From: Flavobacteriales bacterium
Lineage (GTDB): Bacteria; Bacteroidota; Bacteroidia; UBA10329
Assembly: GCA_021739625.1 (NCBI GenBank)
Contig: JAIPBJ010000017.1
Span: forward strand, 1-39,786
Reading direction: 5' to 3'
DNA: 39,786 nucleotides
The position numbers were made by a program, and so were the translations under genes. Position 1 is the first letter of the stretch; each line of letters opens with the position of its first letter. This document shows, piece after piece, positions 1-39,786 of this stretch. Under the pieces are notes generated by a model. It did not search any database. It saw nothing but the letters and a program-made list of their open reading frames with translations, and was not told the origin of the DNA.

Positions 1-1
1 G

Positions 2-202
2 CCCGTCACTGACAGACCCTACACCGACAGGCGGCTGTTCCCCCTTTTCGATGGTCTTATTCCCGAAGGGTGGCTGCTCGACATTGCCGCCAAGAACTGG
101 AAGATAAGGCCCACCGACCGCATGGGCCTCTTGCTCGCCTGCTGCCGCGACTGCATCGGGGCCGTGAGCATCATACCGATAACCGCGCAGGATGGAGCAT
201 AG
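2..202 (+). CDS. HipS-like protein, 3' end (HipA N-terminal domain as a separate protein), partial
   Basis: An open frame enters from the left edge and ends at TAG 200-202, giving the last 66 residues. They contain FDGLIPEGWLL near the start and DCIGAVSIIP near the end, which are hallmark segments of the HipA N-terminal (Couple_hipA) domain. In classical HipA this domain is fused to the kinase. Here it ends in its own stop codon and overlaps the downstream kinase start by 11 bases, as in the tripartite HipBST systems, where HipS is the small antitoxin and HipT the Ser/Thr kinase toxin. The start of the gene and any HipB-type DNA-binding partner would lie left of the window. The domain call is firm; the antitoxin role is inferred from the split arrangement. 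Confidence 0.8.
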   Translation, partial: PVTDRPYTDRRLFPLFDGLIPEGWLLDIAAKNWKIRPTDRMGLLLACCRDCIGAVSIIPITAQDGA

Positions 203-1133
203 ATGCCTGCACTGCTATCTGCCGCTTGACGCAGCATCGGACCATCACGCCAAGTGTGCCTCCGCATTCTTCGGAACTCCGACCGCGCCCCGCATGCCCT
301 ATGCCCTCAACCAGATGGCCGAGCTGGCCAAACAAGTGGTAGAGCGCAGTGTGGCGGTGCCCGGGGTGCAGGCCAAGCTGTCCATGTCGGTGGTCAAAGA
401 GACGCAGGCCGGCACGCACCATCGGCTCACGGTGGTAGGGGCGCTGGGAGGCCATTTCATCCTCAAGCCCCCGTCCGACCTCTACCCCGAGATGCCGCAG
501 AACGAGCACCTCACCATGCGCATGGCCGAGGCATTCGGCATCAGAACTGTCCCATCAAGCCTCGTGCGCTTGGATTCGGGCGAAATCTGCTACATCACCA
601 AACGCGTGGACAGGACAGCGAAGGGCGACAAGATCCATCTTCTGGACATGTTCCAGATCACCGAGGCGCACGACAAGTACCGTGGCTCCATGGAAAGGAT
701 CGGCCGCGCCCTCCATGACCATTCCAGCAATCCGCTGCTCGACATGGTCTTCTATTTCGAGCTCACCCTCTTCTGCTTCCTCACAGGCAACAACGACATG
801 CATCTCAAGAACTTTTCGATGATGGAAAGTGCCTCGGGCTGGGTGCTGGCTCCCGCCTACGACCTGCTCAACGTGGCCATTCTGCTGCCCGATGACACCG
901 AGCAGCTCGCCCTCACCCTCGAAGGGAAGAAACGCAAACTGACCAAGGGGCATTTCGAGCGGATCGGCCGTGGGCTGGGCCTCTCGGACAGGCAGGTGCA
1001 AAGCGTCTTCGATCGGATGCAGAAGCACCGCCCCACTGCCCACGCGCTCGTTGGCCGGTCATTCCTGTCCGAAGCAATGAAGACGGACTACCTCAGCGTG
1101 ATGGAGAGCAGATATGCTGCGCTGGGGGAGTGA
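192..1133 (+). CDS. HipT/HipA-type serine/threonine kinase toxin (C-terminal kinase domain as a stand-alone protein)
   Basis: This 313-residue protein carries the HipA kinase core. A glycine-rich loop, VPGVQAKLS, lies at about 56-64. The catalytic segment GNNDMHLKNFS is at about 199-209, with D202 as the predicted catalytic Asp, and the metal-binding motif YDLL is at 223-226 (D224). The N-terminus has a Cys-rich stretch (MEHRCLHCYLPL, later CASAFFGT) typical of the split Bacteroidota form. HipA-family kinases phosphorylate translation targets (GltX for HipA, TrpS for HipT) and cause growth arrest. ATG 192 lies inside the end of the HipS gene, which points to translational coupling. The segment before GVQ reads AVP, so the SIS-type autophosphorylation serines described for E. 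coli HipT are not present at that exact spot. Confidence 0.85.
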   Translation: MEHRCLHCYLPLDAASDHHAKCASAFFGTPTAPRMPYALNQMAELAKQVVERSVAVPGVQAKLSMSVVKETQAGTHHRLTVVGALGGHFILKPPSDLYPEMPQNEHLTMRMAEAFGIRTVPSSLVRLDSGEICYITKRVDRTAKGDKIHLLDMFQITEAHDKYRGSMERIGRALHDHSSNPLLDMVFYFELTLFCFLTGNNDMHLKNFSMMESASGWVLAPAYDLLNVAILLPDDTEQLALTLEGKKRKLTKGHFERIGRGLGLSDRQVQSVFDRMQKHRPTAHALVGRSFLSEAMKTDYLSVMESRYAALGE

Positions 1134-1355
1134 AGCGGTTCATTTGCCCCGTGCCATCTTGGTCGGGTTCTGCCTTGTGTCGAAGACCTCTGTCACCTCC
1201 ACTGCTTCATTTCGGGTTTGAGCTGCGCTGTGGAGGTGAGCGCTACGAACCGCCTTTCACCGCACCCATCTCAGACCGCACACGCATCCGAACGAATCCC
1301 GTGATCCGCATCATCGGACCGATGGCGTGAACCTCCTTTTCAGGCGGTCAGCATG

Positions 1356-1391
1356 TTCCGGCAAGGCACGGGGCCGGAATCATGTCCGGCC
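1356..1391. terminator. Hairpin region between convergent genes, possible weak terminator
   Basis: GGCCGGA (1372-1378) and TCCGGCC (1385-1391) form a perfect 7-bp stem around ATCATG. An upstream TTCCGGC (1356-1362) can pair instead with GCCGGAA (1373-1379), so two mutually exclusive stems are possible. The site lies between the end of hipT and the end of the convergent Omp28-like gene. There is no U-tract, so termination is only inferred. The rest of 1134-1409 shows no gene. Confidence 0.35.
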
Positions 1392-1409
1392 ACGCCCTCA
1401 TCGGGGTCA

Positions 1410-2768
1410 TCAGTTCTTTGTCAGCTTGAATGTGGCGGTCGCCTCGCCCCGCTGAACACGGAGCAGGTACGTGCCTGTTGCCAATGACCCAAGATCATCA
1501 AAATACTGCACATCGGAGAACACACGCTGCCATTGCTGTATCCTACGACCATCGGCAGCGAACATCTCCACAGTTGCAGATTCTGAAGAAGGGGAGAGCG
1601 AAATGTAAAATCCTTCCTCATTCAATGGGTTGGGAAACACTTTCATGGATGCCTGAAGATCGGCCGTCTCACCGATTCCCACAGGAAGCATGCTCGCCTT
1701 TGCAGCATTGAGGGTAAGTGCCCCATTGTCATTACGCTTTGTCACGTATGCCACCAATCGGATGTTCGATGCAACCCACTCGTTTGGAAGCGTGTAGGTG
1801 AATTCATGGCTGTAGGGTGTATTGACCACTGGAGACGCAGGTATCAGGTCAGCAGTGCCTGAAGCACCCCCAAGCACCGCCCTCACCACATGATGGTGAA
1901 CATAATTGTTCCCTGCTCCACCGTTGTTCTGGTAGTTCACAATATTGTCCTCCAAGACATAGGCATTCATAGTGTATTCCCCTTCTTCGGCATACGTGAA
2001 ATTGGCTGTGACGGGCAAATTCAACACACGGGTTGTCGCGTTGAATGTGGGGGACATTGAAACCGACACTGGAGCAACGGAAAGTGTGCGGGCATCAACC
2101 TCGGCCTCCCATCTTGTGTGGATGAAATTGATCTCGTATGCGCCATATTCACCTTGATCGATCAATCCTGCCGGTGTGTAGGACACATTCATGTTGGCAC
2201 TCAGATACTCTGTTCCGGAAGCAACGCTAAGGTCATCGGAGGGATGGAATTTTGCAATGGCCACATTCGGGTCAGCACTGATCGTGTTGGTGACCGTATT
2301 GCAAGGCGGACATTGCGGACACCAAGTAGCGGTCTTGGCCTCCAAAAGCACAGTCTTGACGGCCCAGTTCTCAATTGCCGTCATGCTTATGGTTATTGTG
2401 TCGTTGGATGTATCGGAGTCTCCCACAAACTTCACCCACACCTTCAGGGTGCCCTCCCCTTGTGTTGGGATATTGAGCTGCACTGGATTCGTGTTGCTCA
2501 TATAGTTGTTGGAGACGATGCCACCACCGCCAACATTTATCACAGGGCCAAGATTCACCGTTCCGTTGTTCCACCTCCAACCGACACGGAACTGGGTGAT
2601 CGGAATGTCGGTCGCGTTCCTTACCGAAGCGGAAATAGCATAGTTCGTGTTTGTTTTGACGTAGCGGCCCATTGCCACGTTCTCCAGATACGCGTCCTGT
2701 GCAAAGGTCGTGATGCTCAATAGGCATGCGCTGAACAGAACCAGTGCGCTTTTGTAGTGCTTGTCCAT
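1410..2768 (-). CDS. Omp28-like thioredoxin-fold protein with T9SS C-terminal sorting domain
   Basis: A signal peptide (MDKHYKSALVLFSACLLSITTFAQ, split here as two runs: MDKHYKSALVLF then SACLLSITTFAQ) is followed by an Ig-like segment. Next comes a thioredoxin-like region with the motif ATWCPQCPPC (CxxCxxC), typical of Omp28-related outer-membrane or secreted proteins of Bacteroidota. The C-terminus has the type A T9SS sorting domain: VFPNP, then FAADGR, then GTYLLRV and a final FKLTKN. The protein should be exported across the inner membrane and then secreted or surface-anchored by T9SS. The start at 2768 is chosen because the signal peptide begins there and a longer frame would run into the promoter at 2808-2839. 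The biochemical role is unknown; the Cys motif could be redox-active. Confidence 0.8.
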   Translation of the reverse strand: MDKHYKSALVLFSACLLSITTFAQDAYLENVAMGRYVKTNTNYAISASVRNATDIPITQFRVGWRWNNGTVNLGPVINVGGGGIVSNNYMSNTNPVQLNIPTQGEGTLKVWVKFVGDSDTSNDTITISMTAIENWAVKTVLLEAKTATWCPQCPPCNTVTNTISADPNVAIAKFHPSDDLSVASGTEYLSANMNVSYTPAGLIDQGEYGAYEINFIHTRWEAEVDARTLSVAPVSVSMSPTFNATTRVLNLPVTANFTYAEEGEYTMNAYVLEDNIVNYQNNGGAGNNYVHHHVVRAVLGGASGTADLIPASPVVNTPYSHEFTYTLPNEWVASNIRLVAYVTKRNDNGALTLNAAKASMLPVGIGETADLQASMKVFPNPLNEEGFYISLSPSSESATVEMFAADGRRIQQWQRVFSDVQYFDDLGSLATGTYLLRVQRGEATATFKLTKN

Positions 2769-3126
2769 GTGTTTTTTGTTTAAAAGTGTTAGTTGGTTTA
2801 TCAGGTTCAAATATAGAACACGTTCTCATTGTCCAACAATGATTCGACACCATGTCAAACCCCTCAGAACTCACTCAGATGCAATTGACCTCCAAGACAT
2901 GCGTTTGCACGTGATATTCAATCAGTTGCCGATCGGCCACGAAGGAGCACAAAGGAACACGGATATGCCGCTGCGGTCAAGGCAGCCCATGACTGCACAA
3001 AGTCTTGACATCGCAACCTGTTACATCAGGTCACGCCATTCGGGGAGTGATCCTTCGGAACACTTGTGCGGGCCGGGTCTCATCCATGGATCGCAATCAG
3101 TCGGGCGGGGCAGCAGTGCGGCTGCC
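2769..3126. other. Gene-free stretch between the Omp28-like gene and the RelE/ParE toxin
   Basis: Apart from the promoter at 2808-2839 I see no coding region, RNA gene or obvious repeat here. The long plus-strand open frame that crosses it has no recognisable motif and is antisense to the toxin gene. Confidence 0.5.
2808..2839 (-). promoter_or_regulatory. Bacteroidota-type promoter for the Omp28-like gene
   Basis: On the minus strand TTGTTG (2834-2839) is followed after 18 bases by TATATTTG (2808-2815). This is an excellent match to the Bacteroidota -33 TTG / -7 TAnnTTTG pattern. It lies about 40 bases upstream of the ATG at 2768 and gives a 5' leader of about 33 bases. Confidence 0.75.
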
Positions 3127-3462
3127 TTACAGGCTTTTGATGATCGACCTCACCGTTCTTGTGTCGATGCTGTCCATTTCCGATTTGTCGTAGATGGTGA
3201 GCAGGTAAACCTCCCGCTCCTCTGTCACCACGTATGTGATGATTCTTGCGCCCCCGCTCTTGCCTTTGCCCTTGCTGCTTATGGCGATACGCAACTTGAA
3301 GGTGCTACCGCCCAAGGGAGTGCCCATTTCGGGCGTGGATGTCAGCAATGTGTTCAGCTCCGAAAGCTCATCCCTGAGAGACGGGTACTTCTTCACCAGC
3401 CGTTTGGCCTCACGCTTGAAACGGTCACTGGGGATGACGCTATAGGTCAGCGAGGAACTCAT
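3127..3462 (-). CDS. RelE/ParE-superfamily toxin of a type II toxin-antitoxin pair
   Basis: This 111-residue protein has the size and pattern of RelE/ParE toxins: an N-terminal FKREAKRLVKKYPSLRDEL helix pair, a Gly-rich turn (GTPLGGSTFKLRIAIS), a basic segment with GKGKSGGARIITYVV, then VYLLTIYDKSE and a C-terminal helix. Family members cleave ribosome-bound mRNA (RelE-like) or poison gyrase (ParE-like); which applies here cannot be decided by eye. The start overlaps the end of the upstream antitoxin gene by 23 bases, so the two are co-transcribed with the antitoxin first. Confidence 0.85.
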   Translation of the reverse strand: MSSSLTYSVIPSDRFKREAKRLVKKYPSLRDELSELNTLLTSTPEMGTPLGGSTFKLRIAISSKGKGKSGGARIITYVVTEEREVYLLTIYDKSEMDSIDTRTVRSIIKSL

Positions 3463-3658
3463 GCAGCGTCTGCTTGCTGGCCTTTCCTGCCCTCATCTTC
3501 TCCACATCCTTGAGGGCGTCCTTGAGGTCTGAACGGAGCTTGAGCGCCTGCTCGTAGCGTTTCAGTTCTGCGAGCACCTTCTGCCAGTCGCGCAGCGGCA
3601 ACTGAACGGCCTTCACATTGCCGTCACTGTCATTCAGGTAATCCACTGCAATCCTCAT
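3440..3658 (-). CDS. Antitoxin partner of the RelE/ParE toxin
   Basis: This 72-residue protein has an N-terminal segment (MRIAVDYLNDSDGNVKAVQL) with the look of a small dimerisation domain, then a long charged helix (LKRYEQALKLRSDLKDALKDVEKM) and a short tail ending in LHEFLADL. The N-terminal half resembles Phd/YefM-like antitoxins, with a toxin-wrapping C-terminal helix. The strongest evidence is position: it is directly upstream of and overlaps the toxin. It probably autoregulates the pair. The exact family is not certain. Confidence 0.75.
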   Translation of the reverse strand: MRIAVDYLNDSDGNVKAVQLPLRDWQKVLAELKRYEQALKLRSDLKDALKDVEKMRAGKASKQTLHEFLADL

Positions 3659-3663
3659 GCGAA

Positions 3664-3671
3664 CAAAGTTA
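3664..3671 (-). promoter_or_regulatory. -7 promoter element for the antitoxin-toxin pair
   Basis: TAACTTTG on the minus strand matches TAnnTTTG exactly and ends only 5 bases before the ATG at 3658, so the transcript is probably leaderless or nearly so. No clear -33 TTG is visible at the right spacing. Confidence 0.55.
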
Positions 3672-3741
3672 AGGCATTACCGTGCATGGGCACTTCGGGT
3701 GAAAATACGTGATCGGGCGGCTGCTATGAAGCCTGTTGCCC

Positions 3742-4119
3742 TCAGCCCTTTCTCCATTTCAACTGGTCTTTGCCTATGTCCACCATCTGGAAACTTCTGA
3801 CCTCTTGTCCTTCTTCATTGTAAATTTTCAAGGTGTTCGTTCCGTCAGAGAATTTCCGGGTGCCCGGTCTCATGTGGTGTGCATCATTAGGGGCCAGATA
3901 GAGCCAGTCACATGCTTCATTTTCTTTCAGCACCATGCTGAACCTGAACCGCGAAGGAGGAAACGTTATATGGTCGCAAGGGCGGAATACTTGAAACTCA
4001 GTTGTGTTCTCTTCCCTCGAATCTGTCCAACATCCAAGCAATGTCTCAGGGTCATGCTTTTCTTGGGCAAGAGTTCCTGTCGTAAGGGAGAGCAGGAGGA
4101 TGGTGAGCCGGAGTTTCAT
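3742..4119 (-). CDS. Small exported protein of unknown function, lipocalin-like
   Basis: This 125-residue protein begins with a clear signal peptide (MKLRLTILLLSLTTGTLAQ). The mature part starts LLGCWTDSREEN, a pattern common in small Bacteroidota lipocalin-like proteins ('L-x-G-x-W' followed by strands). Two cysteines (GCW and RPCDH) and a third (EACDW) could allow a disulfide. ATG 4119 is preferred over the TTG two codons upstream. I cannot assign a function; it is probably periplasmic or surface-exposed. Confidence 0.6.
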   Translation of the reverse strand: MKLRLTILLLSLTTGTLAQEKHDPETLLGCWTDSREENTTEFQVFRPCDHITFPPSRFRFSMVLKENEACDWLYLAPNDAHHMRPGTRKFSDGTNTLKIYNEEGQEVRSFQMVDIGKDQLKWRKG

Positions 4120-4234
4120 TTTCAAATATGGATTTAGGGGTGGGTATTGGAAGATTTGGGTGGGCTGGGCAGGGTCGTTTTTGTGGGATGTACGCCTTTA
4201 CATCCCTCCCATTTCGAGACAATGCAATAGTGAA

Positions 4235-4927
4235 TTAGTCGAAGTAAGTGTATGTTTTCTCATCGGTAATGTCACCGTCCTCATCGGTCATAGTATCGGT
4301 GATTATCCTGTTGCAGGCATCGTAAGTGTATGTGTGCGTATGGGTTATTGTATAAGTGTTGGTTGAATTGACGTGACGCGTTACTGTGTGTAACAGGTTG
4401 AGCGAGGGTTTCCCTAATAGGTTTTGAGTCCCGCCTCTTCTGGTTTCTAATTGGTCTGTATAGTAGGTGTAGGTGTAGTGACTGATAGTTTGTCCAGCAA
4501 AGCCAGACCAGATCAAGTTGCCATTGGTATATTCATAGTTATAGGTGGCCTCTGGTTCAATTCCTACAATATGCCTTGAAATCAAGTTTCCCTCCCCGTT
4601 GTAGGTATAATAACCGTCAGAATGGGTAGCAAAATATCCCTGAGCGGTCAATGGAACTACGGTAATATTTCCGGCTTGGTTTGCGGGGTCAAAACCGGTA
4701 ATCGTAACTTGACTACCATCATAGACATATGTGGTGTAACCCCCAGAAGGGTCATCTCTTCGAATAAGGCGATCTTCGGTATCGTAGGTGTAGATTTGGG
4801 GAAATCCGAAACGGGGTGTAACGGATTTCACCAAGTGGTATGGCTTCGCTGCGGCAGCCTCGTCTTCGTCACATGCATGAAGGCTAATGATGGAGAGGAA
4901 TAGAATAAGGAGTGCGGTGATTCGCAT
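4235..4927 (-). CDS. YD-repeat-like lipoprotein
   Basis: The start at 4927 gives a lipoprotein signal (MRITALLILFLSIISLHAC, with C19 as the lipidated Cys followed by acidic DEDE). The body, about 210 residues, consists of degenerate YD/RHS-type motifs: YTYDTEDRLIRRDD, TTYVYDG, YYTYNGEGNLI, YNYEYTNGNLI, HTYTYDACNRI, KTYTYFD. Such small lipoproteins are common in Bacteroidota and are thought to lie in the outer membrane. It is far too short for a polymorphic Rhs toxin and has no toxin tip. Base composition is visibly more AT-rich than its neighbours, so it may be acquired. A longer N-terminus from ATG 4963 is possible. Confidence 0.7.
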   Translation of the reverse strand: MRITALLILFLSIISLHACDEDEAAAAKPYHLVKSVTPRFGFPQIYTYDTEDRLIRRDDPSGGYTTYVYDGSQVTITGFDPANQAGNITVVPLTAQGYFATHSDGYYTYNGEGNLISRHIVGIEPEATYNYEYTNGNLIWSGFAGQTISHYTYTYYTDQLETRRGGTQNLLGKPSLNLLHTVTRHVNSTNTYTITHTHTYTYDACNRIITDTMTDEDGDITDEKTYTYFD

Positions 4928-5071
4928 AAGATCGGGCTTGGGATTTACTCGCGTTGTCTCCATCCTGTTCATGGTACCAATGGATGTCTGTGTCAAAAAT
5001 AGAGATGATTTCCAGTGGTTGCCGTACCCATCTAACCAACTTGATGTCGCATTCTGCGATTTCAAGTTATC

Positions 5072-5109
5072 ATACTCCTTCATTCAATTAATACTCCTTC
5101 ATTCAATTA
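5072..5109. repeat. Perfect 19-bp tandem duplication
   Basis: ATACTCCTTCATTCAATTA occurs twice back to back (5072-5090 and 5091-5109), upstream of the YD-repeat lipoprotein and just before the left 132-bp repeat. It looks like a recent replication-slippage product. Confidence 0.9.
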
Positions 5110-5136
5110 GACGATGAAGTCATCCTGCAACTCCCC

Positions 5137-5268
5137 CAAACGCAACCCTGTTGCATAAACTATCTTTTCGCCCCTTTTTAGAACACGGTGCGCTTCAATC
5201 TCCTTTTCTGTCCGTTGCTGGTGCTGCTGTTTGCCACGCAGGCAAAGGCGCAGATAAGCGGCACGGTG
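5137..5268 (+). repeat. Left copy of a 132-bp direct repeat (receptor operator, promoter and 5' end)
   Basis: This copy matches 6909-7040 with no gaps and 7 mismatches by my alignment (about 95% identity). It covers the GCAAC-N3-GTTGC palindrome, the -7 box, the GTG start and 27 codons of the TonB receptor. Identity stops abruptly at GCACGGTG on the right (5268) and begins at CAAACGC on the left. In this copy the -7 box reads TATCTTTT (5161-5168), so the invariant final G is lost. Together with the right copy it brackets the toxin-antitoxin-chaperone operon. Confidence 0.95.
5188..5268 (+). pseudogene. Truncated 5' end of the ZnuD-like TonB receptor gene
   Basis: From GTG 5188 the frame encodes the receptor signal peptide and the first mature residues (MRFNLLFCPLLVLLF, then ATQAKAQISGTV). 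Similarity to the intact receptor ends after 27 codons. The frame then runs on, unrelated, to 5460, antisense to the SecB-like gene. The degraded -7 box and the loss of the whole barrel indicate a remnant, not a functional gene. Confidence 0.85.
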
Positions 5269-5282
5269 GTGAAGCCGCACCC

Positions 5283-5301
5283 GGGGGTGATGCCCCCTTT
5301 T
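5283..5301. terminator. GC hairpin with T-run at the junction of the repeat and the TAC operon
   Basis: GGGGG (5283-5287), loop TGATG and CCCCC (5293-5297) are followed by TTTT. This is a short terminator-like structure on the plus strand. It also sits immediately beyond the stop of the minus-strand SecB-like gene, so it could insulate both the remnant promoter and the TAC operon. The stem is only 5 bp, so the call is tentative. Confidence 0.4.
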
Positions 5302-5304
5302 CCA

Positions 5305-5799
5305 TCAGTTCTTTCGAAAGTTCTTCGGGTCGATGATACCGAAGAAACTTGGGCCAAGGTATGTGCCACTTGTTTTTTCGAGAAAGATGCCCCTTGCGGT
5401 GCTGACGCTTATGGACTGCAAGGTGATATAGAACAATTCGGGAAGGTGGTTCTTCATTGATCCCGCTTCAAAGTAGTTCTGCATATCCTGCACTGCGTAT
5501 TCGTAGCGAACATTCAGCTTTGCAACCATAGTAAGGCTGTCCACTTCACTTTTGCCAGTTGCCTCTGATGCTGCTTTCAAGCTGGCTGTCACGGTCAGAT
5601 AAACGATGACAAGCTCATTTTCGGGTTCGAAAGAGAATTTCGATTCAAAGTTGTAGCGAAGATCATGGGCACGGAGGTGTTCTTCCACGTTTTCGACCTG
5701 AGATCTAAGGTCACGCAATGGAACAAGGGTGAACCCGTCCACCACCATATTCTTCAACATGGTGCCTACCTGCGGGTTGGATGTGGTTGGAGTGCTCAT
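5305..5799 (-). CDS. SecB-like chaperone of a toxin-antitoxin-chaperone (TAC) module
   Basis: This 164-residue soluble protein fits the SecB fold. A strand-rich middle (FESKFSFEPENELVIVYLTV, later LNVRYEYAVQDMQNYF) is followed by the most diagnostic part, a C-terminal helix and turn with STARGIFLEKTSGTYLGPSFFGIIDP. This matches the 'StaRGi-kT-GT-l-Pi-dP' ending seen in SecB-like chaperones of TAC systems. It is the third gene of a tight operon: 5 bases separate it from the antitoxin. In known TAC systems (M. tuberculosis Rv1955-1957; CmdTAC) the chaperone binds a C-terminal tail of the antitoxin and protects it from proteolysis. A general export role in place of canonical SecB cannot be excluded, but the context favours TAC. 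Confidence 0.72.
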   Translation of the reverse strand: MSTPTTSNPQVGTMLKNMVVDGFTLVPLRDLRSQVENVEEHLRAHDLRYNFESKFSFEPENELVIVYLTVTASLKAASEATGKSEVDSLTMVAKLNVRYEYAVQDMQNYFEAGSMKNHLPELFYITLQSISVSTARGIFLEKTSGTYLGPSFFGIIDPKNFRKN

Positions 5800-5804
5800 A
5801 TCGG

Positions 5805-6170
5805 TCAGGCGGCTTCTGCTATTGAAACCGGACGGCCATGGTCATCATCCGAGGTGAGGACCACCATTTCAGGTCTGTAAGTATTCAACGGTCTGTTGGG
5901 CAGCCCCAATTCCTCACGTGTGAACGTTCTTACCAGCTCCACTCCGAGTGCATTCTCGATCTTTGAGAGGGTGCGGAGGGTGAAATTCTGATTGCCCGAC
6001 AGCCATTTGCTGATCTCGGGCGCGGACTTGCCAAGGCGCAAGGCCAACTCGGACTTGGACATTCCGGTCTCACTCAATCGTTTCTTCACCAGCAATGCTA
6101 TCTGCATGGCGTGGCGAGTGTAGGTGAGGCTGTCTTGTTCCAATGTGCTGCTCGGTTCTGTGCTCATCAT
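5805..6170 (-). CDS. Xre/HigA-type antitoxin of the TAC module
   Basis: This 121-residue protein contains an HTH_3 (Xre) domain at about residues 20-78: ALLVKKRLSETGMSKSEL, then LGKSAPEISKWLSGNQNFTL and RTLSKIENALGV. The tail of about 40 residues after the HTH (from RTFTREELGLP to SIAEAA) is rich in prolines and hydrophobic residues. It could be the chaperone-addiction segment that SecB-like partners bind in TAC systems; this is an inference. ATG 6170 overlaps the toxin stop by one base (TGATG), so translation is coupled. Likely operator: the palindrome at 6698-6713. Confidence 0.8.
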   Translation of the reverse strand: MMSTEPSSTLEQDSLTYTRHAMQIALLVKKRLSETGMSKSELALRLGKSAPEISKWLSGNQNFTLRTLSKIENALGVELVRTFTREELGLPNRPLNTYRPEMVVLTSDDDHGRPVSIAEAA

Positions 6171-6697
6171 CAAATCTCTAAGTTGAACTCTTCAAGGAAT
6201 CTTCCCGATTGGTCGGTGAATTCCTCTTGGTTCCAGTTTATTGTGCCTTTCTTTTTCTTCCGTTGTATCTCGGCATAGACCAGTGCCATGAAATCAGCTG
6301 CGTTATGGCAATCTGGAAATTCATCTATGGTCGATTTTCCTTCTACATGCGGTTTCAGACATCCTTTACCGACAAGTGCAAAATTGGTGTTGGGCCAGTG
6401 GTAGGCATAGATTCTTAGTCGATGCTTGCTTGCCTTGTCAGGCAGGGCTTTCAGGTTGGGTCTGCTGTCTGAACCGGCCGACCTGAACAAGTCGTCATAA
6501 ACGCCAAATTCTTCTGTCATCAGTTTCATGCGGCTTCTCAAATCCATAGCTTGCTCAGCCCACTTTGTACCCTTGAACCTGTTCAGAAACCTTTCTGTCT
6601 CATGCTCGGAAAAGTTTTGGGTAGTCTCATCGTATATGGAGATACCATACAACCTGCCCCATTTTCCTTCGGCAAAAGTATGAATTTTCAGCCTCAC
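6170..6697 (-). CDS. Putative toxin of the TAC module (RelE/HigB-like C-terminal half)
   Basis: This 175-residue protein is encoded first in the operon. I do not recognise a named family over the full length. The C-terminal half has RLRIYAYHWPNTNFALVGKG followed by CLKP, then a helix FMALVYAEIQRKKKKG, which recalls the core strands and terminal helix of RelE/HigB-type mRNA interferases. The N-terminal half (FAEGKWGRLYGISIYDETTQ, ERFLNRFKGTKWAEQAMDL) is extra. At 175 residues it is longer than typical HigB (about 90-120). Start is GTG 6697, directly against the palindrome. The toxin role rests on gene order (toxin, Xre, SecB-like) and this partial resemblance. Confidence 0.6.
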   Translation of the reverse strand: MRLKIHTFAEGKWGRLYGISIYDETTQNFSEHETERFLNRFKGTKWAEQAMDLRSRMKLMTEEFGVYDDLFRSAGSDSRPNLKALPDKASKHRLRIYAYHWPNTNFALVGKGCLKPHVEGKSTIDEFPDCHNAADFMALVYAEIQRKKKKGTINWNQEEFTDQSGRFLEEFNLEI

Positions 6698-6713
6698 TTA
6701 ACTTTTGAGTTAA
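6698..6713. promoter_or_regulatory. Palindromic operator or hairpin abutting the TAC toxin start
   Basis: TTAACTTTTGAGTTAA is a perfect inverted repeat (TTAACT/AGTTAA, 4-base centre). On the minus strand it ends directly at the GTG start of the toxin. It is a good candidate binding site for the Xre antitoxin; as RNA it could also hide the start codon. Confidence 0.6.
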
Positions 6714-6739
6714 ATAAATAAAGTGGTCATATAACCCTC

Positions 6740-6747
6740 CAAACATA
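6740..6747 (-). promoter_or_regulatory. -7 element of the TAC operon promoter
   Basis: TATGTTTG on the minus strand matches TAnnTTTG. It would start transcription near 6733, placing the 6698-6713 palindrome in the 5' leader. No convincing -33 TTG is seen. Confidence 0.5.
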
Positions 6748-6913
6748 CGAACACTTGGTTGGTCTCTGCCACGAAGTCCCATGTAGCTTCAGGAAGTCAC
6801 AGACTTCCCAGATTGCATTTGACACCGGTCATCAGCCTCCAACAACACAGCTTGAACACGAAGGCCCAGTTGAGCCGGATGGAGACAAAAGTGCGCTTGA
6901 ATCAACTTCAAAC

Positions 6914-6926
6914 GCAACCCTGTTGC
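6914..6926 (+). promoter_or_regulatory. GCAAC-N3-GTTGC palindrome, candidate Fur-family (Zur-like) operator
   Basis: GCAACCCTGTTGC is a perfect inverted repeat ending 6 bases upstream of the -7 box, so a bound repressor would block the promoter. The same palindrome is preserved in the left copy at 5142-5154. Because the regulated gene looks like a ZnuD-type zinc receptor, a zinc repressor of the Fur family is the natural candidate. The regulator itself is not in the window. Confidence 0.5.
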
Positions 6927-6932
6927 ATAAAC

Positions 6933-6940
6933 TATCTTTG
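6933..6940 (+). promoter_or_regulatory. -7 element of the TonB receptor promoter
   Basis: TATCTTTG matches TAnnTTTG and is followed by GCGCGCC. The GTG start is 20 bases downstream. The left repeat copy has TATCTTTT instead. Confidence 0.6.
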
Positions 6941-6959
6941 CGCGCCTTTTTAGACCCCG

Positions 6960-9332
6960 GTGCGCTTCATTCTCCTTTTCTTTCCGTTGCTGGTGCTGCT
7001 GTTTGCCACGCAGGCAAAGGCGCAGATCAGCGGCACGGTGACCCACGAGCGCGAGGAGCCGCTGCCCAACGCCACAGTGCTGCTGCTGCCCGATTCCATC
7101 TTTGCCATCACGGATGCGAACGGGAAGTTCAGCATCATGCCCACGCGGAATGGCGACCACACGGTGGAGGCGGCCTACCTGGCCCATGGCAGCATGCGCA
7201 AGGCGGTGCGCTATGAGGGCAGCCCGCTGACGGTGGATTTCTCGCTCATCTATTCGACAGAGAGGCTTGGCGAGGTGATCATTGCGGGCGAGCACGGCCA
7301 CCATGACGAGATGCTGAGCAATGTGCATCTGGAAGAGGGTTTTGTGGAGATGGAGACCCGTGGCGCACTGGCACAGACGCTGGACCGCGTGGCGGGCGTT
7401 TCGGCCATCAACGTGGGCGTGGGCATCTCGAAGCCTGTTATACGTGGGCTATTTGGCAGCCGCGTCATCGTGATGGCCGACAACATCAAGCAGGAAGGGC
7501 AGCAGTGGGGCAGCGACCACGGCCTGGAGATAGACCAGTATGACGTGGAGGAAGTGGAGATCGTGAAGGGCCCTGCCTCGCTGCAATATGGTTCGGACGG
7601 GCTGGGCGGTGTGCTCAATGTGCTGCCCCGCAAGATACCGGAGAAGAACACCATCAGCGGGTCGGTGCTGGGCAACTTCCGCTCGAACAACCTGCACGGG
7701 GGCGGGGCGGTGAAACTGGCGGTGAATGCGAACAACATCTTCGGCAGTCTGCGCTATTCGCGGCAGGAGTTTGGCGACTATGCGGTGCCGGCCGACAGCT
7801 TCACGTACAACGATTTCCGCCTGCCCATCATAGGCGGCACGCTGAAGAACACGGCCGGGCAGGAGCAGAACATCAGCGGCACGGTTGGCGTGTTGCGCAA
7901 ATGGGGCCTTACGCGGGTGGACATCAGTCATTATGAGCTGAATGTCGGCCTCTTCTCCGGGGCGGTGGGCGTGCCGCGCTCCTATGCTTTGACGCCCGAT
8001 GGCGATGGGCGCAATGTGGATTTTCCGAGCCAGCGGGTGCGGCACCTGAAGGCGGTGGTGAGTCAGGAGTTCTTTTTTCATGATGAGGAGATCCTGCACA
8101 TCCACGTGGGTTTTCAGCAGAACACGCGGCAGGAGTTCTCGTTCCCGGAGTTCCATAGCTTGCCCAATGCCGACCCGACAGACCGCTTGGCGATGGAGCT
8201 GCAATTGCGCACCTGGACCATCAACGGGCATTATGCGCACCGCATCAACGCCAAGCTGAAGAACACCTATGGGCTTGACGGGCAGTATCAGCGCAACGCG
8301 GTGGCGGGGTTCGAATATCTGCTGCCGGAGTTCCGCACGTGGCGGTCGGGCATCTATGCCATCAGCGCGTGGGACGCTACGGACAGGCTGATGGTGCAGG
8401 GCGGCCTGCGGGGCGACTATGGCAACAACACCTCCGATTTCCGCAAGCGCTATGTGTATGCCAGCAGCGGTGCGGTGCGCGACTCGCTGAGTTCGCCCGC
8501 CACCAACACCGATTTCTTCAACATCTCCGGGTCCCTGGGCATCAACCACGCGCTGAAAAAGAAGGAATGGTGGTTGAAGGCCAATGTGGGCAAGAGTTTC
8601 CGGGTGCCCTATCCGAACGAGACGGTGAGCAACGGGATGCACCACGGCACCTTCCGCCACGAGATTGGCACACCCGACCTCGACTCGGAGCACGGCTACC
8701 AGCTTGACATCAGCACCGAATGGAAGCGGGCCAAGTGGCAGGGCAGCGTGGCGGGCTTCTTCAACTATTTCGACAACTACATCTATCTGAGTCCCAGTGG
8801 GCAGTTCTCAACGTTGCCAGAGGCTGGGCAGGTGTATCGCTATCAGCAGCACGATGCCATCTACGCGGGCTTCGAGGCCGATTGGGAATACAACCCATGG
8901 CTGTGGCTGCAACTGCATCAGGCCTACGAATACGTGTGGAACGTGAATGTGGAGACCTCGCTGCCGTTGCCCTTCACGCCTCCGGGGTCGATGCTGTCGG
9001 AGGTGCGGTTGCAGCACAAGGGCATCTCCATTTTTCAGGATGCCTATCTCTTTGTGGCCGACAGGTACGTGCTGGCGCAAAATCGTGTGGACCGCAACGA
9101 GCTGACCACGCCCGGCTATAATCTGTTGGATGTGGGGTTGGGGTTCAGAGTTCAAGGTTCAAAGTTCAAGGTCGCCCATGTGGAGGTGAGCTTCATGGTG
9201 CAGAACGTGCTGAACACCTCCTACTTGAACCACCTGAGCCGCTATCGGCTTATCGGAGTGCCGGAGCAGGGAAGGAATTTTGTGGTGACGGTGAAGGTGC
9301 CTTTCAGTCTGCCGATTCCTGCGCGACAATGA
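6960..9332 (+). CDS. TonB-dependent outer-membrane receptor, ZnuD-like (probable zinc uptake)
   Basis: A 790-residue receptor. Signal peptide at 1-21, a carboxypeptidase-regulatory-like domain at about 22-100 (ISGTVTHEREEPLPNATVLL), a His-rich linker (GEHGHHDE, 111-117), a plug domain at about 118-225, then a barrel to the end. The plug has ISKPVIRGLFGSRVIVMADN, a shortened DHGLEID metal-site-like segment and VEIVKGPASLQYGSDGLGG. The 'pviRGl-gdRi-vl-dg' followed by 'DHa-e-D' pattern resembles ZnuD, which imports zinc with TonB energy. GTG 6960 is taken as start because it begins the signal peptide. The receptor is alone on its strand, divergent from the TAC operon. Near the C-terminus a heptanucleotide repeat (9143-9170) encodes FRVQGSKFKV. 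Zinc as substrate is an inference; copper or haem cannot be excluded. Confidence 0.85.
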   Translation: MRFILLFFPLLVLLFATQAKAQISGTVTHEREEPLPNATVLLLPDSIFAITDANGKFSIMPTRNGDHTVEAAYLAHGSMRKAVRYEGSPLTVDFSLIYSTERLGEVIIAGEHGHHDEMLSNVHLEEGFVEMETRGALAQTLDRVAGVSAINVGVGISKPVIRGLFGSRVIVMADNIKQEGQQWGSDHGLEIDQYDVEEVEIVKGPASLQYGSDGLGGVLNVLPRKIPEKNTISGSVLGNFRSNNLHGGGAVKLAVNANNIFGSLRYSRQEFGDYAVPADSFTYNDFRLPIIGGTLKNTAGQEQNISGTVGVLRKWGLTRVDISHYELNVGLFSGAVGVPRSYALTPDGDGRNVDFPSQRVRHLKAVVSQEFFFHDEEILHIHVGFQQNTRQEFSFPEFHSLPNADPTDRLAMELQLRTWTINGHYAHRINAKLKNTYGLDGQYQRNAVAGFEYLLPEFRTWRSGIYAISAWDATDRLMVQGGLRGDYGNNTSDFRKRYVYASSGAVRDSLSSPATNTDFFNISGSLGINHALKKKEWWLKANVGKSFRVPYPNETVSNGMHHGTFRHEIGTPDLDSEHGYQLDISTEWKRAKWQGSVAGFFNYFDNYIYLSPSGQFSTLPEAGQVYRYQQHDAIYAGFEADWEYNPWLWLQLHQAYEYVWNVNVETSLPLPFTPPGSMLSEVRLQHKGISIFQDAYLFVADRYVLAQNRVDRNELTTPGYNLLDVGLGFRVQGSKFKVAHVEVSFMVQNVLNTSYLNHLSRYRLIGVPEQGRNFVVTVKVPFSLPIPARQ
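9143..9170 (+). repeat. Heptanucleotide repeat inside the receptor gene
   Basis: Four tandem 7-mers, GTTCAGA / GTTCAAG / GTTCAAA / GTTCAAG, run through the 3' part of the receptor gene and encode VQGSKFKV-like residues. Copy-number change by one unit would shift the frame before the last barrel strands. Confidence 0.85.
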
Positions 9333-9350
9333 CCGCAGGGCAGGAGGGAT

Positions 9351-10223
9351 TTACTTGGAGCCGTCCTCGGTCACGTGGACTCCGCCTTTGAAGACCATGA
9401 TCTTCACGAGCCGCTTCCCTTCATAGACGTAGGCTTTACCATCTACGAGCTGCTTGTTCTTGAATTCGCCCTCTTTGCTGATGGTGCCATCACTGTTGAA
9501 CAGTTTGTTGTATCCGTCAACCACCTCGCCAAAGGCCCGTGGAGCGGCTTTCTGAACTTTTCCTGAGAATTTCTTGGCGTTGCTGTCGAACTCCTTGCCC
9601 TGCGCAAGTTCCTTGGTCTTCTCCTCCTCGACCTTGCCATTGTTGAAAAAACGCTTTGTCTTGACCGACCCGTCCTCGTAATACTCCACGAGTTCGCCCG
9701 CTTCGTTGCCGTTCTTCCACTCGCCCAGATACATCAGCACCCCGTTGTCGTGGAAGTATTTCTGCTGGCCTTCGCGTTTGCCAGCAGAGTTGTAGCTCCA
9801 GTCATATTTCACGTTGCCGTTCTCGTTGTAATACTTGTACTGCCCTGCCCATTTGTTCTGCTGCCACATGCCTTCCTCCTGCAGTTGGCCGTCCCGGTAA
9901 TAGATCTTCGCATATCCGTTGGCCACATTGTTGGTGAAGGTCAGCTCGTGCTTCTTCTTCCCGTTGGGATAGTACTTGGTCCAGATCCCGTTCTTCTTGT
10001 TGTTGATGTATTCGCCCTCTTCCACCAGTTGGCCTTCCTCATACCCTTTGAATTTGCCATCGCGGTTGAAGATCTTCCACCAGCCGTGGCGCATTTCGTT
10101 GGCATCGCGCCTGTTGATGGTGTCGCCTTTCTCCACCTCGAATGATTGGGACATGGAGGTCAGAGCAGGCAGCGACAGCAGCATCAATAATATCAGAATC
10201 CTTGCGGGCATGGGTGATTTCAT
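9351..10223 (-). CDS. Exported MORN-repeat protein
   Basis: A 290-residue protein with a signal peptide (MPARILILLMLLSLPALTSMSQ) followed by about eight MORN-2-type repeats of the form 'G-x-W-x-x-Y/F-x-x-x-G-x-x-K': HGWWKIFNRDGKFKGYEEG, NGIWTKYYPNGKKKHEL, NGYAKIYYRDGQLQEEG, AGQYKYYNENGNVKYDW, EGQQKYFHDNGVLMYLGEW, AGELVEYYEDGSVKTKRF, then a less regular C-terminal pair. These repeats are often annotated as 'YwqK-family antitoxin', but nothing here suggests an antitoxin. It is probably periplasmic or surface-located with an unknown role. It converges with the TonB receptor. Confidence 0.75.
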   Translation of the reverse strand: MKSPMPARILILLMLLSLPALTSMSQSFEVEKGDTINRRDANEMRHGWWKIFNRDGKFKGYEEGQLVEEGEYINNKKNGIWTKYYPNGKKKHELTFTNNVANGYAKIYYRDGQLQEEGMWQQNKWAGQYKYYNENGNVKYDWSYNSAGKREGQQKYFHDNGVLMYLGEWKNGNEAGELVEYYEDGSVKTKRFFNNGKVEEEKTKELAQGKEFDSNAKKFSGKVQKAAPRAFGEVVDGYNKLFNSDGTISKEGEFKNKQLVDGKAYVYEGKRLVKIMVFKGGVHVTEDGSK

Positions 10224-10309
10224 TAATGAGAGGCATCTTTACGCCAAGGAAACTATTTTGTTCCAAAGGACGTTTTGCACCGACTCGGATCAGGTTAAGG
10301 GTAATGATG

Positions 10310-10317
10310 TAGTTTTG
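10310..10317 (+). promoter_or_regulatory. -7 element upstream of siaC
   Basis: TAGTTTTG matches TAnnTTTG, 17 bases before the ATG at 10335. The intergenic region 10224-10334 is shared with the divergent MORN gene. Confidence 0.5.
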
Positions 10318-10334
10318 AATTCTCTTTCACAGGC

Positions 10335-10718
10335 ATGGAAAAGTGGACCATAGATGCGACCGACCGAAGCCCCCGCGTGGTGCTCGACCGTCAGGATTCG
10401 ATCCTGTTGATTGAGGGAAGGTCGTACCCGGAAGAGGGCATGGACTTCTTCGACCCTATCGTGATGCGTTTCCGCACGCTGCAGGACACGGACAATCCCA
10501 TCCGCGTCATCCATATCAGACTGGAGTATTACAACTCGTCCACCACCAAGGCGATGGCCGACCTTTTCACTGCGCTTGAGCGTTCGGCCAAGCGTGGCAA
10601 TGAGGCCAAGGTGATATGGGAATATGAGGCGGACGATGATGGGATTGAGGAGGACATCGACATGTTCCGCGAGACCTATCAGCTCGAATTCGAGACCCGT
10701 TTCACAGAGTTCACCTGA
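10335..10718 (+). CDS. SiaC-family regulatory phosphoprotein (DUF1987)
   Basis: A 127-residue protein with the DUF1987 pattern: an N-terminal IDATDRSPRV, then LLIEGRSYPEEGMDFFDP, the signature LEYYNSSTTKAM at 63-74 and a C-terminal VIWEYEADDDGIEED. In Pseudomonas SiaC is phosphorylated on a threonine (T68) in the equivalent N-[ST]-S-S segment by kinase SiaB and dephosphorylated by SiaA, and it controls a diguanylate cyclase. S68, S69 and T70 are the matching residues here. No SiaA, SiaB or GGDEF gene is nearby, so its partners are elsewhere or different. The 3' end overlaps the convergent dehydrogenase gene by 8 bases. Confidence 0.82.
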   Translation: MEKWTIDATDRSPRVVLDRQDSILLIEGRSYPEEGMDFFDPIVMRFRTLQDTDNPIRVIHIRLEYYNSSTTKAMADLFTALERSAKRGNEAKVIWEYEADDDGIEEDIDMFRETYQLEFETRFTEFT

Positions 10719-11670
10719 TGCTTTCGGGCGCAAGGTTGACCAGCATGTCGCGGGTCATGGCCTTGAGGTCATATCTGTTCTTCCAGCCCCAGTCCTTCCT
10801 CGCCACACTGTCATCGATGCTGCCGGGCCAACTGTCGGCAATGGCCTGACGGTGATCGGGGGCATAGTCGATCCGGAAATCGGGCATGTTCTCGCGGATG
10901 CGACCGGCAAGTTCGGCAGGCGTGAAATCGAGGGCAGCAATGTTGTAGGACGAGCGCACCTTCACGTTAGCAGCTTCGGCATTCATTATTCCCAATGTGG
11001 CCGCAATGGCATCAGGCATATACATCATGGGCAGGCGCGTGTCGGCATTCAGGAAGCAGGTGAACGGCTCTCCGGCTGCGGCCTTATGGAAGATGTCCAC
11101 GGCATAATCCGTTGTGCCGCCTCCGGGCGCACTCTTGTAGCCTATGAGGCCGGGATAGCGGAGACTCCTCACATCCACCCCATATCGATTGAAGTAGTAT
11201 TCGCACCAACGTTCACCGGTCAGTTTGCTGATGCCATAGACCGTGGTGGGCTCTGCAATGGTCCTCTGCGGGGTGTGAACCTTGGGTGTGGTGGGACCGA
11301 AAATGGCAATTGAACTGGGCCAATAGACCTTGGCAATGTGTCCTTCTCTGGCCAGCTCCAGCACATTGAACAGACCGTCCATGTTCAGTTTCCAGGCCGG
11401 CATCACCTTCTGTTCGGCTGTGGCAGAGAGCAAGGCTGCCAACAGATAGATCTCGCTCACCTCATACTGCTTCACGAGAGCGTAGAGTCTGTCCTTGTCA
11501 AGTATGTCCAACAGCTCGAACGGTCCGCTTGCCTTCACTTCGTCAGACGCGGTCTTGATGTCGCAGGCCACCACATTGGCGGTGCCATGCTGTTGACGCA
11601 GGGCCATCACCAGTTCGGTGCCTATCTGGCCTGATGCACCGATCACCAACACTCCTTTTCCGATCGTCAT
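10711..11670 (-). CDS. SDR-type L-threonine 3-dehydrogenase / NAD-dependent epimerase family
   Basis: A 319-residue extended short-chain dehydrogenase. The NAD-binding motif GASGQIG is at about 9-15, acidic D at the end of the second strand (ACDIKT), catalytic serine in WPSSIAIFG and YxxxK as YGISK. The later YPGLIGYKSAPGGGTTDYAV is characteristic of the SDR-type threonine dehydrogenases of Flavobacteria and Cupriavidus. The enzyme oxidises L-threonine to 2-amino-3-ketobutyrate, which the kbl product (19576-20766) then splits to glycine and acetyl-CoA. Start 11670 is preferred over the longer frame because a -7-like box lies at 11691-11698. Confidence 0.8.
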   Translation of the reverse strand: MTIGKGVLVIGASGQIGTELVMALRQQHGTANVVACDIKTASDEVKASGPFELLDILDKDRLYALVKQYEVSEIYLLAALLSATAEQKVMPAWKLNMDGLFNVLELAREGHIAKVYWPSSIAIFGPTTPKVHTPQRTIAEPTTVYGISKLTGERWCEYYFNRYGVDVRSLRYPGLIGYKSAPGGGTTDYAVDIFHKAAAGEPFTCFLNADTRLPMMYMPDAIAATLGIMNAEAANVKVRSSYNIAALDFTPAELAGRIRENMPDFRIDYAPDHRQAIADSWPGSIDDSVARKDWGWKNRYDLKAMTRDMLVNLAPESIR

Positions 11671-11690
11671 GGCCGCTGTTTGATTCTTGT

Positions 11691-11698
11691 TAAAGTTA
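11691..11698 (-). promoter_or_regulatory. -7-like element upstream of the threonine dehydrogenase
   Basis: TAACTTTA on the minus strand differs from TAnnTTTG only in the last base. It lies 20 bases upstream of the ATG at 11670 and decides against the start further upstream. Confidence 0.4.
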
Positions 11699-11733
11699 GA
11701 TTCTTGGACTTGGAACAATAGGTTCCTAACGTG

Positions 11734-12729
11734 TCATCCTTTGCGGTTGGCCAATGGCATGAGTGCCATCGAACCTATTCCTGCAATAACGATAAGTGCG
11801 GTCTGCGATGTCCAGATGATCCAACCGAGCGCGAGGCCACTTTCATAGGGCACATCATACAGACGGAGGGTTTCTGCCACGGCAATGGGATAGACCCCGA
11901 TGCCGCCTTGCACCAGCGCAATGCTCAGGCTACCCATGACAAAGGATGCCAACATGCCTCCGAGCGGCACATGCGCTGTTTCGGGCAGCGCCAGAAAGGG
12001 CAGGAAGAACATGGTGAGATACATGCCCCAGATGAATGAGGTGTGGCCTACGAAGCTCCATTTGCTTTCCATGCGAAGAATGGAGGTGACACCCTCGGTG
12101 AGGCCTGCAACGATACCGCGCAGCTTGACAAAGAGCGGCAAGGTCGATCTTTTGAGCATCCGCCAGAAAACGAATGCCGCCACCAGCCCGATGAGGGCCA
12201 CCACAACAAGCTTGGCAATGAGCCCAGGAATGGCATCGGGCTGGAGGCGGTCGCCCAAAAGCTCCCTGATCTTATCGCCAAGAAGCGACAGTTGCAGGGC
12301 GACCGTCACAGCCATCACACCTGAAACGACCACCACATCGGCAATGCGCTCGGCCACCACAGACCCGAAGAGTTTCTCAAAAGGCTGTTTCTCATAGCGC
12401 GACACCATCACACATCGCCACACCTCACCGAATCGTGGCAGGATTATGTTGGCGACATATCCGATGAACACAGAAAAAAAACTGTTGATGAACCGCAGGT
12501 GGATGCCCATCGGAGCAAGTAGGTATTTCCAGCGGAATGCCCGGCTCCAGTGGCTTGCAAAGCCGGCAAGAACGCTCAGTGCCACCCACACATAGTCTGC
12601 ACTGCGGAAAGAGGTCAATATGGAATCGAGCTGCTCGGCCGATAGTTTGTCGAACTGATACCACGCCACAAACACGCCTATTCCCAAGGGGATCACCACC
12701 TTCAGGAAATTGGCGATACGTCCTTTCAA
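11734..12729 (-). CDS. Integral membrane protein, lysylphosphatidylglycerol-synthase TM-region family (UPF0104)
   Basis: A 331-residue membrane protein with about eight hydrophobic segments (for example VVIPLGIGVFVAWY, YVWVALSVLAGFASHWSRAF, VVVVSGVMAVTVALQL, LVVVALIGLVAAFVF, LIVIAGIGSMALM). The sequence RAFRWKYLLAPMG, then NIILPRFGEVWRC, is typical of the flippase-like domain of MprF and of stand-alone YbhN/AglD-type proteins. It lacks the soluble aminoacyl-transferase domain of MprF, so lipid flipping or a related membrane role is more likely than lysine transfer. It is 9 bases downstream of panD, so probably in the same operon. The start codon appears to be TTG at 12729. Confidence 0.78.
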   Translation of the reverse strand: MKGRIANFLKVVIPLGIGVFVAWYQFDKLSAEQLDSILTSFRSADYVWVALSVLAGFASHWSRAFRWKYLLAPMGIHLRFINSFFSVFIGYVANIILPRFGEVWRCVMVSRYEKQPFEKLFGSVVAERIADVVVVSGVMAVTVALQLSLLGDKIRELLGDRLQPDAIPGLIAKLVVVALIGLVAAFVFWRMLKRSTLPLFVKLRGIVAGLTEGVTSILRMESKWSFVGHTSFIWGMYLTMFFLPFLALPETAHVPLGGMLASFVMGSLSIALVQGGIGVYPIAVAETLRLYDVPYESGLALGWIIWTSQTALIVIAGIGSMALMPLANRKG

Positions 12730-12738
12730 TGTCGGGAG

Positions 12739-13089
12739 TTAAAGCAGCGAGTTGGTCGCTGTGTCGGGAAAGACAAGGGTGGGCTTGAAATGTTTGGCCT
12801 CTTCGAAGTCCATGGACGCGTAAGCGATGACGATGACGATGTCGCCAACGGCCACCTTGCGGGCTGCCGGTCCGTTGAGGCAGATCATCTTCGACCCCTT
12901 TTGACCTTTGATGACGTATGTTTCGAGCCTTTCCCCATTGTTGATGTTGACGATCTGAACGCGTTCGCCCTCAATGAGGTTGGCGGCATTCATCAGGTCT
13001 TCATCTATGGTGATGCTGCCTATATAATTGAGGTCGGCCTGGGTCACCGTCACACGGTGCAGCTTGCTCTTGAGAACCTGTATCTGCAT
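12739..13089 (-). CDS. panD: Aspartate 1-decarboxylase PanD
   Basis: A 116-residue protein with the full PanD pattern: [14 protein letters not shown], then YIGSITID, in which G24-S25 is the self-cleavage site that creates the N-terminal pyruvoyl group; later [18 protein letters not shown] and [19 protein letters not shown]. It makes beta-alanine from aspartate for pantothenate. ATG 13089 is the right start: it gives the canonical N-terminus, and a promoter box sits just upstream. It follows panC (gap 17 bases), so the two pantothenate genes are adjacent. Confidence 0.96.
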
Positions 13090-13097
13090 GGGGGGCG

Positions 13098-13105
13098 CAA
13101 AAGTA
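13098..13105 (-). promoter_or_regulatory. -7 element directly upstream of panD
   Basis: TACTTTTG on the minus strand, followed by CGCCCCCC and then the panD ATG, with 8 bases between. The transcript would have almost no leader. The box lies in the gap between panC and panD, so panD has its own promoter besides readthrough from panC. Confidence 0.6.
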
Positions 13106-13106
13106 A

Positions 13107-13943
13107 TTATTTCACTCGCAGATTGTCGATGAGGCGCACCTCGCCCGCCCACGCTGCAACGCACGCCTGCACAGGGCCATCCCAATCATCGGTGACGGGT
13201 TGGAGCGTGTCCGGCCTCACGAGTTCGAAGTATTCGGGGCGGAGTTGCTGTGCTGTCATCATGGCCATGGCATGAGCCTTGGTTTTCTGTATGCCCTTTT
13301 CAGCAATGAGGCCCATCGATTCCTCAAGCACCTCGAAAATGACCGGGGCCCGTTGGCGGAATTCATCGGTCAGTAGAGCGTTGCGAGAACTCTTGGCCAG
13401 TCCGTCCTCTTCGCGCACGGTAGGGCAGCCCACCACATTCAGACCATAGCCCAATTTCGCTGCTGCATGGCGGATGATGGCCAACTGCTGAAAATCCTTC
13501 TCACCGAAATAGGCCGCGTTGGGCTTCACTATGTCGAACAGCCGGGTCACCACCTGAACCACTCCATTGAAATGCCCTGGCCGGTTGGGGCCTTCCATGT
13601 GCTCGTCCAGCCCTTCAAGGTCATATTCCACGATGCCGCCTGCGGGATAGACCTCTTTCACTGAAGGGAAGAACATCACGTCCACACCTGCCTGGCCCAA
13701 CAGGGCACTGTCGGCATCGAAGGTGCGTGGATAGCGGTCGAGATCGGAGGCACTGTTGAACTGGATGGGATTGACGAACACGCTCACCACCACAAGGTCG
13801 TTGGCACTCAGGGCCTTATTCACCAGCGAGATGTGGCCACTGTGAAGCGCCCCCATGGTCGGTACGAGGCCGATGGTGCGGCCCGAGGACAGATTCCCGT
13901 CCGACCAGAGGGCCATCTCGTTCACTGTGGTGATGACTTTCAT
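13107..13943 (-). CDS. panC: Pantoate-beta-alanine ligase PanC
   Basis: A 278-residue pantothenate synthetase. The nucleotidyl-transferase motif MGALHSGH is at 30-37, FVNPIQF at about 56-62, GEKDFQQ at 147-153 and SSRN at 185-188, all in canonical order and spacing. It adenylates pantoate and joins it to the beta-alanine made by PanD. A -7-like box TAGTTTCG lies 31 bases upstream (13975-13982, minus strand). It is divergent from the GT5-like gene, an order common in Flavobacteriales. Confidence 0.97.
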
Positions 13944-13974
13944 GTGGGGTATGTGGGCGTTGGATTCGAGAGGG

Positions 13975-13982
13975 CGAAACTA
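13975..13982 (-). promoter_or_regulatory. -7-like element for panC
   Basis: TAGTTTCG on the minus strand, one base off TAnnTTTG. The same TAnnTTCG variant precedes other genes in this window (21244, 23415, 36318). Confidence 0.35.
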
Positions 13983-14049
13983 TCAAAGGATTGAACAACA
14001 ACTGTTTCACCTTCTGACATGAAAAAATGAAGAAAATGCTGCCCGACCC

Positions 14050-14084
14050 TTTGCAGAACAACGATTTTTTTATACTTACCTTTG
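14050..14084 (+). promoter_or_regulatory. Promoter of the GT5-like gene
   Basis: TTTG (14050-14053) and TACCTTTG (14077-14084) are separated by 23 bases, at the upper end of Bacteroidota -33/-7 spacing. The ATG is 30 bases downstream. Confidence 0.6.
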
Positions 14085-14114
14085 CATGCATTTTTCACTA
14101 AAACACCATAAAAC

Positions 14115-14945
14115 ATGAGTGCTAAGGAGAGAGTTCTTTTCGTTTCGCAGGAAATTACCCCATATCTGCCAGAGAGCCACATGGGAACGATCGGAAGACA
14201 CCTTCCTCAAGGCATTCAGGAAAAAGGAAGAGAGATCAGGACCTTCATGCCAAGGTATGGCAATGTGAACGAGCGCAGGAACCAATTGCATGAGGTCATC
14301 CGCCTTTCGGGCATGAACCTGATCATAGATGACAATGACCATCCGCTCATTATCAAGGTGGCCTCCATTCAACCTGCAAGGATGCAGGTCTATTTCATAG
14401 ACAACGAGGAGTATTTCCAACGCAAGGCAGTGCTGACGGACAAGAACGATATTGAGTTCACAGATAATGATGAACGCGCCATCTTCTTCTGCCGTGGTGT
14501 GATGGAGACGGTGAAGAAGCTCGGTTGGGCGCCTGACGTGATCCATTGCCAGGGATGGATGACCTCTCTGCTTCCCTTCTTCGCCAAGACCGTGTACAAG
14601 GAGGATCCGATGTTTGAGAATGCCAAGATTGTCTATTCGCTGTATGACGACCGTTTCAGCATCCCATTGGATTCGCGTCTTTCCGAGAAGGTCCAGTTCG
14701 ACACGCTGACCGAGACGGATGTGGAATCGTTCAAGGACACCACTTATATGGGTCTTACCAGAGCTGGAATAAAATACTCGGATGCTGTGATCATCGGCAG
14801 CGATGGTCTGGATGCCGAGCTTCTGTCGCTGGCCAACGAATCCGGAAAGCCTGTGCTTGGCTATCAGGATGAGGACACCTACATCGAGGCATATTCTGAG
14901 TTCTACTCAGAGGTGCTGGCAGGTAGCCCCGTTCTGGCCGATTGA
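14115..14945 (+). CDS. Divergent glycogen/starch synthase-like protein (GT5 N-terminal domain only)
   Basis: A 276-residue protein resembling the N-terminal Rossmann domain of GT5 glycogen synthases: RVLFVSQEITPYLPES, then TFMPRYGNVNERRNQLHEV, APDVIHCQGWMTSLLPFF and a C-terminal SDAVIIGSDGLDAEL. Two things set it apart. The length is about half that of a normal GlgA (around 480), with the whole acceptor-side GT1 domain absent. The ADP-glucose loop K-T-G-G-L after 'E-[IV]-[TA]-P' is replaced by PESHMGT (19-25). It is therefore unlikely to be a working glycogen synthase by itself. This short form is common next to panC in Flavobacteriales. Role unknown. Confidence 0.75.
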   Translation: MSAKERVLFVSQEITPYLPESHMGTIGRHLPQGIQEKGREIRTFMPRYGNVNERRNQLHEVIRLSGMNLIIDDNDHPLIIKVASIQPARMQVYFIDNEEYFQRKAVLTDKNDIEFTDNDERAIFFCRGVMETVKKLGWAPDVIHCQGWMTSLLPFFAKTVYKEDPMFENAKIVYSLYDDRFSIPLDSRLSEKVQFDTLTETDVESFKDTTYMGLTRAGIKYSDAVIIGSDGLDAELLSLANESGKPVLGYQDEDTYIEAYSEFYSEVLAGSPVLAD

Positions 14946-14979
14946 AATTCCATTGCTGCACCTGAACGTCAAAGCAATT

Positions 14980-15010
14980 TGCCCCTGTCGCCAATTGGTG
15001 CGCAGGGGCA
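14980..15010. terminator. Hairpin downstream of the GT5-like gene
   Basis: TGCCCCTG (14980-14987) and CAGGGGCA (15003-15010) form a perfect 8-bp stem. The inner part contains the palindrome CCAATTGG, and flanking GCAAT/ATTGC can extend it imperfectly. There is no strong U-tract; probable terminator or mRNA 3'-end structure. Confidence 0.5.
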
Positions 15011-15093
15011 CATTGCATTAGGCGCCAAATGCCGTTCTTCGGGCCATGATTAAAGCAAGTTACAATTCGGGTCATCTTATAGGTGGAAGACAG

Positions 15094-16395
15094 ATGGTGC
15101 GAACCCTTCTCGCGCTCCTTTTCGGAGCGGTTGCAACCACGTACACATCGTGCAAGGAGCCTGAGTTGGTGGGCATAGAGGTGCTGCCCGATGATGGCTA
15201 TGGTGTGGCATGGGTGGATACGTTCACGTTGGAATTGAGCACCATCACAGACGATTCCATCTATACTTCCAACACATCATCGTCCGTCTATCTCTTGGGC
15301 GAGATGAACGACCCGCAGTTCGGTGGTACAAGGACGGAATTCTACACACAGTTCAGATTGCCAACAGCCAACCTGACGTTTCTCAACGGCTCGGTGGTGG
15401 ATTCCATCGTACTCAATCTGGTCTATGCAGGTGCCTATGGCGATGTAAGCAAATGGGCAGGCACCCAGCGCTTCGGGGTCTATCCGCTTGAGGAGGTCAT
15501 CTATGACACGACCACCTACTATTCCAATCATGCCAGAGCATATAGTACCGCTCCATTGGCGCAGGTTCAAGTGAGGCCCAATCTGGTGAGCGATGTGCGG
15601 CTTGCTGCCGACACGATCCCACTCCCGGCCTCCTTGCGGATCAGGCTGGACGATGCTCTGGGGCAGCAGATCATCGGAGCAGACCCATTGGTGACGCTGG
15701 CAACGGACACATCATTCGCAAAAGTGTTCAAAGGGCTGGCCATTGTTCCTGAAAATTCAGGCCTGGCCCCGGGTCAGGGTGCCATCCTCTATCTCAATCT
15801 GGCATCAGGATATACCCGTGTCGAGCTGTACTACACTGACACTTCGGCCAAGAAACTCATGTTCCCGATCAATGCTTTGTCGGCTGCGCATTCCCACATC
15901 ACACACCAGCATCCTCTCGCCATCACGTCCATTCTGGGGAGCACGGAGGCCGGTCGTCAGGAGACCTATGTGCAGGCCATGGCGGGATTGAAGATGCGTG
16001 TCCAGATCCCACATCTCAACGATCTGCGGCAACTGGGCACAGTGGCCATCAACCGTGCCGAGCTGGTGCTTCCACTGGCTGACGGTGACCTTTCGAAATA
16101 TGGCCCGCCCTTGGCGCTGAGCGCCACCGAATCTGATTCCTTGGGACGAAGTCTCTTCATTGTGGACCCATTTGAGGTCGAGGGCCATTTCGGAGGAGAG
16201 TACCGGTCTGGAACAAGGGATTACGTCATGAATGTCGCCCGGCATATTCAGGACCTACTGAACCGCCCTGCCACAGACCCGTATCACGGTCTTCTCATTC
16301 GTAGCACTGTGGATGCCAGAAGGGTCATTTTCAATGGTTCGGAGCATGCGGACCGGCCTGTAAAGCTTAGACTGACTTATACCATCATAGATTAG
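15094..16395 (+). CDS. DUF4270 lipoprotein
   Basis: From ATG 15094 (preceded by AGGTGGAAGA) the protein has a lipoprotein signal with the lipidated Cys at 20 (YTSCKEPE) and 433 residues in total. The sequence after it, LVGIEVLPDDG, then 'STITDDSIYTSNTSS' and YLLGEMNDPQFGGTRTEFYTQ, is the hallmark start of DUF4270. These proteins occur widely in Bacteroidota and are usually found, as here, just before glmS and after the GT5-like gene. They are expected on the outer membrane or cell surface; no activity is known. The stop is 5 bases before glmS, so the two are an operon. A longer start at 15046 is possible but would bury the signal peptide. Confidence 0.85.
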   Translation: MVRTLLALLFGAVATTYTSCKEPELVGIEVLPDDGYGVAWVDTFTLELSTITDDSIYTSNTSSSVYLLGEMNDPQFGGTRTEFYTQFRLPTANLTFLNGSVVDSIVLNLVYAGAYGDVSKWAGTQRFGVYPLEEVIYDTTTYYSNHARAYSTAPLAQVQVRPNLVSDVRLAADTIPLPASLRIRLDDALGQQIIGADPLVTLATDTSFAKVFKGLAIVPENSGLAPGQGAILYLNLASGYTRVELYYTDTSAKKLMFPINALSAAHSHITHQHPLAITSILGSTEAGRQETYVQAMAGLKMRVQIPHLNDLRQLGTVAINRAELVLPLADGDLSKYGPPLALSATESDSLGRSLFIVDPFEVEGHFGGEYRSGTRDYVMNVARHIQDLLNRPATDPYHGLLIRSTVDARRVIFNGSEHADRPVKLRLTYTIID

Positions 16396-16400
16396 AAATC

Positions 16401-18239
16401 ATGTGTGGAATTGTAGCGTACCTCGGAAAGAAGGAAGCCTATCCTATCCTGATAAAGGGGCTGAGAAGGCTGGAATACCGTGGCTATGATAGCGCAGGAG
16501 TGTGCCTGCTGAATCATGGTCTCAAGGTCTATAAATGCAAGGGCAAGGTGGACGATCTGGAGCATTTCGCTGCCAGCATGGACAAATCCGGCTCTGTGGG
16601 CATTGGTCACACCAGGTGGGCCACGCATGGAGAGCCCAACGATGCCAATGCACACCCCCACTATTCGGGCAATGAGGAATTGGCCATCATCCACAATGGC
16701 ATCATTGAGAACTATGACACGCTGCGCGAAGAATTGCGTATGCGCGGCCATGTGTTCAAAAGCGACACGGACACCGAAGTGCTCATCCATCTGATTGAGG
16801 ATGTCAAAAAGAACGAGGACCTGACTTTGGTCGATGCAGTCAGGGTGGCATTGACCCAAGTGGTAGGCGCTTATGCCATCGTCATCATTGCCAAGGATCA
16901 TCCAGACCTGCTCATCGGGGCCAAGAAGGGCAGTCCTATGGTGGTCGGCATTGGCGATGGGGAGTTCTTCCTTGCGTCTGATGCCACCCCTATCGTAGAA
17001 CACACCAAGAATGTGGTCTATCTTGAGGACGAGGAGATCGTGGAGCTGAGGCTGGGAGAGAAGGTCCGCATCCGCAACATCAAGAACGAATACAAGACCC
17101 CCTATATCCAAGAGCTGGAGATGCACTTGGAGGAATTGGAGAAAGGCGGCTTCCCGCATTTCATGCTCAAGGAGATATTTGAGCAGCCCCGTTCCATTGC
17201 CGACAGCATGAGGGGCCGGATACATCTGGAAAGCGGCAAGGTGACCTTGGGCGGCATCATCGACTATGAGCAGAAGATGGCCAATGCCAAGCGCATCATC
17301 ATCGTGGCCTGTGGCACCAGTTGGCATGCCGGTCTGGTGGGCGAGTATCTCATTGAGGATCTTGCGCGCATACCTGTGGAAGTGGAATATGCATCGGAGT
17401 TCCGCTATCGCAACCCCATCATCACCGAAGAGGATGTGGTCATCGCCATCTCACAGTCGGGTGAAACGGCAGATACATTGGCCGCACTTGAACTGGCCAA
17501 GTCCAAAGGAGCGACCATCATCGGTGTGTGCAACGTGGTGGGGTCATCCATTTCAAGGATCACTGATGCCGGATCCTATACCCATGCCGGACCTGAGATA
17601 GGCGTGGCCTCCACCAAGGCCTTCACCGCGCAGGTGACAGTGCTCACCCTCATGGCGCTACATCTGGCACAGAAACGTGGAACCATTGCCCATTCGAGAC
17701 TTCAGCGGTTGCTGACGAGCCTGCAACAGATTCCGGAACTGGTGGAGGAGACTTTGAAGACCGATGCTCTGGTCCAGCATATTGCTGAGCAGTACAAGGA
17801 TGCCCGCAATTTCCTCTATCTGGGCCGGGGATACAATTTTCCCGTGGCCTTGGAAGGTGCGCTCAAACTCAAGGAGATCTCCTACATCCATGCCGAAGGT
17901 TATCCTGCCGCAGAGATGAAGCACGGCCCTATTGCACTCATTGACGCGGAAATGCCGGTGGTGGTGGTTGCCACCAAGAAGGGCAACTACGAGAAGGTGG
18001 TCAGCAACATACAGGAAGTGAAAGCCCGCAAAGGCAAGATCATCGTTGTCGTTACCAAAGGTGACACGGTGGCCTCGGGACTGGCCGATCACGTGATCGA
18101 GGTGCCGAACACGGAGGAGGAACTGATGCCCCTGTTGGCATCCATTCCACTGCAACTGTTGTCCTATCACATCGCTGTCATGCGCGGATGCAATGTGGAT
18201 CAGCCAAGGAATCTCGCCAAGTCGGTGACCGTGGAATGA
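16401..18239 (+). CDS. glmS: Glutamine-fructose-6-phosphate aminotransferase (isomerising) GlmS
   Basis: A 612-residue protein of normal GlmS length. The N-terminal glutaminase domain begins MCGIVAYLG with Cys2 as the nucleophile, then GLRRLEYRGYDSAG, GHTRWATHG and GNEELAIIHNGIIENY. Two SIS domains follow (CGTSWHAGLVGEYLIE and SQSGETADTLAAL; GRGYNFPVALEGALKLKEISY), and the end is the conserved QPRNLAKSVTVE. It makes glucosamine-6-phosphate for peptidoglycan and LPS. It is co-transcribed with the DUF4270 gene. No glmS ribozyme is visible or expected in this lineage. Confidence 0.98.
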   Translation: MCGIVAYLGKKEAYPILIKGLRRLEYRGYDSAGVCLLNHGLKVYKCKGKVDDLEHFAASMDKSGSVGIGHTRWATHGEPNDANAHPHYSGNEELAIIHNGIIENYDTLREELRMRGHVFKSDTDTEVLIHLIEDVKKNEDLTLVDAVRVALTQVVGAYAIVIIAKDHPDLLIGAKKGSPMVVGIGDGEFFLASDATPIVEHTKNVVYLEDEEIVELRLGEKVRIRNIKNEYKTPYIQELEMHLEELEKGGFPHFMLKEIFEQPRSIADSMRGRIHLESGKVTLGGIIDYEQKMANAKRIIIVACGTSWHAGLVGEYLIEDLARIPVEVEYASEFRYRNPIITEEDVVIAISQSGETADTLAALELAKSKGATIIGVCNVVGSSISRITDAGSYTHAGPEIGVASTKAFTAQVTVLTLMALHLAQKRGTIAHSRLQRLLTSLQQIPELVEETLKTDALVQHIAEQYKDARNFLYLGRGYNFPVALEGALKLKEISYIHAEGYPAAEMKHGPIALIDAEMPVVVVATKKGNYEKVVSNIQEVKARKGKIIVVVTKGDTVASGLADHVIEVPNTEEELMPLLASIPLQLLSYHIAVMRGCNVDQPRNLAKSVTVE

Positions 18240-18264
18240 TCTGCTCCGTTTGGACTGAAAAACA

Positions 18265-18297
18265 GAGGCCCCGCCAGTCAAATGGCGGGGCCTCTTT
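18265..18297. terminator. Bidirectional rho-independent terminator between glmS and sod
   Basis: A perfect 12-bp stem, GAGGCCCCGCCA / TGGCGGGGCCTC, with a 6-base loop lies between the convergent genes. TTTC follows on the plus strand and TGTTTTTC on the minus strand, so it can serve both. Confidence 0.9.
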
Positions 18298-18321
18298 CAA
18301 TTTCGCTGTAACCTCAATGGA

Positions 18322-18927
18322 TCATTTCGCCTCAGCGTAGCGCCTGCTCACTTCGGCCCAGTCGATCACATTGAAGAATGCGGAAATGTAGTCGGGTCTG
18401 CGGTTCTGATAGTGCAGATAGTAGGCATGCTCCCACACATCGAGACCAAGGATGGGTGTGCCGCCACAGCCAATGCTTGGCATCAGCGGGTTGTCCTGAT
18501 TGGCGGTGGAGCATACATCCACTTTACCACCTTTGTGGGCACAGAGCCACGCCCAACCTGAGCCGAAACGCGTTGCCGCAGCCTTGCTGAAAGCGTCCTT
18601 GAACGCATCGAACGAACCAAAGGCGGCATCGATCGCGGTGGCCAGTTCGCCTGTAGGTTGGCCACCACCGTTGGGCGACATCACCGTCCAGAAAAGAGAA
18701 TGGTTGTAGTGGCCTCCACCATTGTTGCGGATGGCAGTATTATCAAAACCCTTCACCATCACTTCCTCTACAGACAGGCCATCAAGGGCGGTGCCAGCGA
18801 TGGCATTGTTCACATTGGTGATGTAGGCATTGTGGTGCTTGGTGTGATGGATCTCCATCGTGCGGGCATCGACATGGGGTTCCAAGGCATCGTAAGCGTA
18901 CTTCAATTTGGGCAGTTCAAAGGCCAT
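18322..18927 (-). CDS. Superoxide dismutase, Fe/Mn family
   Basis: A 201-residue enzyme with all four metal ligands: H27 (in [13 protein letters not shown]), H76 ([11 protein letters not shown]), D163 and H167 ([18 protein letters not shown]). It destroys superoxide in the cytoplasm. FGSGWAWL and the [10 protein letters not shown] pattern are typical; metal preference (Fe or Mn) is not decidable by eye, so I give no sodA/sodB symbol. A -7 box lies upstream at 18963-18970. Confidence 0.96.
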
Positions 18928-18962
18928 TTTATGATGAGTTTAGGGTGAAACAATGAATGATG

Positions 18963-18970
18963 CAAATATA
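18963..18970 (-). promoter_or_regulatory. -7 element for the superoxide dismutase gene
   Basis: TATATTTG on the minus strand, 35 bases upstream of the ATG at 18927, with the typical following GCA. No clear -33 TTG. Confidence 0.5.
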
Positions 18971-18999
18971 CGGAAGGGGTATTTGGGTGCTGATGAGGC

Positions 19000-19476
19000 T
19001 TAACGCGCGGTCTCACGCTGTGTAGAGAATTTGCGTTGCCCATTCTTCATCATGAACACCTCTACGGCCTCTTTGTTCAACTCGCCACCCACGATCAGGT
19101 TGCCATTGTATATCATTTTCATCATGCCCATGAACAGGTTGTAACCCACCTCGGCCCTGTCCTTGGCTTCGTTGAAGAATGCCACGTCATAGTAGATCAC
19201 CCTGCCCTTGGGATTGGACTGGCTGGCCTTCCTGCTGTCATAGAAATCGTTGTAAACCAGCATCAGCAGGTTCTTGCCTTCCATGCTCTGGATCGTGTAG
19301 TCCTTGGCAGAGGGCAGATGCGCACTCCGTTCCTCGACCACCTTGAACAGAAGTTCGCCTTCATTGGAGACGATGCCACTCTCCTTATCATAGTCGAGTT
19401 TAAGCTTTGCCTTCTTCTGTGCATCAGCAGTTCCTGCAAATAGCAAGGCGGTCAAGAGGATGATGAGGGTTTTCAT
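19000..19476 (-). CDS. Small exported protein of unknown function
   Basis: A 158-residue protein with a clear signal peptide (MKTLIILLTALLFAGTADAQ). The mature part is a basic segment (KKAKLKLDYDKESG) followed by alternating strand-like stretches (ELLFKVVEERSAHL, GKNLLMLVYNDFYD, VIYYDVAFFNEAKDRAEVGY) and ends QRKFSTQRETAR. I do not recognise the family. It is probably periplasmic. A good -7 box (TAGCTTTG, 19498-19505) precedes it. Confidence 0.65.
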   Translation of the reverse strand: MKTLIILLTALLFAGTADAQKKAKLKLDYDKESGIVSNEGELLFKVVEERSAHLPSAKDYTIQSMEGKNLLMLVYNDFYDSRKASQSNPKGRVIYYDVAFFNEAKDRAEVGYNLFMGMMKMIYNGNLIVGGELNKEAVEVFMMKNGQRKFSTQRETAR

Positions 19477-19497
19477 CTGAGTCAGGTAGGTTCACAG

Positions 19498-19505
19498 CAA
19501 AGCTA
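19498..19505 (-). promoter_or_regulatory. -7 element of the 19000-19476 gene
   Basis: TAGCTTTG on the minus strand is an exact TAnnTTTG match, 21 bases upstream of the ATG at 19476. Confidence 0.5.
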
Positions 19506-19575
19506 ATGCTAAGCGGCACCATGGCATCATGTTCACATGTTCATTATCATTGTCGGAATTCTTAGACCATAACCC

Positions 19576-20766
19576 ATGTACGGAGCATTTCAGAACCATT
19601 TGGACCACGAGCTCGGATCCATTCGCGAGGCAGGCCTTTTCAAGCGCGAGCGCATCATCACCACCCCACAGGGCGCGCAGGTAAGGGTGAGCACGGGCGA
19701 GGATGTCATCATCATGTGTGCCAACAACTATCTTGGGCTTTCATCCCATCCCGAAGTGGTGAAGGCAGCCAAGGATGCATTGGACACCCACGGATATGGC
19801 ATGAGTTCCGTGCGGTTCATCTGCGGAACGCAGGATGCGCACAAGACCCTTGAACAGAAAGTGTCAGACTTTCTGGGAATGGAGGACACGATCCTGTACG
19901 CTGCCTGTTTCGATGCCAATGGAGGCGTGTTCGAACCGTTGTTCGGTGAGCAGGATGCCATCATCAGCGATGAGTTGAACCATGCGTCCATCATTGACGG
20001 GGTGCGACTGTGCAAGGCCGTCCGCTACCGCTATCGCCACAGCGATATGGCCGATCTGGAAGCGCAATTGAAAGCCGCGCAGGCCCAACGCTTCCGGGTC
20101 ATAGTCACCGATGGTGTTTTCAGCATGGACGGGGACATCGCCAAGCTGAAGGACATCTGCGACCTGGCCGACAGGTATGATGCACTGGTGATGGTGGATG
20201 ACAGCCACGCCACCGGTTTCATCGGTAGGACGGGGCGTGGCACGCATGAACATTGCGGGGTGATGGGCCGTGTGGACATCATCACCTCAACACTCGGAAA
20301 GGCGCTTGGCGGGGCCATGGGAGGTTTCACATCGGGCAAGAAAGAGGTGATCGAGATGCTGCGCCAGCGGTCGCGGCCCTATCTTTTCTCAAACTCACTT
20401 GCACCGAGCATTGTGGGTGCTGCAAACCGGGTGTTCGACATCCTCAGTTCCACCACCGAGTTGCGCGACCGTTTGGAATTGAACACACTTCACTTCAAAG
20501 AAGGCGTGCGAAAAGCTGGATTCGACACGAAACCTGGAGATTCGCCCATCGTGCCCATCATGCTCTATGATGCCCCATTGGCGCAGAAATTCGCAGAGCG
20601 ATTGCTTACCAAAGGCATATATGCCATCGGGTTCTTCTATCCTGTGGTGGCCAAGGGGCAGGCGCGCATACGGGTGCAGGTGTCGGCAGCGCACAGCATC
20701 GAACAGCTCGACCATGCCATCGCGGCATTCACCGAGGTGGGCAAGGAACTGGGAGTGGTGAAATAG
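19576..20766 (+). CDS. kbl: Glycine C-acetyltransferase (2-amino-3-ketobutyrate CoA ligase) Kbl
   Basis: A 396-residue PLP enzyme of the alpha-oxoamine synthase family, matching Kbl in length and motifs: [52 protein letters not shown] and [14 protein letters not shown], with the PLP lysine in LGKA. It cleaves 2-amino-3-ketobutyrate with CoA to glycine and acetyl-CoA, the second step of threonine breakdown. The first step is supplied by the dehydrogenase at 10711-11670. The two genes are 8 kb apart and on opposite strands, so they are not co-transcribed here. Confidence 0.95.
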
Positions 20767-20785
20767 GGAAGCGTATGGGCCCTTC

Positions 20786-21220
20786 TCAGTTGAGCGGGGC
20801 TCCCACAGCAATCTCGCACTTGTGCCCTTCCGCTCCATGTGGCGGGTTCAGGCCCTTGGCCAACATCTCAGCAGGCGACAGGTTGGGGTCAACGCCCGAA
20901 GCAACGTTGGGCTGGGGTGCGATGTTGAGGTTCGGCTGAGTGGCCTGGCCTGGCGTTGGGGTGATGGTCAGATTGGGCTCTCCGCTGGCGCTTGGGGCGG
21001 AGTTGAGGGGTGCTCCCACCGGAATCTCGCATCGGTGCCCCGGTTCCCCATGCGGAGGGTTCAATTTCACTTCAGTCGAAGATGGCTCGGAGGTGGTTCC
21101 GAGAATGGAATCGACACGCGAGGTGCCTGCATCACCTTCAGCTTTGTCAGAGGTCTCTGAGGCGCACCCTCCCAACATTGATACGGCCATGGCCGCTGCA
21201 AATAGTCCATTGAATCTCAT
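20786..21220 (-). CDS. Lipoprotein with two NPPHG-x2-GHxCEI motifs
   Basis: A 144-residue lipoprotein (lipidated C19 in SMLGGCAS). It carries a duplicated 21-residue Cys/His motif: LNPPHGEPGHRCEI followed by PVGAPLN at 53-73, and LNPPHGAEGHKCEI followed by AVGAPLN at the very C-terminus (124-144). Between them is a low-complexity Pro/Asn linker (PNLTITPTP, PNLNIAPQP, PNVASG, PNLSPAE). The conserved His and Cys in each motif suggest metal or haem binding, or a disulfide between the two motifs. I know this motif from scattered Bacteroidota lipoproteins but know of no assigned function. A -7-like box TACCTTCG lies at 21244-21251. Confidence 0.7.
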   Translation of the reverse strand: MRFNGLFAAAMAVSMLGGCASETSDKAEGDAGTSRVDSILGTTSEPSSTEVKLNPPHGEPGHRCEIPVGAPLNSAPSASGEPNLTITPTPGQATQPNLNIAPQPNVASGVDPNLSPAEMLAKGLNPPHGAEGHKCEIAVGAPLN

Positions 21221-21243
21221 TTCAGGCGATCTTATGAAGGTTC

Positions 21244-21251
21244 CGAAGGTA
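21244..21251 (-). promoter_or_regulatory. -7-like element for the NPPHG lipoprotein
   Basis: TACCTTCG on the minus strand (TAnnTTCG variant), 23 bases upstream of the ATG at 21220. Confidence 0.35.
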
Positions 21252-21338
21252 TGTATTCAGGAGGATTGGAGAGGTCGAATATCGGTCGGACACTTCAGAC
21301 CGATGTGTGCAATTCCATGCTCTACCGCTGTTGTCAAT

Positions 21339-22214
21339 TCAGTTGACCGCTTCGACTGTGAAACCGGCACCGCGCAATCCTTCAATCACACCTTTCTCTC
21401 CCACCAGATGCAGCGCCCCCACTGCAAAGAATGTGGACGATTTGGCGGCCTGTTCCCGGATGAGCGGGATCCACGCCTCGTTGCGCTTGGTGAGCAGCAC
21501 CTCTTCCATCCCCTCCAGTTCTCCACTCTCGCGGGCCACAGATTCCAACGCGGACAGGTCCTGACTCAGATAGGCATCCAGCATGCGGTTGTATTCGCGC
21601 AGCAGCGATGCCCCGGCCTCCTTCACCTGTTTTATCTGCTCTTCCATGCTCACAGATGCCATGAACGACATCTGTTGCTCCAATGTCTCAAGACCGATGA
21701 GCGGTTTCTTCGACTTCTTGGCCATGGCCGATAGTTCCTGCTCGTAGGCCTTCACGTTGCCGAGCAGCGTGGTGAGCACGAGGCCGGAGAGGTACAGCGG
21801 CTTGATCTTCACATACTGCTTATCGAATTTATTGGCCTTGATGCCCATCGAGTCCACATAGGCCGAGCGCAGCAGAGCAAACTCCTCTGCCGTCATAAAC
21901 TCTGCCCATGTTTTTCCATCAGGCATCATCATCTGCTGCGCCATCTTGAGCTGTTCGCCCATGGGAATGTCGATGTCCATTTCCAATGCAAGGGTCTCTG
22001 TGGCCTCGAACGCCTGTTGCATCTTGTCGGTGAAGAGGAACTTGTTCTCCGGCAGCAGGTGGATGGTACCGAAAAGGTAGGAGGCCTTGCTGTTGCCGGG
22101 CGAGGTCACTTTCCAAAGCAGCGACTGCGATTCCTGAGCGATCAGTGAGGCAGGCAACAGCAGAATGGCGAAAGCGGAGCGGAAAGCAGGGATGAGTGGG
22201 AATCGCATTTTCAT
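21339..22214 (-). CDS. TraB/GumN-family protein
   Basis: A 291-residue exported protein. The signal peptide (AFAILLLPASLIAQ) is followed by LLWKVTSPGNSKASYLFG and then the family motif GTIHLLP. The C-terminal half has the second signature, FFAVGALHLVGEKGVIEGLR. This TIKI/TraB fold includes metalloproteases in animals; the GxxH pairs here could bind metal, but bacterial members have no firm activity. It begins 3 bases after the aminotransferase stop and is therefore co-transcribed with it. Confidence 0.88.
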   Translation of the reverse strand: MKMRFPLIPAFRSAFAILLLPASLIAQESQSLLWKVTSPGNSKASYLFGTIHLLPENKFLFTDKMQQAFEATETLALEMDIDIPMGEQLKMAQQMMMPDGKTWAEFMTAEEFALLRSAYVDSMGIKANKFDKQYVKIKPLYLSGLVLTTLLGNVKAYEQELSAMAKKSKKPLIGLETLEQQMSFMASVSMEEQIKQVKEAGASLLREYNRMLDAYLSQDLSALESVARESGELEGMEEVLLTKRNEAWIPLIREQAAKSSTFFAVGALHLVGEKGVIEGLRGAGFTVEAVN

Positions 22215-22217
22215 GGG

Positions 22218-23408
22218 TTATTTGGTTGCAGAATCAATGGCACTGACAATTATCTGGCATGCCTCGATGATCTCATCATCCGAAATGGTGAGGGGCGGGG
22301 CGATGCGCATGGCGTCATTGCAAAAAAGGAACCAATCGGTCACGATGCCACAGGAAATGCAGCGATCAATGGCCGCGGTCAGTTGTGCGAAGCTGTCCAG
22401 TTGGATGGCCAGCAGCAATCCTCGGCCGCGCACCTCGCGTATGGCCGGGTGTTTCAGGTGTTCTCTGAACAGTGCTTCCTTACGGGGCACCTGTTGCACC
22501 AACTGCTCCTCCTCCAGCACATGGAGGGCTGCCAATCCTGCCGCACAGCTGACAGGATGACCACCGAACGTGGTTATGTGGCCCAGGATCGGGTCATGGC
22601 TCAGGGTCTCCATCAGTTGGTGCGAGGCCACAAAGGCCCCGATGGGCATGCCACCGCCCATGCCCTTGGCAATCACCATCACATCGGGCACGATATCGAA
22701 CTGCTCGAAGGCGAACATGCTGCCCGTTCGGCCGAAACCGCACTGGATCTCATCCAATACCAAAAGCGCACCCACCTGCGAGCACCGTTGCCGAAGGGCC
22801 TTCATGAATGCTATTGCTGGAATGCGCACCCCGGCCTCGCCCTGTATGGTCTCCAGAAATACGGCCGCCACACTCCTATCGATCAGTCGCAGGTCGTCCA
22901 TTTCATTCAACCTGATGTGCCGCACATCGGGCAGCAGCGGATAGAAGGGGCCCTTGTAGGCCTCATTCCCCATCAGACTGAGCGCCCCGTTGCTGCTTCC
23001 GTGATACGCATCCTTGAAGGCCACGAGGCCACTTCTTCCTGTGACCCGCTTGGCCAGTTTGATGGCCCCCTCAACGGCCTCGCTCCCCGAGTTGACGAAA
23101 TAGACGGAGGTGAGCCCGGCAGGAAGGTCACTGACGATGCGTTCGGCAAACTGCAACTGGATGTTCTGCACATACTCTCCATAGACCATCAGATGCATGT
23201 GGGTGGCCGCCTGTTGCTGCACGGCCTGCACCACTCTGGGGTGGCAGTGGCCCACATTGCTCACCGATATGCCTGCGATCAGATCCATGTAGCGCCTGCC
23301 ATCCGGGCCATACATGTATATGCCCTGGGCCCGTTCTATCGTCAGTCCTACGGGGCTTGGCGATGTGGGGGCCAGATGGCGCAACAGTTCTGAACGGGTG
23401 CTCGGCAT
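22218..23408 (-). CDS. Class III PLP aminotransferase (acetylornithine/ornithine aminotransferase-like)
   Basis: A 396-residue enzyme from ATG 23408. Motifs in order: GRRYMDLIAGISVSNVGHCH, YFVNSGSEAVEGAIKLAKR, VAFKDAYHGSSNGALS, the PLP-binding LVLDEIQCGFGRTG and VIAKGMGGGMPIGAF with the Schiff-base lysine. The family includes ArgD, RocD and GabT; the substrate cannot be fixed by eye. No arginine or proline genes are next to it. A TAATTTCG box (23415-23422) sits 6 bases before the start, so the transcript is probably leaderless. Confidence 0.9.
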   Translation of the reverse strand: MPSTRSELLRHLAPTSPSPVGLTIERAQGIYMYGPDGRRYMDLIAGISVSNVGHCHPRVVQAVQQQAATHMHLMVYGEYVQNIQLQFAERIVSDLPAGLTSVYFVNSGSEAVEGAIKLAKRVTGRSGLVAFKDAYHGSSNGALSLMGNEAYKGPFYPLLPDVRHIRLNEMDDLRLIDRSVAAVFLETIQGEAGVRIPAIAFMKALRQRCSQVGALLVLDEIQCGFGRTGSMFAFEQFDIVPDVMVIAKGMGGGMPIGAFVASHQLMETLSHDPILGHITTFGGHPVSCAAGLAALHVLEEEQLVQQVPRKEALFREHLKHPAIREVRGRGLLLAIQLDSFAQLTAAIDRCISCGIVTDWFLFCNDAMRIAPPLTISDDEIIEACQIIVSAIDSATK

Positions 23409-23414
23409 GGGCCA

Positions 23415-23422
23415 CGAAATTA
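23415..23422 (-). promoter_or_regulatory. -7-like element for the aminotransferase-TraB operon
   Basis: TAATTTCG on the minus strand (TAnnTTCG variant), ending 6 bases before the ATG. It supports the start at 23408 over the longer frame. Confidence 0.4.
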
Positions 23423-23505
23423 GGCAAAGGGAAAAGTGAAGCACATGCCAAGCCATGCCAGGCCTCTTTGTCTCAAACGAATTCCGCTCCGCCCCTGCGA
23501 AATCC

Positions 23506-23513
23506 TACTTTTG
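23506..23513 (+). promoter_or_regulatory. -7 element of the second TonB receptor gene
   Basis: TACTTTTG followed by CGCCCCT, 9 bases before ATG 23523. Same box and same discriminator as upstream of panD and tRNA-Phe. It also shows that the longer reading frame from 23436 is not the real start. Confidence 0.6.
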
Positions 23514-23522
23514 CGCCCCTAT

Positions 23523-25847
23523 ATGAATGTCATGGGAAAAATCAGGATACCGGCCTTCGCATTGCTTCTGACGCTTGTCAGCATTGCTGTCATGGCTCAG
23601 AACACGGGCAAGATCAAGGGCTTCGTTTATGAGAAGGACAATGGCGAACCGGTGCTATTCACCAACGTTTTCCTTCAGGGGACCAGCCTTGGCGCTTCCA
23701 CCGATGTCAATGGCTATTACCTCATCTCCAGTGTGCCCGCAGGCGATTACACGCTGATGGTGACCTATCTGGGCTACGACACTTTGAAAGTCCCTGTCAC
23801 AGTGGGTTCAAAGGAACTGGTGGCGCAGAACCTGTTCCTTTCTAAATCGAGCATCAGACTGGCGCAGGTAGAGATCAGTGCCGAGCGCGAGGAAGCACTC
23901 ACCGAGATCCGCACATCGGTCACCAAGCTCACGCCCAAGGAAATGAAGCAGTTGCCCAACGTGAGCGGAGAGAGCGATCTGGCACAGGTGCTTCAGATTC
24001 AGCCGGGGGTCATCTTCACGGGCGATCAGGGCGGGCAGCTCTACATACGTGGTGGTTCACCCATTCAGAACAAGGTGCTGTTGGATGGTATGATCATCTA
24101 CAACCCGTTCCACAGCATAGGTTTCTTCTCCGTGTTCGATACGGACATCATCAAGACGGCCGACATCTATACCGGAGGGTTCAATGCCGAGTATGGCGAC
24201 CGCATCTCGTCCATCATGGATGTGAAGACCCGCGATGGCAACAAGAAGCATTTCTCTGGAAAGTTGTCGGTCAACCCGTTCGGGGCCAACGTGCTGCTCG
24301 AAGGGCCCATCATCAAGATGAAGGAAGGCCGCGCCAGCAGTCTCACCTACCTCATCTCGGCCAAGACCTCCTATCTCGAACAGACATCGAAACTGCTCTA
24401 CTCTTATGCAGGAGAGGAGGGGCTTCCGTTCAACTTCACCGATGTGTTCGCCAAACTGTCCTACAACACCGAATCGGGCAGCAAGGTCAATCTTTTCGGG
24501 TTCAGTTTCAATGACCAGGTCACCTATCGTTCGGTGTCCGATTACCAGTGGAACTCGTACGGGGTGGGTAGCAATGTCATCATCGTGCCTCAGGGATCGG
24601 CAGTGCTGTTGGAGCCGTTCTTCAACTATTCGTCCTACCGCATCAAATTGGAGGAGGTGGGTCAGGCCGAGCGTTTCAGTCAGGTGGGCGGGTTCAACGG
24701 GGGTATGAACTTCACCTATTTCATGGGCAACAACGAGCTGAAGTTCGGCCCATTCCTCCAAGGATTCCAGACCCAGTACAAGTTCACCAACTCCTTAGGT
24801 CAAGAGATAGGTGGCGATGAGACCTTCAACTCGACCGATTTCGGGGTCTATGTCAAATACAAGTGGAATTTCAAGGAGCGTATCCTTGTCGAGCCGAGCT
24901 TCCGTCTGCACTACTATGCCTCGTTGGGCGTGGCATCCCCGGAACCCCGTTTGGGCATCAAGGTCAACATAACCAAATGGCTGCGGGTGAAGTATGCGTT
25001 CGGGCTCTTTGCCCAGAACATGATAGCTGCCAACAGCGACCGCGATGTGGTCAATCTGTTCTATGGTTTCCTTACTGCCCCCGAGAACCTGCCACGCACG
25101 TTCGATGGCGAGGAGGTGAAGGATCCGCTTCAGCGCGCCATGCACAACATCGTTGGAATTGAGCTGGACCTTGGCAAGCGGTTCAGCCTCAATGTGGAGG
25201 GCTATCTTAAGAATTTCACCCAGCTCTCCAACGTCAATCGCAACAAGCTCTATTCCGAGTCCAACACCGATCCTGAGATTCCCGAGACGCTCAAGCGCGA
25301 CTACATCATTGAGACAGGCAAGGCGATGGGCATCGACTTTGTGCTCAAATACAGCTACAAGCGGCTCTATCTATGGGCGGTCTACTCGTTGGGCGTGGTG
25401 ACCCGCTATGATGGGGTTCAGGAATACTACCCGCACTTCGACCGCAGGCACAACGTGAACCTTGTGGGGGCCTATACCTTCGGCAAGAATCTGAACTGGG
25501 AGGCCAGTGTGCGTTGGAATCTCGGATCGGGATTCCCATTCACCCAGACCGCAGGGTTCTATGAGAATCTTGTGCTTGATGGTGGCATTGGCACCGACAT
25601 CACCACCCAGAACGGCTATCTCGGAGTGGAATATGGCGAATTGAACAAGGGACGCCTGCCCTACTATCACCGCCTCGACCTCAGCGTGAAGCGCGACTTT
25701 GAGATTGGTCGAACCACCCTCGGTGCGGTCATCGGCATCACCAATGTCTATAACCGCGAGAACATATTCTTCATCGACCGCGTGAGCTACGACATCGTGA
25801 ACCAACTGCCCATCCTGCCAAGCCTTGGTATATCGTGGAGGTGGTAG
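23523..25847 (+). CDS. TonB-dependent receptor with carboxypeptidase-regulatory-like domain
   Basis: From ATG 23523 the protein is 774 residues: signal peptide (FALLLTLVSIAVMAQ), carboxypeptidase-regulatory-like domain at about 28-110 (KIKGFVYEKDNGEPVLFTN, DVNGYYLISSVPAGDYTL), a plug at about 120-225 (LAQVLQIQPGVIFTGDQGGQ, LYIRGGSPIQNKVLLDG, DIYTGGFNAEYGDRISS), then a beta-barrel. It is an outer-membrane active transporter or surface protein. No SusD partner follows, so it is not a typical Sus pair, and the substrate is unknown. A second in-frame ATG 9 bases later (MGKIR) is an alternative start. A G-rich heptad repeat lies right after its stop. Confidence 0.88.
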   Translation: MNVMGKIRIPAFALLLTLVSIAVMAQNTGKIKGFVYEKDNGEPVLFTNVFLQGTSLGASTDVNGYYLISSVPAGDYTLMVTYLGYDTLKVPVTVGSKELVAQNLFLSKSSIRLAQVEISAEREEALTEIRTSVTKLTPKEMKQLPNVSGESDLAQVLQIQPGVIFTGDQGGQLYIRGGSPIQNKVLLDGMIIYNPFHSIGFFSVFDTDIIKTADIYTGGFNAEYGDRISSIMDVKTRDGNKKHFSGKLSVNPFGANVLLEGPIIKMKEGRASSLTYLISAKTSYLEQTSKLLYSYAGEEGLPFNFTDVFAKLSYNTESGSKVNLFGFSFNDQVTYRSVSDYQWNSYGVGSNVIIVPQGSAVLLEPFFNYSSYRIKLEEVGQAERFSQVGGFNGGMNFTYFMGNNELKFGPFLQGFQTQYKFTNSLGQEIGGDETFNSTDFGVYVKYKWNFKERILVEPSFRLHYYASLGVASPEPRLGIKVNITKWLRVKYAFGLFAQNMIAANSDRDVVNLFYGFLTAPENLPRTFDGEEVKDPLQRAMHNIVGIELDLGKRFSLNVEGYLKNFTQLSNVNRNKLYSESNTDPEIPETLKRDYIIETGKAMGIDFVLKYSYKRLYLWAVYSLGVVTRYDGVQEYYPHFDRRHNVNLVGAYTFGKNLNWEASVRWNLGSGFPFTQTAGFYENLVLDGGIGTDITTQNGYLGVEYGELNKGRLPYYHRLDLSVKRDFEIGRTTLGAVIGITNVYNRENIFFIDRVSYDIVNQLPILPSLGISWRW

Positions 25848-25851
25848 AAGC

Positions 25852-25886
25852 GGGGACCGGGGACAAGGGGCGAGGGACGGGGGGGT
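25852..25886 (+). repeat. G-rich degenerate heptanucleotide repeat, potential G-quadruplex
   Basis: Five 7-base units, GGGGACC / GGGGACA / AGGGGCG / AGGGACG / GGGGGGT, begin 4 bases after the receptor stop. They contain five G-tracts of 3-7 Gs with short spacers, fitting the G-quadruplex pattern. The rest of 25848-25957 has no gene. Confidence 0.8.
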
Positions 25887-25957
25887 GTTCCGAAGCGTCA
25901 TACCGCCAGCCTTGTTCCGACTGTCGTGACTTTCGATGCTGTCCTACTGATGTTTGA

Positions 25958-26599
25958 ATGAACTTCTTTCCACCTGAAATAGACGCCTACGCTGAAGCCT
26001 TCACCCGCGCGGAGGGCGAGGTGCTGGCGGCACTCAACCGCGAGACGTGGGCCAAGGTGCTCACCCCACGCATGCTATCAGGTCATCTTCAGGGACAGGT
26101 GCTCAGAATGTTCTCCATGATGATGCGCCCGAAGTCCGTTCTGGAGATCGGCACCTACACTGGCTATTCGGCCATCTGCCTGGCCGAGGGACTTGCCGAG
26201 GACGGAAAGCTCATCACCATCGACATCAATGAGGAATTGCATGACATGGTGCTGCGCTATTTGGAGATGGCCGGCCTCACCGGTCGGGTCAGCGCCATAG
26301 TGGGCAATGCGCTGGAGGTGATCCCCACGCTCCAAGGCACGTTCGACCTTGTGTTCATCGATGCAGACAAGGAGAACTATGCCACCTATTTCGACCTCGT
26401 CATAGACCGAACGGCATCTGGAGGGTTCATCATTGCCGACAATGTGCTGTGGAGCGGCAAAGTCCTGCTGGCCGATTCTGAACTCGACCGCGAGACCATC
26501 GCGCTCAAGGACTTTGCCAGGAAACTGAAGGACGACCCCCGTGTGGAGACCGTGCTGTTGCCCATCCGTGACGGACTGCTGGTGGCGAGAAAGGTGTGA
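25958..26599 (+). CDS. Class I SAM-dependent O-methyltransferase (catechol/caffeoyl-CoA OMT-like)
   Basis: A 213-residue protein with the Methyltransf_3 layout. The SAM motif VLEIGTYTGYSAICLAEGL is at about 61-79, the acidic ITIDINEE follows, FDLVFIDADKENYATYF contains the metal-binding Asp, and GGFIIADNVLWSGKV follows with conserved D-N. These are the features of metal-dependent O-methyltransferases that act on catechol-like substrates. No biosynthetic neighbours point to a substrate; the two glycosyltransferases downstream start about 100 bases later. Confidence 0.92.
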   Translation: MNFFPPEIDAYAEAFTRAEGEVLAALNRETWAKVLTPRMLSGHLQGQVLRMFSMMMRPKSVLEIGTYTGYSAICLAEGLAEDGKLITIDINEELHDMVLRYLEMAGLTGRVSAIVGNALEVIPTLQGTFDLVFIDADKENYATYFDLVIDRTASGGFIIADNVLWSGKVLLADSELDRETIALKDFARKLKDDPRVETVLLPIRDGLLVARKV

Positions 26600-26702
26600 C
26601 GGTTCAGATAGGATTCCGCTGAATTTGCCGTAATTCGCCCTTCCTCAATCCCTGCCCATCGCCCGACTTTACTCCATTGTTTTCTGAAAGTCAAAGGCTA
26701 CC

Positions 26703-27788
26703 TTGAAAAGGGCAATCGTATCCGTCATCAACGACCTTGTCACCGATCAGCGCGTGCATCGTCACTGCCTCACTTTGCAGGGTGCGGGTTTTGATGTGCT
26801 GCTCATCGGTAGGATTCACGATGGTAGCCTGCCACTTGAGGTTCGCTCGTATAGGACCCACCGCATGAGGCTGCCCTTCGACCGTGGCCCACTGTTCTAC
26901 GCCAGTTTCAACATCGCGCTGCTGTTCCAACTGCTGTTCCGAAGGGCGGACCTCCTGTTCGCGAACGACCTCGACACGCTGCTGCCCAATTTTATTGTTT
27001 CACGGATCAAAAGGAGTCGTCTCATCTACGATAGCCACGAGTTCTTCACCGAGGTGCCCGAACTTGTTCATCGCCCACGGACACGGGCCGTATGGGAATG
27101 GCTGGAAGGTCTCCTTGTGCCGCGACTGCAACATGCCTTCACTGTCAGTCTGGCCATTGCAGACGCATATTCGGTGAAGTATGGCGTGCGGTTCCAAGTT
27201 GTCAGGAACATGCCTCGCCTTGGTGAAAGGCCTCCGGCAGAACCTGAGCAACCGCCCGTCATTCTCTATCAGGGCGCGGTGAATCTTGGGCGTGGCATTG
27301 ACCTCGCCATCCGGGCCATGCAATATCTGGACAGCGCGGTGCTGCGCATTGCTGGAACAGGAGACGTGTTGGAAGACATGCTGCGATTGACGCAGGAATT
27401 GAACCTCACCGACCGCGTGCAGTTCCTTGGCCGTGTGCCTTTCGCCCAACTGGCCGACATCACCCGAACGGCCAGCATCGGCCTGTCCATTGAGGAGGAT
27501 CTCGGGCTCAACTACCGCCATGCGTTGCCCAACAAACTTTTCGACTACATGCATGCCGGTGTTCCTGTGCTGGTCTCCGATCTTCCTGCCATGCGCCAGA
27601 TGGTGGAAGACCATGGGGTAGGGGAGGTGCTGCTTTCCAGAGGCCCCGGGCATCTTTCCGAACAATTGAAATCCATGTTGGACATAGGAAAACAGGCCAC
27701 TTGGCGGGCCAACTGCCGCAATGCCGCCAAGCAGCTCAATTGGCAAAGTGAGGTCAGGGTATTGGAGAAGATCCTTGCTGGGAACTGA
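26703..27788 (+). CDS. Glycosyltransferase, GT4-type
   Basis: A 361-residue GT-B enzyme. The N-terminal domain begins AIVSVINDLVTDQRVHRH and has LLFANDLDTLLPN and LIYDSHEFFTEVPEL. The C-terminal nucleotide-sugar domain has VILYQGAVNLGRGIDLAIRA, then RIAGTGDVLEDM, VQFLGRVPFAQLADI and the acidic GT4 stretch SIEEDLGLNYRHALPNKLFD. It probably transfers a sugar in surface-polysaccharide or glycolipid assembly on the cytoplasmic side. Start appears to be TTG 26703 (TTG AAA AGG). The stop overlaps the next start by one base (TGATG), so the two enzymes are translated together. Confidence 0.88.
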   Translation: MKRAIVSVINDLVTDQRVHRHCLTLQGAGFDVLLIGRIHDGSLPLEVRSYRTHRMRLPFDRGPLFYASFNIALLFQLLFRRADLLFANDLDTLLPNFIVSRIKRSRLIYDSHEFFTEVPELVHRPRTRAVWEWLEGLLVPRLQHAFTVSLAIADAYSVKYGVRFQVVRNMPRLGERPPAEPEQPPVILYQGAVNLGRGIDLAIRAMQYLDSAVLRIAGTGDVLEDMLRLTQELNLTDRVQFLGRVPFAQLADITRTASIGLSIEEDLGLNYRHALPNKLFDYMHAGVPVLVSDLPAMRQMVEDHGVGEVLLSRGPGHLSEQLKSMLDIGKQATWRANCRNAAKQLNWQSEVRVLEKILAGN

Positions 27789-28909
27789 TGGGGAATCACC
27801 TGCATATCATTTCGTTCGATGTTCCTTGGCCCGCCAACTACGGAGGGGTCATTGACGTGTTTTACAAGGTGAAGGCGTTGGCCGAATCGGGGGTGAGAAT
27901 CCATCTGCATTGCTTTGAGTACGGGCGCAGACCTGCACCTGAACTGGACGGTCTCTGCGAAAGCGTCCATTACTACAGACGCCATACCGGCCAGCGGCAG
28001 CTCTTTCTCAAGAAACCATACATAGTGGTGACCCGCGAGTCGGAGGAACTGATTGACAACCTGCTGCGCGATGATTTTCCTATCCTTTATGAGGGATTGC
28101 ACACCTGTCTCACCCTGCCTGATGAGCGGTTGGTGGAACGCCATAAGGTGGTGCGCACACACAACATCGAGCACCATTATTATGAAAATCTGGCCAAGGT
28201 GGAACGCAATCCGTTCAAACGCTACTACTTCAACATCGAGGCCGAGAAGTTGAAACGGTTCGAGAAAGTGCTGTGCAATGCGCAGGGCGTGGCAGCCATC
28301 TCGCAGGCCGATGCCGATGCGCTGACCGACCGTTATCCTGATGTCCGTCACATCACCGCCTTTCATCCCAACAATGAAGTGGAATCGAAGGTCGGGAGGG
28401 GCGATCACTGCCTCTATCATGGCAATCTCGAAGTTGGAGAGAACAACATTGCAGCGCTGTATCTGGTGCGCAGGATATTCTCCAAGACCCGTATTCCGCT
28501 CATCATTGCAGGCAACCGTCCTTCCGGTGAGCTCAAGGCCGAAGTGGCCAAGTATCCGAATATTGAACTGCGGGTCAGCCTTGCCACAGACTCCATTCAC
28601 GACCTCATCCGCAATGCGCAGGTCAACGTGCTGCCCACGTTTCAGGCCACGGGCATCAAACTCAAACTCTTGGCCGCCCTGTTCATGGGCCGTCATTGCG
28701 TGGTGAACAGCCCGATGGTCGATCGCACCGGTCTGGAGGCGCTGTGCCGGGTCGAGGACAGCGACAGGCGTTTCATCGAAGCGGTAGAGGATCTGTTCGC
28801 ACGAGATTTCGCTTCATCCGACATTGAAAGACGACAGGCCGTGCTCCTGTCAAAGTTCTCCAATTCGGCAGCAGCGGAGAAACTCTCAGCCATGCTTTTC
28901 CAGAATTGA
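27788..28909 (+). CDS. Glycosyltransferase, GT4-like, second of a coupled pair
   Basis: A 373-residue GT-B protein. N-terminus HIISFDVPWPANYGGVIDVF with the glycine-rich acceptor-side loop; middle VRTHNIEHHYYENLAKVE, VAAISQADADALTDRYP; C-terminal HCLYHGNLEVGENNIAALYL, IIAGNRPS and VNVLPTFQATGIKLKLLAALF, in place of the usual E-x7-E motif. It overlaps the upstream glycosyltransferase by one base. The pair is likely to act on the same glycan. Donor and acceptor are unknown. Confidence 0.85.
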   Translation: MGNHLHIISFDVPWPANYGGVIDVFYKVKALAESGVRIHLHCFEYGRRPAPELDGLCESVHYYRRHTGQRQLFLKKPYIVVTRESEELIDNLLRDDFPILYEGLHTCLTLPDERLVERHKVVRTHNIEHHYYENLAKVERNPFKRYYFNIEAEKLKRFEKVLCNAQGVAAISQADADALTDRYPDVRHITAFHPNNEVESKVGRGDHCLYHGNLEVGENNIAALYLVRRIFSKTRIPLIIAGNRPSGELKAEVAKYPNIELRVSLATDSIHDLIRNAQVNVLPTFQATGIKLKLLAALFMGRHCVVNSPMVDRTGLEALCRVEDSDRRFIEAVEDLFARDFASSDIERRQAVLLSKFSNSAAAEKLSAMLFQN

Positions 28910-28942
28910 TTGCAGGGCGAATCTGCACCGGCCGTGAAAGTC

Positions 28943-28950
28943 TAATTTTG
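28943..28950 (+). promoter_or_regulatory. -7 element for the esterase gene
   Basis: TAATTTTG followed by CGG, 17 bases before ATG 28968; exact TAnnTTTG match. Confidence 0.55.
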
Positions 28951-28967
28951 CGGAACGTCCACTGTTC

Positions 28968-30185
28968 ATGCTCCGAGTCCTTTCTGCATCGGTCATTGCC
29001 TTCTGCCTTCTGGCAATCGCCTCTTGCAAGGATTCGTCCGACTATCCGGGGCTGAGTTCCGTTCCGGATTTCGGTTCCAATCCGGGCAGCTTGGACATGT
29101 TCATGTTCGCCCCAACATCGCCCACTGCCGATATGCCCCTTGTGGTGGCCCTGCACGGGTGCAGCCAGTCTGCGGCAGACATGGCCGACCTCACGCGGTG
29201 GAATGACCTTGGAGAACGCCATGGCTTCTATGTCATCTATCCTGAGCAGCGCACGCTGAACAACGTATCGCTGTGCTTCAACTGGTTCCAGACTGGTGAC
29301 ATCGAACGCAATGAGGGCGAGTCGCGCTCCATCAGGAGCATGGTCCAGCACATGCTGCTCAATTATCCTATCGACCCCCAGCGCGTCTATGTCACTGGAC
29401 TTTCGGCAGGTGGGGCCATGACCACCGTGATGCTCGCCTGCTATCCCGAGATGTTCGCTGCCGGGGCGGTGCATGCCGGAGGGCCCTACAAGGCGGCCAC
29501 CGACATGTGGCAGAGCATTTCGGCCCTGGCAGGCAATGTGAGCAAGAGCGGGGACGAGTGGGGAAATCTGGTACGCGGGCAGAACCTCGATTTCACAGGC
29601 AGCTATCCACGGGTCTCCGTCTTTCATGGCACCAGCGACAATGTGGTCAATCCCAACAACGCGGCCGAGACCGTGAAACAGTGGGCCAACGTGCATGGCA
29701 CCGATGCCGTGGCCGATGTGGCCACCAACGGTTTTCAGGGTGCGGCCGATGTGCAGCAGGCCATCTATCTCGATGCCGATGGCAATGAGGTGGTGGTGCG
29801 GTACACCATCAACGACATGGGCCACGCCATTGCGGTGAATTCGGGGGCCTGCCGCAATCAGGGAGGAAGCACTTCGACCTACGCCACCGAGAAGGGATTC
29901 TTCTCCACCTATTGGTCTGCCCGGTTCTTCGGTCTGGTGCCGGACCTTCGGGTGGCCGGGCCCGATACGGTCGCAGCAGGTCAGACCGGTCTGGTCTATT
30001 CCGTTCCGCATACCGATGGATCCACCTATGTGTGGCAGCTTCCTGTGGGCTGCACGGTGACTGAAGGGGCGGGCTCTGGCTCCATCACCGTGAGCTGGGG
30101 CCAAGTGCCGGGCGCGGTGGCCTGCACCGAGACCGATACGATCGGATGCAGCTATCCGATGGAATCCCTGTCGGTCAGTTTCTGA
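28968..30185 (+). CDS. Lipoprotein esterase, PHB-depolymerase/feruloyl-esterase (LpqC-like) family with C-terminal PKD-like domain
   Basis: A 405-residue protein with a lipoprotein signal (lipidated C20 in AIASCKD). The alpha/beta-hydrolase part has LVVALHGCSQSAADM (oxyanion region), FYVIYPEQ, CFNWFQ, nucleophile S146 in VTGLSAGGAM, then VFHGTSDNVVNP (acid) and NDMGHAIAV (catalytic His). After about residue 325 a short Ig/PKD-like module follows (VAAGQTGLVYSVPHTDGSTY, then VTVSWG-like strands). Such enzymes hydrolyse polyesters or feruloyl esters outside the cytoplasm. Here it would be anchored to the outer membrane or face the periplasm. Substrate is not known. Confidence 0.85.
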   Translation: MLRVLSASVIAFCLLAIASCKDSSDYPGLSSVPDFGSNPGSLDMFMFAPTSPTADMPLVVALHGCSQSAADMADLTRWNDLGERHGFYVIYPEQRTLNNVSLCFNWFQTGDIERNEGESRSIRSMVQHMLLNYPIDPQRVYVTGLSAGGAMTTVMLACYPEMFAAGAVHAGGPYKAATDMWQSISALAGNVSKSGDEWGNLVRGQNLDFTGSYPRVSVFHGTSDNVVNPNNAAETVKQWANVHGTDAVADVATNGFQGAADVQQAIYLDADGNEVVVRYTINDMGHAIAVNSGACRNQGGSTSTYATEKGFFSTYWSARFFGLVPDLRVAGPDTVAAGQTGLVYSVPHTDGSTYVWQLPVGCTVTEGAGSGSITVSWGQVPGAVACTETDTIGCSYPMESLSVSF

Positions 30186-30257
30186 ACTGCCATGAGGATG
30201 GTGGCAGAAGATTTCATGGTCGCGCAATCCGGTCCTTATCGGTTCGGATGCATTTAT

Positions 30258-30265
30258 TACTTTTG
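30258..30265 (+). promoter_or_regulatory. -7 element of the tRNA-Phe gene
   Basis: TACTTTTG followed by CGCCCCG, 14 bases upstream of the mature tRNA 5' end. A stable-RNA gene with the same box as several mRNAs confirms that this is the core promoter element. Confidence 0.6.
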
Positions 30266-30279
30266 CGCCCCGCTGAGAA

Positions 30280-30352
30280 GGTACCATAGCTCAGTTGGTA
30301 GAGCAATGGACTGAAAATCCATGTGTCGCTGGTTCGACTCCAGCTGGTACCA
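30280..30352 (+). tRNA. tRNA-Phe (anticodon GAA)
   Basis: A 73-nt cloverleaf. Acceptor GGTACCA pairs with TGGTACC, D-arm GCTC/GAGC, anticodon stem ATGGA/TCCAT with loop CTGAAAA (GAA at 30313-30315), variable GTGTC, T-arm GCTGG/CCAGC with TTCGACT, discriminator A. The 3' CCA is not fully encoded. Confidence 0.97.
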
Positions 30353-30355
30353 CTG

Positions 30356-30389
30356 GCCCCGATTCCGCAAGGAGTCGGGGCTTTTTTTT
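30356..30389 (+). terminator. Rho-independent terminator of tRNA-Phe
   Basis: GCCCCGATTCC, loop GCAA and GGAGTCGGGGC form an 11-bp stem with one G-T pair, followed by eight T's. Confidence 0.95.
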
Positions 30390-30448
30390 GCGCATCAGCA
30401 ACGCTCCGATGCCGTTGTTGGCTTGCTCATCATACTTCACCCCCCCGC

Positions 30449-30877
30449 TCAATTGTCCATCGCCCCCTGCTCGATCCATGAGCGGATGGACAGCAGTTCC
30501 TCGGTGGTGATCACCCCGTTGGGGGGCATCGCCAGACCGAATTCCCCCGAGCTGATCACCTTGTGCCACAGCACCGAGGCCATGGGGTCGTAGGGCACCA
30601 CCCGTTTCTCGGGCGGATAGCCTGTGGAGGTCACATTCACCAGTTCAGCGTAGGCGTTGTGCAGGCCCAGGTCCATGCCGCCATTGGGCGGATGGCACAC
30701 CCAGCAGTGCTGAATAAAGATGGGCAGCACCACATCGGCAAAGCTCACCGTGTCGAATCCGTTGATGGTGTCCAAGGGCGGCTGCACATAGAAAGGCCCT
30801 TCGTCCTTCGCGCAGCCCTGTGTGAGCAGCAAGGTCAGTATGGCAATGACGGCAACTGGAAAAAGCAGATCCTTCAT
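30449..30877 (-). CDS. Monoheme cytochrome c lipoprotein
   Basis: From ATG 30877 the protein has 142 residues, with a lipoprotein signal (lipidated C22 in LLTQGCAKD). One haem-c motif CWVCH is at 58-62, followed by PPNGGMDLGLHNAY. A likely distal methionine lies in FGLAMPPNGVITTEE, and SIRSWIEQGA is the usual C-terminal helix of such small cytochromes ('planctomycete-type' c). It is the last gene of the five-gene run and overlaps the DUF5777 stop by ATGA. It should be attached to the outer membrane, facing either side. Confidence 0.85.
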   Translation of the reverse strand: MKDLLFPVAVIAILTLLLTQGCAKDEGPFYVQPPLDTINGFDTVSFADVVLPIFIQHCWVCHPPNGGMDLGLHNAYAELVNVTSTGYPPEKRVVPYDPMASVLWHKVISSGEFGLAMPPNGVITTEELLSIRSWIEQGAMDN

Positions 30878-31800
30878 GGACGGGGTCTTCGGGGTTTGAG
30901 CCACAGCACGCGGCCTATGTTGAATCCCAGCAGGAAGTATCCCTTGTCATACCTCTCCGATGGAAGCGAATAGAGCCTATGCTCAATGATCTCGGTGCTT
31001 GTGCTCAGCACGATCTGAAACACGTGGCCCGCGGTGGCGATCTCGTATGCGATGGAGAACGGGTCGAGATGCGAGCCTTGCTGACGGCCGAACACCACCG
31101 GGGCATACTCGAACAGAATCGATCCCTTGGGCGACACTTTGACCCGACCGCTGATGGGCAATGCCACCGTGAGGTTCGACATGTAGGGCGGGGCAAGGTT
31201 CCTGTAGGTGACTATCGGGGCCAGTTGCAGTGAGAAATGCTGCCCGAACTTCCGCGCCACCATGGCCTGCGCGGCATAGTACATGCGGTGCTCGAACCGA
31301 TATTCGAAAGGGGTCACGCTGTCGGCAAAGAAATCGCGGTCGGTCACCACCGGGAACTCGTCCGTCATGATGGCCGCATTGAGATAGGCTGATACCGACA
31401 CGGGCACATGGTTGTCCACGGTCTGTTTCAGAATGCGGAATTTGCCGCCAAGGTCCACCATCTTGCTGTTCTTGCTGCGTCCCAGGTCGGCCTGAAACCA
31501 CTTGCAGAACGCGTAGGAGAACCCGAAGCGGATGTTGGCCGGAAGGTCGAACCCCAGAAACTGCATATAGCTCTGCTTGTCGGGCCCTATGGCCCCGAAC
31601 CGGTGTTGGATGGTGATGCCGAATCCCCGCGTGCGCGGCAGCAGGTCCGCACTTTGGCTGTTAATCACCGTTTGGCCCGCAAATACGTGGTTCACGGGTT
31701 CATGCACGGAAGGGGCGACAGCATCCTGCGCCTGCACCGGAATGCTCGCGCACAGCAGCATTGTGGCTACGGAAAGTACGAGGTGGCGTGCTCCCATCAT
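30874..31800 (-). CDS. DUF5777-family outer-membrane beta-barrel protein
   Basis: About 308 residues from ATG 31800 (a second ATG follows directly at 31797). A signal peptide (LVLSVATMLLCASIPVQAQ) is followed by the DUF5777 pattern: VFAGQTVINSQSADLLPRT, GFGITIQHRFG, IRFGFSYAFCKWFQADLG, VARKFGQHFSLQLAPIVTY, then GHVFQIVLSTSTEIIEH and GYFLLGFNIGRVLWL. It is a small beta-barrel predicted in the outer membrane. DUF5777 genes often sit beside cytochrome c genes, and here it lies between two. Both ends overlap its neighbours (cytochrome stop at 31797; next start at 30877), so it is translationally coupled. Confidence 0.85.
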   Translation of the reverse strand: MMGARHLVLSVATMLLCASIPVQAQDAVAPSVHEPVNHVFAGQTVINSQSADLLPRTRGFGITIQHRFGAIGPDKQSYMQFLGFDLPANIRFGFSYAFCKWFQADLGRSKNSKMVDLGGKFRILKQTVDNHVPVSVSAYLNAAIMTDEFPVVTDRDFFADSVTPFEYRFEHRMYYAAQAMVARKFGQHFSLQLAPIVTYRNLAPPYMSNLTVALPISGRVKVSPKGSILFEYAPVVFGRQQGSHLDPFSIAYEIATAGHVFQIVLSTSTEIIEHRLYSLPSERYDKGYFLLGFNIGRVLWLKPRRPRP

Positions 31801-32183
31801 TCCTTCAGGCTGCGTATGTAGCTCACCAGGGCCCAACGCTGTGCATCGGACAGCGAGTGGACGTAAGGTGCCATCTCGCCTCGGCCGTTGGTCACTTTCC
31901 AGAATATCGCACCATCGGTCTGCGACTGCACCAGGGCCGAATGGAGGGCTGCCGGCCGCACCTTCAGTGCTGCTGCCGAGGGGCCATCGCCTTTGCCCGT
32001 GGCCCCATGACACACCCAGCAATAGGCATCGAACAGTTTGCGCCCCTTCGTCATGGCCTTCGGGTCGTTCGCCAGCGGATTGGACAGCTTGTCGGCCTCC
32101 GTGGGGGCCTTCCATGGTTCGTTGACCACCGTCCACGACAGCAGCATGGGAATACACAGGAATAGGAGTTTCCTTTTGTTCAT
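31797..32183 (-). CDS. Monoheme periplasmic cytochrome c
   Basis: A 128-residue protein from ATG 32183 with a signal sequence (LLFLCIPMLLSWTVV). Haem-c motif CWVCH at 55-59 (C55, C58, H59) inside AMTKGRKLFDAYCWVCHG; ATGKGDGPSA follows. Distal ligand M104 lies in NGRGEMAPYVH, and the C-terminal helix is WALVSYIRSLKE. This is a class I cytochrome c_L/c551-type domain. It begins 4 bases after the polyferredoxin stop and would carry electrons through the periplasm. Confidence 0.92.
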   Translation of the reverse strand: MNKRKLLFLCIPMLLSWTVVNEPWKAPTEADKLSNPLANDPKAMTKGRKLFDAYCWVCHGATGKGDGPSAAALKVRPAALHSALVQSQTDGAIFWKVTNGRGEMAPYVHSLSDAQRWALVSYIRSLKE

Positions 32184-32187
32184 GGGT

Positions 32188-34173
32188 TCATGATCTCTTG
32201 ACAGCGCCCGGTCTCTGAGGCCGGTCATCGCGGATTCGCTTGAGTGCCAGACCGGCATTGACATGGGTCGGGTCGATGCGAAGAGCGGTCTGCAGGGCCG
32301 ACTCCGCCTTCTGGGCCTCGCCCTTTGCGAGATACAGCATCCCCAGATTGTACTGCGCCCGTGCATCTGTGGGCATCAGTTGGGCAAGCCTTTCCAGATA
32401 GGGCTGTGCCTTGGTCGGGTCGCCCGCCTTCATGTGTAGCGCACCGAGGTTGTTCAACAGCATCGGATGCTCGCCACCAATAGAAATAGCCTGCTCGAAA
32501 TGGCCGATGGCAAGCGCGTTCCGGCCTGTTCGGGATTCGGCATGGCCCAGTGCCACCAGTGCTTCCAGATGTTCGGGGTCGATGCGCACCGCGTCTGCAT
32601 AACTCGCCAGTGCTATGGCCGCGTTCCCCTTGCTGTCGCTGATGCGGCCCAGTTGCAGATGCGCCATGGACAGCAGTCTCACGTCCTGCGTGTGTGGACG
32701 CACCTTTCCCTCATTGACCATGCCGAGCCACTGGCGATGGGCACCGGCCGTGTCGCCCTGCTCTGCAAGGATGTTTCCGAGACGGAAGCGTGCCTCAATG
32801 TTGGAGGGGTCCAGAGATGCGATCTCGGTGAGCCTTTCCATGGATCGGGCCTGCTGACCGTCTGTCAGATATAGGCTTGCCAGCTCCTTGCGCAGGTCTA
32901 TGGGCTGCAGCAGGCCGAGGTGCAATGCCTTTTCATAGTGAACAATGGCCTCCTTCACCTGTTGCGGGTCGATGGTGGCCGCATGCCCCGATTCCATCAG
33001 TTGCATGAAGATGCGCTTGCCTGCCTTGGTGTGATACTGCACGACCGCGCTGTGGAGCATGAATAGCAGCACCATTGCGCCAAGGCCCGCCACGGCCATT
33101 CCGGGCCTGGTCCATTGTCCTGCATTGCGGAGCGTACTTCCCCTGAGGGAGACATTCCTTTTCGTCAAAGTGCGCCACACCAGTACCGAAAAGAACGCCA
33201 GACAGATTGCCAGTCCGGCCGACAGCAGCAGAGGAATGGCATCATACAGCCCGCGCAGCACTGCGATCGATCCAGCGAACACGGCCAGCATTGCCACATC
33301 CTCGCCCCACGAGAAACTGTATCGGCCCTCATATTGCCCCAACAGGTGCCCTTTCTGGAAAAGGGGAGGTATCCTCCAACCGAAATGAATGGCGTTCTCG
33401 GGGCATACCGAAACACAGTCGAGGTCTTTCAGACAACGGGGGTTGGTCACCATGCCGTGCTGTGCGATCTCGCGATGCACCTGAATGTCAGATGTGCAGG
33501 TGGCTGTACACAGGCCGCACTGGGTGCAGTTGCCCGTCAGTGCGATGCGCCCGGGCGCCAGTTGGTCGGCCACACCGAACAGTGCCCCATAAGGACACCC
33601 GTTGAAACAGAACCCGCGGTTGCCCAGAAGATAGACCACAAGGCCACCGCACACGAAGAAGGTGAGCAGGGCCACTTCCACTGGTGGCAGATTGCGCCAA
33701 AGGTCATCGGTGGTGAATGACGACCATTTCCCAGTGCCCGCCTCCACCACACGCAAAGTGTTCTCCGGTATGCCATGGAAGGCCGCCAATAGCTGCGGCC
33801 ACACGAACATGTAGAACAGCAGTATGAACGGTATGATGGCCAAAGTGCGCGACCGCAGCGGACGGGGTCTTATGCCCAACTTGTTAAGTATCCATGCGCT
33901 CAGGTCCTGAAGGGCAAGGATATGGCAGCCCCACGAACAGAAGAATCTCCCGAATACAAGCGTGGCCAGCATCACCACTGCCATCAGAATGAAACCTCCG
34001 GTCACAATGCCCTGATGCACGGTGTAGAGCACCTCGTTCAGTTCCAAGGGGGCCAACGTGCGCCCGGCCAGTTTCCAATGCACGAAATGGGTCACGAACA
34101 GCAGATGGATGCCGATGAGACTGAAGACCCTCCATTTCTCATAAGGTCTTTTTGCTGCACTTGCCATCGCCAT
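32188..34173 (-). CDS. NapH/CcoG-like polyferredoxin membrane protein fused to C-terminal TPR repeats
   Basis: A 661-residue fusion. Residues 1-265 are the NapH/NosR/CcoG-type module with several membrane segments (VFSLIGIHLLFVTHFVHW, GGFILMAVVMLATLVF, LAIIPFILLFYMFVW, VALLTFFVCGGLVVYLL). The paired motifs FFCSWGCH (C79, C83) and FCFNGCPYG (C189, C193) match the membrane Cys pairs of that family. A cytoplasmic ferredoxin-like part follows: cluster I C216, C219, C222, C226; cluster II C247, C253, C257, with D250 where a fourth Cys would be. After two or three more membrane segments, residues from about 400 carry at least six TPRs. It probably passes electrons across the inner membrane; the TPR half may dock partners. 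It starts 33 bases after the lysyl-oxidase stop. Confidence 0.85.
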   Translation of the reverse strand: MAMASAAKRPYEKWRVFSLIGIHLLFVTHFVHWKLAGRTLAPLELNEVLYTVHQGIVTGGFILMAVVMLATLVFGRFFCSWGCHILALQDLSAWILNKLGIRPRPLRSRTLAIIPFILLFYMFVWPQLLAAFHGIPENTLRVVEAGTGKWSSFTTDDLWRNLPPVEVALLTFFVCGGLVVYLLGNRGFCFNGCPYGALFGVADQLAPGRIALTGNCTQCGLCTATCTSDIQVHREIAQHGMVTNPRCLKDLDCVSVCPENAIHFGWRIPPLFQKGHLLGQYEGRYSFSWGEDVAMLAVFAGSIAVLRGLYDAIPLLLSAGLAICLAFFSVLVWRTLTKRNVSLRGSTLRNAGQWTRPGMAVAGLGAMVLLFMLHSAVVQYHTKAGKRIFMQLMESGHAATIDPQQVKEAIVHYEKALHLGLLQPIDLRKELASLYLTDGQQARSMERLTEIASLDPSNIEARFRLGNILAEQGDTAGAHRQWLGMVNEGKVRPHTQDVRLLSMAHLQLGRISDSKGNAAIALASYADAVRIDPEHLEALVALGHAESRTGRNALAIGHFEQAISIGGEHPMLLNNLGALHMKAGDPTKAQPYLERLAQLMPTDARAQYNLGMLYLAKGEAQKAESALQTALRIDPTHVNAGLALKRIRDDRPQRPGAVKRS

Positions 34174-34206
34174 TGTTTTTCTAACGCCCGTGCCGGGCCA
34201 TGCATC

Positions 34207-36282
34207 TTACCTCAACACCACCCGTCTGTCGTGGCGCCTGCCCGATACCGTCACACTCACCGCATACACACCCTTGGGCAGCGAGCTCAGGTCCAGTTCC
34301 TCCTGCACCGCCCCGTTCCTGGCGGGCCATGATGCCTGTGCCAACTTGCGCCCCAACAGGTCATGCACCTCAGCGACCACATCGGTCGTCCCGATCAGAT
34401 GCAACTGCACCTGCAACCGTCCGTCAGTCGGATTGGGGAACAGTTCCAATGCCCGCAACAGGTTCGCCTCATCAATGCCCGTGCAGTTGTTCACCGTCAC
34501 AGGCACGGCCACCATCTCGCTCTGGCACGATCCGCCTCCGGTCTCCACTTCCCATTCGTAGAAGTAATAGTAGCTCGATGCACCTCCTGATGTGCCTGTG
34601 ATGGAGGCCACGTTGGCCACATTGTATGGATAGCTCGCTCCGCTTGAATTGCGGTACAGGTCGCACAGCCCACCGATGGTGAGCCTGTATCCCATGCCCG
34701 GGGCGATGCTGATGTTGAGCTGTATATGGGACATTCCTTGCGGCACCATGGCCGTGCGGAACGCCAGCAGAGCGCCCAGGCTATTATACAGCTCAACGGT
34801 GCGATAGCCTGCCGAGCCTGCATAGACACGCACCGAACGCAGCAACAGCTGTTCGCTCACATCGAAGATCATGGCCTGCCCACCGGCATGATAGTCACCA
34901 GAGCCGGTGTTGTCCATCCTGCCTCCATAGCCTATCGTGCCGCTCTGGGCGTTCTCGTCAGAGACATGAAATATAGTGGAGCTGTAGAGCGGGGGTGATG
35001 TGAACTGATTGCCTGTTCCCAATATCTCGCCCTGCACATCATACCACACAGCATTGCTCCCTGTGGCCTGAAGCAGGGCCTGCTGGCCTTCGCAGATGGT
35101 GACCCCTGCCGCCTCGGGCGGGGCAGGCTGCGTGAGCTCTGTCACGGTGAATGGCATCGAGGTGGCTGTGCCGCAATAGGTGGTCACGGTGACGGTGTAG
35201 GTTCCCGGCCCGGCCCACACCGCATTGGAGGTCTTGCCGTTCGACCATTGGTAGCTCAGTCCTGCATTGGCGCGGAGCAGCACCGAGTCCCCTTCGCAGA
35301 TGAAGGATGTGCCATCGGCAAGTATCCGTGCCTGTGCCGAACCTGATGTGCCCTGCTGTGTCAGGGTGATGGGCACGGCCGTGTAGTTGTTGTCCTCGTG
35401 CTCTTCCAACACCACATCGAAGGGGTCTACCTCATAGACAATCCAGTAGTCCCCGTTGCAGGTGCCCGATGGGATGTCGATCCACATGCCGTCCAGATAC
35501 TCGCTGTAGATGTCGGTGTAGCCGGACGAGATGCCCATTTCCACCATGCTGCATCCGTAGTTGCCGCCTCCCAGCCCGAAGTTGGGAAAGTCGGTGTTAA
35601 GAAGGGTGGTGCCCTGATTATAGACCGTGTTGTCGTCCTTGCAGTGATGGAGCGCTGCCGCATCAGAACATCTGTTATAGTCCATCAGGCAGAATCCCAG
35701 CTTGTAACCGGTGTTGACAATGGGCCATTGCAGCGGGTTGCTGATTCCAGGTTCGGGCAGCCTCAGCGAGAAGAGACCCCATTGGTCGAAATGGACGTGG
35801 CCGTGTGTGGGGTGATAGGTCATGCCCTGTGGCATCAGTCGCTGATAGGAGGTCATGGTGTTGCCTTCTTTGCGATAGACCCTTTGGAAGGTGAGCTGCT
35901 TGGCCGTGCCGCCATACGGACAGGCGAACGTCTGTGAGGCATCCGGGTCGAAGATGGAGAACGTGTCGGTGCCGCAAACGAACCATCTGTAACCGTCAAA
36001 GTCAACCCCCTTGGCCACAAACGGACCGTGCCCGATGTTCGGGGTGGACCCGGAGATGTAAACGCGGTTATTCTGCTGCGTTGGCCCGCCCATGTAGTCG
36101 GTGATGCCATACCACGAGATGGTCATGTCGGGCAGCAGGTCGCACGTATCGACCCCGCCTTTGCACAGGCACGAGGTGGCGTTGCCGATGTTGCACTGCG
36201 CCAGGACCTTCGGCTGCCATGCGACCATGGAAAGAAGGAACAGACCTCCAGATAGGATAGGAGAATTGTAAAGTGTCTTCAT
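34207..36282 (-). CDS. Lysyl-oxidase-like copper quinoprotein with T9SS C-terminal sorting domain
   Basis: From ATG 36282 the protein has 691 residues, with a signal peptide ending KVLAQ at 25-29. Residues about 50-310 align by eye with the lysyl oxidase catalytic domain. The copper site THGHVHFDQW gives H160, H162 and H164, matching the HxHxH of LOX. TGYKLGFCLMD (K194) matches the GHKASFCLED lysine. GISSGYTDIYSEYLDGMWIDI (read as GISSGYTDIY and SEYLDGMWIDI) places Y259 at the cofactor tyrosine; K and Y together form LTQ. VLEEHEDNNYTA matches the 'VLESDYSNN' end. Ig/PKD-like segments (about 310-480), a galactose-binding-like stretch and a T9SS domain (LFPNPTDGRLQ, GRKLAQ, GVYAVSV) follow. Expected activity: oxidative deamination of lysyl side chains outside the cell. 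Confidence 0.82.
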   Translation of the reverse strand: MKTLYNSPILSGGLFLLSMVAWQPKVLAQCNIGNATSCLCKGGVDTCDLLPDMTISWYGITDYMGGPTQQNNRVYISGSTPNIGHGPFVAKGVDFDGYRWFVCGTDTFSIFDPDASQTFACPYGGTAKQLTFQRVYRKEGNTMTSYQRLMPQGMTYHPTHGHVHFDQWGLFSLRLPEPGISNPLQWPIVNTGYKLGFCLMDYNRCSDAAALHHCKDDNTVYNQGTTLLNTDFPNFGLGGGNYGCSMVEMGISSGYTDIYSEYLDGMWIDIPSGTCNGDYWIVYEVDPFDVVLEEHEDNNYTAVPITLTQQGTSGSAQARILADGTSFICEGDSVLLRANAGLSYQWSNGKTSNAVWAGPGTYTVTVTTYCGTATSMPFTVTELTQPAPPEAAGVTICEGQQALLQATGSNAVWYDVQGEILGTGNQFTSPPLYSSTIFHVSDENAQSGTIGYGGRMDNTGSGDYHAGGQAMIFDVSEQLLLRSVRVYAGSAGYRTVELYNSLGALLAFRTAMVPQGMSHIQLNISIAPGMGYRLTIGGLCDLYRNSSGASYPYNVANVASITGTSGGASSYYYFYEWEVETGGGSCQSEMVAVPVTVNNCTGIDEANLLRALELFPNPTDGRLQVQLHLIGTTDVVAEVHDLLGRKLAQASWPARNGAVQEELDLSSLPKGVYAVSVTVSGRRHDRRVVLR

Positions 36283-36650
36283 GGCACGAAAGGGTTCGGT
36301 GACCACGGGGGATGGCCCGAATGTATCGGTGCCGGGCCACCCGTTATATGATGCATGTCATATTAGGCGCTCCCGTAAAATGGCCTCTTCAGAAATTCTT
36401 TGCGCCCATCGACATTCACAATGTCGATTTATTTTGGTAATCCATCTTTTGTATTCGAGACGAGAACCTTAGCGATCGGATTTTAGAGTCTCCTATGGTT
36501 CTCAACAGATTTTCTGGGCAATCAACATCCAAGATTCTTCGGACTTCGTCCACTGAACTTGAGCGCCCCCCCCCGAAATCAATAAGGGCCTTGTTGGACT
36601 GCGTCTTTCTGAATGGACAGCTTCAATGGCACAAAATTATCTTCACTGCT
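36283..36650. other. Gene-free region between the lysyl-oxidase operon and the response regulator
   Basis: No gene is visible in these 368 bases. A weak -7-like TACATTCG on the minus strand (36318-36325) could serve the lysyl-oxidase operon. A run of eight C's lies near 36566, and GAGAACC (36462-36468) has a distant inverted partner GGTTCTC (36497-36503). No terminator is evident after the response regulator. Confidence 0.4.
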
Positions 36651-37346
36651 TCAGATCCTGTTCAATCTGCCGTGCAGGGCATGGTGATAGGTCCTGCCCA
36701 CTGGAATCTGATGGCCATTGATGATCACGGTATCTTCAAGTATCTTTTCAATGGCATCCAAATGAATAATATAGGAGCGATGAATTCTGATGAACCGTTC
36801 CGGGGGCAATTTGCTTTCCACCGTCTTGAGGGTATATGATATGGTGAATCTCTTATCCCGTGTATAGACCTGTGTATAGTTGTCAAGGGCCTGTAGGTAC
36901 AGTATGTCTTCAAATTTGACCTTCACCAGAGCGTTGCCAGTGCGCACGAACAGTTCTTCATAGTCCGGCTTGCTTTCAGGTTCCTTGAACAAAGCAATTT
37001 CAACGTTGGAAATAATGCTCCTTTCGGTGAACGGTTTGACGATGAATCCGGCTGGCCGCGTTCGTTTCACCCGGTCTATGGTCAGTTTGTCCGCATGACT
37101 TGTAAGGAAAATGAAAGGTATTCCGAATGTGCTGTTGATGTATTCTGCCAGCATTATGCCGTCCATGTCCCCTTCCAACGAGATGTCCATCATGACCAGA
37201 TTGGGCATCAGGTCGCGGACCATGTCCATGGCCTGTCTGCCGTTTGATGCCAGACCTACCACTTCATAACCACTTTCGATCAGAATCCCTTCAATGTCAT
37301 CGGCCAGTATAGGCTCATCCTCCACAATCAAGATCCTTCTGCTCAT
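36651..37346 (-). CDS. LytTR-family response regulator
   Basis: A 231-residue regulator. The receiver domain is at 1-118: ILIVEDEPILADDIEG with the acidic pair, phospho-acceptor D54 in LVMMDISLEG, FLTSHAD and the conserved lysine in GFIVKPF. The LytTR DNA-binding domain follows at about 130-230: LFVRTGNALVKVKFEDILYL, QALDNYTQVYT, ERFIRIHRSYIIHLDAIEKI, PVGRTYHHAL. Its ATG overlaps the kinase stop by ATGA, so it is the partner of the adjacent sensor kinase. Target genes are unknown; LytTR regulators bind paired direct repeats. Confidence 0.94.
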   Translation of the reverse strand: MSRRILIVEDEPILADDIEGILIESGYEVVGLASNGRQAMDMVRDLMPNLVMMDISLEGDMDGIMLAEYINSTFGIPFIFLTSHADKLTIDRVKRTRPAGFIVKPFTERSIISNVEIALFKEPESKPDYEELFVRTGNALVKVKFEDILYLQALDNYTQVYTRDKRFTISYTLKTVESKLPPERFIRIHRSYIIHLDAIEKILEDTVIINGHQIPVGRTYHHALHGRLNRI

Positions 37347-39262
37347 GCCGCGTGTCTGTATCTGTTAATGGTCAACCTAACTTCCAGCCCGGGATTCACA
37401 TTTGTGTATAGCACATCCGATTCCAGTTTTCTACACAGGGACCGTATTAGTTTCATTCCGTAAGAGTCGGTCTCATCGGGATTGAAATTGGTCGGCAAGC
37501 CTGGCCCATTGTCTCGAACAGTAAGCACCAGCCTACCTTTCTGCTCTTTCAAAGATATGTACAGCATTGGGTTGCTTTCGCTGTAGCCGTATTTCAGGAC
37601 ATTTGTTATCAGCTCATTTGTGATCAGACCCAAGGGAATCGCTGTATCAATGTCCAGATTCAGGTCGGCAATGTCCAATTTCACTTCCATGTGCCGAGCA
37701 TCCGTGGTGGCCAGCAGCTCTGCTACCAGTTGAGGCACATATTCCTGCATCAGCACACCTTTCAGATTGTCTTCCTGATAGAGTCGCTGGTGAATGAGCG
37801 TTACGGATGCCACTCGGTTGCGGCTGTCGCGAAGGGCCTGCGATGCCTGTTTGTTGTGGACATGACGTGATTGGAGGCTAAGAAGACTGGATATCATCTG
37901 CAGGTTGTTCTTAACCCGATGATGTATCTCCTTCAGCAGAATGCCTTTTTCCACAAGTGCCGCTTCTATCGTTCTGTTCTTACTTTTGATGCGTAGCAGG
38001 GAAAAGCCCCCTATCAGCAGCAGCAATGCTGCTGACACACTCAGGCCGATGAACAGGTTGCGTTGTGCATTCTTCGTACTGATGGCTGCCTGATTCCTCT
38101 CATTGTCGGCATTGAGCAGTGCGATGGCCTTTTCCTTCTTCGCTGTCTCATACTTCGTATTCAGGCCCTCGATCATTGTCGATCGCTCCAGATTGTACGA
38201 TTCTTTGTCCAACTCGTGGTAGCGCTTGAAATAGTCCAAGGCCAAGGGTGCATCTCCAAGCCGCTCATATATTTGGGCAAGCCCCAACAGATTGTCTGAC
38301 TTGATTTCTGTGAGATCTTGTTCAGTGGCAAGTGCCAAACTTTTTTCATACAGTGCTATGGCCTTGCGCGGTTGTTCCGAGGCAGCATAGGCATCCGCCA
38401 GATTGTTGTAGCACAAGGGCAGGGTCTGAAATCGATCTGTGACCTCGAATATGTCAGATGCTTTTTTCAACAGCTTAATGGCCTGGCCAAATTCGTCTTT
38501 GCCAAAGTGACTCATTCCCATGTTACCATATGCGCTGGCCATTTCCGATGAATCGTTCATGGCGAGGGCGATATTCAAGGCCTTTTCGGCATAAAAGAAA
38601 GCTGAGTCATATTGACTTTGGAATTGCGAAATGGCGCTTAGGTTGTTGTAGGTGTTAAGCAGCGATTTCCGATCGGCATATTGTTCTTTGATCCTCGCAG
38701 AGCGGAGGTAGTACTCCTTGGCCTTGTCATAATTCTTCTACGTACGGTATATGAGGCCGATGTTGTTGAAACTCTGCCCGATCTGTTCGGTATCGCCCAG
38801 CAGCTCACGTATGGACAACGCGGCCATGAGATAGGCCATGGACGAATCATAATCGCCATGATAGTAATGGCTTACACCGATGTTGTTCAGGATGTTGGAA
38901 GTGCCTTTCCTGTCTTTCAATCGCTTTTTTAGACCCAGGGCCAGATGGTAGTACCACGTAACGGAATCCCCCACGCCTTCATAATCAAAGGCCATCCCCA
39001 TGCTATTGAAGGAGTTGGCCATCAATTCCATGTCGTTCAGCTTGCGTGCAAGGGCAATGGCACTCTTCGCATATTCCTTGGCCTGTTCCACATCCGAGGC
39101 GCAAGAATACCAGCTCAGCTCATTGAGGAGACTGACCTTGAAAGAGTCATTTGTGGCGAGCTTCAGCTCCTGGCCAAGACTATCTACGATCCGCGCATTC
39201 TGTGCCGGACAAGAATAGCCGATCAGCGTGAGGACAGATACCGACCACCAGTTTCTGAACAT
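37343..39262 (-). pseudogene. TPR-containing HisKA_2 sensor histidine kinase split by one in-frame amber codon
   Basis: Read through, the frame from ATG 39262 to 37343 encodes about 638 residues: a signal-type N-terminus (SVSVLTLIGYSCPAQ), seven or more TPRs, a coiled region, one membrane segment (FIGLSVSAALLLLIGGF, about 402-424), a HisKA_2 domain with phospho-acceptor in KEIHHRVKNNLQMISSLL (H448 or its neighbour H447), and an HATPase domain (ITNELITNVLKYGYS, VRDNGPGLP, GMKLIRSLC). Codon 175 is TAG (38740-38738), inside a TPR (FNNIGLIYRT-stop-KNYDKAKEYYL). No frameshift accompanies it, and the reading is continuous on both sides. The pieces are an N-terminal fragment (38738-39262) and a C-terminal frame from about 38578 that keeps TPRs, membrane segment and kinase. 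CAG-to-TAG is the simplest origin; sequencing error, suppression or restart are alternatives. Confidence 0.8.
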
Positions 39263-39546
39263 GCAATTTTCCTGTTGGCATGGCCAAAGGGTGGCCGCGC
39301 TGTTTTCACTGGTAAAAATATGTGCATATCGTTGCGGCCTGCCTACCCGACTCAATATTAATGCTGTTCACCATGCCGATTGATGCGGTTCGCGGAATAT
39401 CCCTTGCTGCAACGCGTGTAAACGTTCAATTTCGCCCATGCAAACAGTGGAAAAGGCACGTGATTCTGAATCCGTGCCATCAATGTCTCACTTGGAATGA
39501 CTGCTCCAACATAATGTCACAATAACTTGTCAATAGGGTTTCTGCC

Positions 39547-39786
39547 ATGAAAAAACTCCTCCTTCTTCCTGCTCTGCTGATCTTTGCAGCAACAGCTCGC
39601 GCCCAGTGGAACACCGCAGGCAACGACATCCACAACACCAACACGGGCAACGTTGGCATCGGCAATGCTACACCGGCCTACAGGTTGGATGTGAACGGAG
39701 GTTTGAATCTGAGCTTGGGCAACCGAATCACGATTGGGGGCAACAATGCACTTCACATGGATGGTCTGGAGAATGTTGCCATTGGC
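39547..39786 (+). CDS. Exported surface/fibre-type protein, 5' part only
   Basis: ATG 39547 starts a signal peptide (MKKLLLLPALLIFAATARAQ), followed by WNTAGNDIHNTNTGNVGIGN, then TPAYRLDVNGGLNLSLGNRI and LENVAIG. The 'GNVGIG-xx-P-xx-LDVNG' sequence is the typical opening of Bacteroidota tail-fibre-like or autotransporter-adhesin-like proteins that often end in a peptidase S74 chaperone domain or T9SS signal. The gene runs off the window, so the C-terminus is unknown. The 284 bases before it (39263-39546) hold no other gene. Confidence 0.75.
   Translation, partial: MKKLLLLPALLIFAATARAQWNTAGNDIHNTNTGNVGIGNATPAYRLDVNGGLNLSLGNRITIGGNNALHMDGLENVAIG

Follow-up and report, generated by a model that had tools for sequence, protein, structure and literature searches.

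Gene organization of the locus

The window (the whole stretch of DNA analysed, 39,786 nucleotides from a Flavobacteriales bacterium) carries five minus-strand genes in the order LOX-PFD-CYT1-BAR-CYT2, spanning 36282-30449, and a response regulator gene upstream of them:

LOX, 36282-34207, minus strand, 691 aa, T9SS-secreted protein with a lysyl-oxidase domain
PFD, 34173-32188, minus strand, 661 aa, inner-membrane polyferredoxin-TPR protein
CYT1, 32183-31797, minus strand, 128 aa, exported monoheme cytochrome c
BAR, 31800-30874, minus strand, 308 aa, DUF5777 outer-membrane beta barrel
CYT2, 30877-30449, minus strand, 142 aa, monoheme c lipoprotein
LytTR response regulator, 36651-37346, minus strand, PF04397 and PF00072

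The ORF map bore out the positions, order and strand given for the five genes in a preliminary description of this DNA. Pfam likewise upheld its calls of lysyl oxidase, Fer4_5/TPR, cytochrome c and DUF5777; its NapH/CcoG-like label for PFD needs refining, as PFD is not itself a NapH, and the profile match of CYT2 was weak (PSCyt1/CBB3). LOX and PFD are separated by 33 bases and PFD and CYT1 by 4 bases, and CYT1-BAR and BAR-CYT2 overlap by 4 bases each. A terminator-like site was looked for in the 33-base gap and none was seen, and promoter-like matches in the scan tied to this gap were no commoner than chance. The Bacteroidota-type promoter TTTG-N-TANNTTTG was searched for upstream of LOX and not found; a single TAATTTTG lies isolated and far upstream. 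The LytTR regulator gene, on the same strand, is 368 bases upstream of LOX, and the other mapped loci showed no such gene ahead of LOX. It is a possible candidate for regulating the operon, limited to the window genome.

Conservation and co-inheritance of the five genes

PFD was searched for in 316 genomes sampled evenly across the class and found in 16; the search gave no further, weaker hit down to E 1e-40. A LOX-domain gene adjoined PFD in all 15 sampled loci with a readable flank, and 13 of the sampled PFD genomes had the full set in order. This gene order recurs, complete with all five genes, at 21 non-redundant loci from at least seven families. Pairwise distances of the five families across these 21 loci correlated at 0.87-0.95 (LOX against PFD, r 0.95), with 0 of 2000 permutations as high, and the five families were therefore inherited as a unit. 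Chance adjacency was ruled out by this recurrence, the distance correlations and the even sample, and metagenome mis-assembly by the many independent assemblies and a single-contig genome (G151) in which LOX adjoins PFD. The neighbourhood survey that the preliminary description had proposed thus placed LOX beside the redox genes well outside the window genome, and the conserved order and co-inheritance agree with its view of one transcription-unit-like set. The five genes very probably form one machine, not described so far, that is inherited together across many Bacteroidota families.

Linkage of the middle parts was not constant, as seen from partial sets: two loci (L059, L222) had LOX-PFD-CYT2 with no CYT1 or BAR nearby, and three (L038, L040, L061) had PFD and LOX only in view. 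LOX was the most constant neighbour of PFD, retained even in loci without CYT1 and BAR. Two further loci (L065, L226) end at a contig edge and carry no information. In one genome (G013) the set was split, with CYT1 and BAR still together at L200, on the same contig as PFD and LOX, beside a T9SS-secreted CxxCH protein. In five loci the operon opens with a protein of this same type, a T9SS CxxCH or CxxxCH 'choice-of-anchor V' protein. Outside Bacteroidota, PFD relatives often adjoin five-heme proteins of ~630 aa and two adjoin secreted LOX-domain proteins; no single partner emerged from the neighbourhoods of the Planctomycetota relatives.

The polyferredoxin and the cytochromes

PFD combines Fer4_5/4Fe-4S domains with TPR (Pfam). 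Its AF2 model (pLDDT 89.5), hydropathy and the positive-inside rule predict about seven TM helices with the N-terminus inside and a C-terminal TPR superhelix in the periplasm. A CxxxCH, a CxxxCP and two 4Fe-4S motifs lie on the predicted cytoplasmic side, with invariant residues drawn from 62 relatives. His29, His32 and His374 are conserved as well and are conceivable ligands of a b heme. PFD shares the membrane Fer4_5 core and cytoplasmic 4Fe-4S motifs with NapH, MauN, NosR and CcoG, but differs in its CxxxCH, which replaces the first CxxxCP, its extra helices and its long periplasmic TPR region. Identity with NapH was ruled out by the score against NF007013 (58.3 bits vs an equivalog cut-off of 234). 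No other nap genes were recognised in the window operon, and neighbours at the other loci are partly annotated. A structure search with the whole protein was taken up by matches to the TPR domain, and the membrane part gave one weak match among solved structures, a soluble ferredoxin.

CYT1 matched cytochrome c (PF13442/PF00034), with one CxxCH at 55-59 and an invariant Met104 in an 8-sequence alignment. CYT2 also has one CxxCH, which is invariant in 8 orthologues together with Met117 and Cys22-x-K-D. From Cys22 its N-terminus reads C-A-K-D-E-G, which fits the optimal Bacteroidetes surface-lipoprotein signal C-X-K-(D/E)2-X after the lipobox Cys (PMC5080379); the lipobox itself (LTQGC) is weak, and most orthologues carry KDS, KDT or KDQ rather than KDE. 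CYT2 is predicted from these residues to be a surface-exposed lipoprotein.

The DUF5777 barrel

BAR belongs to DUF5777 (PF19089; 5.9e-63, 212.8 bits vs a cut-off of 23.1). Its AF2 model (pLDDT 90) is a 12-strand barrel with structural similarity (VIA Z 17-18) to KdgM, FapF and a COG4313 channel. No sequence relatives of DUF5777 were found in the PDB, no cofactor was found in BAR and no paper on DUF5777 was found in the open-access literature. With one heme on each side, the modelled barrel offers no visible route for electrons through the outer membrane.

The preliminary description had likened the barrel flanked by cytochromes to known electron conduits. BAR does lie between the CYT1 and CYT2 genes, and, as in the porin-cytochrome conduits (MtrCAB, PioAB, OmbB-OmaB-OmcB) and Cyc2, an outer-membrane barrel is encoded with c-type cytochromes, one of them predicted at the surface; the reading as an Mtr-like conduit was weakened because the model is a narrow barrel. 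Mtr-type conduits place a multiheme periplasmic cytochrome in a large 26-strand barrel, whereas the operon has monoheme cytochromes, 12 strands, and an added polyferredoxin and T9SS LOX. Membership of the Mtr type was ruled out by the single CxxCH in each cytochrome and the 12 strands of the AF2 model, and membership of Cyc2 by the separate genes for cytochrome and barrel.

DUF5777 was present in 89 of 99 relatives, and a CYT2-like gene accompanied it in 26 of 30 generic DUF5777 loci; CYT2 and DUF5777 are a widespread outer-membrane pair in their own right. The generic Bacteroidota DUF5777-YceI-cytochrome module resembles the operon in pairing a DUF5777 barrel with an adjacent CYT2-like lipoprotein cytochrome, but contains YceI, a periplasmic isoprenoid-binding family, and has no PFD, CYT1 or LOX, and BAR is a separate, lower-scoring paralogue. 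The company of YceI and the lack of an electron path through the barrel both fit an alternative in which the cytochromes and barrel work in transport or repair within the envelope and have no more than a promoter in common with LOX, an unrelated structural protein of the surface. We consider this unlikely, given that LOX persists beside PFD where CYT1 and BAR are missing and that its distances track those of PFD.

The LOX protein and loss of its copper site

LOX matched lysyl oxidase (PF01186; 34.1 bits vs a cut-off of 20.4, limited to profile positions 128-197), Ig_7 (PF19081) and a T9SS tail (PF18962), the last also detected as a type A C-terminal sorting domain (TIGR04183; 44.4 bits vs 23). 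The HxHxH copper-talon is present in the window protein (HPTHGHVH at 157-164; His157, His160, His162 and His164), and alignment and a profile match to LOXL2 (5ze3) assign the LTQ residues to Lys194 and Tyr259, which align with GHKASFCLED and DMY of LOXL2. The operon protein thus resembles LOX/LOXL2 in its LTQ Lys/Tyr and, in the window, its copper histidines (PMC4448552), but differs in matching the second half of the Pfam domain only, in its Ig_7 and T9SS tail and in the loss of the copper site in several lineages. By sequence, its LOX domain is divergent and forms a subfamily apart from the ordinary LOX that this genome encodes at another place. With a full copper/LTQ site, the window LOX is probably a redox-active quinoprotein.

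Across 29 PFD-linked LOX rows, copper ligands were lost in 17 (15 Bacteroidota, 2 Planctomycetota), and the remaining operon genes persisted in most of these loci. Two copper-less lineages are nested inside copper-bearing PFD-linked clades. One lineage lost 5 of 49 invariant LOX residues, all five within the copper motif. By comparison, all 10 LOX relatives with no PFD within the fetched flank kept their copper ligands (L184, at a contig edge, was left out). Because several lineages lost the copper histidines, copper amine oxidation is not the general purpose of the set. The preliminary description had suggested redox cycling of LTQ or copper, or cross-linking of surface proteins; as a general rule, chemistry that needs copper/LTQ is not supported by the 17 rows, and such cycling, or cross-linking that depends on O2, can hold only in lineages with the histidines, the window included.

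The same survey bears on a reading of LOX as a copper amine oxidase at the surface that discharges into respiration, in which electrons taken by LOX from amines would pass, not all to O2, through CYT2, BAR, CYT1 and PFD to the quinone pool. Methylamine dehydrogenase, which hands electrons to its cytochromes, is the model for this scheme. Copper ligands and LTQ Lys/Tyr are complete in the window LOX and 11 other PFD-linked LOX, and PFD is a polyferredoxin of the NapH/MauN type; with more than half of the linked LOX proteins copper-less, and monoheme parts and a narrow barrel that offer no clear path, the scheme is improbable.

In the wider clade of the window, about nine loci have a divergent MbnP (PF20243), an MbnH/MauG-family diheme gene and a Crp-type regulator beside LOX, and in the window genome this trio sits on another contig. 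Some loci resemble methylamine dehydrogenase (mau) and MbnP/MbnH systems in combining a partner that has a protein-derived quinone or a modified residue with a MauG-family diheme enzyme and, nearby, a NapH/MauN-type ferredoxin; the operon differs in lacking TTQ subunits, and the diheme gene is divergent and missing beside the window operon. The trio would suit a copper-handling module in which PFD reduces Cu(II) to Cu(I) like CcoG, the barrel admits copper, and LOX and nearby MbnP/MbnH bind or load it. This is quite unlikely: the MbnP/MbnH pair is found neither beside the window operon nor in the other clades, LOX can do without its copper site, and no copper chaperone or copper ATPase was found among the neighbour genes scanned.

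Lys194 and Tyr259 were retained in all 15 copper-less Bacteroidota rows, and one copper-less LOX (L047) still has the diheme gene adjoining. Both would be expected if the redox chain, joined in some genomes by MbnH/MauG-like enzymes, made a Lys-Tyr quinone in LOX and so rendered copper dispensable. We regard such maturation as very unlikely, however, since 23 more of the 49 residues are kept just as well, so that retention of Lys and Tyr may be structural, the Planctomycetota LOX proteins have no LTQ Lys, and MbnH is missing from most copper-less loci.

Proposed mechanism and significance

On balance we favour, at slightly better than even confidence, a single trans-envelope redox unit encoded by the five genes, with the chain rather than amine oxidation as the common function, because other lineages fill the LOX slot with a copper-free LOX. 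The data behind this reading are the conserved order, the co-inheritance, the heme, iron-sulphur and export motifs and the pattern of copper-site loss. The layout from inner membrane to surface envisaged in the preliminary description agrees with the predicted placement of PFD in the inner membrane, CYT1 in the periplasm, BAR in the outer membrane, CYT2 with a surface signal and LOX exported by T9SS. PFD would draw electrons at the inner membrane, either from the menaquinol pool or from a donor in the cytoplasm, its periplasmic TPR region may be the docking site for CYT1, and CYT1 would ferry the electrons through the periplasm to an outer-membrane BAR-CYT2 complex. At the surface CYT2 would swap electrons either with the LOX-domain protein that T9SS delivers or with an external partner held by LOX, and the copper-free LOX of other lineages, in the same slot, would have to serve as a scaffold for docking or relay. 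A net outward flow is modestly preferred over an inward one, on the analogy of NapH-type proteins that oxidise quinol.

The open-access literature on DUF5777, bacterial LOX with cytochromes and Bacteroidota conduits held no description of the five-gene set, in line with the preliminary description, and the system appears not to have been described before. More tentatively, it could represent a new class of machine for trans-envelope electron transfer, assembled from single-heme components and a narrow barrel and ending at the surface in a LOX fold that repeatedly shed its copper and kept Lys-Tyr, an oxidase turned redox-linked surface component; this is possible but doubtful. No role has been assigned to bacterial lysyl oxidases since their discovery, and their function has been speculative (PMC4448552). 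A LOX subfamily is here linked, over at least nine families, to a constant group of electron-transfer genes, and the role of bacterial LOX therefore becomes testable. The set also draws attention to DUF5777 and a lipoprotein cytochrome as an outer-membrane redox pair that is unstudied and present in most genomes of the class, and offers a natural experiment, the shedding of the copper ligands alone by a well-known copper enzyme.

Operon Structure and Protein Families

The five reading frames of the preliminary description were recovered from the window sequence, tightly spaced as a single unit with gaps of 33 and then 4 bases followed by two overlaps of 4 bases each:

34207-36282, minus strand, lysyl-oxidase-like protein (LOX), 691 aa
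32188-34173, minus strand, polyferredoxin-TPR protein (PFD), 661 aa
31797-32183, minus strand, monoheme cytochrome c (CYT1)
30874-31800, minus strand, DUF5777 barrel (BAR)
30449-30877, minus strand, monoheme cytochrome c lipoprotein (CYT2)

In comparisons with Pfam and NCBIfam, LOX matched lysyl oxidase above the cut-off and also showed Ig_7 and a T9SS tail of type A, PFD combined Fer4_5 and further 4Fe-4S hits with an array of TPRs, CYT1 was assigned to cytochrome c and BAR to DUF5777. LOX and BAR are thus members of the lysyl oxidase and DUF5777 families. CYT2 matched cytochrome families weakly; its CxxCH, Met117 and lipoprotein-type cysteine are invariant in eight orthologues. PFD did not prove to be a member of the NapH family, and the operon was neither an Mtr-type system nor a Cyc2 family member. 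The operon LOX scored 28.7 bits over positions 128-197, whereas a second, ordinary LOX of the same genome (contig C79) scored 100 bits in the same search with nearly the entire lysyl oxidase domain covered, and the operon protein therefore represents a subfamily apart.

Directly upstream on the same strand (36651-38578) lie a LytTR response regulator and a TPR-HisKA_2 kinase, a pair not found at the corresponding place in the other loci mapped. A perfect 9-bp inverted repeat, ATCGACATT-CAC-AATGTCGAT (36408-36428), lies between this regulator and LOX, where it could act as operator or as weak terminator. A tRNA-Phe followed by a strong terminator (30280-30382, plus strand) is convergent with the operon end.

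Conservation of the Five-Gene Set

When 99 relatives were searched with the PFD membrane part, 10 strong matches emerged, window included, the other nine at 47-63 percent identity; below these came a gap and then weak polyferredoxin noise only. LOX adjoins PFD in all ten genomes, eight of which have all five genes in the window's order and strand, while PFD and LOX face one another in two. Many further Bacteroidota sets came from a GTDB genome scan and profile searches of 80 loci. As the scan was motif-based and hence biased, an even sample of 316 class members (completeness >=90 percent) was searched with the PFD alignment to remove this bias. PFD was present in 16, with no weaker match down to 1e-40 in the sample. 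LOX adjoined PFD in 15 of 15 readable neighbourhoods, spanning nine families (f1, f4, f6, f9, f22, f27, f37, f44, f61), so the association is not confined to the window genome; the tenth PFD-carrying family, f15, is a contig-edge case. The full set stood in order in 13 neighbourhoods, one ending at a contig end before CYT2. Pairwise protein distances across 21 non-redundant loci carrying all five genes correlated at 0.87-0.95 for every family pair, which is a measure of co-inheritance, not contact. The five-gene set moves and evolves as one.

Loss of the Copper Site in LOX

Alignment to the LOXL2 profile placed the LTQ pair at Lys194 and Tyr259, and the window LOX carries the copper motif HPTHGHVH. 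Many linked LOX copies (those with PFD nearby) are without the copper histidines.

Copper-motif replacements in PFD-linked LOX proteins (L-numbers, loci)
GGGSLYND: L034, L035, L037, L052; similar motif in L058
TQNNTRF: L047, L049
Other histidine-less motifs: L059, L068, L069, L074 and L038, L040, L061
Motif entirely gone: two Planctomycetota LOX proteins

On a LOX tree built with the copper-motif columns left out, copper state requires five changes; well-supported branches alone force at least three for the copper-less linked group, and two losses are nested within copper-bearing PFD-linked clades. Measured against 49 positions invariant in 23 copper-bearing LOX sequences, the first copper-less lineage lost only five, all in the copper motif and including its four histidines (chance about 2 in 100,000 by simple counting, which ignores relatedness). 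L047 and L049 lost only the four histidines among the invariant positions covered by both. The histidines are kept in 10/10 subfamily members without PFD in the fetched flank, and several LOX genes of this kind adjoin a T9SS beta-propeller protein instead. We infer that copper became dispensable in some lineages after LOX joined the redox genes, and therefore copper chemistry would not be the common function of the set. For copper-bearing lineages such as the window's, an amine-dehydrogenase role is conceivable, if improbable.

At L182, L187, L188 and L189, a copper-motif LOX without PFD adjoins a Reg_prop beta-propeller protein of about 415 aa, mostly T9SS-tailed. In a lineage with copper-less LOX, the upstream T9SS choice-of-anchor V protein carries CxxxCH rather than CxxCH (L034 12526-13401; L035 6500-7312; L037 6707-7528).

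The pair divergent from LOX at about nine loci of the window's wider clade, encoding MbnP and an MbnH/MauG-family diheme protein and followed by a Crp-type regulator, suggests a role in copper handling or protein-cofactor maturation. Such neighbours mark one clade, however, and we rank this as a rival, not as the main reading. In the window genome the trio lies on contig C93; contig C20 (L203) holds two MbnH/MauG-family diheme genes close together with an MbnP domain match nearby.

Predicted Placement Across the Envelope

Hydropathy and charge predict seven helices in PFD, with the N-terminus in and the TPR out, and the AF2 model is confident for the TPR and most helices. All 62 relatives compared, from several phyla, share His29 and His84, the cysteine motifs and, on the outer side, a motif of Gly37, Leu40-Ala41-Pro42, Glu44 and Glu47, and His32 and His374 are nearly invariant; the outer side may hold a heme b or quinol site. 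AF2 confidently modelled BAR as a 12-strand barrel whose fold most resembles those of KdgM, NanC, FapF and a COG4313 channel. Work in Capnocytophaga (PMC5080379) defined C-X-K-(D/E)2-X as the optimal signal for surface export, and the C-A-K-D-E-G of CYT2 fits it, predicting a surface location. Given the PFD topology, the barrel, this signal and the T9SS tail of LOX, a line of parts from the inner membrane to the surface is plausible. T9SS-tailed surface proteins with CxxCH or CxxxCH, found as first operon gene in five loci or beside a split CYT1-BAR, support a redox end outside the cell.

The weakest step of the trans-envelope chain first proposed from the sequence is its crossing of the outer membrane: a 12-strand barrel with a single heme on either side does not explain how electrons would tunnel across. 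Should this step fail, the chain may go no further than the periplasm, with LOX merely a co-expressed surface protein, an outcome we consider unlikely. On balance we lean narrowly towards a dedicated trans-envelope redox chain with the LOX-fold protein as its surface partner.

Possible Origin of the Operon

The component families are known, and envelope electron transfer is known elsewhere in other forms; as far as open-access literature shows, the full five-gene set is undescribed. DUF5777 was found in 89 of the 99 relatives, and no mention of it was found in the open-access literature searched. Generic DUF5777 loci held a CYT2-like gene (26/30) and a YceI gene (26/30) within the flank, apparently an undescribed, near-universal module of the class in which DUF5777 is joined by a CYT2-like lipoprotein cytochrome and YceI (L151-L180 and L192-L199). 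On these counts the operon looks like the common DUF5777/CYT2 pair with PFD and CYT1 in place of YceI and a surface client added. Outside Bacteroidota, PFD relatives are mostly from Planctomycetota and often adjoin, directly upstream, a protein of about 630 aa with about five CxxCH motifs (14 loci; L062-L121); in two cases the neighbour is a secreted LOX-domain protein carrying a PEP-CTERM motif and, in one of them, a dockerin domain as well. Given these neighbours, PFD may serve more generally to feed outside redox proteins from the inner membrane.
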